DNA of 47,360 nt from NCBI GenBank assembly GCA_002709155.1, contig PAQA01000021.1:22525-69884 (forward strand). Direction: 5' to 3'. The translations under genes and the position numbers were made by a program. The DNA is from Rhodospirillaceae bacterium. GTDB taxonomy: Bacteria > Pseudomonadota > Alphaproteobacteria > Thalassobaculales > Thalassobaculaceae. Of this stretch, positions 1 through 47,360 are shown in pieces. The first letter of the stretch is position 1. Every line of letters begins with the position of its first letter. Under the pieces are notes generated by a model. That model did not search any database, was not told the origin of the DNA, and saw only the letters and a program-made list of their open reading frames with translations.

Positions 1-848
1 AAAATACGTTTCATACCCGAAATACCACCGCATTTGGTCACACTCGGTTGAATGTTGTCGACGGCCTCTGCCTCAAAAGCCGATTTAAATTCATGCAATG
101 TCGTCATATTTTCGCCTGCGGAGATCGGCACCCCTTCTGCCCTAACTTCGGCTAATCCAATAAAGTCCTCAGGGGGCCAAACTGGTTCTTCCAACCAATG
201 GAAACCATCATATAGAATTTCCTCAGCAATGGCTTTTGCCTCCGAAACAGTCCAGGGACAGTTTACGTCTAGACATATATTATCCTCTTGTTCAACTGCA
301 TTACGAGCAGCCCTAAACGCTGGAACGGTTACCTCGTGCAGTTTTATAGTTGAATAACCATTCTGTTTTGCTCTCATTACATTCTCAGCAACAGCATCTA
401 TATCCCCTCCGTAACGCATCAAGCTTGCATACTTTTTTAATATGCCACTATCTCCACCCAATAATCTGAAGACAGGCATTCCCGCTCGCTTCCCAGCTAA
501 ATCCCAAAGGGCTATATCAACTGCAGATAGCCCATACATCATCGGGCCCGACCGCCCCAACCCGTGCATAGGCCTCTCTATTTCGTCTATACGTTTCGCG
601 ATGCCTCTCGCATCTTTTCCTAACAGCATAGGGCCAATAATATTATTCAAAACGGCCTCTGTTCCTGGAGCCATAACATGGCCAAATGCCTCACCCCATC
701 CTTCAAGACCATCACTGGTTTTGATCTTCACCATAATGCATTCCATACTCAGCCATGCATCAAGTGAAGGGCGCATTCCTTTTCTTGGGCCTCCTGTCTC
801 AAACGGCAACGATACTCTTATTACCTCAACGTTTGTTATCTTCGTCAT
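1..848 (-). CDS. Mandelate racemase/muconate lactonizing enzyme family protein (enolase superfamily), C-terminus cut by window edge
   Basis: This frame is missing from the ORF track because it runs off the left edge; I translated it from the reverse strand. It starts MTKITNVEVIRVSLPFETGG and 282 residues are visible. Enolase-superfamily hallmarks are present: a capping-domain N-terminus (VKIKTSDGLEGWGEAFG), a KLH motif at the second-strand catalytic position (TIKLHE), and the metal ligands in DVNCPW, WLEEP and SAGEN. Family members abstract the alpha-proton of a carboxylate, acting as racemases, cycloisomerases or sugar-acid dehydratases. The K-x-H rather than K-x-K motif is seen in several acid-sugar dehydratase or racemase subgroups. 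The substrate cannot be named. Plus-strand ORFs 52-357 and 442-894 are its shadows. Confidence 0.93.
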   Translation of the reverse strand, partial: MTKITNVEVIRVSLPFETGGPRKGMRPSLDAWLSMECIMVKIKTSDGLEGWGEAFGHVMAPGTEAVLNNIIGPMLLGKDARGIAKRIDEIERPMHGLGRSGPMMYGLSAVDIALWDLAGKRAGMPVFRLLGGDSGILKKYASLMRYGGDIDAVAENVMRAKQNGYSTIKLHEVTVPAFRAARNAVEQEDNICLDVNCPWTVSEAKAIAEEILYDGFHWLEEPVWPPEDFIGLAEVRAEGVPISAGENMTTLHEFKSAFEAEAVDNIQPSVTKCGGISGMKRI

Positions 849-983
849 TATTAAACTCCAGAAGCGGATAAGATTAAGAAACTCAAAATACTAAAGAGTA
901 ACGCATGGCAGATTATTTTGTAAATAAACCACTACGGTTTACCTTCACATCGCCTTTAGTCTGAGGTATCAATTGTGGAAGGG

Positions 984-1060
984 GGCCCCGTAGCTCAGTA
1001 GGATAGAGCGACAGATTCCTAATCTGTAGGTCACAGGTTCGAATCCTGTCGGGGTCGCCA
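984..1060 (+). tRNA. tRNA-Arg (anticodon CCU)
   Basis: A full cloverleaf can be drawn. The acceptor stem GGCCCCG pairs with CGGGGTC (one G-T wobble), followed by discriminator G and an encoded CCA. The D-arm begins GCTCAGTAGGATAGAGC. The anticodon stem ACAGA/TCTGT encloses loop TTCCTAA, giving anticodon CCT that reads AGG. The T-arm is ACAGG-TTCGAAT-CCTGT. The length of 77 nt including CCA is normal. It lies between the divergent enolase-superfamily gene and a stretch holding a 15-bp direct repeat. Confidence 0.97.
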
Positions 1061-1128
1061 CCTTTGTCTAGGTTTTCTGACAGCTTCCGCACACCCTTGT
1101 ATACTTTGATGTTTTTTAGCTAAATTTT

Positions 1129-1187
1129 ACCGTTGCACTTTTCTGCGGTTTTGCAGAATTGCTAAACTGCCAACCGTTGCACTTTTC
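1129..1187. repeat. 15-bp direct repeat pair downstream of tRNA-Arg
   Basis: ACCGTTGCACTTTTC occurs at 1129-1143 and again, identically, at 1173-1187, 44 bp apart start to start. A small inverted repeat TCTGC-GGTTTT-GCAGA (1142-1157) lies between the copies. The pair sits 69 bp after the tRNA-Arg 3' end, and nothing in the flanking sequence codes convincingly. Direct repeats beside a tRNA can be integrase arm sites or remnants of an integrated element, but no integrase and no duplicated tRNA 3' end are visible here. The remainder of 1061-1304 shows no gene. Confidence 0.6.
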
Positions 1188-1304
1188 CCCCGACCACATA
1201 ACTAACTGAGTAAAAATAACAAACTCATAAAAGCGATAATTCTTACGTTTCAGAAATTGTCGTTGTGAAAAAAAATTTATTTCAGATTAACAGACAGGGT
1301 ATTA

Positions 1305-1541
1305 TTAGCAGCAACCGCAACTTTTTTTCTTTGGGTGCCTAGATTTCTTCGCTAATTCTCTTTCGACTTTAAACTGCAGCATCCTCGATGCATTCTCTTC
1401 AATCTCAAATGCTTGTTTTTCAAGCTTGTGTTCAAAGTATTCATAGAGACTAGAAAAACCAAACTTTGCCGCTCTTTTTTCTTCGTAAGCTCGGCGACCC
1501 TTTAAGTTCTCTATTTTTTCTAATATCTGCGCGTTTTCCAT
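1305..1541 (-). CDS. Small charged helical protein with Cys-rich tail (SCGCC), function unknown
   Basis: About 78 residues from ATG at 1541; the ORF track begins two codons earlier at a GTG. The protein is rich in Lys, Glu and Arg and looks wholly helical. Its C-terminus is a basic run followed by KKKSCGCC. No signal peptide or membrane segment is visible. The terminal Cys cluster could bind a metal or be a thiol-modification site, but no partner is apparent. It stands alone, with tRNA-Arg upstream in map order and a GNAT-like ORF downstream. I do not recognise the family. The composition is protein-like, and the overlapping plus ORF (1466-1648) is less plausible. Confidence 0.65.
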   Translation of the reverse strand: MENAQILEKIENLKGRRAYEEKRAAKFGFSSLYEYFEHKLEKQAFEIEENASRMLQFKVERELAKKSRHPKKKSCGCC

Positions 1542-1696
1542 GGTCACTTATATTTCTAAAACGTGATAACAAGCAAGAAAAATTTCTTTGTGTCGTGACT
1601 GAGTCTTTACTCTCTTCGATAAAGAGATGTACCTCTCGTCAATATTAAGAATGATCTAAAAAAATTAACCCCTCGTAACATTAAAGGTATGATAGA

Positions 1697-1948
1697 GTGG
1701 TAAAAATCAGCATTAACAGCGACGGGACAGTTATAGTAGCCGATGACAATACAACAATTGGTTATGCTGTAACTGATGCAGCGAAGGCCGAGCTTTCATA
1801 TCTTTTCGTAAACCCAGCATTTAGGCGCCGAGGATTTGGCACTTTACTGTTGAAAGAAGCAGAAAAGATGACTGGTTCAAGCCTCATACCTGCAGAGCCA
1901 ATTTCTCCCCTTGGACGAAAATTCTTTAATCACAACAGTCGTGTTTGA
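1697..1948 (+). CDS. Short GNAT-like acetyltransferase (possibly truncated)
   Basis: An 83-residue protein with a GTG start, preceded by AAGG about nine bases upstream. Its centre, LSYLFVNPAFRRRGFGTLLL, is the GNAT motif A strand-loop-helix with an R-R-G-x-G acetyl-CoA pyrophosphate loop. GNAT enzymes move acetyl from acetyl-CoA to amines. Full-length GNATs are usually 140-180 residues, so this holds only the central part; it could be a mini-GNAT or a decayed remnant. Its 3' end overlaps the convergent TPR gene by 23 bp. The substrate is unknown. Confidence 0.6.
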   Translation: MVKISINSDGTVIVADDNTTIGYAVTDAAKAELSYLFVNPAFRRRGFGTLLLKEAEKMTGSSLIPAEPISPLGRKFFNHNSRV

Positions 1949-3605
1949 TGCGGCAGAAACAGGATACTTGAATTGAGTTGTCGGCAATCTGTTTTGCGTG
2001 ATCTAACTCCAGACGAATAGAGTCAAGATTAGCCTTATCGCCTGATCGCTCACAACACTCCGCGTAGCCAAGAAGGCTCCATATATTAGCCGGATGCTGC
2101 GATGGACGAACAAGCGTATCGTCTAGTCCCAAATCCGCACGATATACCTTAGTTGCTTCGTCTACATGGCCCTGTTCTAGCAAAAGAGCGCCTAACGCAT
2201 GCCGAGGTGGCATCATCCATGACCATGGCTCTGAATAGTTTAGATCATCGTAACACTCGACAGCTTTGCGAAGATTATTAAAAGCAACTTCATAGTTCTC
2301 GCGTCTATATTCAAGCTCACCTGCCAACATTCGTTTGGCAACTTCTAATACATCTTTTGAATCATTATGAAAAATAATCCTTTCTTCTGGTAATGCCAAG
2401 ACCGCATCGTTCAATTTACCTTGTTGTGTGAGGGCTTCATCAATATTTCCAAGAACTGCGTGAGCGATACCCTTTGCGTACTGCCATATTGCATACGTAA
2501 CACAAAAAAGTTTCGGTTCTGATGGCAAAGGCTCATCTAAAATTTCTTGCCACTTTCCAAATCTAATTAACACGTGAGCTTTCATGCTACTGAAAGCCTC
2601 AAGATAATTTACTAAGAATGCGTGATCGCTGTGTAGGTATTCTGGGAGAACAATAGATTGCATTTGTTCAGCAGCACGTATTGCCGGTTCGTACTGACCA
2701 GCAAACATTGCTCCATAAACTTGAAAGTGAAAATTGTGTAGCAGGTAGATGTAGTAAATACCAAGCTCTCTATCTACCGCAAGATACTTTTTGTCTGCTT
2801 CAGCTGCTTCAATGTTAGAGGCTATTACTTTTTCATACTGTCCGCATAAAACATAAATATGTGATGGCATGTGGATCAAGTGCCCAGAGCCGGGGACAAG
2901 CGGCCGCAGTTGGTCTGATGCCAAAAGTGCCCGCTCTGGTTCCGGTGACATTTCCATTATATGAATATAAAAATGTAACAATCCTGCATGAGGGGTATGA
3001 TTATTTTTTTCAATGCGTCCTAGTGCTTTTTCTACAATCTCAATCGCTTCTTCTGTAAACGTTCCCTCAGCTGGTGTACGGTTCTTTAAATCCCAGAGTT
3101 GCCATGGTGTTCGAACGACAAGTGCTTCTGCCGTCAAGGCACAAACATCATAATCATCAGAAAAGTTACGATAAACAATTCGCATTGCATCGGCGTAATC
3201 ATCATCCCATTTTTTTAATTCCTCAATCTCCAATGCTTCATTGGCTTGGAATCTCACAACTAAGGCGTCACACAATGCTTTCTCAATTTCTGACAGAGGG
3301 ACCGTTTCCATGAGCTTTTTAGCTTTCTGGGCGTATTCAAAACATGTTTTGATTGCCTCGGGACGCCCCGATGGAGACATTTTTTCCCAAGGGATATTGT
3401 AATAGGGCCCCGTCGCATAGGCCACACCCCAATAACCCATTACACATTTCGGGTCGAGCTTTATCGCTTTTTCGAAACACCTTATCGCTTCCTTGTGATG
3501 AAATGCATAGCACCAGTTTAATCCTCTGTTAAACCACGTCTCCGCTTCGGACGACTTGGTCGTTATACGACGTGTGTAAGGGCCAAGTTCAAAATAGGGT
3601 TCCAT
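1926..3605 (-). CDS. Tetratricopeptide-repeat protein, 559 aa
   Basis: A 559-residue soluble protein with no signal peptide or membrane span. TPR-like helical pairs are seen early (about residues 23-60: AETWFNRGLNWCYAFHHKEAIRCFEKAIKLDP) and near the C-terminus (about 440-530: LRKAVECYDDLNY, HALGALLLEQGHVDEATKVYRADL). A middle region keeps conserved aromatic/His patches such as HMPSHIY. TPR proteins are scaffolds for protein-protein contact; no catalytic residues can be proposed. The ATG at 3605 has GAGGAA about seven bases upstream, supporting this start. It stands alone, convergent with the GNAT-like ORF. Long TPR proteins of this kind are widespread conserved hypotheticals. Confidence 0.85.
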   Translation of the reverse strand: MEPYFELGPYTRRITTKSSEAETWFNRGLNWCYAFHHKEAIRCFEKAIKLDPKCVMGYWGVAYATGPYYNIPWEKMSPSGRPEAIKTCFEYAQKAKKLMETVPLSEIEKALCDALVVRFQANEALEIEELKKWDDDYADAMRIVYRNFSDDYDVCALTAEALVVRTPWQLWDLKNRTPAEGTFTEEAIEIVEKALGRIEKNNHTPHAGLLHFYIHIMEMSPEPERALLASDQLRPLVPGSGHLIHMPSHIYVLCGQYEKVIASNIEAAEADKKYLAVDRELGIYYIYLLHNFHFQVYGAMFAGQYEPAIRAAEQMQSIVLPEYLHSDHAFLVNYLEAFSSMKAHVLIRFGKWQEILDEPLPSEPKLFCVTYAIWQYAKGIAHAVLGNIDEALTQQGKLNDAVLALPEERIIFHNDSKDVLEVAKRMLAGELEYRRENYEVAFNNLRKAVECYDDLNYSEPWSWMMPPRHALGALLLEQGHVDEATKVYRADLGLDDTLVRPSQHPANIWSLLGYAECCERSGDKANLDSIRLELDHAKQIADNSIQVSCFCRIKHDCCD

Positions 3606-3814
3606 AACAATTCCTCGTAATTGACCAGTTATTCTGTGTAGATTGTTGAGATCTTAACGGTGTCTAGCACCTTGTCAAATTACAAGCCTATAAATAATTA
3701 AATCTTTTTTTGTTACCTCAAACGAAATTCGCACGATGTATTAGAAAAGTCGCGCCGTATAAATCAGAGCGACTTTAATAATGGCTGTATAATCTGTCAT
3801 TGGAGCATCGGCTG

Positions 3815-4003
3815 ATGTCTAGTTTCACACTATATTTATCAGCCAAATCCTGGCTTGAAATTGACGGCTTTGACAAACGTTTAAGCGATGGTGATTTCTT
3901 GAAGTGGATCAAATGCTACTTTCCACACCGGACTGACCCAATTTTAATACCACTTATTGCTCACGCATTGACCTTATTAAATACTTTCGACGTAAAACAG
4001 TAA
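3815..4003 (+). CDS. Possible small protein, 62 aa, unrecognised
   Basis: The ORF track starts at a TTG (3800). A better start is ATG 3815, with GGAG nine bases upstream (3802-3805), giving MSSFTLYLSAKSWLEIDGFDK and onward. The sequence is balanced in composition, with a hydrophobic patch near the C-terminus (ILIPLIAHALTLL) too short and polar to be a sure membrane helix. I recognise no family. If it is not a gene, 3606-4093 is a non-coding stretch holding only the promoters of its neighbours. The good ribosome-binding site is the main argument for it. Confidence 0.35.
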   Translation: MSSFTLYLSAKSWLEIDGFDKRLSDGDFLKWIKCYFPHRTDPILIPLIAHALTLLNTFDVKQ

Positions 4004-4093
4004 CACAATTCTCCCTACCCCTGCTTATCTTAAAGAAATCCAGAACGACAAACTGCCTGTTTAAATTTAGCTAATTGAGTGGTTTGAAATAAC

Positions 4094-4567
4094 TTATTCG
4101 CTATACATTTCTTCCTGTAAAAAGTTTTGTAGACTAACTTTTTCAATTCGCGACTGCTGCGTTTCAATCCAATCTATGTGTTCTTCTGTGTCTTCTAATA
4201 TCGTCTTGAGTATTTCACGCGAAACATAATCCCTAGCCTCCTCGCAAGTCTCAATAGCTGTTTTTAAACAACTTTGATTGGTTAATTCTAATGAAATGTC
4301 CGACTTAAAAATTTCCGGAACGTCTTCGCCAATGCGAAGTTTCCCAAGATCTTGAAGATTAGGTAAAGCATCCAAAAGCAAAATTCTTTCTATCAGTAAA
4401 TCCGCATGTTTCATCTCACCTATCGACTCTTCATAAATCTTCTTACCCAGACGCTCAAAGCCCCAGTCTTTTACCATACGTGCGTGGAGAAAATACTGAT
4501 TGATGGCAGTTAATTCGTTCTTAAGGATAACATTTAATTGCTTTATTACTGATGGATCTGATTTCAT
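4094..4567 (-). CDS. bfr: Bacterioferritin
   Basis: A 157-residue four-helix ferritin-like subunit, normal Bfr length. It forms a 24-mer cage that oxidises Fe(II) and stores ferric mineral, with heme bound between subunits. Visible residues are E18, E51, the heme ligand M52, H54 (GEMKHAD), E94 and H130. At the usual ferroxidase Glu127 position this protein has Thr (EDTEEHIDW), so the di-iron site may be altered; I recall similar DTEEH variants in some proteobacterial Bfr proteins. The start has GGGGGA about eight bases upstream. It is divergent from bfd across a region with a palindrome and a Fur-like box, which suggests iron control. Confidence 0.95.
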   Translation of the reverse strand: MKSDPSVIKQLNVILKNELTAINQYFLHARMVKDWGFERLGKKIYEESIGEMKHADLLIERILLLDALPNLQDLGKLRIGEDVPEIFKSDISLELTNQSCLKTAIETCEEARDYVSREILKTILEDTEEHIDWIETQQSRIEKVSLQNFLQEEMYSE

Positions 4568-4656
4568 TGTTAAGTCCCCCGTTTCCTAACCATAAACATA
4601 GTCTATAATTGGCAAAATGGTAGTCTTAATTTAAAAAAAGTCCAATAAAAACAACT

Positions 4657-4689
4657 AACTAGGAATGATTATCATAATCATTCCTAGTT
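4657..4689. promoter_or_regulatory. 33-bp perfect palindrome in the bfr-bfd intergenic region (possible Fur-type operator)
   Basis: AACTAGGAATGATTAT, a single C at 4673, then the exact reverse complement ATAATCATTCCTAGTT: 16-bp arms with no mismatch. The core AATGATTATCATAATCATT is made of NATNAT-like elements resembling Fur or Irr boxes. It lies between the two divergent iron-storage genes, about 90 bp from the bfr start and 115 bp from the bfd start. A role as a metal-responsive operator is inferred. Alternatively, the transcribed RNA could fold into a very stable AT-rich hairpin. Confidence 0.7.
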
Positions 4690-4741
4690 GGGTGTTATGT
4701 CATTTTTTTTACAGATTTTTATAAAAGTATATTCTCGCAAT

Positions 4742-4756
4742 TGACAATCATTCTCA
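4742..4756. promoter_or_regulatory. Fur-like box upstream of bfd
   Basis: TGACAATCATTCTCA matches the 7-1-7 Fur inverted repeat TGATAAT-N-ATTATCA at 13 of 14 arm positions outside one symmetric mismatch pair (c/c in place of t/a). It overlaps a TTGACA -35-like hexamer at 4741-4746 and lies about 47 bp before the bfd ATG. This suits iron-dependent repression of bfd, as is known for bfd in other proteobacteria. Confidence 0.65.
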
Positions 4757-4802
4757 TTCAAATTAACGTCAACATATAGTGTCAAAATACGGGTTAAGGG
4801 AA

Positions 4803-5006
4803 ATGTATATCTGCAATTGTAATGGTGTACGAGAAAAAGAAATCCAGAAAGTCATCCACAATGGCGTTAAAACCTGGAAACAAATATTAGCACATTTCGA
4901 TTACGTGCCGTGCTGCGGTCGATGTGAAGATGAAATAAATTGCATGATCGAAGATCACTCCTCCGCTTCGAAAAATATTTCCTTGGAAGAAATAACTATT
5001 CGTTAA
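4803..5006 (+). CDS. bfd: Bacterioferritin-associated ferredoxin
   Basis: From ATG 4803 the protein is 67 residues, MYICNCNGVREKEI and onward, the usual Bfd start. The ORF track's GTG at 4779 adds eight residues that do not look like the family. The four [2Fe-2S] ligands are C4, C6, C38 and C41 (CNC and CCGRC), exactly the family spacing. Bfd docks on bacterioferritin at the heme and passes electrons that release stored iron as Fe(II). It is divergent from bfr, and the Fur-like box upstream suggests induction under iron starvation. AAGGG lies very close to the ATG, so the exact start is not certain. Confidence 0.93.
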   Translation: MYICNCNGVREKEIQKVIHNGVKTWKQILAHFDYVPCCGRCEDEINCMIEDHSSASKNISLEEITIR

Positions 5007-5022
5007 AATTAACGGATATTTT

Positions 5023-5262
5023 TCATTCTATGCAGCGGAAATCAGCGCGAAGTTTTTTACCCTCAAAATCAATATGGACTACATTTGCATTATGCCTACG
5101 ACACCAAACTTGAATCCCGATACTGGTAAAGCCGATATCCAATCGAGAGTAATCCTGCAATGATCGGCTATCCGTTGAGCCTAGCCTAAATTCAGCTTCG
5201 CACTTGGAACAAATAACCACTTGTTCAATCGAGTTGTGCAGACCTTCTAGCGTGTTAGTCAT
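5023..5262 (-). CDS. Small putative zinc-ribbon protein, 79 aa
   Basis: A 79-residue protein with two metal-binding-like half sites, CSKC (C18, C21) and WCRRH (C54, H57), plus a last Cys three residues from the end. This spacing suggests a small zinc ribbon. The segment IGIQVWCRRHNANVVHIDFEG looks like a conserved hypothetical family I have seen in proteobacteria, with no known function. No membrane segment. It is convergent with bfd (16 bp apart) and reads in the same direction as two further small ORFs upstream. Nucleic-acid binding is possible but unproven. Confidence 0.7.
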   Translation of the reverse strand: MTNTLEGLHNSIEQVVICSKCEAEFRLGSTDSRSLQDYSRLDIGFTSIGIQVWCRRHNANVVHIDFEGKKLRADFRCIE

Positions 5263-5328
5263 AATTTTTCGCTACGTCCAAAAGATTATTGTGAGAGCTT
5301 TGAAAGTTTCCGTTACTTTATCAACAAA

Positions 5329-5505
5329 TTATATCCCTCGAAGAATGCGCGCAATTTCCTTCGCTAATTCAGCTTCTCCAAAAAATGGCGCAGCTTCAAC
5401 GGCTTCAACTAAATGTGTTATGTCACGCGTCGATTGATAGCTTTCCCAACACGAGCGCATAAATTTTTTGAGCTCTTCATCTGTGTTATTAATTAGTTGA
5501 TCCAT
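5329..5505 (-). CDS. Small hypothetical protein, 58 aa
   Basis: The track starts at GTG 5523, but ATG 5505 has AGGG nine bases before it and lies five bases after the upstream gene's stop, so I prefer it (MDQLINNTDEELKKFM). The protein is acidic and helical, with an EAVEAAPFFGEAELAKEIARIL tail-like helix pair. No motif is recognised. Tight spacing after the 5510-5851 gene implies co-transcription and perhaps translational coupling. Confidence 0.55.
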   Translation of the reverse strand: MDQLINNTDEELKKFMRSCWESYQSTRDITHLVEAVEAAPFFGEAELAKEIARILRGI

Positions 5506-5509
5506 TAGA

Positions 5510-5851
5510 TCATGCCCTGCCACTTGGCGCGAGTATTGTGGTAGCTTTTGTTAAACTGTTCAAAGCGTCATTCAAAAGATTCTTTGTTAAACCTGAAGTC
5601 GTCTCAATTGGGGCGAGAATAATATGCGTTCTAATGGCCAGTGCCATTGAGACACCCTGTAAAACGTCGCCGTTGCTTACATCACCCATTAAGCTGATTT
5701 CTCTATCAATTGTTGTTAAAATAGCAGTGATGAGATTGCTGACATGAACTGGATCCGCAGTTTCATCATGCAACTCAAATTTGATATCTATGATGTCACC
5801 CGACGTTGTCTTGGTTTTATAAGGTAATTTTTTCAACTTCACTCTCCACAT
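5510..5851 (-). CDS. Hypothetical protein, 113 aa
   Basis: The track start MWRVKLKKLPYKTKTTSGDIIDIKFELHDETADP has no clear ribosome-binding site. An in-frame TTG six codons later has GGAGAG five bases upstream and may be the true start. The middle and C-terminal parts are helical and moderately hydrophobic, rich in Thr and Ile, without a clear membrane span. I do not recognise it. It is the first gene of a minus-strand pair with the 58-aa ORF. The opposite-strand ORF 5538-5747 is a shadow. Confidence 0.55.
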   Translation of the reverse strand: MWRVKLKKLPYKTKTTSGDIIDIKFELHDETADPVHVSNLITAILTTIDREISLMGDVSNGDVLQGVSMALAIRTHIILAPIETTSGLTKNLLNDALNSLTKATTILAPSGRA

Positions 5852-6086
5852 TCTAGCGGTATCTATGAGAAAACCTGATGTTCTGTGAGATGAGGTTACG
5901 CTGGTTTTGGTAATCCAGATTACAAACCAACGAGATTTTGCATTTAAAGGATATATTTTTATTTACTTGGGGTTATGGTACGCCATAAGTGTTTATCTGG
6001 AGATTTGTTGGTCCACAATCTGGCATCCAGCGGATCAGCGATTGCTATTTACACTTCATAGCTATGTTGACGAGAGGTCGTTTAAA

Positions 6087-7280
6087 TTGACACAGAATGA
6101 ATTTAAAAATTTTGAGGAATACCTCATTGCGGTTCGCGAATTATCACAAAACGTTCTAAGGCCTGCCGAAAACCGCTTAACGCGCGAAAATGGTATACCT
6201 GACGATTTGACAGCAGCCCTTACAGATATCGGACTTTTTGGAATATCAATCCCAAAAGAGTTTGGTGGTTTTGGTTTTACTATGGAACAGCAGGTTCGTC
6301 TAACGTTCGAATTTTGCCAAGCCTCTTGTGTTTACAGATCACGATTCTCAACAACAATTGGTTTAACATCTCAGGCGATTCTGGATTTTGCCACCGAGGA
6401 ACAGAAGGACAGGTATTTACCGAAAATGGCATCGGGACAATGCACAGGAGCTTTTGCACTCACAGAGACAGAGGCGGGTTCTGACGCGAGTGCGTTGACC
6501 ACAACGGCCAAAAAGAATGGTAACAAAGGATGGCTTTTAAATGGTGAAAAGCGATACATAACTAACGCCCCACAAGCGGATGTATTTTTAGTTATGGCCA
6601 AAACTGAAGAAAACGCAGCAGGCTCGAGCGGGATTTCTGCTTTCTTGGTCGACGCAGATCAACCGGGAATAACAGTTGGCGAGCCTCCAAAGATGCTCGG
6701 TAATGAGGGTAGCCATGCGTGTTATGTCTGGTTTAATGACTGCCAAGTGCCGTTCGAAGCGCTAATTGGGGGCGTTGAAGGCCGCGGACTTAAAGCGGCT
6801 TTGCGAGGTATAAATCATGCGCGACTCCATGTTGCGGCAACTTGTGTTGGACAAGCTATTCGTTTAATTGACGAGATGACTTCATATGCCTCCAAACGGC
6901 AACAGTTTGGAAAATCAATTGGTGAATTTGGCCAAATACAGGCACTTCTAGCGGACAGCCAATCCGAGATGAGTGCTGGAAAAGCGCTTTGTCTAGATTG
7001 CGCCAAGAAATTTGACGAAGGGGCTGAAATACCATTCATCGATATAGCATCCGCAAAATTATTTTGCTCGGAAATGGTTTCTAGGGTCGCTGACCGTGCT
7101 GTTCAGGTAATGGGTGGACTGGGGTATATGGAAGACATGTCTGATGTTCCAAGATTATTCAGAGATGTAAGGCTTTTCAGAATTTTTGAAGGTGCTAGCC
7201 AGATACAACAAACCAATATAGCCAAGGCAATGTTGAAGAATACCCGTTCTCACTCCGCCACCTCGCCGATAAAACCATAA
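6087..7280 (+). CDS. Acyl-CoA dehydrogenase
   Basis: An FAD enzyme that makes trans-2-enoyl-CoA from an acyl-CoA and passes electrons to ETF. I start it at TTG 6087, with GAGAGG nine bases upstream, giving 397 aa, the family length. The 60 residues that the track adds (MVIQITNQRDFAFK and onward) do not look like ACAD sequence. Landmarks: N-terminal helical domain with IGLFGISIPKEFGGFGFT; the beta-domain signature GAFALTETEAGSDA; RQQFGKSIGEFGQIQ; VMGGLGYMED; and the C-terminal FRIFEGASQIQQTNIAK containing the catalytic Glu. The substrate is not predictable; a short or branched chain is plausible. It stands alone, convergent with the NTF2-like gene. Confidence 0.93.
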   Translation: MTQNEFKNFEEYLIAVRELSQNVLRPAENRLTRENGIPDDLTAALTDIGLFGISIPKEFGGFGFTMEQQVRLTFEFCQASCVYRSRFSTTIGLTSQAILDFATEEQKDRYLPKMASGQCTGAFALTETEAGSDASALTTTAKKNGNKGWLLNGEKRYITNAPQADVFLVMAKTEENAAGSSGISAFLVDADQPGITVGEPPKMLGNEGSHACYVWFNDCQVPFEALIGGVEGRGLKAALRGINHARLHVAATCVGQAIRLIDEMTSYASKRQQFGKSIGEFGQIQALLADSQSEMSAGKALCLDCAKKFDEGAEIPFIDIASAKLFCSEMVSRVADRAVQVMGGLGYMEDMSDVPRLFRDVRLFRIFEGASQIQQTNIAKAMLKNTRSHSATSPIKP

Positions 7281-7346
7281 GAACAGTTTCCCCCTGATCA
7301 CTTGCTAAAAACCTAAGTCTATTAATACTAGGAATGCGTAAGTCGG

Positions 7347-7814
7347 CTAATTAATGTGCGCTTTCGTCTCGGGTCTCATCTCTATCTCCCTACCCTGTTT
7401 TGCAGCTAACTTTGACAGGTGCGTCTCAGAAAAACCGAGACGTTCCAGTGCTGGCAGCGTATTAGCCACCTCACGATAAACACTTATCAATCCTTTATTC
7501 AAAGTGACAATCGCCACACCTCCGAAAAATGTTCTTGTTTCAGGATAAGCTTTTATCTTTGATTTATAACTGAAAATATAACGACAATATCCAGTCACTC
7601 CATTGGATACTGGATCGTGGATATCCCAGCGAAAATCAGTTGCATCTCTATAAAAGTAGTTATCTATCAAGTCTTCGATATTTTTCCTTCCCTTAAACTC
7701 TCCATAGAAGACATCATCATAAATCCCATCATCGCAAAAACAGTCTGCTACTGCATGGGAGTTACCCTGGCAAACAGATTGTGTAAGTTTCGTAATGAGC
7801 TCATAGAATTCCAT
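7347..7814 (-). CDS. SnoaL/NTF2-like fold protein
   Basis: A 155-residue protein whose opening helix (ELITKLTQSVCQGNSHAVADCFCDDGIYDDVFYGEFKGRKNIEDLI) and following strands match the SnoaL/NTF2-like cone-shaped barrel. In that superfamily a helix bearing D/E precedes a strand with a G-x-x-x-I element. Members act as small-molecule isomerases, hydratases or ligand-binding proteins; the active-site residues here cannot be assigned. It is the last gene of a five-gene minus-strand row beginning near 10742 and starts 25 bp after the GFA-type gene. Confidence 0.75.
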   Translation of the reverse strand: MEFYELITKLTQSVCQGNSHAVADCFCDDGIYDDVFYGEFKGRKNIEDLIDNYFYRDATDFRWDIHDPVSNGVTGYCRYIFSYKSKIKAYPETRTFFGGVAIVTLNKGLISVYREVANTLPALERLGFSETHLSKLAAKQGREIEMRPETKAHIN

Positions 7815-7839
7815 GCTATTTTATACTTGCCTTTTAGTA

Positions 7840-8247
7840 TTACTGTCGAGATTTGCCATGGGAAGGAATAGAGTTATCGATGGTGCTCCAGGAGGGCGCA
7901 CTATCACACCAAATATTTGTAATCACCTCAAGACCATCAATATCAGAAAAGAGTCCTGCCTTCCAAATTTTGAGTCCTGGATAGGAGGTCGTTACCGAAA
8001 AAATAGGGCTTCCGCACATTCCGCAAAAATGTCTCTCAAGGCCATTACCACTGTCTGCCGTGTCATTGTATATTTTCGTCTCTCCTTTGGAGAGACGCGC
8101 TCCTTCATCTGTCTTTATTATATTGAAAGATGCCCCTCCACCGCAGGCTTTTTGACAACTCTCACAGTAACAAGCGATTATCTGATCCGGCTTCTCATCG
8201 CTCGTCACTTCAATTGCACCGCACAAACATTTTCCTATAGTACTCAT
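7840..8247 (-). CDS. GFA/CENP-V domain protein (zinc-binding)
   Basis: A 135-residue protein with the full Cys set of the glutathione-dependent formaldehyde-activating (GFA)/CENP-V fold: C7-x-C9 (KCLCGAIEV), C26-x-C28-x-x-C31 (ACYCESC), and HFCGMCGSPI. These bind two zinc ions. The founder enzyme was proposed to join formaldehyde and glutathione, but most family members have unknown substrates. It sits between a GST and an NTF2-like protein on the same strand, a context pointing to glutathione-linked or aldehyde chemistry. The start ATG is clear, and the length is normal for the family. Confidence 0.9.
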   Translation of the reverse strand: MSTIGKCLCGAIEVTSDEKPDQIIACYCESCQKACGGGASFNIIKTDEGARLSKGETKIYNDTADSGNGLERHFCGMCGSPIFSVTTSYPGLKIWKAGLFSDIDGLEVITNIWCDSAPSWSTIDNSIPSHGKSRQ

Positions 8248-8345
8248 TTCAGTCCCTATCGTTAAAGTTTCATGAGATGGAAGTAGATTAACAGAATGCC
8301 ATTATAGATCCATATGTTGTTTTTCAAAATCTTCTATATGTTTGA

Positions 8346-8975
8346 TTATAACTTACAGCTTTCTCTGGAACTTACGTCTTCGTACCAACGCCGAGCGTTA
8401 ATAGCATCTTCTGGTAACTCCAGTTTTATCCACTTCGCAAAATCGATAACCACAAGCAAATCGATATCTGCTATCGAGAAAAAATCACCCGCTGCATAGG
8501 CTTTATTACCGATCAGTGAGTCAACTCCATTTAAAAATCTTTCAACCCTTAATTTTCCGCGCTCTGCCAAGGCTGGAATTTGCTGATAATCAAATGGTCC
8601 GGTAAGAGCTCTGCCTGACATCCTTGGCGCCGAATTTCTTAAAGCCTCAGCCATTGCCACTTGACCTTCCATTTCTATCCGCCATTGGGTATCAGCGACC
8701 ATTCCCCTTTCCATCGCATTTTCCCCCATCAGACTAGGTGTGGGATGAAGAGCCTCTAAATAATTTCTAATGCCGGCCGTACTTGTGTATCGGGTGCCAT
8801 CGTCTAAAAGTAAGACGGGAACCGTACAATTAGGATTAATTTTTTTAAACTCGGATGATAGTTGTTCCTTAGAACCAAGATCAACCTCTATTGTTTCTAT
8901 CTCCAGCCCCTTCTCAGCAATAAAAATTCTCACCCTTCTCGGAGAAGGAGCGGTTCGACAATCATAAAATTTCAT
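8346..8975 (-). CDS. Glutathione S-transferase family protein
   Basis: A 209-residue two-domain GST. The N-terminal thioredoxin-like half (about 1-75) begins MKFYDCRTAPSPRRVRIFIAEKGL and contains the cis-Pro motif PNCTVPVLLLDDG; the glutathione-binding turn reads TSTAGIRNYLE in place of the common ESxAI. The all-helical C-terminal domain (about 85-209) carries YAAGDFFSIADIDLL, the conserved N-cap/hydrophobic staple. The Ser at TAPSPRR could be the catalytic residue. GSTs conjugate glutathione to electrophiles or act as thiol isomerases. Same strand as the GFA-type gene downstream and the hydrolases upstream, suggesting shared catabolic or detoxifying work. Confidence 0.92.
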   Translation of the reverse strand: MKFYDCRTAPSPRRVRIFIAEKGLEIETIEVDLGSKEQLSSEFKKINPNCTVPVLLLDDGTRYTSTAGIRNYLEALHPTPSLMGENAMERGMVADTQWRIEMEGQVAMAEALRNSAPRMSGRALTGPFDYQQIPALAERGKLRVERFLNGVDSLIGNKAYAAGDFFSIADIDLLVVIDFAKWIKLELPEDAINARRWYEDVSSRESCKL

Positions 8976-9085
8976 TTTCTAGTCTCCTTAGTTCGATGTT
9001 TGATTTGAATTCGTTTCATTTAATTTTTCAGTCCAAGGATCGATTAATTTGCACTCACCTATTGATGTCTAAAATACTATCGGTT

Positions 9086-9868
9086 TTACCATTGGGTCAT
9101 GGCTTCCCTTATGACCTGTGCAAATTTTTTTGGAGCCTCGATAGGTGCACCGTGCGCCAGACCTCTTAAAATTTTTACCTCTGAACCTTTTATTCGCCTG
9201 GATAAAGCATAAGCCATAGACGGCGTCGAGTTAACGTCATTTTCTCCTGTTATTATAAAACAAGGACACTCAATTGTATCAACCGATGGAACGAGTTCTC
9301 GGTCACCAAACACAAAGACCTCATAAGCTTTTTGATAATTCGATAAATTGTTTTCCAAAAGTGTCTGCCGCACACGCGCTAGGATAGGAGGCCTACTATC
9401 TATAAAGGATCCAGTAAACCATCGTTGTATTGCTGGCTCAATAATTCCGTTTAGTCCATTATTTTGAACGCTATCCAGTCGCTTCTCTATAGCCTTTCTC
9501 TGTTCATTATTACGATTGAAAACTGAATGCGTGATAATCAGACCTTTAACCAAGTTAGGATTGTCGATGACAAAGCGCTTTACAACCATTGCTCCCAAAG
9601 AAAAGCCAACAAGTATTGGTTTAACCGGTTGAAACTTTTCAATTAAATTCAGCAACCGCTCTGTAAATTTTTTCAAAGACGTTGTTTCTTCAATATCAGG
9701 GGCTTGACCATGTCCCAAAAGATCGAACGTTACGCAAGTAAACTTCTGTTTCAATTCATTAACGACGGGACACCACATAGACCGATCTAAACCAACGCCA
9801 TGAACGAAGATGATTAATTGCCCCGTCCCAACAGTATTGAATTCAGTTAGGCACAAATTAGGTTCCAA
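9086..9868 (-). CDS. Alpha/beta hydrolase (3-oxoadipate enol-lactonase-like)
   Basis: A 260-residue alpha/beta hydrolase. Oxyanion-hole region FVHGVGLDRSMW, DLLGHGQ strand-turn, nucleophile elbow GFSLGA with Ser90, acid in TGENDVNS, and His in GLAHGAP near the C-terminus. It resembles PcaD-type enol-lactonases and related carbon-carbon or ester hydrolases; the substrate is not known. It lies 67 bp after another hydrolase of the same family on the same strand, and a third is 2 kb away on the other strand. The three are clearly distinct sequences and not recent copies. Confidence 0.9.
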   Translation of the reverse strand: MEPNLCLTEFNTVGTGQLIIFVHGVGLDRSMWCPVVNELKQKFTCVTFDLLGHGQAPDIEETTSLKKFTERLLNLIEKFQPVKPILVGFSLGAMVVKRFVIDNPNLVKGLIITHSVFNRNNEQRKAIEKRLDSVQNNGLNGIIEPAIQRWFTGSFIDSRPPILARVRQTLLENNLSNYQKAYEVFVFGDRELVPSVDTIECPCFIITGENDVNSTPSMAYALSRRIKGSEVKILRGLAHGAPIEAPKKFAQVIREAMTQW

Positions 9869-9935
9869 TCAAAGCGTTAAAATCAGACAATCGAGACTTT
9901 GCCCAACCAGATGCGATCAACGGCACTCTGTTGCC

Positions 9936-10742
9936 TTAAATATTAGCAAACTGCTTATACAGAAAACCAGAGACAATTTCATTGAACGCGTCCACGTGCT
10001 CCAGTGATGACAAGTGCTGTGCTGGCTCTAACCAATGTAACTCTGAGCCTTTAATAAAATCTGCCATTCGTCTTGATATATGTGTGGGAGCGCCCGGATC
10101 GTCTGGGGTAGCGATTATTAATGTGGGCACATCTATGCTTTTTAACTTATCGTTTGTATCTAAACCACACATGGCTTCACTGATTTTTTTGAATGCCTTG
10201 GGATCAAAACTTTCAAAAGTTGCAGATAAGTATTTATAGCCAGGGATTTCTTTTTCTATCGCGTCTAAGGTAAACCATCTTCGCATTAAGATATCATGAA
10301 CCGATTTGGTGCCGCTCTCTAAAACTTGTTTCGATCTTTCTTCCCATAGTTGGTGCATATCTTCACTGATGAAGCATGTTGTATTGATTAACATTAGAGA
10401 AGCTACACGGTCTGGATACTTTAGGATTAGTGTTTGTGAAATCATACCTCCCATCGAAACACCGCCTAAATGGATCTTTTGAATCCCGAGATGATCCAGG
10501 AGAGCAACAATATCATCAGCGATTTGTGAAAGAGTACACGGTTCATCGTAAAGTTTACTTTGACCATGTCCTGGGACATCAATTATTAGAGAGTTATAAT
10601 CGCTAAACGATTTTTTATGAAAATCCCAATATTTTTTATTAGATCCGAAGCAGTGTATCATGGTTACAGTAGGGTCTGTATTTTTCTGATCAAACTCATA
10701 TGATATTTGAGTGCTGCCTAGATCTAAAACTTCACTTGTCAT
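9936..10742 (-). CDS. Alpha/beta hydrolase (3-oxoadipate enol-lactonase-like)
   Basis: A 268-residue alpha/beta hydrolase. Visible elements: HCFGSNKKYW oxyanion region, DVPGHGQS, nucleophile elbow GGVSMGG (Ser96), acid near PDDPGAP, and His in PAQHLSS. Family relatives hydrolyse enol-lactones or small esters. As the promoter-proximal gene of the minus-strand row it is divergent from the MDR reductase, with only 58 bp between start codons, so the two rows probably share a control region. No regulator gene is nearby. Confidence 0.9.
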   Translation of the reverse strand: MTSEVLDLGSTQISYEFDQKNTDPTVTMIHCFGSNKKYWDFHKKSFSDYNSLIIDVPGHGQSKLYDEPCTLSQIADDIVALLDHLGIQKIHLGGVSMGGMISQTLILKYPDRVASLMLINTTCFISEDMHQLWEERSKQVLESGTKSVHDILMRRWFTLDAIEKEIPGYKYLSATFESFDPKAFKKISEAMCGLDTNDKLKSIDVPTLIIATPDDPGAPTHISRRMADFIKGSELHWLEPAQHLSSLEHVDAFNEIVSGFLYKQFANI

Positions 10743-10800
10743 TAAGTACTCCTCTGTATAAACCCAATAAATATTTTGATATCAAGGATATTCCACACTC

Positions 10801-11838
10801 ATGTTTACGGTACCAGAAACCAATCGTCGGTTCACTCTAAAAACACGACCCGAATCGCTTCCAAGCGACGAAAACTTTAATATAGAAAAATGCGCAATTC
10901 CACCAACCCCTCCAGGAAAACTTCTGATTAAAATTCTCATGGTAGCGTTATCTCCCTGGCAAAATCAAAGAATGAAGGATTTCAAAAATTACACAGAGCC
11001 GTTTAAAATCGGGGAACTGATAGACTGTGACGTGCTAGGCCAAGTGGTTGATGGAAGCGTAGACGGCTATCCCCCCGGCCAGTTAGTCACGGGGCGGTTA
11101 GGATGGCAAGAGTATGCAATAGCATCTCCCGAACAATTAATTGCTATTAGCGCTGAATTCTCGGAAACTCTATGGCTCACGGCCCTAAGTTCTCCTGGCC
11201 TTACGGCGTACTGTGCGCTTGATCTCTTTGGTCGTCCGATGCCGGGACAAACGTTAGTTGTGACTTCAGCAGCAGGAGCAGTTGGTAGTTTCGCAATCCA
11301 ACTCGGAAAACTTGCAGGAATGCGGGTTATCGGCATCACTGGAAATAAAGAGAAAAGTAGGAAAGTTATTGAGCAACTGGGCGCAGACGATTGCCTAGAA
11401 CATAATAATCCTTTATTCGCTCACAATTTAGCAAATACCTGCCCTGATGGAGTCAACTTATTCTTTGATACTCTTGGTGGCGCAATAGGAGACATTGTAT
11501 TTGAAAATTTAGCAAAATATGCTCAAGTAATCATTGTCGGACGAACAATTTCCAATAACAGCGAACGACCTGACCAAGATCCGGTAAATATGCGCCAACT
11601 CTGGGCAAAAGAAGCGAGTATAAAAGGCTTTTCCAGATACTCCTATCCAGAACGATGGGAATTCGCAAGAGAGCGCATGATGGCTCTATGTAGACAGGGT
11701 AAAATCAAAACTATCGACCACATAGTCAACGGTTTTGAGAAAACCCCCTCATCTTTAAAAGACATGTTAAGTGGGAATTGTACGGGCAAAGTCCTTGTCC
11801 GCTATAGTGAAAAATTAGTGAATATTGAGAATGATTAA
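10801..11838 (+). CDS. NADP-dependent medium-chain reductase (prostaglandin-reductase/CurA-like)
   Basis: A 345-residue zinc-free MDR oxidoreductase. N-terminal half holds VALSPWQNQRM, a family-typical stretch; the Rossmann domain begins at TLVVTSAAGAVGSFAIQLGK (AAGAVG at about residues 157-162), followed by MRVIGITGNKEK and LGADDCLEH. This subgroup reduces the C=C bond of alpha,beta-unsaturated ketones or aldehydes using NADPH. No Cys/His zinc ligands are seen. It is followed after three bases by an alpha/beta hydrolase, so the two are co-transcribed: a reductase plus a hydrolase acting on enone or lactone intermediates is a reasonable guess. Confidence 0.9.
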   Translation: MFTVPETNRRFTLKTRPESLPSDENFNIEKCAIPPTPPGKLLIKILMVALSPWQNQRMKDFKNYTEPFKIGELIDCDVLGQVVDGSVDGYPPGQLVTGRLGWQEYAIASPEQLIAISAEFSETLWLTALSSPGLTAYCALDLFGRPMPGQTLVVTSAAGAVGSFAIQLGKLAGMRVIGITGNKEKSRKVIEQLGADDCLEHNNPLFAHNLANTCPDGVNLFFDTLGGAIGDIVFENLAKYAQVIIVGRTISNNSERPDQDPVNMRQLWAKEASIKGFSRYSYPERWEFARERMMALCRQGKIKTIDHIVNGFEKTPSSLKDMLSGNCTGKVLVRYSEKLVNIEND

Positions 11839-11841
11839 ATT

Positions 11842-12645
11842 ATGAAAATGCAAACGACACATGTGAATGGTATCGATGTCGCCTATCGTTGGGATGGAAA
11901 TAAAAACGGTCCTATAGTGATGATGGCGCACGCAATGGGAACCAGCAACGAGATATGGAACCGACAGATAGAAGCCCTCTCGGATCGCTATCATATTCTT
12001 CGGTATGATTGGCGAGGCCACGGAAAAACTTCAGCACCTCAAGGCCCATACACTCTGGATGAATTTGTGGATGACGCCGTAGGAACGATGAGTGCGCTAG
12101 AACTTGAGAAGGTACACTGGGTTGGTATCTCTACTGGAGGAATGATAGGTCAAGGTGTAGCAATTAAACACCCCGGTAGACTTAACTCCCTAACACTTTG
12201 TAATACAACCTCCCAAAGTAACCCTTGGTATCGAAATTGGGTCGCGGAGAGGCAAGCCGTCGTAAAGAAGTCCGGTATGGTTCCTGTATGGGACATGACA
12301 AAAAGACTTTGGTTTACGGATAAATTTGTCGAGGCCGAAAATGCTGACTATCATAAAATCAAAGACGTATTTATAGCTACTCCCGTTGAAGGATATCTTG
12401 GCGGAACTTCTGCAGTTGCTGACCTAAATTACCTAGACTCACTGGATCAGATAACAACAAATACCCGCATAATCGCCGCTGGAGATGACCCGGTCACTCC
12501 AATCCAAAGATCAGAAGAAATGAATGAACGGATCAAGAACTCAAAATTATTTATTATAGACGGCCAACGGCATTTCTCGAATATAGAATCTCCGAGGGCG
12601 TTCAACAAATTATTACGAGATGGTTTGGATGAAATGGCCAGCTAA
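11842..12645 (+). CDS. Alpha/beta hydrolase (3-oxoadipate enol-lactonase-like)
   Basis: A 267-residue alpha/beta hydrolase with MAHAMGTSNEIW, YDWRGHGKTSAPQGPYTLDEF, nucleophile elbow GISTGG (Ser97), acid in AAGDDPVTP and His in GQRHFSN. DWRGHGxS...PYTL is typical of PcaD-like lactonases. The elbow has Thr at the fourth place where most have Met or Leu. It follows the MDR gene by three bases, the tightest coupling in this region. Third member of its superfamily within 3.6 kb. Confidence 0.91.
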   Translation: MKMQTTHVNGIDVAYRWDGNKNGPIVMMAHAMGTSNEIWNRQIEALSDRYHILRYDWRGHGKTSAPQGPYTLDEFVDDAVGTMSALELEKVHWVGISTGGMIGQGVAIKHPGRLNSLTLCNTTSQSNPWYRNWVAERQAVVKKSGMVPVWDMTKRLWFTDKFVEAENADYHKIKDVFIATPVEGYLGGTSAVADLNYLDSLDQITTNTRIIAAGDDPVTPIQRSEEMNERIKNSKLFIIDGQRHFSNIESPRAFNKLLRDGLDEMAS

Positions 12646-12738
12646 CTTTGTGGGGTTGACAACCTGATATTCAGCCTCACCGCATGGATACTGCCATACT
12701 AATCATCCAAAATTTTATCAATTTCAGGAATGAGTTGA

Positions 12739-14316
12739 TTATTCAATAAACGTTTCCAGGCTTTCTAGCCAATCTGCCTCTTCAGCTGGCTTGTCCCAAC
12801 GAATTCGGTGAACTCTGGGGAATCGCATAGCAACTCCAGATTTATGTCTTTTAGATCTGTGAATACTATCGAATGCTAACTCGATGACTAGTCCTATAGT
12901 AACCTGTCTTACCGGCCCGTAACGTTGTACTGTATTATCTCTCACCCATTTATCTAGATCCTTCAATTCCCCATCAGTAAAACCAAAATATGCCTTTGCT
13001 ACAGGCACTAACTCGGTTTTTTGTTCATGGAGCCACCAAACACCAAACGTGAAATCGGAATAAAAAGATGAACGTCGCCCATGCCCTCTTTGAGCATACA
13101 TCATTACCGTATCTATTATGAGAGGATTACGTTTCCACTTAAACCATCCTGGTTTTGGCCGACCGGCGACATATAAACTTTCCCAAGGCTTTAACATCAA
13201 ACCCTCTAGTCCATATTCCCTGCAGGTTGCATGTAGATCGCTCAAATTTCGATAAATTTTGAAATCTACGAGCTCGGATAAATCCATTCGTTCTAATTTT
13301 TTTTCTTCAACAAATCGTTCTAAACGCAATCTTCTATATTTGAAACTATGAGCTCTAAGATCTTCTTCCCCATCGAATAAAATATCGTAAAGCCGTACAT
13401 GGCATGGAAAGTCCAAAATTAACTTGTCTGAGATTTTTTTTCTATTCAGCCGCTGCTGAAGATCATTAAATGGAGCCACTTTTTTATCTTTTATTACAAG
13501 CAACTCGCCATCTAGCACTCCATTAAATTTTGAAGCTTCTATAATTTCTGGAAAGGAATTAGAAATATCATCACCTGTTCTTGAGAACAGTTTTCGTTCT
13601 TCCGCATTGGCGGCAAGTTGAACTCGAATGCCGTCCCATTTCCATTCAAGCGCATAGTCACTCGGTTTAATCTTTAAAAGCTCTTTTTCCGAAACAGGAT
13701 TTGCCAACATTAAGGGTCTAAAAACAGCTCGATGATCCATAGATGGCCTTGGAATGACCCCTTCAAGCCAGGAGAAAAGTTCCTCAAACGGCACTTCTAA
13801 TGCATGCCAGACTTCTTCAATTTCTGCCACTTCAACATCACCAAATTTGGCTAACGAACTTTTTGCAAGTCGAGCTGATACCCCGACTCGTAACCCACCG
13901 CCCATCAACTTTAATAATGCCCAACGACCATTCTCATCCATAGCGTCCAGCCATTTAGAGATTAGGTCTGGGACTTCTTTTTTCTTTGCCGACATCAGGG
14001 CGTTATAAACATCCTTTAATTCTGGCCACGCTGAGCTTTTAGCATTGGATGGCCACATGAGTGCGGTTGTCTCAGCTAGATCGCCCACGAAATCATATGA
14101 CCAAGAAAAAAGAACCGGATCGGCCCTTTCCGACATAAGTTTTCGAATTATCGCTGGCGTAACATTTGGGAGTTGCAAAGTTCCTGTTAAAGCAGCCAAC
14201 GCTATCCCACGATCCGGATCGGCTGCTTTCTCAAAATAGTTTTTCAGAAGCATCATTTTTGCGTTACGGCTCGATGTATAGATGAGGCTCTCAAGTAGTT
14301 CTGAAAATAACTTCAT
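12739..14316 (-). CDS. ATP-dependent DNA ligase of the ligase-associated repair cluster
   Basis: A 525-residue ATP-dependent ligase. The N-terminal DNA-binding domain (about 1-190) is followed by the nucleotidyltransferase motif I EWKWDG with adenylated Lys226, SRTGDD (motif Ia), LDGELLV (motif III), EGLMLKPW (motif IV) and WFKWKR (motif V), then an OB-fold domain ending RFPRVHRIRWDKP. It seals nicks using ATP. Such ligases are encoded with an MBL exonuclease, an Lhr helicase and the PdeM phosphoesterase in many bacteria; all four are in this window. It overlaps the exonuclease stop by four bases (ATGA), so translation is coupled. No Ku gene is seen, arguing against classical NHEJ. Confidence 0.95.
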   Translation of the reverse strand: MKLFSELLESLIYTSSRNAKMMLLKNYFEKAADPDRGIALAALTGTLQLPNVTPAIIRKLMSERADPVLFSWSYDFVGDLAETTALMWPSNAKSSAWPELKDVYNALMSAKKKEVPDLISKWLDAMDENGRWALLKLMGGGLRVGVSARLAKSSLAKFGDVEVAEIEEVWHALEVPFEELFSWLEGVIPRPSMDHRAVFRPLMLANPVSEKELLKIKPSDYALEWKWDGIRVQLAANAEERKLFSRTGDDISNSFPEIIEASKFNGVLDGELLVIKDKKVAPFNDLQQRLNRKKISDKLILDFPCHVRLYDILFDGEEDLRAHSFKYRRLRLERFVEEKKLERMDLSELVDFKIYRNLSDLHATCREYGLEGLMLKPWESLYVAGRPKPGWFKWKRNPLIIDTVMMYAQRGHGRRSSFYSDFTFGVWWLHEQKTELVPVAKAYFGFTDGELKDLDKWVRDNTVQRYGPVRQVTIGLVIELAFDSIHRSKRHKSGVAMRFPRVHRIRWDKPAEEADWLESLETFIE

Positions 14317-15338
14317 GCGCCTTCTTCATCATAACCAATTAAAGACAGTGCTTTAGCTTTGAAGCCCTCTAAGTTCGCTTGATGGATTATAGCTTCCTCT
14401 CGTCCGTGGGTGATCCAGATTTCTGGAGCACCTACTTCATGAAAGGTTTGAAAAAGTTCGTCCCAATCCGCATGATCAGAAATCACCAATGGTAAATCTA
14501 CGTTGCGTTGACGGGCACGTTGTTTAATTCGCATCCACCCTGATGCCATAACGATAACCGGATCGCCAAATTTTCGAACCCACCGATCTGCAATAGCAGA
14601 TGGCGGTGCGATCACAATCTGCCCTTCCAAGTCTAATTTTCCAGTTTTTTTTCTCGAGTCGGGAACAGTAATAATTTCTCCTAAATCTACCCCTTTCTCA
14701 ACATATAAATCACACAGCTTTTTCAGTGCACCGTGAATGAAAATTGCTTGGTGATAGCCAGACTCCCTTAAGAGAGAAATTATTCGTTGCGCTTTTCCCA
14801 ACGCATAGGCACCAACTACATGACAACGATCTGTAAACAAATCTACCGAGTTTAATAATTTTTTTATCTCTAACTGCGCTTTCGGATGTTTGAAGACCGG
14901 TAGGCCAAAGGTCGCCTCCGTAATAAAAACATCGCAATTCACAGCTTCAAATGGGCTACAAGTAGGGTCTCGCTGCCTTTTATAATCCCCTGATACAACG
15001 ACCCGAGCACCCCCATGTTCAATAGCAATTTGGGAACTACCCAAAACATGCCCTGCCGGAGCCAACCAAATTGTGACATCATTTACGGTTAATTTCCTCC
15101 CATATTCAAGTCCATATGGAGACTGACTAAATGCCTCGCCAAAACGCACTTTCATAATTTCTAATGTTTCGGGCGTACCTATAACTTTTTTATGTCCCGA
15201 ACGCGCGTGATCCGCATGAGCATGAGTTACTACCGCCATATCGCTAGCTATATTGGGATCTATAAAAAAATTTCCCGGGACTACAAAAAGACCATTTTTT
15301 GTTACTTTTAACCACTCTTGTGGATTTTTTTTAATCAA
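14313..15338 (-). CDS. Ligase-associated MBL-fold exonuclease (SNM1/beta-CASP-like)
   Basis: A 341-residue metallo-beta-lactamase nuclease. The metal motif THAHADHARSGH holds H39, H41, D43 and H44. GHVLGSSQ and VVVSGDYKR supply further ligands, and the C-terminal beta-CASP part contains VVGAYALGKAQRI, VMASGWM and SDHADWDEL. Relatives process DNA ends in the ligase-associated damage response. The start is TTG 15338, 14 bp after the SIS gene stop, with GTGGA about nine bases upstream. It reads directly into the ligase through a 4-bp overlap. Confidence 0.94.
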   Translation of the reverse strand: MIKKNPQEWLKVTKNGLFVVPGNFFIDPNIASDMAVVTHAHADHARSGHKKVIGTPETLEIMKVRFGEAFSQSPYGLEYGRKLTVNDVTIWLAPAGHVLGSSQIAIEHGGARVVVSGDYKRQRDPTCSPFEAVNCDVFITEATFGLPVFKHPKAQLEIKKLLNSVDLFTDRCHVVGAYALGKAQRIISLLRESGYHQAIFIHGALKKLCDLYVEKGVDLGEIITVPDSRKKTGKLDLEGQIVIAPPSAIADRWVRKFGDPVIVMASGWMRIKQRARQRNVDLPLVISDHADWDELFQTFHEVGAPEIWITHGREEAIIHQANLEGFKAKALSLIGYDEEGA

Positions 15339-15352
15339 TCAGTTAATTCCAC

Positions 15353-15943
15353 TCATTCAACAATTCTGGCTTTTTTACCGAGATAACCCCCATGATGCCT
15401 CATTCCGTACTGTTCTCGAGTAACCGATTTTTTCTCCATTAACACCAGAGCTAGGGCGTCCCCTATTGCTGCCATCACAGCCATACTTGCAGTTGGAGTC
15501 ATACCTAACGGGCAAGGTTCTTTTATTACGCCCATATTTATAGTTACGTCTGATAATTCTCTTAATCCAGAATCTGTATGTGAAGTTATTCCAATAACGG
15601 ACCCTATATTCATTCGTCGACTTAATTGAATAAACTCTAATACTTCACGGGTCTTCCCACTCGTTGAAAAAGCAACAATACAGTCGCCTGGCGCAAGCAT
15701 TCCAAGATCCCCGTGCGCCGCCTCCGCCGGATGAATAAAAACAGCAGGTGTGGCCGTCGAACTTAGAATGGCAGCAAATTTATGTGCTACGAAACCAGCT
15801 TTTCCCATACCGGTAGTAATAATCTTGCCTGCGCAGCTTTCAATCAGTTTGACTGCCTTGCCATATGAAGCGTCTATAGAGACCGCCTTTATGGCTTCAG
15901 CTTCAGAATCTAAAATTGCCCGGACCCGGCGTTCAATTTGCAT
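15353..15943 (-). CDS. KpsF/GutQ-type SIS-domain sugar-phosphate isomerase without CBS domains
   Basis: A 196-residue SIS domain: GMGKAGFVAHKFAAIL, HPAEAAHGDLGML, FSTSGKTREV, CPLGMTPTASMAVMAAIGDALA and RHHGGYLGKKA. These match arabinose-5-phosphate isomerases (KdsD/KpsF/GutQ), which convert ribulose 5-phosphate to arabinose 5-phosphate for Kdo synthesis. Standard KdsD is about 320-330 residues with two CBS domains after the SIS part; here the protein ends right after the HxGG-LGKK element. It is the first gene of the minus-strand arm, 14 bp before the exonuclease, an unexpected partner. The activity is likely but untested. Confidence 0.9.
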   Translation of the reverse strand: MQIERRVRAILDSEAEAIKAVSIDASYGKAVKLIESCAGKIITTGMGKAGFVAHKFAAILSSTATPAVFIHPAEAAHGDLGMLAPGDCIVAFSTSGKTREVLEFIQLSRRMNIGSVIGITSHTDSGLRELSDVTINMGVIKEPCPLGMTPTASMAVMAAIGDALALVLMEKKSVTREQYGMRHHGGYLGKKARIVE

Positions 15944-16151
15944 TTTATTCAGTCATCTGTTTAAAAATAAATGAAATGAACAATATCGGTTCACTCACTG
16001 GGACGCCAGCCGAAAAACATAAAACTTATTGCTTTCTTTTACTTCACATCTATTCACTTCAGCACAATTAAGTCTTATCTTTAAAAAGAGTGATAAACAT
16101 TAAACAGCAAAACCGATCAAAAGCTATTTATACATCTAAGAGGAGTTAATT

Positions 16152-16943
16152 ATGCCTGATCCCGTTGTTCTTTTAGACGTTGATAAACGCGGCGTTGCAA
16201 CCATCACTCTTAATCGTCCTGAGGTTAATAATGCGTATAATGGTGAGTTTATAAAAGCTATGATTGGAGCTGTCGTCTCTTGTTCTAATGACGATACGGT
16301 TAGAGTTATTGTTATTAGAGGAAACGGAAAACATTTTCAGGCAGGCGCAGATTTAAAATGGCTAAAGGAAATAGGAAAGCTATCTCCGCAAGAAAATATA
16401 GATGTATCCCGCTTAACAGCATCCGCTATCCGCGGTCTCACTGAGGTTATGAAGCCAACGATCGCTTTAGTGCATGGTGGTTGTTTTGGTGGAGGTACTG
16501 GGATAGCAGCATCGTGCGATATTGTGGTGGCAAGCGACGATGCTTTATTTTCAATTACAGAAACCCGATGGGGTGTAATGGCAAGTATCATAGTACCGCA
16601 ACTAAATGCGGCAATAGGGCCTCGCAATACACGACGCTATGCTCTCACCTGCGAAAGATTCGACGCACAAACTGCTTTAAATATTGGCCTAGTCCATCAA
16701 GTTTGTCCAAGTGGTAAACTTGATGACACCGCAGCACCTATCATCGAAAACTTATTACTTGCTGCTCCTATCGCTACTTCAGAAACGAAAAAGGCAACAC
16801 TTAAAGATGCCGGTTTGCTTTTAACTGATGAGTATTTTGAAGAACTTGTCTCCTCCCATGCGGCTAAGAGGCAAACCGACGAGGCCATGGAAGGGCTGGC
16901 AAGTTTTTCCGAAAAACGGAATCCATCTTGGTACCCCTCGTAA
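16152..16943 (+). CDS. Enoyl-CoA hydratase/isomerase (methylglutaconyl-CoA hydratase-like)
   Basis: A 263-residue crotonase. ITLNRPEVNNAYNGEF, the oxyanion-hole strand GKHFQAGADLKWLK, and HGGCFGGGTGIAASCDIVVASDDALFSITETRWGV containing a candidate catalytic Glu. IGPRNTRRYALTCERFDAQTALNIGLVHQV resembles methylglutaconyl-CoA hydratases of leucine breakdown. A strong AGAGGAG ribosome-binding site precedes the ATG. It lies 54 bp before lhr on the same strand, placing a crotonase at the head of the second repair arm. Whether they share a transcript is not shown by the sequence. Confidence 0.92.
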   Translation: MPDPVVLLDVDKRGVATITLNRPEVNNAYNGEFIKAMIGAVVSCSNDDTVRVIVIRGNGKHFQAGADLKWLKEIGKLSPQENIDVSRLTASAIRGLTEVMKPTIALVHGGCFGGGTGIAASCDIVVASDDALFSITETRWGVMASIIVPQLNAAIGPRNTRRYALTCERFDAQTALNIGLVHQVCPSGKLDDTAAPIIENLLLAAPIATSETKKATLKDAGLLLTDEYFEELVSSHAAKRQTDEAMEGLASFSEKRNPSWYPS

Positions 16944-16997
16944 ATTGGCAACCGTCTTGTTTCTATTTGGTGGAATCCCAAAGAGGCATTTTGTTTT

Positions 16998-19400
16998 ATG
17001 CCAAAAAACTTTATAGAAAATTGGTTTAAGAGGAAGAGCTGGAAACTCCACGATCATCAAATCAAGATGATCCAGAGTGGGGCACTCGGTCTATCAACGC
17101 TGTTAATAGCACCAACAGGTGGTGGCAAAACTTTAGCCGGTTTTTTACCAAGTATTATAGAATTAAATGCAGATCCCAAAAATTCTCTTCACACCATTTA
17201 TATATCCCCACTCAAAGCATTGACAGTTGATGTTGCCCGAAACCTGCTTGAGCCGCTCTCTGAAATGGATCTGAAGATTACTGTGGAAACAAGGACTGGA
17301 GACACGCCTCAATCAAAACGACAGCGGCAAAGAAAATCACCTCCAAATATTCTGTTAACAACACCTGAAAGCCTAGCTTTGTTGATATCCTATCCGGATA
17401 GTGCCACTATTTTTCAAGAGTTAAAATGTATAGTAATAGACGAACTTCACGCATTAGCTCCAACTAAACGAGGGGATCTGCTATCGCTTGCGTTAGCTCG
17501 ATTAAATACCTGGGCGCCGAAGGCCCGAAGAGTAGGCCTTTCTGCGACAATTCCAAATCCAGCGGAGATGGCAGAATATCTATCCTGCGCTCAAACAAGA
17601 AATCCAGTCCAAATTATTGAAGCAAAACCAACGAAAAAACCATCGGTCGAAATATTAATTGGGAACTCCCGGCTGCCTTGGTCCGGACATATGGGAATTT
17701 ATGCTATAAATGAAATATATAGTGCGATTTTAAATCATGAAACAAGCCTAATTTTTGTTAACACGCGTGCGCAAGCCGAATTAATCTTTCAAGCTCTATG
17801 GAAAGTAAATGACAAGAATTTAGCGGTTGCCTTACACCATGGATCCCTGTCGGTTGAACAGAGAAGAATAGTAGAAAACGCCATGGTGAAGGGTGCTTTG
17901 AGAGCAGTGGTAGCGACATCCTCTCTAGACCTCGGTATTGATTGGGCGGCTGTAGATTTGGTCATTCAGATTGGGGCACCTAAGGGGGTCTCGCGTCTGT
18001 TGCAGCGAATTGGACGCTCAAATCATCGCCTTGATGAACCAAGCAAGGCAATATTAGTGCCGGCGAATAGATTTGAAGTGCTCGAATGTCAGGCCGCATT
18101 CAGGTCTGTTCTAGATGAGAATTTAGACGGTGATATTTTAAGACAAGGTGGCCTTGACGTTCTGGCGCAGCATATACAGGGAGTGGCGTGCTCAGGACCA
18201 TTCGATAAAGAGGTTCTTTTCAAAGAAATTCGCAACGCATCCGCCTACAAAGATCTAAGTGTAGAGGATTTCAACTCAGTCATTAGCTTTGTATGTGATG
18301 GAGGTTACGCTCTGAAGACATACGACCGTTATCGTCGCATCAAACTGGGGGATAATGATCTCTATAGAATTGTAGATTCCTCAACTGCGCGACGATATCG
18401 GATGAATGTGGGGACGATTGTGGAGTCAACGACTTTAAAAGTAAAAATGCGAAGAGGCCGATTTTTAGGGGAAGTCGAAGAGTATTTTGCACAAGGACTT
18501 GTTCCCGGTGATACTTTCATATTTGCGGGACGACTGCTGACATTTGAAGGTATTCGGGAAACAACGATCGAGGTGTCCCCCGGCCGCGGGGAGACACCCA
18601 AGGTACCATCATATATTGGTGGTCGATTACCACTATCAAGTAATCTGGCCGAAGGAGTTAGGGATTTAATTCAAAACCCATCAAACTGCCAAAATCTAGC
18701 AGCACCCGTCAAAGAATGGCTCGAGAGACAAGAGCAATTATCGACTTTACCTAAAAGCGATGAACTCTTAGTAGAGATATTTCAGCGAAGAAAACTATTT
18801 TATATGGTAGCGTATAGTTTCGAAGGTCGAAATGCGCATCAAACGCTCGGAATGCTTTTGACACGACGCATGGAAAGGTCGGGTACGCAACCACTTGGTT
18901 TTGTTGCAACCGATTATGCAATCGCTATTTGGAGTTTAAAGCCACCATCAAATATAGAGGATTTATTCGATGAGGATATGCTTGGTGATGACTTAGAAAA
19001 TTGGATGGCCGAGTCTACGGTTCTAAAACGAACATTCAGAGATGTCGCTGTGATTGCGGGGCTAATCGATCGACGGTTGCCTGGACATAAGAAAACTGGA
19101 AAACAGGTAACTTTCAGCTCTGATTTAATCTATGATGTCCTTAGAAAATATGACCCTAACCATATCTTATTGCGCGCCACCCGAGCCGATGCGGCGAGAG
19201 GTTTTACAGACATTCATCGACTTGGAGCACTTTTAAAAAGAATAAAGACTAATATAAATGTTAAATATTTAACAAAGGTTTCGCCTTTAGCCATTCCAAT
19301 TTTGTTAGAAATTGGCAGGGAAAATGTTAAGGGATCCGCAATAGAAGCTTTACTGGACGATGCAGAGGAAGCACTTATTTCCGAGGGGATGGCGTTATAA
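16998..19400 (+). CDS. lhr: Ligase-associated DEXH-box helicase (Lhr-core)
   Basis: An 800-residue superfamily-2 helicase. Walker A APTGGGKT (Lys44), IDELHAL (DELH, 148-151), LSATIP motif III, and domain 2 motifs VATSSLDLGIDW and RLLQRIGRSNH. A winged-helix and Lhr-specific C-terminal domain follow. Length and motifs fit the Lhr-core form rather than the long 1500-residue Lhr. Known Lhr enzymes are 3'-5' ssDNA translocases that unwind RNA:DNA hybrids. It is encoded with PdeM 35 bp downstream, while ligase and exonuclease lie on the divergent arm. AAAGAGG lies about 11 bases before the ATG. Confidence 0.95.
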   Translation: MPKNFIENWFKRKSWKLHDHQIKMIQSGALGLSTLLIAPTGGGKTLAGFLPSIIELNADPKNSLHTIYISPLKALTVDVARNLLEPLSEMDLKITVETRTGDTPQSKRQRQRKSPPNILLTTPESLALLISYPDSATIFQELKCIVIDELHALAPTKRGDLLSLALARLNTWAPKARRVGLSATIPNPAEMAEYLSCAQTRNPVQIIEAKPTKKPSVEILIGNSRLPWSGHMGIYAINEIYSAILNHETSLIFVNTRAQAELIFQALWKVNDKNLAVALHHGSLSVEQRRIVENAMVKGALRAVVATSSLDLGIDWAAVDLVIQIGAPKGVSRLLQRIGRSNHRLDEPSKAILVPANRFEVLECQAAFRSVLDENLDGDILRQGGLDVLAQHIQGVACSGPFDKEVLFKEIRNASAYKDLSVEDFNSVISFVCDGGYALKTYDRYRRIKLGDNDLYRIVDSSTARRYRMNVGTIVESTTLKVKMRRGRFLGEVEEYFAQGLVPGDTFIFAGRLLTFEGIRETTIEVSPGRGETPKVPSYIGGRLPLSSNLAEGVRDLIQNPSNCQNLAAPVKEWLERQEQLSTLPKSDELLVEIFQRRKLFYMVAYSFEGRNAHQTLGMLLTRRMERSGTQPLGFVATDYAIAIWSLKPPSNIEDLFDEDMLGDDLENWMAESTVLKRTFRDVAVIAGLIDRRLPGHKKTGKQVTFSSDLIYDVLRKYDPNHILLRATRADAARGFTDIHRLGALLKRIKTNINVKYLTKVSPLAIPILLEIGRENVKGSAIEALLDDAEEALISEGMAL

Positions 19401-19435
19401 TAACTAATTCTTTTAACCCCAAATACTTTTGATAG

Positions 19436-20104
19436 ATGTTTGAATTTTATCTCTCTAATACTAGACTTATCGCTGATATATCAGGAGCATTATTCTGGCC
19501 TGAAAAACAGACAGTGATATTTTCTGATCTGCATCTAGAAAAGGGTTCGTGGTTTGCCAAACAAAATATTTTTCTTCCCCCATATGATACCCTGGATACA
19601 TTAAATCGAGTCGAAAAAGTCATAAACTATTTCAAACCATCGCGTGTAATAAGTCTCGGCGATAGCTTCCATGATGACACCTGGATGGAACGTATCTCCA
19701 AAGACCAAATAGCAAAAATTTTAAATTTAACTAATAGCTATGAATGGTTTTGGATCCATGGGAACCATGACCCGTCGGGAGCACCTTCGCTTGGCGGCAT
19801 TAATCTTAATCATTATCTGGATCCTCCACTAACTTTTAGACACGAAGCAAAAAGAGGACTTGCAGATGGCGAAGTAAGTGGACATTTCCATCCAAAAGCA
19901 AAAATAAAGTTAAATAGGAACAGTTTTGCCGATCGGTGTTTTGTAAGTGACGAGAAGAGAGTAATCTTGCCTGCTTTCGGAAGTTTTACTGGCGGACTGA
20001 ATGTTATGGATAAGGCTATATCGAGTTTTCTTCAGGATGACTTTAAAGTTTTTCTACTTGGATCTAAAGTGCGACAATTCCCAAAGATGGCGCTCATCCC
20101 ATGA
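19436..20104 (+). CDS. pdeM: Ligase-associated metallophosphoesterase PdeM
   Basis: A 222-residue binuclear metallophosphoesterase. Metal-site motifs run in order: FSDLHLEKG (D31, H33), LGDSFHDD (D76), HGNHDPSG (N110, H111), and GHFHPK (H150, H152). The bacterial family is named PdeM and is encoded with Lhr, ligase and MBL exonuclease; relatives show Mn-dependent phosphodiesterase activity. It lies 35 bp after lhr. The ribosome-binding site is weak. The catalytic set is complete, so it should be active. Confidence 0.93.
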   Translation: MFEFYLSNTRLIADISGALFWPEKQTVIFSDLHLEKGSWFAKQNIFLPPYDTLDTLNRVEKVINYFKPSRVISLGDSFHDDTWMERISKDQIAKILNLTNSYEWFWIHGNHDPSGAPSLGGINLNHYLDPPLTFRHEAKRGLADGEVSGHFHPKAKIKLNRNSFADRCFVSDEKRVILPAFGSFTGGLNVMDKAISSFLQDDFKVFLLGSKVRQFPKMALIP

Positions 20105-20209
20105 TGTAAAATATTTTACAACAAAACGATATTAAGACAGGCACAAAAAGTTTATATTTACATCTGGGATCTTCTCATCAGATGATAATTTATGGCGAGG
20201 TAGCAAGAG

Positions 20210-21283
20210 GTGACTGATAACACGACACAGGATCGGGTGCCGGTTTCGATTTTGACAGGTTTCCTAGGTAGTGGAAAAACCACATTACTTTCAAAATTAA
20301 TGCAAGCCGAGAATATGGATAAAGTCGCTGTAATCATTAATGAATTTGGCGAAGTAGGTATTGATGACGCGCTTGTGGTTAAATCTAACGAAGATACAAT
20401 ATTATTAAATAACGGATGTCTATGTTGTACAGTCCGAGGGGACCTTGTGGAGACAATGCATCGTTTGCATGTTCAACAACAGGACGGGCAAATACCAGAG
20501 TTCAATCGGTTAATCGTTGAAACAACCGGGCTGGCCGATCCAGCTCCGATACTGCATACAATGATGTCCGATCAATTTCTGATATCAAGATACCGGCTTG
20601 ATGGGGTCGTCACTGTGGTTGATGCACATCACGGAATGAGCCAATTTGACCAACAATTTGAGTCTGTAAAACAAGCTGCGGTCGCAGACCGGATCGTTCT
20701 ATCAAAAGTCGATGTCACAGAACCAGAGGATATTGTGAAGGTTAAGGAACGTTTAACAACGATTAACCCAGCTGCTCCAATTATAGAATGTGAACACGGC
20801 GAAATAGATCCGCTTAAATTATTTGATGCTGGATTATATAACCCACTAACGAAAACAGCAGATGTTGCACGGTGGTTAAAAGAAGAAGCATATATGGATA
20901 CAGAGGGACATATTCCAAAACATGATCATGATCACCACCACCATCACCACAGCCATGACGTTAATAGACATGATGATCATATAAAGAGCTTTTCCATTTA
21001 CTTTGATGAACCGTTAAAGTGGGGAAAAATAGCTGGCTCTTTGGATATGTTAGCCCAAACCCACGGAGCTAATATTCTGAGAATTAAAGGGCTCATTAAT
21101 GTAGAAGAAATAGATGATCAACCCGTTGTTGTTCACGCGGTCCAACATATGTTTCATCCACCCGCAAAAATAGATGCATGGCCAACCTCCGACCAACGTT
21201 CGCGCCTAGTTTTTATCGTAAAGGATATAGATAGAGATATCATAGACGGTGCTTTAAATTCATACCTTGCCATGGATTTTTAA
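20210..21283 (+). CDS. CobW/COG0523-family GTPase, putative metallochaperone
   Basis: A 357-residue G3E GTPase. P-loop GFLGSGKTTLL (Lys23), Walker B-like LIVETTGLADP, the CLCC metal motif (C70-C73), base-recognition SKVD, and a His-rich linker around residues 234-257 (HDHDHHHHHHSHD). The C-terminal CobW_C domain follows. Family members deliver zinc, cobalt or other metals to client enzymes. The start is GTG 20210 with AAGAGG just upstream. Possible clients in the window are the zinc enzymes (hydantoinase, exonuclease, PdeM), but no zinc-uptake (Zur) box is apparent. It begins 105 bp after pdeM. Confidence 0.93.
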   Translation: MTDNTTQDRVPVSILTGFLGSGKTTLLSKLMQAENMDKVAVIINEFGEVGIDDALVVKSNEDTILLNNGCLCCTVRGDLVETMHRLHVQQQDGQIPEFNRLIVETTGLADPAPILHTMMSDQFLISRYRLDGVVTVVDAHHGMSQFDQQFESVKQAAVADRIVLSKVDVTEPEDIVKVKERLTTINPAAPIIECEHGEIDPLKLFDAGLYNPLTKTADVARWLKEEAYMDTEGHIPKHDHDHHHHHHSHDVNRHDDHIKSFSIYFDEPLKWGKIAGSLDMLAQTHGANILRIKGLINVEEIDDQPVVVHAVQHMFHPPAKIDAWPTSDQRSRLVFIVKDIDRDIIDGALNSYLAMDF

Positions 21284-21400
21284 TTTATAAAGCTATTTTA
21301 GACGAAAGTAATTTACGGTCCCAAATGATTATCAAGAGAAATAAATTGATTTTTCTTAACCGTCCAAACTCATATTCAAACAAAATAGAGGAAGTATAAG

Positions 21401-22018
21401 ATGTTTTATAAACCTGGTTCTCATAGAGAAAATGGATTTAAACGTGATCCATTTAAAGCTTTTGTCTCGCCCAGGCCAATTGGATGGATATCCACTATTA
21501 ATGAACACGGCCAGAGTAATCTCGCTCCCTATAGTTTCTTTAACGCAGTGTCGGCTGATCCACCATGCGTTATGTTTGCCTCAGGTGGTAGAATGGATGG
21601 AAAAGGGAAAAAAGACAGTCAACTCAACGCGGAACAAACCGGCGAGTTTGTGTGTTCTATAGTCGGCCATGATCAACGGGAAGCTATGAACCAAACATCA
21701 ATCCATCTGCCATATGGTGAGGATGAAATGCCAAACGCTGGCCTCGAGGGAGAGGCCTCAGAATTAGTTAAACCTTTAAGGGTAAAAAATGCGCCAGTCC
21801 ACCTAGAGTGCAAGTATATGCAAAGCGTTCAAATGCCCTGTTGGCACGAGGGCCGGGAAAACTGGGTTATTTTTGGAGAAGTTGTTGGCATTCACGTTGA
21901 TCCAAAAATAATTAAAGACGGTCTAGTTGACGTCACACTATATCAACCAGTATCTCGCCTGGGATATATGGATTATTCCGCTGTCACCGAACTGTTTCAA
22001 ATGGACAGACCAGATTGA
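21401..22018 (+). CDS. Flavin reductase-like (FMN-binding split-barrel) protein
   Basis: A 205-residue flavin-reductase-like domain. The opening FKAFVSPRPIGWISTINEHGQSNLAPYSFFNAVSADPP is the FMN-binding signature of this family, where S-P-R-P-I-G-W and N-L-A-P-Y-S contact the flavin phosphate. Members reduce FMN with NAD(P)H for a partner monooxygenase or act alone on flavin. A GAGGAAG ribosome-binding site precedes the ATG. It is convergent with the carbamoylase gene. No two-component oxygenase sits beside it; the nearest LLM-type protein is 18 kb away. Confidence 0.92.
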   Translation: MFYKPGSHRENGFKRDPFKAFVSPRPIGWISTINEHGQSNLAPYSFFNAVSADPPCVMFASGGRMDGKGKKDSQLNAEQTGEFVCSIVGHDQREAMNQTSIHLPYGEDEMPNAGLEGEASELVKPLRVKNAPVHLECKYMQSVQMPCWHEGRENWVIFGEVVGIHVDPKIIKDGLVDVTLYQPVSRLGYMDYSAVTELFQMDRPD

Positions 22019-22055
22019 TTAAATATCGCCTAAACGTCTAATTTTATGAATTTTT

Positions 22056-22994
22056 TTATATTTTTAAATGGTCAGGCAGCTCAGCACCTGTCTGACCCGT
22101 TATATTAGTATAATGCTCGACTCTTCTATGACGTGCGAAGTTGAAAATAGTTTGTTTGGGCATATTACAAATATCTATATCGGCAGCGAAGGTCACTAAC
22201 TCATCCTCCAAAGTCGCTGCTTGCGCAACAATTTCGCCAGATGGTTGTACAATACAGGAGCCTCCAATAAGCATACAGCCATCTTCAACTCCAGCCTTAG
22301 CTGTTCCAATGACCCAGCAACCATTCATATAGGCGTTGCTTTGTAGGGTAAGATGGTTATGGAACATCCTTAGGTGGTTTTGTTCTTTCCCGGATGTGTT
22401 CAAATCAGGAGTATTATAGCCTAATACGATAATTTCTGCGCCTTTTAAGCTCATGACTCTATATGTTTCGGGCCATCGGCGATCATTACAAATAGCCATG
22501 CCAATAATGCTTTCATTCTGTCTCCAGACCCCAAAGCCCAGATCCCCTGGCTCGAAGTAACGCTTTTCTAAATGTTGAAATGGTCTTTGAGGCTCATACT
22601 CTGAGTGTCCTGGTAGATGGACCTTCCTGTACTTGCCATTTATTTTACCATTTCCATCGACTAGGATCGCTGTGTTAAATCTTCGACCCTCAGGCGTCAG
22701 CTCAGCGTATCCGAGATAGAAACCTATGCCCGCCTCAGCAGCTGCTTCAAAAAGTGGCCTTGTTGCATTATTGGGCATTTCAGTTTCATACCAATGATCC
22801 ATTTTCGTGACATCTTCCTCATAATAACGAGGGAAAAATGTCGTCAACGCTAGTTCTGGAAAAACTACAAATTGGCAGCCCCGTGAGCTTGCCTGTTTGA
22901 TCATATCTACTAACCGTTTAACACAGCTCTCGCGTGTTTCATCAGGTGATATTGGCCCCATTTGAGCGGCCCCTAAGTTCACAATACGGCTCAT
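22056..22994 (-). CDS. Carbon-nitrogen hydrolase, N-carbamoyl-D-amino-acid hydrolase-like
   Basis: A nitrilase-superfamily amidase. I start at ATG 22994 (MSRIVNLGAAQMGP), with AGAGGA six bases upstream, giving 312 aa; the track's six extra residues read through that site. Catalytic triad: Glu47 (FPELALT), Lys124 (KYRKVHLPGH) and Cys169 (AICNDRRWPE). Length and motifs match D-carbamoylases, which hydrolyse N-carbamoyl-amino acids to amino acid, CO2 and ammonia; beta-ureidopropionase is an alternative. It is 87 bp downstream of the hydantoinase on the same strand, which supports joint ring opening and decarbamoylation. Confidence 0.92.
   Translation of the reverse strand: MSRIVNLGAAQMGPISPDETRESCVKRLVDMIKQASSRGCQFVVFPELALTTFFPRYYEEDVTKMDHWYETEMPNNATRPLFEAAAEAGIGFYLGYAELTPEGRRFNTAILVDGNGKINGKYRKVHLPGHSEYEPQRPFQHLEKRYFEPGDLGFGVWRQNESIIGMAICNDRRWPETYRVMSLKGAEIIVLGYNTPDLNTSGKEQNHLRMFHNHLTLQSNAYMNGCWVIGTAKAGVEDGCMLIGGSCIVQPSGEIVAQAATLEDELVTFAADIDICNMPKQTIFNFARHRRVEHYTNITGQTGAELPDHLKI
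22070..22097. other. Inverted repeat at the 3' end of the carbamoylase gene
   Basis: GGTCAGGCAG, eight loop bases, then CTGTCTGACC: a 10-bp stem with one G-T pair. It lies inside the last codons of the minus-strand gene, between convergent genes. The side downstream in minus-strand transcription is A-rich and not T-rich, so it is not a textbook intrinsic terminator for either strand; it may protect the mRNA 3' end. Confidence 0.5.
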
Positions 22995-23081
22995 GTTAAT
23001 TCCTCTTATCACTATTCTATTCAGTAGCCTTTTAACTAAACATTTTATTTCGGAAATCTAAATCAATATTTTTATTCATGA

Positions 23082-24545
23082 TCATACTTCATCATCTGTA
23101 GTCATAAATACTGGATCGAAGGGAGTAGGAAGAACACCACGTGGTTTTATGTAATCATAGGGGTCGCGAGCAAGGAACTTTCCCCAACCAGGCTCACATG
23201 TTTCCACTCCGTCATTCCAAACCAATTTTCCTCTAGTAATTGTCGCTGCCGGCCAACCCTGCACCTCCAATCCCTCGTATGGCGTATAATCTGTATCATG
23301 ATGCAGAATATCCTGAGTTATTGTCACCTCTTTTTCAGCATCCCAAATACAAATGTCAGCATCCGCACCAACAGAAATAGTACCTTTCCTCGGGTAGAGT
23401 CCAAATAATCGAGCAGCATTCGTCGATGTCTGCGCTACAAAAGTCTGAAGGTCTATTCTCCCTTTTGAGACGCCCTCTGAAAAGGTAATAGGCATCCTAG
23501 TCTCTAAGCCCGGCACACCATTAGCTATCTGACTAAATGGTGCATTATCTCCCGCCCAAAACTTACCTTCCAATTCATCAATATTATATGGAGCATGATC
23601 AGATGTGACGTTACCAATCGTTCCAAGCCTTACATGATTCCATACTGCTTCTTGATCACCTTCCGTTCTTGGAGCTGGAGAACAAACGAATTTTGCACCT
23701 TCACGCTGGTCACGATCCAGGTCCCGAGCTGTAAGGACAAAATATTGCGGGCATGTCTCGGAAAATATTTTCAAACCCCTTTCCTGGGCTCTCCGTATCT
23801 CTTCCGCTGCTTCCTCACAACTTACATGAAAAATTTGAATTGGAACATCCAATAGTTCTGCTAGCATTATCATTCTATGGGTTGCTTCACGTTCAACCAA
23901 TGGTGGCTTAGCCCACGCGTGATGCTTTGTACTATTTTTATCTGCTGCCAGTAATTTCTCTGTCATGTACATTATAGCATCATGATTTTCCGCATGAACG
24001 CATACCAATGCCTGATTGAGTTTAGCAACTTCAAGGACCCGAAGAATTTCCGCATCATTTAGTCTGTTTCGAGGATAAGTCATAAATAATTTGAGCGATC
24101 TATGCCCAGCTTTTATGAGCTTTGGAACCTCCTCATGTATAACCTCATCACTCGGATCGCTTATGATTAAATGGAAAGAGTAATCTATGCAGGACTGTTT
24201 CGCTTTATCATGATATTCCTCAACAACAGGCGTTAATAATTCTCCTTTTTCTTGAGCAGCAAAACAAATTATAGTCGTTGTTCCACCGCAGGCTGCCGAT
24301 CGGGTTCCACTTTCAAAGGTTTCTGAGTTACGGCCACCGCCACTAGATCTTTGATCAATATGACAATGACTATCTATCCCTCCAGGCATAACATATTTTC
24401 CGGTGGCATCTATTTCTTGAGCGCCAGCAGCAAGGTTTTCGCCTAGTGCAACGATCCGACCACCTTTTACACCAACATCGCATTTAGAAATTTCGGCGGC
24501 ATTTACAACAGTGCCACCACGAATAACCATATCAAAATCGCTCAA
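23082..24545 (-). CDS. hydA: Dihydropyrimidinase/D-hydantoinase
   Basis: A 487-residue cyclic amidohydrolase. Binuclear zinc ligands: H60-x-H62 (DSHCHID), the carbamylated Lys152 (LKLFMTY), H184 (CVHAEN), H240 (IFHVSC) and D316 (SDHAPY). These are the full dihydropyrimidinase/D-hydantoinase set. The enzyme opens 5,6-dihydropyrimidines or hydantoins to N-carbamoyl-amino acids. The carbamoylase gene follows on the same strand, giving a two-step route to beta-alanine or D-amino acids. No dihydropyrimidine dehydrogenase is in the window. It is divergent from the FAD oxidoreductase gene (199 bp between starts). Confidence 0.95.
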   Translation of the reverse strand: MSDFDMVIRGGTVVNAAEISKCDVGVKGGRIVALGENLAAGAQEIDATGKYVMPGGIDSHCHIDQRSSGGGRNSETFESGTRSAACGGTTTIICFAAQEKGELLTPVVEEYHDKAKQSCIDYSFHLIISDPSDEVIHEEVPKLIKAGHRSLKLFMTYPRNRLNDAEILRVLEVAKLNQALVCVHAENHDAIMYMTEKLLAADKNSTKHHAWAKPPLVEREATHRMIMLAELLDVPIQIFHVSCEEAAEEIRRAQERGLKIFSETCPQYFVLTARDLDRDQREGAKFVCSPAPRTEGDQEAVWNHVRLGTIGNVTSDHAPYNIDELEGKFWAGDNAPFSQIANGVPGLETRMPITFSEGVSKGRIDLQTFVAQTSTNAARLFGLYPRKGTISVGADADICIWDAEKEVTITQDILHHDTDYTPYEGLEVQGWPAATITRGKLVWNDGVETCEPGWGKFLARDPYDYIKPRGVLPTPFDPVFMTTDDEV

Positions 24546-24744
24546 AGTCCATCCTCCAAAATAATAGTGATAACAGACAGCATAATTATCTATTTCATGT
24601 TCAAATTACTCGTTATCTATACAGGAGACAAATAATATTCCGAAACCAATAAAAATAATTCTGAGTAAGAAAACTTTTAAATATCTGTTATCTCCAACAC
24701 AAATCTTAATAATAAGACCAAATTAATCGCAGAAGATTCTATGC

Positions 24745-26049
24745 ATGACTTTAATTATTGTTGACCAACACAAGCACCAGAAATTTGATGAAACGTATTA
24801 TCATTCCAATTCTAATCCTGGTCCCATATTTCCTAAATTAATAGGCGAGCATAAAACCGATATTTGTATTATTGGAGGGGGATTAACGGGTATTTCGAGC
24901 GCATTAAACCTTGCAGAAACTGGTCATTCAGTAACTCTTATAGAGGGGATGCGCATTGGAGCGGGAGCATCAGGACGAAATGGAGGTCAAATAGTTCAGG
25001 GTTATAGCTCCGATATTGAAGCCATAATTAAAACGGTAGGGCGGGAAAAGTCACATTTACTATGGTCACTAGCTCAAGAGGCCATTGAGGAAATAGACCG
25101 ACGTATTAGTTTACACGAAATATCTTGTGCGCGACAAGTTGGGTACCTATTTGCGGCGACAAAGAATTCACAGTTTAAACTTCTCAAACGTATCAGCGAA
25201 AAACTTAAGAATACATTCAATTACGAGGCAACATCGGTAATTGAACGAGACACCCTAAAAAACTGGGTTAAAACAGAAAGTTATATAGGTGGACTGTTAG
25301 ACTATGGCAGTGGCCAATTTCACAGTTTGAAATATCTATACGGATTAGCTGAGGCTGCCGCAAATATTGGCGTTCAGTTTTTCGAAAACAGCAAAGCGAT
25401 CCAAATATCGGGCGGAGATACGATTACAGTTACAACCGCTTGTGGCTCTGTAAAAGCGAAAACCTTAGTTGTTGCTGGAAATGCGTATTTGAAAGGTTTA
25501 GACAACACATTGCAAAGAAAAATTAGCCGCGTCACCAGTACCGTAGGCGTCACAACGCCGCTCTCACCAAAGCAAATCAACAGTGTTTTACCCGGCGGCG
25601 TCCCTGTAGCAGATTGCAATAACATATTAGATTACCTCAGAGTCACAGACGATAAGAGATTATTATTTGGAGCAGGTGCCGATTATCTCGGCAGAGAAAC
25701 AAAAAATAAAAAGCGTTTAATTCGGAACCGTATAATGAAGCTGTTTCCGCAGCTTAACGACTTTGATCTGGAATATGTTTGGAACGGTTTTATTGCTGCA
25801 ACCAGAAATCAACTGCCTGAAATTACATGTTCTCAACAAAATATATATATTGCGCAGGGTTTTTCTGGTCACGGTTTAGCGTTAACTGGATTAGCTGGCA
25901 TTCTTATCACGGAAAAAATTAATGGTATTTCGGAGCGGTTTGACATTTTTGCAAGTATTAATCATCAAGATATGCCGAGCTATCCGTATAGGAACCCACT
26001 ATTAATAACAGCTATGCTTATAAATAAGCTTAAGGATCTTTATCACTAA
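24745..26049 (+). CDS. FAD-dependent oxidoreductase of the DAO family (gamma-glutamylputrescine oxidase-like)
   Basis: A 434-residue D-amino-acid-oxidase-type flavoprotein. The dinucleotide fold IIGGGLTGISSALNLAETGHSVTLIEG starts at about residue 42, followed by GAGASGRNGGQIVQGYS, a stretch typical of PuuB-like gamma-glutamylputrescine oxidases, and a C-terminal GFSGHGLALTGLAG FAD-binding motif. Relatives oxidise primary or secondary amines with O2. The start ATG 24745 is the only workable one, because an ATG four bases earlier is in another frame with an early stop. Divergence from the hydantoinase operon suggests nitrogen-compound use. The substrate is uncertain. Confidence 0.9.
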   Translation: MTLIIVDQHKHQKFDETYYHSNSNPGPIFPKLIGEHKTDICIIGGGLTGISSALNLAETGHSVTLIEGMRIGAGASGRNGGQIVQGYSSDIEAIIKTVGREKSHLLWSLAQEAIEEIDRRISLHEISCARQVGYLFAATKNSQFKLLKRISEKLKNTFNYEATSVIERDTLKNWVKTESYIGGLLDYGSGQFHSLKYLYGLAEAAANIGVQFFENSKAIQISGGDTITVTTACGSVKAKTLVVAGNAYLKGLDNTLQRKISRVTSTVGVTTPLSPKQINSVLPGGVPVADCNNILDYLRVTDDKRLLFGAGADYLGRETKNKKRLIRNRIMKLFPQLNDFDLEYVWNGFIAATRNQLPEITCSQQNIYIAQGFSGHGLALTGLAGILITEKINGISERFDIFASINHQDMPSYPYRNPLLITAMLINKLKDLYH

Positions 26050-26111
26050 TTTAAATCGACGTTAAACTAACGCTATTTCTTGCGACGGTGAAAATAAAAG
26101 GATATGTTGTT

Positions 26112-26135
26112 CGTTATGCTTTCGGGTACATAACG
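26112..26135. promoter_or_regulatory. Inverted repeat before moaA
   Basis: CGTTATG, ten bases, then CATAACG: a perfect 7-bp inverted repeat ending 17 bases before the moaA start. It could be an operator half-site pair, or a leader hairpin that affects ribosome access. It does not show the conserved elements I know for the Moco RNA motif. Confidence 0.4.
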
Positions 26136-26152
26136 CTAAAGAATGTGTTAAC

Positions 26153-27145
26153 ATGATAGATCCTTTTGGTAGAGACATTTCGTATTTACGGGTTTCCGTG
26201 ACCGATCGATGTGATTTTCGATGCACCTACTGCATGTCTGAAGATATGGCGTTTCTGCCCAAAAAAGATGTATTGAGTCTAGAAGAGCTTGAACGTTTAT
26301 GTAACGTTTTTGTGAAGTTAGGAGTAAAGAAACTGCGATTAACTGGCGGAGAACCCCTGGTCCGTAAAAATATAATGAGCTTGATACGAAGCTTAGGACA
26401 TCATTTAGATACGGGCGATCTGGAAGAGCTCACGCTAACGACGAACGGAACTCAACTCCATAGATATGCAATGGAACTGTTCGATTGTGGAGTTAGACGC
26501 GTCAACGTATCAATAGACACATTAGATCCAAAGAAGTTCACTGAAATAACGAGGTGGGGAAAGCTTGAGAATGTATTACGTGGAATCGAAGCCGCGGCTA
26601 ATTCAGGACTAAAAATAAAGCTGAATACCGTCGCCTTACGGGGAACTAACGAGGACGAATTGCCAAACATGGTAAAATGGGCCGGAGAACGCGGTTTTGA
26701 TATTACGATCATCGAAGTAATGCCAATGGGTGATATCGGAACGGAAAACCGAGTAAGCCAATATCTACCCTTATCGATGGTGAGATCAAATTTATCGGAA
26801 CATTTTACACTGAGAGATATAGATTATAAAACAGGTGGTCCTGCTCGTTACGTAGAGGTTGAGGAGACCGGAACGAAAATCGGGCTCATAACGCCGCTCA
26901 CACATAATTTTTGCGAGAGTTGCAACAGGGTGCGGTTAACTTGCACAGGAACACTATACATGTGCTTAGGGCAGGAAGATGCGGCCGATCTTAAAATACC
27001 ATTAAGAAATTCAGAAGGCGATGAAGCGTTAACGAGAGCTATTCATGAAGCTATTTCGAGGAAACCCAAGGGTCATGATTTTATTATAGACAGGAGACAA
27101 AAAAACTCATCAGTCCCAAGACACATGAGCGTGACCGGCGGTTAA
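26153..27145 (+). CDS. moaA: GTP 3',8-cyclase MoaA (molybdenum cofactor biosynthesis)
   Basis: A 330-residue radical SAM enzyme. The first cluster is held by C20, C24 and C27 (CDFRCTYC), the second by C254, C257 and C271 (CESC...C with 13 residues between), exact MoaA spacing. [11 protein letters not shown] is the SAM-binding segment, and the C-terminal Gly-Gly (SVTGG) needed for activity is intact. It starts Moco synthesis from GTP with MoaC. No other moa, moe or mob gene is here, so it stands apart from the pathway. Convergent with the PhyH gene, 11 bp between stops. Confidence 0.97.
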
Positions 27146-27156
27146 TAGCAAAAGAG

Positions 27157-27948
27157 TTATTGGTAATTAAGGATACAGTCATCGCTTAAAGGGAGGAGCG
27201 GTGCAAAATCTCTGGCGGCGTAATATTCAGGTCGAACGAAACTCTCACCTCGATTATCAGTAGCACTTACATTTACATATAGTAATAATCTTCTCAGCGG
27301 AGAGATATTAACGCTGGAACCGTGTACAACTGTCATATTCATTAGAAGTACAGATCCTGCCGGACCCTGTATTGCTTTTAAACCTCGCCTTTCCACCAAG
27401 CGCTTCATTGTAGTTTCGGTAATATCATATCGATATTTTGCTGCTCCATCATGGTCTGCGACTGTGTCGTCAATCACAGCTTCTGAAACAACGCCTTCCA
27501 TGTGAGATCCAGGCACAGCCAATACGGGTGCGTTACATGCATTAACATCATCGAGAAAAACTCCAATCATTATTCCTCTCGCTTCTGGAATGCCGTCCAC
27601 CCGATGATAAGTTCCAAAATCCTGATGCCATTCTACTATCGAACCATTTTGCTGCTTGATATTAATCCGAGATTGATGAACAAAGACCTGGCTGCGCATC
27701 AGCTGCTCCACCGGAAGTAAAAGTCGAGGATGCCTAGTAAGCGCCCCGAAACGTTCGTCAAATAAGTGCATCCCCCAGCATACATGCGGATCACCGTTTG
27801 ACTCCCTGGCTACTTCGGGTCCCGGACGTTGTAAAACCTCCATTGCTGCGGCCTCGAGAATAGATATTTCCCCCTTTGAGAATAGTTCAGGAAGAAGAAT
27901 CCAACCATTTTCATCGTACTCAGAGATTTGTTTTTCAGTAAGGTCCAT
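27157..27948 (-). CDS. Phytanoyl-CoA dioxygenase (PhyH) family protein
   Basis: A 263-residue Fe(II)/2-oxoglutarate dioxygenase. The iron triad is H108-x-D110 (WHQDFG) and H209 (VVHGSS), and the 2-oxoglutarate-binding Arg is at 219-220 (SPLRRLLLYV). FLDDVNACNAPVLAVPGSH is the family's conserved loop. Relatives hydroxylate acyl-CoAs, ectoine or small natural products; the substrate here is unknown. It is the third gene of a minus-strand operon (cupin, HpcH aldolase, PhyH), nine bases after the aldolase stop. Confidence 0.93.
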   Translation of the reverse strand: MDLTEKQISEYDENGWILLPELFSKGEISILEAAAMEVLQRPGPEVARESNGDPHVCWGMHLFDERFGALTRHPRLLLPVEQLMRSQVFVHQSRINIKQQNGSIVEWHQDFGTYHRVDGIPEARGIMIGVFLDDVNACNAPVLAVPGSHMEGVVSEAVIDDTVADHDGAAKYRYDITETTMKRLVERRGLKAIQGPAGSVLLMNMTVVHGSSVNISPLRRLLLYVNVSATDNRGESFVRPEYYAARDFAPLLPLSDDCILNYQ

Positions 27949-27957
27949 TCGATTTTC

Positions 27958-28716
27958 CTAGCGTTTTAATCCATCTAGCATCGTTTTTGTCCCAATTTCT
28001 AATAACAAAAGGTCAAATCCCATTAAGAGAACCTGATAACCATCAGAAATTTTTGTATTTCCTTCATCAGCGGATAGACAAAGACCACCAAGCGCTCGCC
28101 CAGCATCTTTAATTGCCTTTTCCCCTTGTTTAATCGCGGCCTGTACATCGGGATGGTCACGATTACCCACATGCCCCATACTCGCTGCAAGGTCCATTGG
28201 AGCTATAAAAAATACATCAATACCATCAACACCTAAAATCGCATCGATATTCTCTATGGACTCTATATGTTCTATTAATGCGATAATCACGATGTCATTT
28301 GATGCCTTATAATACTCCATTGAATCGCCATTACCCCAACGCATTGGCGCATAGAAAGGCCCCCACCCGCGCTCTCCTTCGGGAGGGTACCGAACAGCTT
28401 TTACGGCGCACTCTGCTGCCTCCTTTGAGGTCACCATAGGGAAAATTATTCCCATAGCCCCGGAATCTAAAACTGGTTTTGTATAACTGATAGATGGCTC
28501 CATCACACGCACCACCGGTGCGCATTGAGTTCCGGCTGTGGCAGTGATCATATGATGACATGATGCTATATCAATTGCGCCATGCTCCATATCAATAAAG
28601 AGCCAGTCAAAACCGGAATTCGAAAGTGTCTGAGCCATATTAACGCTGGGCATACTGGTTAGAATTCCCGCACAAACCTTACCCTGGTTTAAACGTTCAC
28701 GAAGTGGGTTATGCAT
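27958..28716 (-). CDS. HpcH/HpaI-family class II aldolase
   Basis: About 252 residues from ATG 28716, which has AAGGTGAGG just upstream; the track's GTG three codons earlier lies within that site. FDWLFIDMEHGAID, IIFPMVTSKEAAECAVKAVRYPPEGERGWGP, and the metal residues in ALIEHIES (Glu) and APMDLAASMG (Asp) define the family. Such enzymes cleave 4-hydroxy-2-oxo acids to pyruvate plus an aldehyde. Placed between a cupin dioxygenase-like gene and a PhyH hydroxylase, it probably releases pyruvate from an oxidised substrate. Confidence 0.93.
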   Translation of the reverse strand: MHNPLRERLNQGKVCAGILTSMPSVNMAQTLSNSGFDWLFIDMEHGAIDIASCHHMITATAGTQCAPVVRVMEPSISYTKPVLDSGAMGIIFPMVTSKEAAECAVKAVRYPPEGERGWGPFYAPMRWGNGDSMEYYKASNDIVIIALIEHIESIENIDAILGVDGIDVFFIAPMDLAASMGHVGNRDHPDVQAAIKQGEKAIKDAGRALGGLCLSADEGNTKISDGYQVLLMGFDLLLLEIGTKTMLDGLKR

Positions 28717-28766
28717 AGCCCTCACCTTTTAGCTCAAAAAATAATTATAATTTTACTGACACTTGA

Positions 28767-29672
28767 TTAATCCCAACTAAAACCTGGCGTGCGTAGATAA
28801 AAATGCAATCCTTCATCTTGAACAACAAAGCTCCGCATCCTTCGATTACCTTGATTATGGTGAGAGTGCAACTCAGCTGCCGGTGTGATCTGTGCAGCGC
28901 CAGTAACCCAAGGAACCTTTTCGTCCTCAATCATGGAGTGGATGCCTTCTCCCTCTATAGCGAGCGTGATTGCAGCACCGTTATGACGATGCGGGCGTTG
29001 ATCACCACCAGATTCCAACGTATTTATAGCGGTATTAATCATCGGTATTGTATTACGACTAGGAGCGGTCGCTGGGGTTGAAAATTGGATTGATACACCA
29101 GATGTCTCCGAAGTTTTCGGACGCTCATAGATTTCCTCTAAATGTTTTTCAATTTCATCATGAGGCCAGTGCACAGTTTCATTTCGCGACTTCCCCTGAG
29201 ATGGCGCCCTCAAATTTTCAAAAGCCAATAAAGGTTCGTTGGTCACGCAGAATAGAATGGCAGAATCTATCGCTTCATGGACGGTTTCATTACCACCCGG
29301 AAAACAAAACACATCTCCCTTTCCCCACGTCACGGTGTCTCCAGCATTAATGCTACTGCCTGTTCCTTGTAAAACATAGAAAACTTCACCAGATGCATTG
29401 AAAGAATGGAACAAACTATCACCAGCGCGTACTTTAACATAGCGCGCCAAGATAGCTGGTATAGTTGCAGGATAAGGTGTCTCTAATGCATCGGAGATAT
29501 CGAGTTCTATTAACCCTGTTTTCCCATCCGGATCATAAGCCTTATCACGTTCCGCCAAAAATTGATGCCGTGGCACACTGGGCCAAGACCAGTTGAAGAA
29601 ATTTTCTGGACTGTTATAAATAGCTCTCTGCTTCTGTTTGATTTGTGTATCATCAGCTGTATCGACGGCCAT
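28767..29672 (-). CDS. Bicupin protein, gentisate 1,2-dioxygenase-like
   Basis: About 301 residues from ATG 29672 (MAVDTADDTQIKQKQ), with AGGGGG six bases before it; the track's extra 15 residues read through that site. Two cupin barrels are seen: the first around GSSINAGDTVTWGKGDVFCFPGGNETVHEA, the second with HRHNGAAITLAIEGEG and ELHSHHNQG. HRH plus a later His is the iron set of gentisate and related ring-cleaving dioxygenases. It starts a minus-strand operon with an HpcH aldolase and a PhyH protein. The aromatic substrate is a guess. Confidence 0.88.
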   Translation of the reverse strand: MAVDTADDTQIKQKQRAIYNSPENFFNWSWPSVPRHQFLAERDKAYDPDGKTGLIELDISDALETPYPATIPAILARYVKVRAGDSLFHSFNASGEVFYVLQGTGSSINAGDTVTWGKGDVFCFPGGNETVHEAIDSAILFCVTNEPLLAFENLRAPSQGKSRNETVHWPHDEIEKHLEEIYERPKTSETSGVSIQFSTPATAPSRNTIPMINTAINTLESGGDQRPHRHNGAAITLAIEGEGIHSMIEDEKVPWVTGAAQITPAAELHSHHNQGNRRMRSFVVQDEGLHFYLRTPGFSWD

Positions 29673-29801
29673 ATTCATCCCCCTAATAAATATCCATAAC
29701 AATGATGCTACAGGCAATTGAGGTCTTTGTTAATTGAATTTGCGATACATACTAACAATTACAGAAAAGATCATTTCTGTGTTTTTAAAAGATATTTCCA
29801 A

Positions 29802-32800
29802 TTAATGAAAATCCCGGCTGTTAATACCTGAGCTTATTCTTTTCTCAGGTTTTTGTGGTCCAGAGGGTTCCGATAGATATCCTAAACTTTTTAGTTCGTC
29901 CGCATGAGCAGTCGGCTCTATAAAATTAGAATTGGTTATTTGACTTAATTTGTGGGTCAAATCTTCAAGTCGTTTAACTATTATATGCATTACTTCACCC
30001 TCACGCTGTAATTTGCCTTCAACCCCAAGAAATTTTGCACTCATTATTATATTTCTAAATCGTTCAAATTGACGAGACCAAACAACAAGATTCGCGACCC
30101 CAGTCTCATCTTCTATCGTTATAAATATTATACCTTTTGCAGTGCTTGGCCTCTGACGCACTAATACTAAGCCAGCCAAAAGAACTGGGCTGCCATCCGC
30201 TAAGTTTTCAAGAATTGAGATTGCTTTATAAGAACTCCCCGATAAATCTTCTCTTAAAAGGGCAAGTGGGTGTGATTTAAGAGATAGCTTAAGAGTATTA
30301 TAATCATCTATAACTTCCTCACCTATGCTTGCTATTGGCAATGAAACTTTGGGTTCAGAATGGGATGTTTTATTACTATAGGATTCTTTGTTATGACTGA
30401 ATAATGGAAGTCCACTATCCTTTTCTGTTAAAGAATCAAAAGTAGAATTGGCAATCCCTCTGACAGTCCAAAAAGCTTGTCGTCTTGAGAGCTCCATCGA
30501 CTGAAAAGCGTCCCCACGTGCAAGCAGTTCTAGAGTTGACGATTGAACACCAGCACGGCTGATCAATTCTCGTGGATGAGAATAACCACTCTTCCTATTC
30601 TGTTCTATTAACATTGCATCCTGTTGTCTTAACCCTTTAATTTGCCTTAATCCTAATCGAAGAGCTAATTCCCCATTACTCTGTGGTTCTAAATCACAGT
30701 CCCAGCCAATATAATTTACATCTGGATGTAAAACATTTACTCCATGATCACGAGCATCTCTTACAATCTGGGCGGGAGCGTAAAATCCCATAGGTTGAGA
30801 ATTCAGTAATGCGGCAGCAAATGCGGCAGGCATATGACACTTCATCCAACTGGACACATAGACTAGTAATGCAAAACTAGCCGCATGACTTTCAGGAAAA
30901 CCATAGTTACCAAAGCCCTCAATTTGTCTAAAGCATCGCTCTGCAAACTCGCGTGCATAACCGCGATTAACCATACCTTCGATCATCTTGGCGCCAAGAA
31001 CCCCAATCTTATCTGTCTTCCTAAACGTCGCCATCGCTCGACGTAATTGATCTGCCTCAGAAGGTGTGAATCCTGCTGCAATGATTGCAATTTTCATTGC
31101 CTGTTCTTGAAACAGCGGCACTCCTAATGTTTTTCCTAACACTTGGCGTAACTCTTCGGATGGTAATTCTACTGCTTCGTCACCATTACGGCGCCTGATA
31201 TATGGATGAACCATATCTCCTTGGATTGGCCCAGGACGCACAATAGCAACTTCAATAACCAGGTCATAAAAACACCGTGGGCGCAAACGTGGCAACATCG
31301 CCATTTGCGCACGACTTTCAAGCTGAAAAACGCCTAAAGAATCCCCTTTAGATAGCATATCGTAAACAGATGGGTCCTCAGATGGGACACTGGCAAGGTC
31401 TAAACACCGACCATAGTGGCGATGAATTAAATCAAACCCTTTATGAATACAACTCAACATCCCGAGTGCAAGCACGTCAACTTTAAGAATTCCAAGTGTA
31501 TCAAGGTCATTTTTATCCCACTCAATGACTGTACGTCCTTGCATTGCAGCATTTTCGATTGGAACCAACTCATCAAGGCGATCACGTGTTATTACAAAAC
31601 CGCCAACATGCTGCGATAGATGTCTAGGAAAACCTATTAGTTGATAGGAAAGTTTTAAGACAATTCGGAGTGTTCTGTCTTGTGGGTCAAGCCCTATTTC
31701 TATTAGTCTTTCGTCCTCAATTTCGTCAGAGCTACTAGAGCGTATTTGTCCAGTTAAAGCGACAATAACATTATCAGAAAGACCCATTGCCTTTCCAACT
31801 TCTCTTATCGCGCTTCTATAGCGAAATGTCACTACTGTTGCAGCTATCCCAGCACGCTCCCTACCATACGTTTTATAGATATGTTGAATTACTTCCTCAC
31901 GACGTTCATGTTCAAAATCAACATCGATATCTGGAGGTTCACCACGAGCCTCACTTATAAAACGCTCAAACAATATATCAGACTGGCTAGGATCAACCGC
32001 GGTAATACCAAGGCAGTAGCAAACAGCTGAATTAGCTGCAGAACCGCGTCCCTGACATAAAATATCACGGCTGCGTGCGAAGCGAACCATGTCATAAACA
32101 GTCAAAAAATAGGCCGCATATTTTAATTTATTTATAAGATTCAATTCATATTTTAATTGTTTTTTAACAACAGAAGGAATCCCATTTGGGTAATCTTTAA
32201 ATGGATAACGCTCATTTGCACCTTGCCATGTTTTAATCTCTAACTCTTGTTCTACAGTATTTCCAGATTGCGTTAATACATCTGGGTATTCATAATTTAA
32301 TTCGTCTAAAGTAAACTTGCATCTTTGGGCTATTTCAGCAGTATTGACTATAGATTCAGGATAATTTTGGAATAAACGAACCATTTCAGCGGGCGACTTC
32401 AGATAACGTTCTGAATTAGCCTCAAGGTCAAAACCAACTTGATTAATACTGCATTGTTTTCGTATACACGTCAGTACATCCTGAAGAGGCCGGCGTCCTG
32501 GATGATGGTAAAGAACGTCATTCAACGCAACCATCGGAACATCTGTTGCTTTTGATAAATTAAATAGTGCGTTCAATCTAGACTCATCGTCCCCTTTATA
32601 AATAACTGACGCACCAAGATATAACGACCCAGAAAATAAGCCTCTCCATTCAGTTAAATTTCTAGAAAACTTTGCCTCAACTTCCCGGTTTTTTTCCAAT
32701 AGCCTTGGATTATTGTAAAATCGGGGAGGTAGAACTATTAATATCTGGTCTAATGCATGCTCAATGATATCCTTAAACCATAACTTGCATCTCGATTTCT

Positions 32801-33113
32801 TAGTTCGTCTCTTGCCAATACTCAATAATCGAGTCAAACGGCTATAGGCACTCATATTAGTAGGAAAACATATTAGATCAACGCCATCTTCGGTCTCTAT
32901 ACGACTACCAATAATTCCTTTAATGCCTGAGTTTTTTGCCGCAATGTGGAAACGCACCACTCCAGCTAAAGTATGCTTGTCAGCAATTGAAATCGTTTGA
33001 TAACCAAGTGATATTGCTGTTTCAACTAACTCTTCTGGATGAGATCCACCTTCAAGGAAACTGAAATTACTAATGACACTGAGCTCAGTGTATAAATTTT
33101 TTAACTCACTCAT
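29802..33113 (-). CDS. dnaE2: Error-prone DNA polymerase III alpha-like DnaE2
   Basis: About 1103 residues from ATG 33113; the track's TTG at 33152 lies inside imuB. N-terminal PHP domain (YTELSVISNFSFLEGGSHPEELV, with Ser where the usual DnaE2 has His). The polymerase active site PPDIDVDFEHERREE gives the Asp residues of the C-family. The C-terminal OB segment RQRPSTAKGIIFITIEDETGVANLVVW is diagnostic of DnaE2. It performs translesion synthesis in the SOS mutasome with ImuB. It follows imuB by about 11 bp, so both should be driven by the LexA-box promoter upstream of imuB. Confidence 0.96.
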   Translation of the reverse strand: MSELKNLYTELSVISNFSFLEGGSHPEELVETAISLGYQTISIADKHTLAGVVRFHIAAKNSGIKGIIGSRIETEDGVDLICFPTNMSAYSRLTRLLSIGKRRTKKSRCKLWFKDIIEHALDQILIVLPPRFYNNPRLLEKNREVEAKFSRNLTEWRGLFSGSLYLGASVIYKGDDESRLNALFNLSKATDVPMVALNDVLYHHPGRRPLQDVLTCIRKQCSINQVGFDLEANSERYLKSPAEMVRLFQNYPESIVNTAEIAQRCKFTLDELNYEYPDVLTQSGNTVEQELEIKTWQGANERYPFKDYPNGIPSVVKKQLKYELNLINKLKYAAYFLTVYDMVRFARSRDILCQGRGSAANSAVCYCLGITAVDPSQSDILFERFISEARGEPPDIDVDFEHERREEVIQHIYKTYGRERAGIAATVVTFRYRSAIREVGKAMGLSDNVIVALTGQIRSSSSDEIEDERLIEIGLDPQDRTLRIVLKLSYQLIGFPRHLSQHVGGFVITRDRLDELVPIENAAMQGRTVIEWDKNDLDTLGILKVDVLALGMLSCIHKGFDLIHRHYGRCLDLASVPSEDPSVYDMLSKGDSLGVFQLESRAQMAMLPRLRPRCFYDLVIEVAIVRPGPIQGDMVHPYIRRRNGDEAVELPSEELRQVLGKTLGVPLFQEQAMKIAIIAAGFTPSEADQLRRAMATFRKTDKIGVLGAKMIEGMVNRGYAREFAERCFRQIEGFGNYGFPESHAASFALLVYVSSWMKCHMPAAFAAALLNSQPMGFYAPAQIVRDARDHGVNVLHPDVNYIGWDCDLEPQSNGELALRLGLRQIKGLRQQDAMLIEQNRKSGYSHPRELISRAGVQSSTLELLARGDAFQSMELSRRQAFWTVRGIANSTFDSLTEKDSGLPLFSHNKESYSNKTSHSEPKVSLPIASIGEEVIDDYNTLKLSLKSHPLALLREDLSGSSYKAISILENLADGSPVLLAGLVLVRQRPSTAKGIIFITIEDETGVANLVVWSRQFERFRNIIMSAKFLGVEGKLQREGEVMHIIVKRLEDLTHKLSQITNSNFIEPTAHADELKSLGYLSEPSGPQKPEKRISSGINSRDFH

Positions 33114-33124
33114 AGAACTGGTAG

Positions 33125-34720
33125 TCACGAAAATAGTCCGTGTAAATACCAAGATGGTTTTTTCTTACTTTGTTTCATTCGTTCTTTAAACAACCAATAA
33201 CGGCGGCCATCGGAATCTTCAATTCTGAAATAATCGCGTGTCTTATAATAGTCTTCTACGAGCCACCATTCCGAGGCAATGCGTTCAGGTCCATTAGCAC
33301 GTCTGACATTAACTAAGGCATGCCGCCAACGGAATTGAAATGGCAGAGACCGGTTATACTCCGTCAATGGTTCTATATATTCCGGCCTTTGCAAAAGATA
33401 TAATGGACGGACAGTTAAAGTATTTTTAAATGAACTGCTCATCGATTGTGCTATTTTAGTATAATGTAAATTTGAAGAGACTGGAAAAGCAGTTTCAGAT
33501 CGTTCTGGAGAATAACTTTCCTTTAAAGATCTACGGATAACAGAACTAGAGCCAAACCTGTTTACCAACCTATCAACGAGTACTGATATTTCAGAATTGA
33601 TACAATCACTTTGAGATATCAAGTCTGATTGAAGCGGCTGATATATATCAACCTTGGTCGCTTCAAGTGTGATTACATCCACTCCGGAAACTAATATAAA
33701 ATCATCAAATTTTTCGAAAAATAATTTGGAAAATATTGATTTATCACGGCTGTCCTGGCTAGTGCTAACTATTAATTTATCAAGCTGTCCATCAATTCGA
33801 TAAAGTGAAACCTTTAATTCACGTGTACCTAGAGACCTAATTTCTAACTTCTTCATTAAGCGCTCAAGTAGGCATTCAAGCACTGCCAATATAGAACCCA
33901 TGGTAGATATTGGATCAGCTAGAACAAATCTGACTAAGTCTGGTGAATGACTTATCTGAGCTGATATAGGTTCAGCTTCCAATCCCAATGCCTGATCTAA
34001 TCGTCTCCTAACCTCAAGCCCAAACCTTGCTCTCAAGGGCGCTCTAGCGATTGGGAACAATGATTTAATTTGACGCAACCCAACCTTACTCAAATCCTCT
34101 ACCAATGATATAGGTAGCCTTAGTCCAATCAATGGTAAATCTGCGATAGCAGCTTGCTGAGCTCCTGGTTTAATAATCTGAGATGACAGCCCTCCAAAAT
34201 GTGCTAAAGCCCATGCAGCTCCTGGTGTATCGGCAATCACCCCGCGCGCAGTCAATCCAATGTGGCAGAGTCGATCAATAATACTATCAAGAAGTTTTTT
34301 CTCACCCCCAAAAAGATGCGCACATCCAGTGATATCTAACCAAAGTCCTCTTTCCCCTATTTCTTTTCTACTTTCATCAAACGCAACAAATGGCGTGTAT
34401 CGACCACACCAATTTGCTAGTGTAGTTAGTTCCATTTTATCTGTCAGTAGATCTATTTCAGCCACTAATAACTTCGAATGTAACGCTAATGCGTCACTAA
34501 GTGACCACCCGACCGCAATACCTAGTTTTTCTGATATGGGGCAAGTCGCGACAATCGTACGACGTCCATATTCTGTTCGCACAATTACCATAGCATTGGA
34601 AGATAACTTTTCAGCGTCTCGACCTCTTGTTATACGCCTAAGTCGATCCAGAGCTATGTTTGGAAACCAAAGATAAAGAATACGCCGGCCAGCATTTAAA
34701 TGTTCTCTTTTTGTTCTCAT
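33125..34720 (-). CDS. imuB: ImuB, Y-family-like mutasome protein
   Basis: A 531-residue DinB-related protein without the catalytic carboxylates; its N-terminus is RRILYLWFPNIALDRL. WCGRYTPFVAFDESRKEIGERGLWLDITGCAHLFGG, GVIADTPGAAWALAHFG and WRHALVNVRRANGPERIASEWW are ImuB-typical segments. It is known to be a non-catalytic hub linking DnaE2, the beta clamp and ImuA. ATG 34720 is the only start near the conserved region, no Shine-Dalgarno is seen, and the LexA box lies over codons 2-7. No imuA precedes it. DnaE2 follows at once. Confidence 0.95.
   Translation of the reverse strand: MRTKREHLNAGRRILYLWFPNIALDRLRRITRGRDAEKLSSNAMVIVRTEYGRRTIVATCPISEKLGIAVGWSLSDALALHSKLLVAEIDLLTDKMELTTLANWCGRYTPFVAFDESRKEIGERGLWLDITGCAHLFGGEKKLLDSIIDRLCHIGLTARGVIADTPGAAWALAHFGGLSSQIIKPGAQQAAIADLPLIGLRLPISLVEDLSKVGLRQIKSLFPIARAPLRARFGLEVRRRLDQALGLEAEPISAQISHSPDLVRFVLADPISTMGSILAVLECLLERLMKKLEIRSLGTRELKVSLYRIDGQLDKLIVSTSQDSRDKSIFSKLFFEKFDDFILVSGVDVITLEATKVDIYQPLQSDLISQSDCINSEISVLVDRLVNRFGSSSVIRRSLKESYSPERSETAFPVSSNLHYTKIAQSMSSSFKNTLTVRPLYLLQRPEYIEPLTEYNRSLPFQFRWRHALVNVRRANGPERIASEWWLVEDYYKTRDYFRIEDSDGRRYWLFKERMKQSKKKPSWYLHGLFS
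34702..34716. promoter_or_regulatory. LexA (SOS) box, GTTC-N7-GTTC, at the imuB start
   Basis: GTTCTCTTTTTGTTC is an exact GTTC-N7-GTTC direct repeat, the alphaproteobacterial LexA operator. It sits just inside the imuB reading frame (start codon 34718-34720), so LexA bound there would block the start of transcription elongation or overlap the transcription start. imuA-imuB-dnaE2 are known SOS genes in this class. Confidence 0.88.
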
Positions 34721-35053
34721 TTAGAATAAATAACAATATTAGGGATAAATGAGAAGGTTTAATAATTTAATTAGAACAAATTTTTTAATTCCACCTATCA
34801 ACTAGTATTACTCGATCATATTATAAGAGTATGAACCTATTAGTTATTGTCATTTCACAAGTTTTCTCGGAAAAGATCTTCTAGCATTTCATCCCCTGTC
34901 CGTTTATCTGAATGCTCCTTAAAAGTTAATTACCCTTAATACTTTGTGCTGAATTCGAACGTATGAAAAAGATATTCTGTACGTACCAACAAACTGGTAT
35001 TAAGTTGAACAAAATGTTAACTCGTTCACTCAATGTCCGTGAGAGGAATAAAC
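34721..35053. other. Divergent intergenic region between imuB and the D-lactate dehydrogenase gene
   Basis: 333 bp, strongly AT-rich. I see no ORF with coding character and no trace of imuA. A TAATAT -10-like element lies about 20 bases before imuB on the minus strand. GAGAGGA precedes the dehydrogenase ATG at 35054. No further LexA box and no strong inverted repeat were found. Confidence 0.6.
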
Positions 35054-36457
35054 ATGCAAATTGATGCAATCCCATCTGATCCCAATGTGCGTGACACGGT
35101 AATTGGCATCTTAAAGCAACGATTTGGCGATCAATTCACGACATCTGATGCTATAAGAGAACGGCATGGGAAAGGCGAGAGCTACCACGATACTGCAGCG
35201 CCTGACGGCGTCTTTTTCCCAAACACTACCGAAGAAGTAGCAGATGCAGTATCGATCTGCGCAGACTATAAATTTCCTGTTATTCCTTTTGGTGTTGGTA
35301 CAGCTTTGGAAGGGCATATTGCAGCCCTTCGCGGCGGCCTATGCATCGACATGTCAATGATGAATGCAGTTCTGGAAGTTAACCCCGAAGACCTGGATGT
35401 AACTGTCCAAGCCGGCGTCACTCGCAAACAATTAAACGAGCACCTTCGTGATACCGGCTTATTTTTTCCTATTGATCCAGGCGCCGACGCCACCATTGGA
35501 GGAATGGCTGCAACGCGAGCATCAGGAACTAACGCTGTAAGATATGGTACAATGCGAGAAAATGTTTTATCGCTTACTGTCGTTACTGCAGATGGCCGTA
35601 TTATCAAGACAGCTAGAAGAGCAAGAAAATCTTCTGCAGGTTATGATCTTACCCGGTTATTTGTTGGATCAGAGGGAACGTTAGGTGTCATTACTGAAAT
35701 AACCCTTAAAGTATTCGGGATACCAGAGTCTATCACTTCTGCTGTCTGCCAATTTGAAGACTTAGAAAATGCAATCAACACCTCCATACTAATAGTACAA
35801 GCTGGGATACCTGTTGCAAGAATGGAATTACTAGATGATGTTCAGATGGATGCATGTATAAAGTATTCAAAGCTTGAAGGTTATGATGCAAAACCTACCA
35901 TATTTTTTGAATTCCATGGCACAGAAGCTAGTGCCAAAGAGCAAGCTGAAACGGTTCAGGAAATAGCAGAAGAGCTTGGCGGGTCTGCTTTTAAATGGAC
36001 AGCGCAAATGGAAGATAGAAATAAACTTTGGCAAGCTCGACACGATGCATATTATGCTGCAATTGCGCTTCGTTCAGGCTGTCAGGGATGGGCGACCGAC
36101 GTTTGTGTGCCGGTGTCTCGTCTCGCCGAATGTATCAATGAGACCAAAGCCGACCTTGAGGGAACCAACCTATTATCTCCACTTGTAGGTCATGTTGGAG
36201 ACGGGAATTTCCATCTACTCTATATAGTTGACCCTGAGAATGCCAAGGAAATGGCAGAAGCACAGGCCCATTCAGACAGAATGGTTATACGCGCCTTAGC
36301 AATGGGCGGCACTTGCACAGGAGAACACGGCGTCGGTTACGGAAAAATGCATTTTCTTCAAGAAGAACATGGAGATTCTATATCATTAATGCGCTCTTTA
36401 AAGCTCGCATTTGATCCAGAAAACATCATGAATCCGGGGAAAATAGTCAATATTTAA
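35054..36457 (+). CDS. FAD-linked oxidase: D-lactate dehydrogenase (cytochrome)/glycolate oxidase GlcD-like
   Basis: About 467 residues from ATG 35054 (MQIDAIPSDPNVRD), with GAGAGGA seven bases before it; the track's earlier start reads through that site. FAD type-4 domain: VIPFGVGTALEGHIAALRGGLCIDMSMMN, DPGADATIGGMAATRASGTNAVRYGTMRENV, and GYDLTRLFVGSEGTLGVITE. C-terminal GHVGDGNFH and GGTCTGEHGVGYGKM are the family's active-site and cap-domain motifs. It oxidises a D-2-hydroxy acid, most likely D-lactate, and passes electrons to the respiratory chain. GlcE/GlcF partners are absent, which favours D-lactate dehydrogenase. Confidence 0.93.
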   Translation: MQIDAIPSDPNVRDTVIGILKQRFGDQFTTSDAIRERHGKGESYHDTAAPDGVFFPNTTEEVADAVSICADYKFPVIPFGVGTALEGHIAALRGGLCIDMSMMNAVLEVNPEDLDVTVQAGVTRKQLNEHLRDTGLFFPIDPGADATIGGMAATRASGTNAVRYGTMRENVLSLTVVTADGRIIKTARRARKSSAGYDLTRLFVGSEGTLGVITEITLKVFGIPESITSAVCQFEDLENAINTSILIVQAGIPVARMELLDDVQMDACIKYSKLEGYDAKPTIFFEFHGTEASAKEQAETVQEIAEELGGSAFKWTAQMEDRNKLWQARHDAYYAAIALRSGCQGWATDVCVPVSRLAECINETKADLEGTNLLSPLVGHVGDGNFHLLYIVDPENAKEMAEAQAHSDRMVIRALAMGGTCTGEHGVGYGKMHFLQEEHGDSISLMRSLKLAFDPENIMNPGKIVNI

Positions 36458-36501
36458 TAGGAATGTTGGAATTAAAAACTTGGTCATTAAACAGGTATGA
36501 C

Positions 36502-37443
36502 CTAACACGTTTTTTTGATCCAATCCCCAATCCATTTTGAGATATCCGCTGAATTCTCGTCCATCATGAACATATGTGTCGCGCCTGAAAATCCAATCTC
36601 CGGAAGCGAGACGAGTTCCGCTCTCCCACCCACTGAATTAATCTTTTCACATACGATCTGAGTTTCTTTTTTTGCGTCACACCATCGTTCCGACTGTTCT
36701 ATGAAGTCACCCAGTAAAAGTAACCAGGGTTTCCCTTTTATAGTCTCAGACTTTATGTCTTCTAATAATGGCCATCCAGAGGCTTCGGCGCATATAACAG
36801 CCCGAATACAATCACTATTCTCAACGGCTGCCCGAGAACCAAGAAATCCACCCTGACTGTGGCACAATAAAACACAAGGCCCTATTTCTTTTAATGCGGC
36901 ACCAATGCCCCTTATTTGAGCGTTAGATGTAGTGGTCCATCTTGGTACAAACTGTTTTTGAAATGCATCCAATGCTTTCAGTGGAAATCTTTGACCTTGA
37001 AAAGCTGTGCCAGTTTTATAGCCATCCGGAGGTCCAAAACGAAAAATATCCCATGCTTCATCCAATGTTCTGGGTATAGGATCCCCTTCCCATACGCCTT
37101 CCACGGCGCAAAATCCGGAACGACCTCGTTCCACATTATCGATCACGTAAACTGCAAACCCTTGTAATAGAAATTCATTTAGCCATCCCGGACGTCCGTC
37201 AGGTGTTGTTTCCCAACACGCTCCTGTCAAACCTCCTCCGTGCAGAAGCACCAAGGGATAATCAAACTTTTTATTTTTTGGAATAAAATATTGAACATAA
37301 AGTTGCTCTATTAAAAATTTTCCGTTTGGGTCTTGCTCATGCGAGTTAGTTTCAGTGAACCAAATTTTCCTTTTTGGTTTCCCTTTCACCTCAACCAGAC
37401 GCCCTCCAACGTGAAAGCTTCCAAATTTTTCTAATTCATACAT
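36502..37443 (-). CDS. Alpha/beta hydrolase (putative esterase)
   Basis: About 313 residues from ATG 37443 (MYELEKFGSFHVGG); the longer track start adds residues with no family look. LVLLHGGGLTGACWETTPDGRPGW forms the oxyanion region, IDNVERGRSGF follows, the nucleophile elbow is CHSQGG (Ser196), and the C-terminal SGATHMFMMDENS holds the likely His. The family resembles secreted or cytosolic esterases of unknown substrate; no signal peptide is seen here. It stands alone between the convergent D-lactate dehydrogenase gene and the divergent FAH-family gene. Confidence 0.88.
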   Translation of the reverse strand: MYELEKFGSFHVGGRLVEVKGKPKRKIWFTETNSHEQDPNGKFLIEQLYVQYFIPKNKKFDYPLVLLHGGGLTGACWETTPDGRPGWLNEFLLQGFAVYVIDNVERGRSGFCAVEGVWEGDPIPRTLDEAWDIFRFGPPDGYKTGTAFQGQRFPLKALDAFQKQFVPRWTTTSNAQIRGIGAALKEIGPCVLLCHSQGGFLGSRAAVENSDCIRAVICAEASGWPLLEDIKSETIKGKPWLLLLGDFIEQSERWCDAKKETQIVCEKINSVGGRAELVSLPEIGFSGATHMFMMDENSADISKWIGDWIKKTC

Positions 37444-37579
37444 CTTTGAATTACCCAAAGAAATTAAGTGCCACAATATTATCAATCAACCATTTAGTCT
37501 TGGTGGATAACTTGACCCATCATCGTCTGAATAGGATATTCTATATTTTCTTCAACACCAAATATTTAGGAAACAAGAA

Positions 37580-38362
37580 ATGAGATGGGCACGTATTCAA
37601 ATTGAACATAAGATTTCTCACGGCATTGTTGAGGAAGATCAAATTTGTCTTGTCGAGGGTGGAATATTTGACAAGATAAACCTCACTGGTCAAAAAGTCC
37701 CAATAGAGAACGCTAAATTTCTTACGCCGATTGAGCCAAAAACATTCTATGCTGCTGGGTTAAATTATGCAGAGCATGTCATTGAACAGGCTTTAGCTAA
37801 TAATCGCGAACCTAATATTCCCGACGAGCCTCACATAGGTTATCGTGCGAATAACGCTCTCATTGCACATAATGAACCTATCATTAAACCGTCCGATTCA
37901 TCTGAAGAATTTCAGTACGAGGGCGAATTGGTAGCCATAATTGGGAAAGAAGCAAAGAATATATCTGAGGACGAAGCGCTAGATTTTGTATTCGGATATA
38001 CTATTGGAAACGACGTGAGCGAGCGTAAATGGCAACGTGACGATCGGACGATGTGGAGAGCAAAAAATACAGATACTTTTAAACCAATGGGCCCGTGGAT
38101 CGAAACAGATGTAAATCTTGATAAGTTAATCACTACGGTGCGGTTGAATAATATTGAGACGATTTCTTTTCCTACAAATTCAATGATCTTTGGTGTAGCC
38201 CGTTTCATCAGTGCCATGTCACGGTATTTGACTTTAGTTCCAGGAGATATGATTTGGATGGGAACAGAAGGACATTCTAAAAACATGAAAGCAGGAGACA
38301 TATGCGAAATTGAAATAAATGAAATTGGCACACTCCGAAATCCAATTATTCTGGGGAATTAA
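37580..38362 (+). CDS. Fumarylacetoacetate hydrolase (FAH) family protein
   Basis: A 260-residue FAH-fold enzyme. IEPKTFYAAGLNYAEHVIEQ starts the catalytic domain; metal ligands are Glu114 and Glu116 (YEGELVAIIGK) and Asp145 (TIGNDVSER); SRYLTLVPGDMIWMGTEGHSKNMKAGD is the conserved end region. Family members hydrolyse or decarboxylate beta-keto acids such as acylpyruvates, oxaloacetate or fumarylacetoacetate. Which one applies here cannot be told. ATG 37580 follows an AGGAAACAAGAA site. It stands alone, convergent with the flagellin gene. Confidence 0.93.
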   Translation: MRWARIQIEHKISHGIVEEDQICLVEGGIFDKINLTGQKVPIENAKFLTPIEPKTFYAAGLNYAEHVIEQALANNREPNIPDEPHIGYRANNALIAHNEPIIKPSDSSEEFQYEGELVAIIGKEAKNISEDEALDFVFGYTIGNDVSERKWQRDDRTMWRAKNTDTFKPMGPWIETDVNLDKLITTVRLNNIETISFPTNSMIFGVARFISAMSRYLTLVPGDMIWMGTEGHSKNMKAGDICEIEINEIGTLRNPIILGN

Positions 38363-38522
38363 CGAGTCTTTTTTTTCGAACCAAAATCACAAACGGTTCA
38401 GAATAAGTTTTAGTCCAATAAAACTAAAACCACTTTTAAAAACTACAAAGAGACTATCCGGCTCTATACTAGATATTCGTCTAAAACGCCTCAATAGACT
38501 GGCGACATTATTACTAAAGGAA

Positions 38523-39350
38523 TTACTTAAAGAGGCTGAGGATATTACCGCTTGCGCTGTTAGCAATACTCGCTGTCTGAGCGGCTAACTGAGACTGAAC
38601 ATTTTGAGATGCTAGTGATACGGTTTCACGACCTATATCGGCATCTACTATCCCGCCTAACCCTTCCGCAGCAAGTTGCTCAAAATTTATTAATTCATCT
38701 TGGCGTCCTTGAATTGCGTTTTGTGCGGACACAAGTGAAGACGCAGCACCTGACAAAGTGGACTGGAACGCAGCAAATTCATTTTCAATTATGGACATGG
38801 GGTTACCAATTTTCGCCTCGTCAGATATAGCAGTCTGCAGAGCGTTCACAGCAGTACCAACTCCACTTTGAGATCCAACAACAAGTTCGTCACCATTTTC
38901 AGAAGATAGGGTCGAGACATCCGATGCATCGGCGCCTATTAAATTCGCTCCATTAAACGAACTGTTAGAGACAAAGCTTTGCGCCTGTTGAAGTAAATTT
39001 CCAACTTCAGACTTTAAAATATCTTTTTGCGCTTCATTATTTGCACCATTAGCCAACTCAAATAACTTGCCTTTAATTTCGACATTCAGATCTGACAAAG
39101 CATTAACCCCAGACAAGCCGGTCGACACAACACCACTCGCACTATTCAATCCTTGATTCAATGCTGACGCGACTTGTATTTTTCCTCGCAATTGTTGAGC
39201 TAACGCAAAGCTGTCTGAATTCGATGATGGGTCTACCCTTAGCCCGGTGGCTAATTTTACTGCCGTTGCAGCAGTGGCTTTTTCCCCCGCATCTACGCTA
39301 CGCAACGATTTAAATAGACTAGCACTGAGATTAACAGGGGTAATTGCCAT
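38523..39350 (-). CDS. Short flagellin (FliC-like)
   Basis: A 275-residue flagellin. The N-terminal D0/D1 region (MAITPVNLSASLFKSLRSVDAGEKATAATAVKLATGLRVDPSSNSDSFALAQQLRGK) and the C-terminal coiled region (DADIGRETVSLASQNVQSQLAAQTASIANSASGNILSLFK) are complete, while the variable D2/D3 domain is almost absent. Short alphaproteobacterial flagellins have this shape. It would be exported by the flagellar type III system. No other flagellar gene is in the window, so it is an isolated filament gene, or a paralogue for a specialised filament. Confidence 0.9.
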   Translation of the reverse strand: MAITPVNLSASLFKSLRSVDAGEKATAATAVKLATGLRVDPSSNSDSFALAQQLRGKIQVASALNQGLNSASGVVSTGLSGVNALSDLNVEIKGKLFELANGANNEAQKDILKSEVGNLLQQAQSFVSNSSFNGANLIGADASDVSTLSSENGDELVVGSQSGVGTAVNALQTAISDEAKIGNPMSIIENEFAAFQSTLSGAASSLVSAQNAIQGRQDELINFEQLAAEGLGGIVDADIGRETVSLASQNVQSQLAAQTASIANSASGNILSLFK

Positions 39351-39540
39351 TTTTCCAACCTTTAGTTTTAATTACTATTATAATTAAAAATTTTGTCCAT
39401 TGCACGGGTAAAAAACTAAGTGAGTCGGTGCGTTAAATCAACTGTATTTAAGCATGATATAAAAAGTTCATTTAGAGTTTTTTATTAGATCCAATTTGCT
39501 AAACTCATGTTAGATTCATTGTACCGGGGACAAAAGCATT

Positions 39541-40422
39541 ATGAAATTCGCGCTACATTTTGGAAATTTAATCTTTCCTTCGCCTCATGCAGCAAAAAAA
39601 CTTGCTTTGGCCGCCGAAGCAGCCGGGTTTGAATCAATCATCGCAGTCGAACATGTCGTCATACCAACCGACTATGAAACTAGGTATCCATACAATGAAA
39701 ATGGACGTCTTCCGGGAAATGCGGATATGCCTTGGCCTGACCCCTTATCTTGGTTAACTTTTATTGGTGGAGTAACGACTAAGCTCCGTTTAATAACAGG
39801 CGTATTGGTTCTACCGCAGCGAAATCCCTTAGTCTTAGCAAAACAATTGGCCACAATCGACCATTTAACCGAAGGCCGTTTAGAATTAGGTATTGGAGTC
39901 GGGTGGTTGAAAGAGGAATTCGAGGCAATTGGAGTGCCGTTTAAACGACGCGGAGCTAGAATGGATGAATACATAAAATCAATGCGAGCGCTTTGGGCCC
40001 ACCAGGATGCAAGCTTCGATGGTGAATTTGTATCTTTTAGCCAAATGAATTGCAGTCCAAAACCATATAACGGGCGTGTTCCAATCATAATAGGAGGACA
40101 TTCTCCTAAGGCTGCTCAGAGGGCGGCCCATCTTGGGGATGGTTTTTTCCCGGCTACAGGAACGCAAACAGATATCTCGCCGATTATACAAATAATGCAT
40201 GAGGAAGCTGAAAGAATTGATCGGGACCCCAAAACAATAGAGCTAACAACTGGTTGCCCTGGCGCACTCCCTGGTTCAAAAGTTGATCCATTATCCGCAG
40301 TTGAAGAAAGAATCGCGGCAGGTGTTGACCGTATAGCGCTGCCAGTTAATGCTTTTTCAGATAATATAGAAGAACAACTCACATCTTTCAGTGAAAATGT
40401 TATCCAAAAAATAAATGGATGA
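39541..40422 (+). CDS. LLM-class (luciferase-like, F420/FMN-dependent) oxidoreductase
   Basis: A 293-residue TIM-barrel of the bacterial-luciferase family. FALHFGNLIFPSPHAAKKLALAAEAAGFESIIAVEHVVIP, LITGVLVLPQRNPLVLAKQLATIDHLTEGRLELGIGVGW and VPIIIGGHSPKAAQRAAHLGDGFFP match the TIGR03619-type group, annotated as F420-dependent. Whether this organism makes F420 is not known; FMN is possible. It opens the five-gene plus-strand row with the aconitase-like enzyme, 23 bp before that gene's preferred start. GGGGA lies ten bases before the ATG. Confidence 0.9.
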   Translation: MKFALHFGNLIFPSPHAAKKLALAAEAAGFESIIAVEHVVIPTDYETRYPYNENGRLPGNADMPWPDPLSWLTFIGGVTTKLRLITGVLVLPQRNPLVLAKQLATIDHLTEGRLELGIGVGWLKEEFEAIGVPFKRRGARMDEYIKSMRALWAHQDASFDGEFVSFSQMNCSPKPYNGRVPIIIGGHSPKAAQRAAHLGDGFFPATGTQTDISPIIQIMHEEAERIDRDPKTIELTTGCPGALPGSKVDPLSAVEERIAAGVDRIALPVNAFSDNIEEQLTSFSENVIQKING

Positions 40423-40445
40423 TAAAATTGGATACCGAGCACGCA

Positions 40446-43115
40446 ATGATAGAAAAAAACAATAGTTTCAGAGCCAAAGACCAGCTAACCGTTGGGGCCA
40501 AGTCATATACTTTTTATAATTTATTAAAAGCAGAGAAAAATGGTCTCGTGGGCATCACCAAGCTGCCATACTGCCTCAAAGTACTTTTAGAGAATATGCT
40601 CCGAAAAGAAGATGGAATAAATATAAAGCAGGAGGGTATTAGAACTTTTTCTTCTTGGGTGACGACGGCACACGGGTCCGAAGAGATCAGTTTTTTCCCT
40701 ACTCGGGTTATGGTCCACGATGTATCGGGGATCCCACTACTTGCCGATCTCGCAGCGATGCGGGAAAATATGATCGCATTAAATCAAAACCCAGACCTTT
40801 TAAATCCCATTCGACCTATAGATTTTATTATGGATCATTCGGTCATTGTAGAATTTTCGGGACAGAAGAATGCCGCCAAACAAAATATGCTGGCCGAATA
40901 CACACGAAATGAAGAACGGTATCGCGTAGCTAAATGGGCGCAGAAGGCATTCAAAAACATGCAGGTGATACAACCCGGCCAAGGGATCTGTCATCAAATC
41001 AATCTGGAAACATTAGCCCGAGTAGTTTGGTCTGAAGAAGATAGTGATCACGGCTTAATCGCTTTCCCCGATAGTTTAATCGCTTGTGACAGTCATACAC
41101 CGATGATCAATGCTTTGTCAGTGTTAGGGTGGGGTGTGGGAGGAATAGAAGCACTTTCAGCTATACTCGGCGAGCCTGTAAATTTAATAATGCCTGACGT
41201 TATTGGAATAAGATTAGTTGGAAAACCAAAGGAGGGAATAACCACAACAGATATCGTATTATCGTTGACGCGCGTCCTGCGTGAATACGGCGTTGTACAA
41301 AAATTTACTGAGTTTTTTGGCCCTGGACTTGACGCACTCACTCTCCCAGAACGGGCAACACTGGCAAACATGGCGCCAGAGTATGGTGCAAGTATAAGTT
41401 TTTTTCCAACAGACCAGGAAACGCTGAATTTTCTAAAACTGACGGGGAGAGAAGATAACATACCGCTTGTAGAACACTACAGTAAAGCCCAAGGATTATG
41501 GCGTGACGATACAGTTGAAAGGGTTTATTCGGAAATATTAGAATTCGATCTGGGAAATATAATCGCTTCTGTATCGGGACCCAAGCTACCGCAAATGCAA
41601 GTGCCCTTGGATAAGGCCCACCTGTCAGCATTAGATGCGATCGAGGAAATTGCCCCCGCAAGCCAAAATTGTGCGTTGCACGAGGACGAACGAATACTTC
41701 AAGATGGGGATATTGTGATAGCAGCCATCACCTCTTGCACTAACACGTCAAATCCAATGGTCATGATAGCCGCCGGACTTCTTGCAAAAAAAGCACAGGA
41801 AAAAGGATTAAAGACAAGGCCGTGGGTAAAAACGTCCCTGTCGCCTGGATCACGCGTGGTTGTTGATTATCTCACGCGCGCTGAACTAATGGAGCCGCTT
41901 GAATGGTTGGGTTTTCATGTTGCCGGGTTCGGGTGTATGACTTGTTGCGGCGGGTCGGGACAATTGGACCACTCAATCAGCGCCGACATTCAAAAACGAA
42001 ATCTGAGTGCTGCAGCTGTTTTATCCGGTAATCGGAACTTTGAAGGCAGAATACACCCAGACGTTAAACTTGCGTATTTAGGATCGCCTCCCCTTGTTGT
42101 GGCGTATGCCATACTTGGAAACATTACTAAAGACATCACCTCACAACCACTGGGATATGATGAGCAGAACCACCCCATTTTTCTCAAGGACATCTGGCCT
42201 AGCTCGAAAGAAATAAATGAAGTTGTTTTTAAATACCTTAAACCGGAATTATTTAAAGATGCACAGATAACCTCAACGCAAGAAGATGCACTTTGGAATA
42301 ACGTTTCCTCAAATGAAAAAAGTACCTATGACTGGGATAAAAAAAGTACGTATATTTTGAAACCGCCATTTTTAGAGAAAATAAAAAAATGTAATACACG
42401 AGAAACTATCCATAACGCTGCCATCTTGGCTATCTTTGGTGATAATATAACGACCGACCACATTTCTCCAGGCAATCGAATTTCTATAGATAGCCAGGCG
42501 GGAAAGCACCTTTTGTCTAAGGGTGTAAGACCAGAGGACTTCAGTAGTTACCTGCAGCGACGTGTTAATCATGAGGTTATGATGCGTGGAACATTCGATA
42601 ACGCGCATATCCAAAACGAAATGACCCCTCAGTCTAAAGGCGGATGGACTATACACAGTCCATCTAATGAGCTTACGACCATTTACGAAGCACACTTGCG
42701 CTACGAAGCGGAAAAACGACCATTAATCGTTATCGCTGGCAAGGAATATGGAACAGGTTCATCTCGGGATTGGGCAGCGAAAGGTCCGTATCTTTTGGGG
42801 GTAAGGGCCATTATAGCGGAAAGTTTTGAGAGGATTCACAGAAGTAATCTTATCGGCATGGGAATATTACCGTTGGAATTTCGGGAAGGAGAAACTCGAA
42901 AAACGCTCGGATTAGACGGGACCGAAAAAGTAGATATCTTAGCATCTCAAGATACGATGGATGCAAGAGATTTAATCGATACTCGCTTTATAAAGCCAGA
43001 CGGAGAATTTGTCTCAGCACAGCTCATCTGCCGGCTAGATACTAATAGCGAACTTTCCTGGTTTAAAGCGGGTGGCGTGATGCCGCACATCCTTAACAAA
43101 TTCAAAACCACTTGA
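40446..43115 (+). CDS. Aconitase-family hydro-lyase (AcnA-like) with altered active site
   Basis: 889 residues from ATG 40446, which matches the E. coli AcnA N-terminus; the track's ATG 40419 overlaps the upstream stop. Fe-S ligands C431 (AITSCTNTSNP), C497 and C500 (GFGCMTCCGGSGQL), catalytic D215-H217 (DSHTPM), R530 and R535 (SGNRNFEGR) and GSSRDWAAKG with S772, S773 and R774 are kept. Two sites differ: AcnA TTCIGNSG is here MTCCGGSG, and the substrate Arg of RGTFANIR is His721 (RGTFDNAH). This suggests a substrate other than citrate/isocitrate, unless it is the only aconitase of the cell. It is flanked by an LLM oxidoreductase and a Grx-DinB fusion. Confidence 0.93.
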   Translation: MIEKNNSFRAKDQLTVGAKSYTFYNLLKAEKNGLVGITKLPYCLKVLLENMLRKEDGINIKQEGIRTFSSWVTTAHGSEEISFFPTRVMVHDVSGIPLLADLAAMRENMIALNQNPDLLNPIRPIDFIMDHSVIVEFSGQKNAAKQNMLAEYTRNEERYRVAKWAQKAFKNMQVIQPGQGICHQINLETLARVVWSEEDSDHGLIAFPDSLIACDSHTPMINALSVLGWGVGGIEALSAILGEPVNLIMPDVIGIRLVGKPKEGITTTDIVLSLTRVLREYGVVQKFTEFFGPGLDALTLPERATLANMAPEYGASISFFPTDQETLNFLKLTGREDNIPLVEHYSKAQGLWRDDTVERVYSEILEFDLGNIIASVSGPKLPQMQVPLDKAHLSALDAIEEIAPASQNCALHEDERILQDGDIVIAAITSCTNTSNPMVMIAAGLLAKKAQEKGLKTRPWVKTSLSPGSRVVVDYLTRAELMEPLEWLGFHVAGFGCMTCCGGSGQLDHSISADIQKRNLSAAAVLSGNRNFEGRIHPDVKLAYLGSPPLVVAYAILGNITKDITSQPLGYDEQNHPIFLKDIWPSSKEINEVVFKYLKPELFKDAQITSTQEDALWNNVSSNEKSTYDWDKKSTYILKPPFLEKIKKCNTRETIHNAAILAIFGDNITTDHISPGNRISIDSQAGKHLLSKGVRPEDFSSYLQRRVNHEVMMRGTFDNAHIQNEMTPQSKGGWTIHSPSNELTTIYEAHLRYEAEKRPLIVIAGKEYGTGSSRDWAAKGPYLLGVRAIIAESFERIHRSNLIGMGILPLEFREGETRKTLGLDGTEKVDILASQDTMDARDLIDTRFIKPDGEFVSAQLICRLDTNSELSWFKAGGVMPHILNKFKTT

Positions 43116-43241
43116 TGGTTTGATTTGTTATCGACCATATACCTATTAGTTAACGGTTTTATATCTCTTGGCAGTTGCGTTTTGTCTGCGTTATAATTCT
43201 AATATACGCATTCTCAATAGTTTTCGAAAATAGGAGTTTAC

Positions 43242-44111
43242 ATGAGTAGCCTGGAAGAGGCTGGGTCACCGGAAAATATGACTAAACCTGTTAAAGTGTA
43301 TTGGCAACCCGGGTGCTCAAGCTGTCTAAAAACGAAGGAGTTCCTTATTGATAACGGGATATCTTTTGAGTCCGTCAATGTTCTAGACGATGAAAAAGGG
43401 TTCGCGGAATTACAATCTTTAGGCATAAAGCTGGTGCCCATTGTCGCAAGAGGCAGCTCTTGGGCAAACGGCGCTGTTTTTAGAGATGTGGCTAAAGTTG
43501 CCGGATTCGAATATGGCGCACATAAAATGCTGGCACCAGAAAGTATAAAAGATAAAGTTTTAATGATTCTCGATGCCGCACAAAGATATCTGCAACAAAT
43601 TCCTGACTCTCAACTTGATGAGGTTTTACCAGGACGCCCTCGTTCGTATAGACAACTCGTCTATCATGTTTTTGACATTCCCAAGGTTTTTTTGGATAGA
43701 GTAGAATATGATGCACCGTACACATACGAAGCACTAAAATCGATTTTGCCAGACACCATGACAACAAAAAACGACTTAATGAATTACGGTGCCAGCAATA
43801 GAGCGCGCTTCCAAACCTGGTGGGAAAGGGAAGGATTTTCTACTGACTTCGAACAGCCGGGAAAAGTTTACTACGGTGATGTCACATTACATGAAGTTTT
43901 GGAGCGAACTGGATGGCATTCCGGACAGCATACAAGGCAAATAATACTAATGCTTCGTGAAAAGTTAGGAATCGAACCCAATGGTCCAATAACAGATTTA
44001 GACTTAAGTGGTTTGCCTTTACCAAAAAATGTCTGGGATAATGAACGCTCCTTTGATGAGGCTGCATTCGCCGAAAAAGCCGAGACTTGGCAAGATGCAA
44101 AGACACGATAG
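43242..44111 (+). CDS. Glutaredoxin-DinB-fold fusion protein
   Basis: A 289-residue two-domain protein. Residues about 17-95 are a glutaredoxin fold with dithiol motif CSSC (C25, C28) and the cis-Pro segment KLVPIVA. Residues about 100-289 are a DinB/YfiT-like four-helix domain with metal triad H142 (LVYHVFDIP) and H226-x3-H230 (GWHSGQHTRQI). DinB-fold relatives include thiol-dependent transferases and isomerases. The fusion suggests a glutathione-linked metal enzyme with its own redox module; this is inference. AGGAG lies eight bases before the ATG. It lies between the hydro-lyase and the AtuA-like gene. Confidence 0.88.
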   Translation: MSSLEEAGSPENMTKPVKVYWQPGCSSCLKTKEFLIDNGISFESVNVLDDEKGFAELQSLGIKLVPIVARGSSWANGAVFRDVAKVAGFEYGAHKMLAPESIKDKVLMILDAAQRYLQQIPDSQLDEVLPGRPRSYRQLVYHVFDIPKVFLDRVEYDAPYTYEALKSILPDTMTTKNDLMNYGASNRARFQTWWEREGFSTDFEQPGKVYYGDVTLHEVLERTGWHSGQHTRQIILMLREKLGIEPNGPITDLDLSGLPLPKNVWDNERSFDEAAFAEKAETWQDAKTR

Positions 44112-44207
44112 ATGTAAAAAGGTGTTTCGGATCAAACGGGTAAATTTTTGTTGTACAAGATAAGAAGGTAAGGCTTCGTAAAATCAAATACAGGCGGATA
44201 TAACTTA

Positions 44208-45578
44208 ATGAAACCAATCAGAATTATGGCAGCCTCAGGGATGCTGGGCTATGGATTTACAGAAGAAGCTTTTAAAAATGGCTTATCAATGGGCCTTGAT
44301 TTAATAGCATGCGACGCAGGCTCAGCTGATCCAGGTCCATATTATTTGGGAAGTGGCACGGCGTTCGTTTCACGTTTAGCGGTCAAGAGAGACCTTGGAC
44401 TAATGGTTAAAGGCGGAGTGGAGGCTGGTGTTCCTGTTTTTATTGGTTCAGCCGGTGGCAGTGGATCTAATCCCCAAGTTGACTGGACATTGGATATTCT
44501 GCGAGAAATATGCGAAGAACAGAATATCACTCCAAAGGTCGTTGTATTGAGGAGTGAGATATCGAAGGAAAAACTAAAATCAAAAATTGAAAAAGATAAG
44601 ATAACACCGCTAGGACCAATCGCTCCGCTGACGATCGATGACGCGGATAACAGTCATAGAGTAGTTGCCATGATGGGGATAGAGCCCTTTCAGGAAGCAC
44701 TTGAAAGAGGTGCTCAAGTTGTAATCGCTGGCAGATCAAGTGACGCAGCCATTTATGCTTCTGTTCCTCTGCGGCTCGGCGCCGACCCTGGACTATCGTG
44801 GCATATGGGAAAGATAATAGAGTGTGGTGCGCAAGTAATTGAGCCAAGAGAAGGTCAGGATTGTGTTATTGGAACTATTTATGAGGACCATTTTACAATT
44901 GAACCCGCACATCCAGACAGACGATGCACGCGGACGCGCGTTGCAGCGCACACACTTTATGAGAACCCCAGCCCTTATCACCTAAAAGAACCGAATGGCT
45001 TGTTAAATACAAAAGCAGCAGTTTTTACGCAAACAGACGATCGAACTGTGAAGGTTTCAGGCAGTCTCTGGGAGCCATCCGATAAATACACCGTAAAATT
45101 GGAAGGAGTAAGAGAGCTTGGCTATCGGACGATATTCATGGCTGGAATTCGTGATCCAATCCTTGTCTCAACGATAAGCGACTTTATACAATCTTGCCGC
45201 TCCCGAATTTCAAAAGATGTTTTGGCCCTAGGCGTAGAAGAAAATGAGTACACGTTGGAAATTAAAGTGTATGGACAAGATGCCGTGATGGGTTCTAACG
45301 AACCCGTAAAAAACAGCCAGGCTCATGAATTAGCGGTCCTTGTGGATGTCATTGCTCCAACAGAGGATATAAGTCGTGCTGTTTGTGCTAAGGCGCGCTA
45401 TAGTCTTCTTCATACAGACTTTCCGGGAAGGATGTGTATTTCCGGTAATCTCGCAATTCCATTTTCCCCATCAGACTTTTCTGCGGGAAATGTTTATGAG
45501 TTTAATATATGGCACGTTATGGAATGCGATAACCCATTAGAGCCTGTTACCATCGAAAAAGTAGATCTTTTCAATTAA
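44208..45578 (+). CDS. AtuA-like DUF1446 protein (acyclic terpene utilisation family)
   Basis: A 456-residue protein. RIMAASGMLGYGFTEEAF, CDAGSADPGPYYLGSGTAFVSRLAVKRDL, PVFIGSAGGSGSNPQVDWTL and VIAGRSSDAAIYASVPLRLGADPG are the DUF1446 signature stretches. AtuA is needed for citronellol/geraniol breakdown in Pseudomonas, but its reaction is not known to me. Here no other atu gene (carboxylase, geranyl-CoA hydratase) is present, so a terpene role is doubtful. The DUF4387 gene follows 15 bp later, the usual partner, which in many proteins is the C-terminal domain of AtuA. Confidence 0.9.
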   Translation: MKPIRIMAASGMLGYGFTEEAFKNGLSMGLDLIACDAGSADPGPYYLGSGTAFVSRLAVKRDLGLMVKGGVEAGVPVFIGSAGGSGSNPQVDWTLDILREICEEQNITPKVVVLRSEISKEKLKSKIEKDKITPLGPIAPLTIDDADNSHRVVAMMGIEPFQEALERGAQVVIAGRSSDAAIYASVPLRLGADPGLSWHMGKIIECGAQVIEPREGQDCVIGTIYEDHFTIEPAHPDRRCTRTRVAAHTLYENPSPYHLKEPNGLLNTKAAVFTQTDDRTVKVSGSLWEPSDKYTVKLEGVRELGYRTIFMAGIRDPILVSTISDFIQSCRSRISKDVLALGVEENEYTLEIKVYGQDAVMGSNEPVKNSQAHELAVLVDVIAPTEDISRAVCAKARYSLLHTDFPGRMCISGNLAIPFSPSDFSAGNVYEFNIWHVMECDNPLEPVTIEKVDLFN

Positions 45579-45593
45579 AAGGGTAAATTGACG

Positions 45594-45905
45594 ATGACTA
45601 AGTTAAGGGATCTGGCAAAAGTTATACGATCAAAAAATGCAGGTGCCTTGTTATTAACACTCGACATCATGTTTGAAGATGAAACCACCTACAAAAAAGT
45701 CTGTAATTCTGGAGCGTTGTCCCCTAGAACCCTGGCGCCTTTGTATAATGTTAGTGATAATCAAATAGAGGTCATACCATTTGATGTAGCGCTTGCCATT
45801 AAGATCACTTTGCCCAGGTCTATCCCTGCAGGGTCACCAGGCGAATCCGACGTCTATGGAGCGCAACAGCACGCCCCATTAATGGATATCGAGATCCCCA
45901 TTTGA
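45594..45905 (+). CDS. DUF4387 (AtuA C-terminal-like) protein
   Basis: 103 residues from ATG 45594 (MTKLRDLAKVIRSKNAGALLLTLDIMF); the track begins two codons earlier at TTG. LRDLAKVIRSKNAG and SLPRSIPAGSPGESDVYGAQQHAP-like elements (here LPRSIPAGSPGESDVYGAQQHAP) identify the DUF4387/AtuA C-terminal domain. It presumably forms a complex with the AtuA-like protein encoded 15 bp upstream. AAAAGGG lies about ten bases before the ATG. It is the last gene of the row. Confidence 0.88.
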   Translation: MTKLRDLAKVIRSKNAGALLLTLDIMFEDETTYKKVCNSGALSPRTLAPLYNVSDNQIEVIPFDVALAIKITLPRSIPAGSPGESDVYGAQQHAPLMDIEIPI

Positions 45906-46054
45906 AACACCAAGCAAATCAGCCAACATGATCTGTGTGGCGATTTAATTTTGCCTGCATATACTGCGGCCAGTTTATTTTTATATTAGTAGAGGGCGAT
46001 ACTTGATTATATTGACGCCACTTGATGCTTTGATAATCAGACACTACGTTAGAG

Positions 46055-46067
46055 GTAGGTAACCTAC
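46055..46067. promoter_or_regulatory. Small palindrome upstream of the YggT gene
   Basis: GTAGGT-A-ACCTAC, a perfect 6-1-6 inverted repeat ending 16 bases before the yggT ATG at 46084, close to where the ribosome binds. It could be an operator half-site pair or may simply occlude the weak ribosome-binding site (GGAG) beside it. Confidence 0.35.
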
Positions 46068-46083
46068 TGGAGCAATTCGAAAA

Positions 46084-46371
46084 ATGTATGCTATTTTTCA
46101 ACTTTTGGACTCATTAATAAGCCTATATCTTTGGTGTCTTTTTATCTTTGTAATATTAAGTTGGCTGATAAATTTTGGCATTGTGAATACTCAGAACCGT
46201 TTCATTTATTTGGTTATGGACTTTCTTTATAAAATTACGGAACCAGCTCTTCGTCCTATTCGGAGGTTTGTACCAAATTTTGGCGGCATTGATATCTCTC
46301 CAATTATATTGGTTTTAGGGTTAATTTTTGTAAGAAATCTGATCATGGTTGATTTGGTAAAAATGTTTTGA
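46084..46371 (+). CDS. yggT: YggT-family integral membrane protein
   Basis: A 95-residue inner-membrane protein with two hydrophobic helices (LISLYLWCLFIFVILSWLINFG and ISPIILVLGLIFVRNLIMV). Between them, FLYKITEPALRPIRRFVPNFGGIDISP is the family signature. YggT proteins are linked to osmotic or ion stress and cell-shape functions; the mechanism is unclear. folD follows 93 bp downstream, an order common in alphaproteobacteria, often with a yggU (DUF167) gene between, which is missing here. Confidence 0.93.
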   Translation: MYAIFQLLDSLISLYLWCLFIFVILSWLINFGIVNTQNRFIYLVMDFLYKITEPALRPIRRFVPNFGGIDISPIILVLGLIFVRNLIMVDLVKMF

Positions 46372-46464
46372 TGGTAAATTAAAGAGCATGCTCTTAGATT
46401 TGTTTTGATTAATAGAATGATTTAAAAAAGAACAAACGAATTGCTGTATAAAAAGGGTTGTTTG

Positions 46465-47360
46465 ATGGCGGATGCAGAAATCATTGATGGAAAAGCATTT
46501 GCAGAGAAGCTGCGATTTAGGATCGCAACCGCCACTGAGATAATAAAAGAACAATATAACAAAAGCCCCGGCCTAGCAGTTGTTTTGGTTGGCGAAGACC
46601 CAGCGAGTGAGGTTTACGTTAGAAATAAGAAAAAGCAGACCATTGAATGCGGCATGACCTCATTTGAACACAAGCTGACAAATGAAATCTCCCAAACAGA
46701 GTTACTTGACCTTATACAAAAACTTAATGCTGATGATCGTGTAGATGGAATTCTTGTGCAGTTACCCCTTCCAGAGCACATCGACCCACAAGCAGTCTTA
46801 GATGCGATTAACCCTGAAAAAGATGTCGACGGCTTCCATGTGGTTAATGCTGGGAAATTAGCAACAGGTGGAGATGCGTTAGTCCCATGTACCCCACTTG
46901 GATGTTTATTAATGTTAAAAGATTATTTTGGTGATCTATCAGGGAAGAATGCCGTTGTTGTTGGAAGATCGAATATTGTCGGAAAACCAATGGCTGCTTT
47001 GTTAACCCGGGAGAGTTGCACCGTCACAATAGCCCACTCACGCACAAAGGATTTACCTTCTGTCTGCAAATCGGCCGATATTTTGATCGCTGCCGTAGGA
47101 AAGGCAGAGATGGTCCGGGGAGATTGGGTCAATAATGAGACAGTGGTGATAGATGTTGGGATAAACCGTATTCCCGCACCTGAACGCGGTGAGGGGAAAA
47201 TGCGATTAGTCGGGGATGTCAATTTTGAAGAAGTAAAACAAAACGCAAAGGCAATCACACCGGTCCCTGGCGGGGTCGGGCCAATGACAATTGCTGTTTT
47301 ACTCAGAAACACGGTGCAAGCGGCCTGCCAACGACGGGGTTGGGACCTGCCAGAACTTTA
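46465..47360 (+). CDS. folD: Bifunctional methylenetetrahydrofolate dehydrogenase/cyclohydrolase FolD (stop at window edge)
   Basis: Not in the ORF track because no stop is reached; I translated it from ATG 46465 ([17 protein letters not shown]). 298 residues are visible, about full length, and the window ends in TA, which fits a stop codon TAA or TAG. Motifs: [14 protein letters not shown] with the catalytic Lys, [31 protein letters not shown] (NADP loop), DVGIN, and [20 protein letters not shown]. It interconverts 5,10-methylene- and 10-formyl-tetrahydrofolate. AAAAGGG lies eight bases upstream. The minus ORF 46923-47312 is its shadow. Confidence 0.96.

Follow-up and report, generated by a model that had tools for sequence, protein, structure and literature searches.

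A glutaredoxin-DinB fusion protein of a SAR116-type alphaproteobacterium, probable cysteine form of a family with selenocysteine-containing relatives

The gene studied here, located in a 47,360-nucleotide stretch of alphaproteobacterial DNA (hereafter the window), encodes a glutaredoxin (Grx) joined to a DinB-fold domain. We consider it probable that the protein belongs to a family of two-domain enzymes and is its Cys form, with relatives that carry selenocysteine (Sec) at the position of C25, and that it acts by a metal-assisted mechanism. From comparison of the homologs, one branch of the family appears to be a UxxC selenoprotein, with the window protein, from a SAR116-type genome, as the Cys form. 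The UGA codon of this branch is read as Sec because of its position, the Sec machinery (SelB and tRNA-Sec) in the genomes, a SECIS-type hairpin and constraint on synonymous sites. More tentatively, the selenol or thiol of the Grx domain and a metal bound by the three DinB histidines may form one active site, in an uncatalogued class of selenoenzymes. If this single composite site is real, a DinB scaffold has been recruited for redox chemistry, and the window gene encodes the cysteine form. The coordinates of the features are collected in Table 1.

Table 1. Features of the fusion gene and its surroundings, in window positions
Feature	Position	Strand	Basis or remark
FAH-family hydrolase	37580-38362		upstream of fusion
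LLM-type oxidoreductase	39541-40422		upstream of fusion
AcnA aconitase	40419-43115		upstream of fusion
Sigma-70-like promoter candidate, TTGGCA-18-TATAAT	43168-43197	+	consensus match 11/12
Shine-Dalgarno sequence AGGAG	43232-43236	+	5 nt 5' of the fusion-gene ATG, read directly
Grx-DinB fusion gene	43242-44111	+	intact ORF, 289 aa, ATG start, 0 internal stops
Glutaredoxin domain, residues 17-68	43290-43445	+	PF00462 above gathering score
TGC codon of C25, predicted nucleophile	43314-43316	+	sequence; UGA (Sec) in 18 relatives
TGT codon of C28, resolving cysteine	43323-43325	+	invariant in Cys and Sec forms
DinB_2 domain, residues 112-234	43575-43943	+	PF12867 above gathering score
H142, predicted metal ligand, bundle helix 2	43665-43667	+	invariant in 40/40
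H226-x3-H230, predicted metal ligands, bundle helix 4	43917-43931	+	invariant in 40/40
AtuA-like (PF07287) and DUF4387 (PF14330) genes	44208-45905		directly downstream of fusion

An earlier note on this DNA had described a single gene for a dithiol glutaredoxin with C25-x-x-C28, fused in a proteobacterium to a DinB-fold domain with H142 and H226-x3-H230. The residues are numbered correctly, and the description is borne out by Pfam and by conservation: the Grx match has an E value of 2.7e-9 (37.6 bits, cut-off 22.9), and the DinB fold, expected within residues 100-289, is matched by DinB_2 with an E value of 1.1e-8 (36.0 bits, cut-off 24.8). That a frameshift or chance had joined two genes, which would have undone that description, is ruled out by the intact reading frame and by the same full-length order in 27 homologous loci and in other genomes. 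The promoter candidate lies 44 nt upstream of the gene, and we regard it as suggestive, since promoter-like sites occur in this region at about the chance number (3 observed vs. 2.5).

The AlphaFold2 (AF2) model of the protein (pLDDT 85.9, pTM 0.85) consists of a thioredoxin-like N-terminal domain, with strands and helices at residues 18-87, and a four-helix DinB bundle (helices 99-119, 136-156, 176-196 and 216-241), in which the predicted metal ligands sit on the second (H142) and fourth (H226 and H230) helices. The best Foldseek matches of the C-terminal part are DinB DR0053 (6iz2, TM 0.82 of target) and YfiT (1rxq), and those of the N-terminal part are cGrx1 (7c10), NrdH and BC3987; a viral structure library gave redoxin matches only. 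Dithiol cGrx1 (7c10) is also the best PDB sequence match of the protein. The Grx domain misses the cut-offs of the classical glutathione-dependent Grx3 family (TIGR02181 GRX_bact, 17.8 vs. 90 bits) and of NrdH (TIGR02194, 33.5 vs. 85.75 bits), and by score it is nearest to YruB/NrdH-type redoxins, which need not use glutathione.

The same domain order proved to recur widely. A contig scan identified 27 genome-contig loci with the same full-length protein at 62-95% identity, from SAR116 (95% identity), Rhodospirillales, Hyphomicrobiales and some gammaproteobacterial MAGs. A profile built from these loci matches 33 of the 385 genomes of the class, in one of which (G552) the match covers the Grx part only, and another 31 or so genomes of the class share the full-length order. 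Plasmid copies were found with tblastn in Roseomonas, Variovorax, Caballeronia and Rhizobium leguminosarum; where annotated, they are mostly named "DinB family protein" or "glutaredoxin domain-containing protein". The occurrence outside the Alphaproteobacteria is based on contig and plasmid matches. In R. leguminosarum (L080:9010-10585) the 3' end of the fusion shares about 80 bases with a fragment annotated as tannase/feruloyl esterase, which suggests a doubtful annotation or gene decay. Among 40 diverse members, the Grx domain is recovered in all and DinB_2 in 34 (E<=0.001). Invariant in these 40 are W21, C25, S27, C28, K32, S44, G61, P66 and H142, as well as G212, R222, H226, Q229, H230, R232, Q233 and L258, a set that takes in both the redox motif and all three histidines predicted to bind metal.

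In 18 loci from other alphaproteobacteria (L082-L099) the reading frame contains one TGA, exactly at the codon for C25, and is otherwise open; the site typically reads V-F-W-Q-P-G-U-T/S-S-C-L. The window gene has TGC as codon 25 and no in-frame UGA; over 72 homolog sequences the codon is TGT in 29, TGC in 25 and TGA in 18. The UGA always falls on the Grx nucleophile, giving UxxC, and conservation is high on both sides of it over the full length. As ordinary gene calling stops at the UGA and leaves the DinB half, genes of this form are easily missed, and those at the 18 loci are probably mis-annotated as short DinB proteins.

Downstream of the UGA, these copies share a hairpin with a 7-bp stem, a 5-nt CGUGN loop and a spacing of 36 nt from UGA to loop. 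All 18 have six or seven of the seven pairs together with the CGUG loop, whereas the 54 Cys copies have a mean of 2.5 pairs and in no case this loop. In an alignment of 17 sequences (A3), 95.8% of the cells are paired and the covariation score is 0.329, compared with maxima of 54.6% and 0.084 in slid controls; the covariation also exceeds all 500 shuffles. Codon-third positions 36, 39, 42 and 45 are invariant in 18/18 Sec copies and free in the Cys copies. The bacterial SECIS model has a loop of 3-9 nt, a stem of 4-16 bp, a spacing of 16-37 nt, a G within the first two loop positions (frequently with G or U after it) and an energy limit of -7.5 kcal/mol (PMC13188914). In loop, stem, G position and spacing the hairpin fits this model, with a 5-nt loop, a stem of 6-7 bp and the second loop position occupied by a G that precedes a U. 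Taken alone, the hairpin passes the energy limit in 15 of the 18 copies (the weaker ones being L098 at -5.7, L090 at -7.3 and L097 at -7.1 kcal/mol), and the region of UGA plus 51 nt does so in all of them. RNAalifold over short windows near the UGA gave nothing; the stem is located further downstream, in columns 33-51 of UGA+51. Single-sequence folding z-scores did not separate Sec from Cys copies (p 0.21), but the pair count of the fixed stem does. A candidate proximal stem directly after the UGA (GAGxx-CAAGGA-xxCUC) was seen by eye only.

SelB is present above the curated cut-off in 17/18 UGA genomes, in 3/13 Cys-only fusion genomes and in 53/385 genomes of the class (Fisher, p 6e-5 vs. Cys-only and 3e-15 vs. 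class), an association that is not independent of phylogeny, because the state changes are few and the Sec and Cys copies are clustered. The UGA genome without a SelB match (G443) is 77% complete. Of the 20 SelB-positive fusion genomes, 19 have a tRNA-Sec match (66-78 bits), and no other genome searched has one; 16 of the 17 SelB-positive UGA genomes have one above 65 bits. The window genome (G000, 71% complete) has no SelB above the cut-off, and all 36 rows of the window clade are Cys (support 100/99). The Sec copies lie in another part of the tree, interspersed with Cys copies and with at least three changes of state, and a sign test of Sec against SelB along the tree has only two to three independent pairs. 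One genome (G704) carries both a Sec (L099) and a Cys (L100) paralog.

The genes upstream of the fusion in the window, of which the FAH and LLM ones were named from their sequences rather than by profile search, possibly represent an organic-acid catabolic neighbourhood. The downstream pair of AtuA-like and DUF4387 genes also adjoins the fusion in SAR116 contigs and at L012, L016 and L018, and acnA and AtuA are each near the fusion in 6 loci. TauD, CoA-transferase III, amidase, PEP mutase/ICL, TPP enzymes and TctC are each found near it in a few loci; gamma-glutamyltranspeptidase and isochorismatase are also among the neighbours in relatives. The search for a conserved operon found no neighbour that is kept throughout the family, and as the neighbours vary we claim only a general catabolic setting. 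Next to the Sec copy at L096 lies a gene for a protein of 559 aa that has an MsrA (PMSR) domain at its C-terminal end (L096:8832-10508).

With respect to the thiol, GshB is encoded in 31 of the 34 fusion-bearing genomes examined, the window genome included, and BshC in none of the 34, so glutathione is the likely thiol of these cells, and the fusion enzyme itself probably uses it. This agrees with the glutathione-based function proposed in the earlier note; what speaks against that proposal is the Grx domain, which scores far below the Grx3 and NrdH cut-offs. The note had known of no characterized member of the family, and none was found. C25 and C28 are the only cysteines of the protein, and the electrons must therefore come from an external donor. 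The fusion protein also contains the single DinB_2 domain found in the window genome (71% complete).

We infer a metal-assisted enzyme of thiol/selenol redox chemistry or thiol transfer, acting on an electrophilic or disulfide substrate. In the most likely mechanism, the three DinB histidines would bind a divalent metal, and this site would bind and activate either the substrate or a low-molecular-weight thiol, the latter probably being glutathione. The nearby C25, or Sec in the relatives, would then attack as a low-pKa thiolate or selenolate, C28 would resolve the resulting disulfide or selenodisulfide, and glutathione or thioredoxin would re-reduce the enzyme. The net reaction would use a thiol to reduce or de-conjugate an organic electrophile or a disulfide, as a step in catabolism or detoxification.

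This reading has to be weighed against others. The protein could be a glutathione-dependent DinB S-transferase or a cis-trans isomerase, similar to mycothiol maleylpyruvate isomerase, encoded in a catabolic operon; the Grx domain would then merely keep the thiol cofactor or the substrate reduced. The DinB fold with its histidine triad, the glutathione synthesis gene in the genome, the catabolic genes close to the window gene (that of the FAH-family hydrolase among them), and the isochorismatase, amidase and Asp/Glu racemase that surround the Roseomonas copy are all consistent with such an enzyme. We nevertheless think it rather unlikely, both as to the enzyme type and as to this role for the Grx domain, as the selection of Sec at the Grx nucleophile points to a residue that is catalytically central rather than serving housekeeping, and the FAH neighbour is restricted to the SAR116-like group and its nearest kin. 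The emphasis may also lie entirely on the redoxin: the protein would then be a reductase, of the thiol-disulfide or peroxide type, whose DinB domain only docks a partner protein and holds no catalytic metal. Sec at the nucleophile of UxxC is a typical feature of redox enzymes (PMC13188914), and one Sec copy has an MsrA-domain protein next to it, MsrA being reduced by a known selenoprotein glutaredoxin (Kim 2011, as cited in PMC13188914); yet three histidines that are invariant in 40/40 members are unneeded for docking alone, and we judge this explanation improbable.

A last alternative is that the UGA codons are ordinary stops, owing to pseudogenes, to errors in sequencing or to a DinB part that is expressed separately, in which case there would be no selenoprotein branch; in our opinion this is highly improbable. 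Some of the frames could indeed restart downstream of the UGA, but the same codon is found in 18 genomes with at least eight family codes and is flanked on both sides by conservation over the full length, and the covarying SECIS-type hairpin and the frozen synonymous sites are confined to the UGA copies. The presence of SelB in 17/18 of these genomes likewise argues against a stop. Reading of UGA as Trp (code 4) was ruled out: UGA is the normal terminal stop in 9/18 of the genes, and there is thus no general reassignment.

The analysis adds a probable selenoprotein family to the alphaproteobacteria and brings DinB transferases and glutaredoxins, two thiol systems, together in one chain. The fusion offers a concrete handle on the roles of DinB-fold proteins in glutathione-using bacteria, and the natural Cys/Sec pairs, both forms of which occur in G704, allow a direct test of what the selenol does. 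The Grx-DinB fusion is absent from the 119 families of the 2026 prokaryotic selenoprotein catalogue (PMC13188914), and the word "DinB" does not occur in PMC13188914, PMC9312934, PMC2398784, PMC1088965 or PMC12013277. A text search of the literature for the combination of Grx and DinB, with subscription papers mostly outside its scope, gave nothing relevant. Provisionally, the Grx-DinB selenoprotein family is therefore new to the catalogues checked, and it may account for some of the "Grx-like" UxxC sequences that ocean surveys have counted.

Several known systems share parts of this architecture. The DinB/STL thiol transferases (BstA/YfiT of Bacillus and Staphylococcus, Mst of mycobacteria) have the DinB bundle and the histidine triad in common with the fusion. 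Those reported are stand-alone proteins that use bacillithiol, mycothiol or glutathione, in contrast to the fusion, which has a redoxin in front and, in one branch, a Sec nucleophile. As DinB-family transferases using each of these three thiols have been reported (Newton 2011, as cited in PMC4360819 and PMC10950700), a glutathione DinB transferase is not in itself new. Selenoprotein glutaredoxins are also known (PF00462, UxxC; catalogue entry WP_010943784.1) (PMC13188914). They share, as in clostridial cGrx1, the Grx fold and the Sec or Cys nucleophile of UxxC/CxxC; however, they are single-domain proteins, whereas the fusion adds a predicted DinB metal domain behind the redoxin and has Cys in the window copy. 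The Uxx-star/HUGP-GUXX-star families (NF041212, NF045501) contain a distantly related Grx-like domain with Sec forms and one known fusion type, but the Grx-DinB fusion scores far below their cut-offs (19-37 vs. 66-325 bits) and their partner domain is another. A parallel in logic is the peroxiredoxin-glutaredoxin hybrid of Haemophilus, HI0572 (1nm3), to which the Grx part has a sequence match and in which a glutaredoxin is likewise fused to the enzyme that it possibly serves, the differences being that the partner is a peroxiredoxin and that the order of the domains is reversed relative to Grx-DinB.
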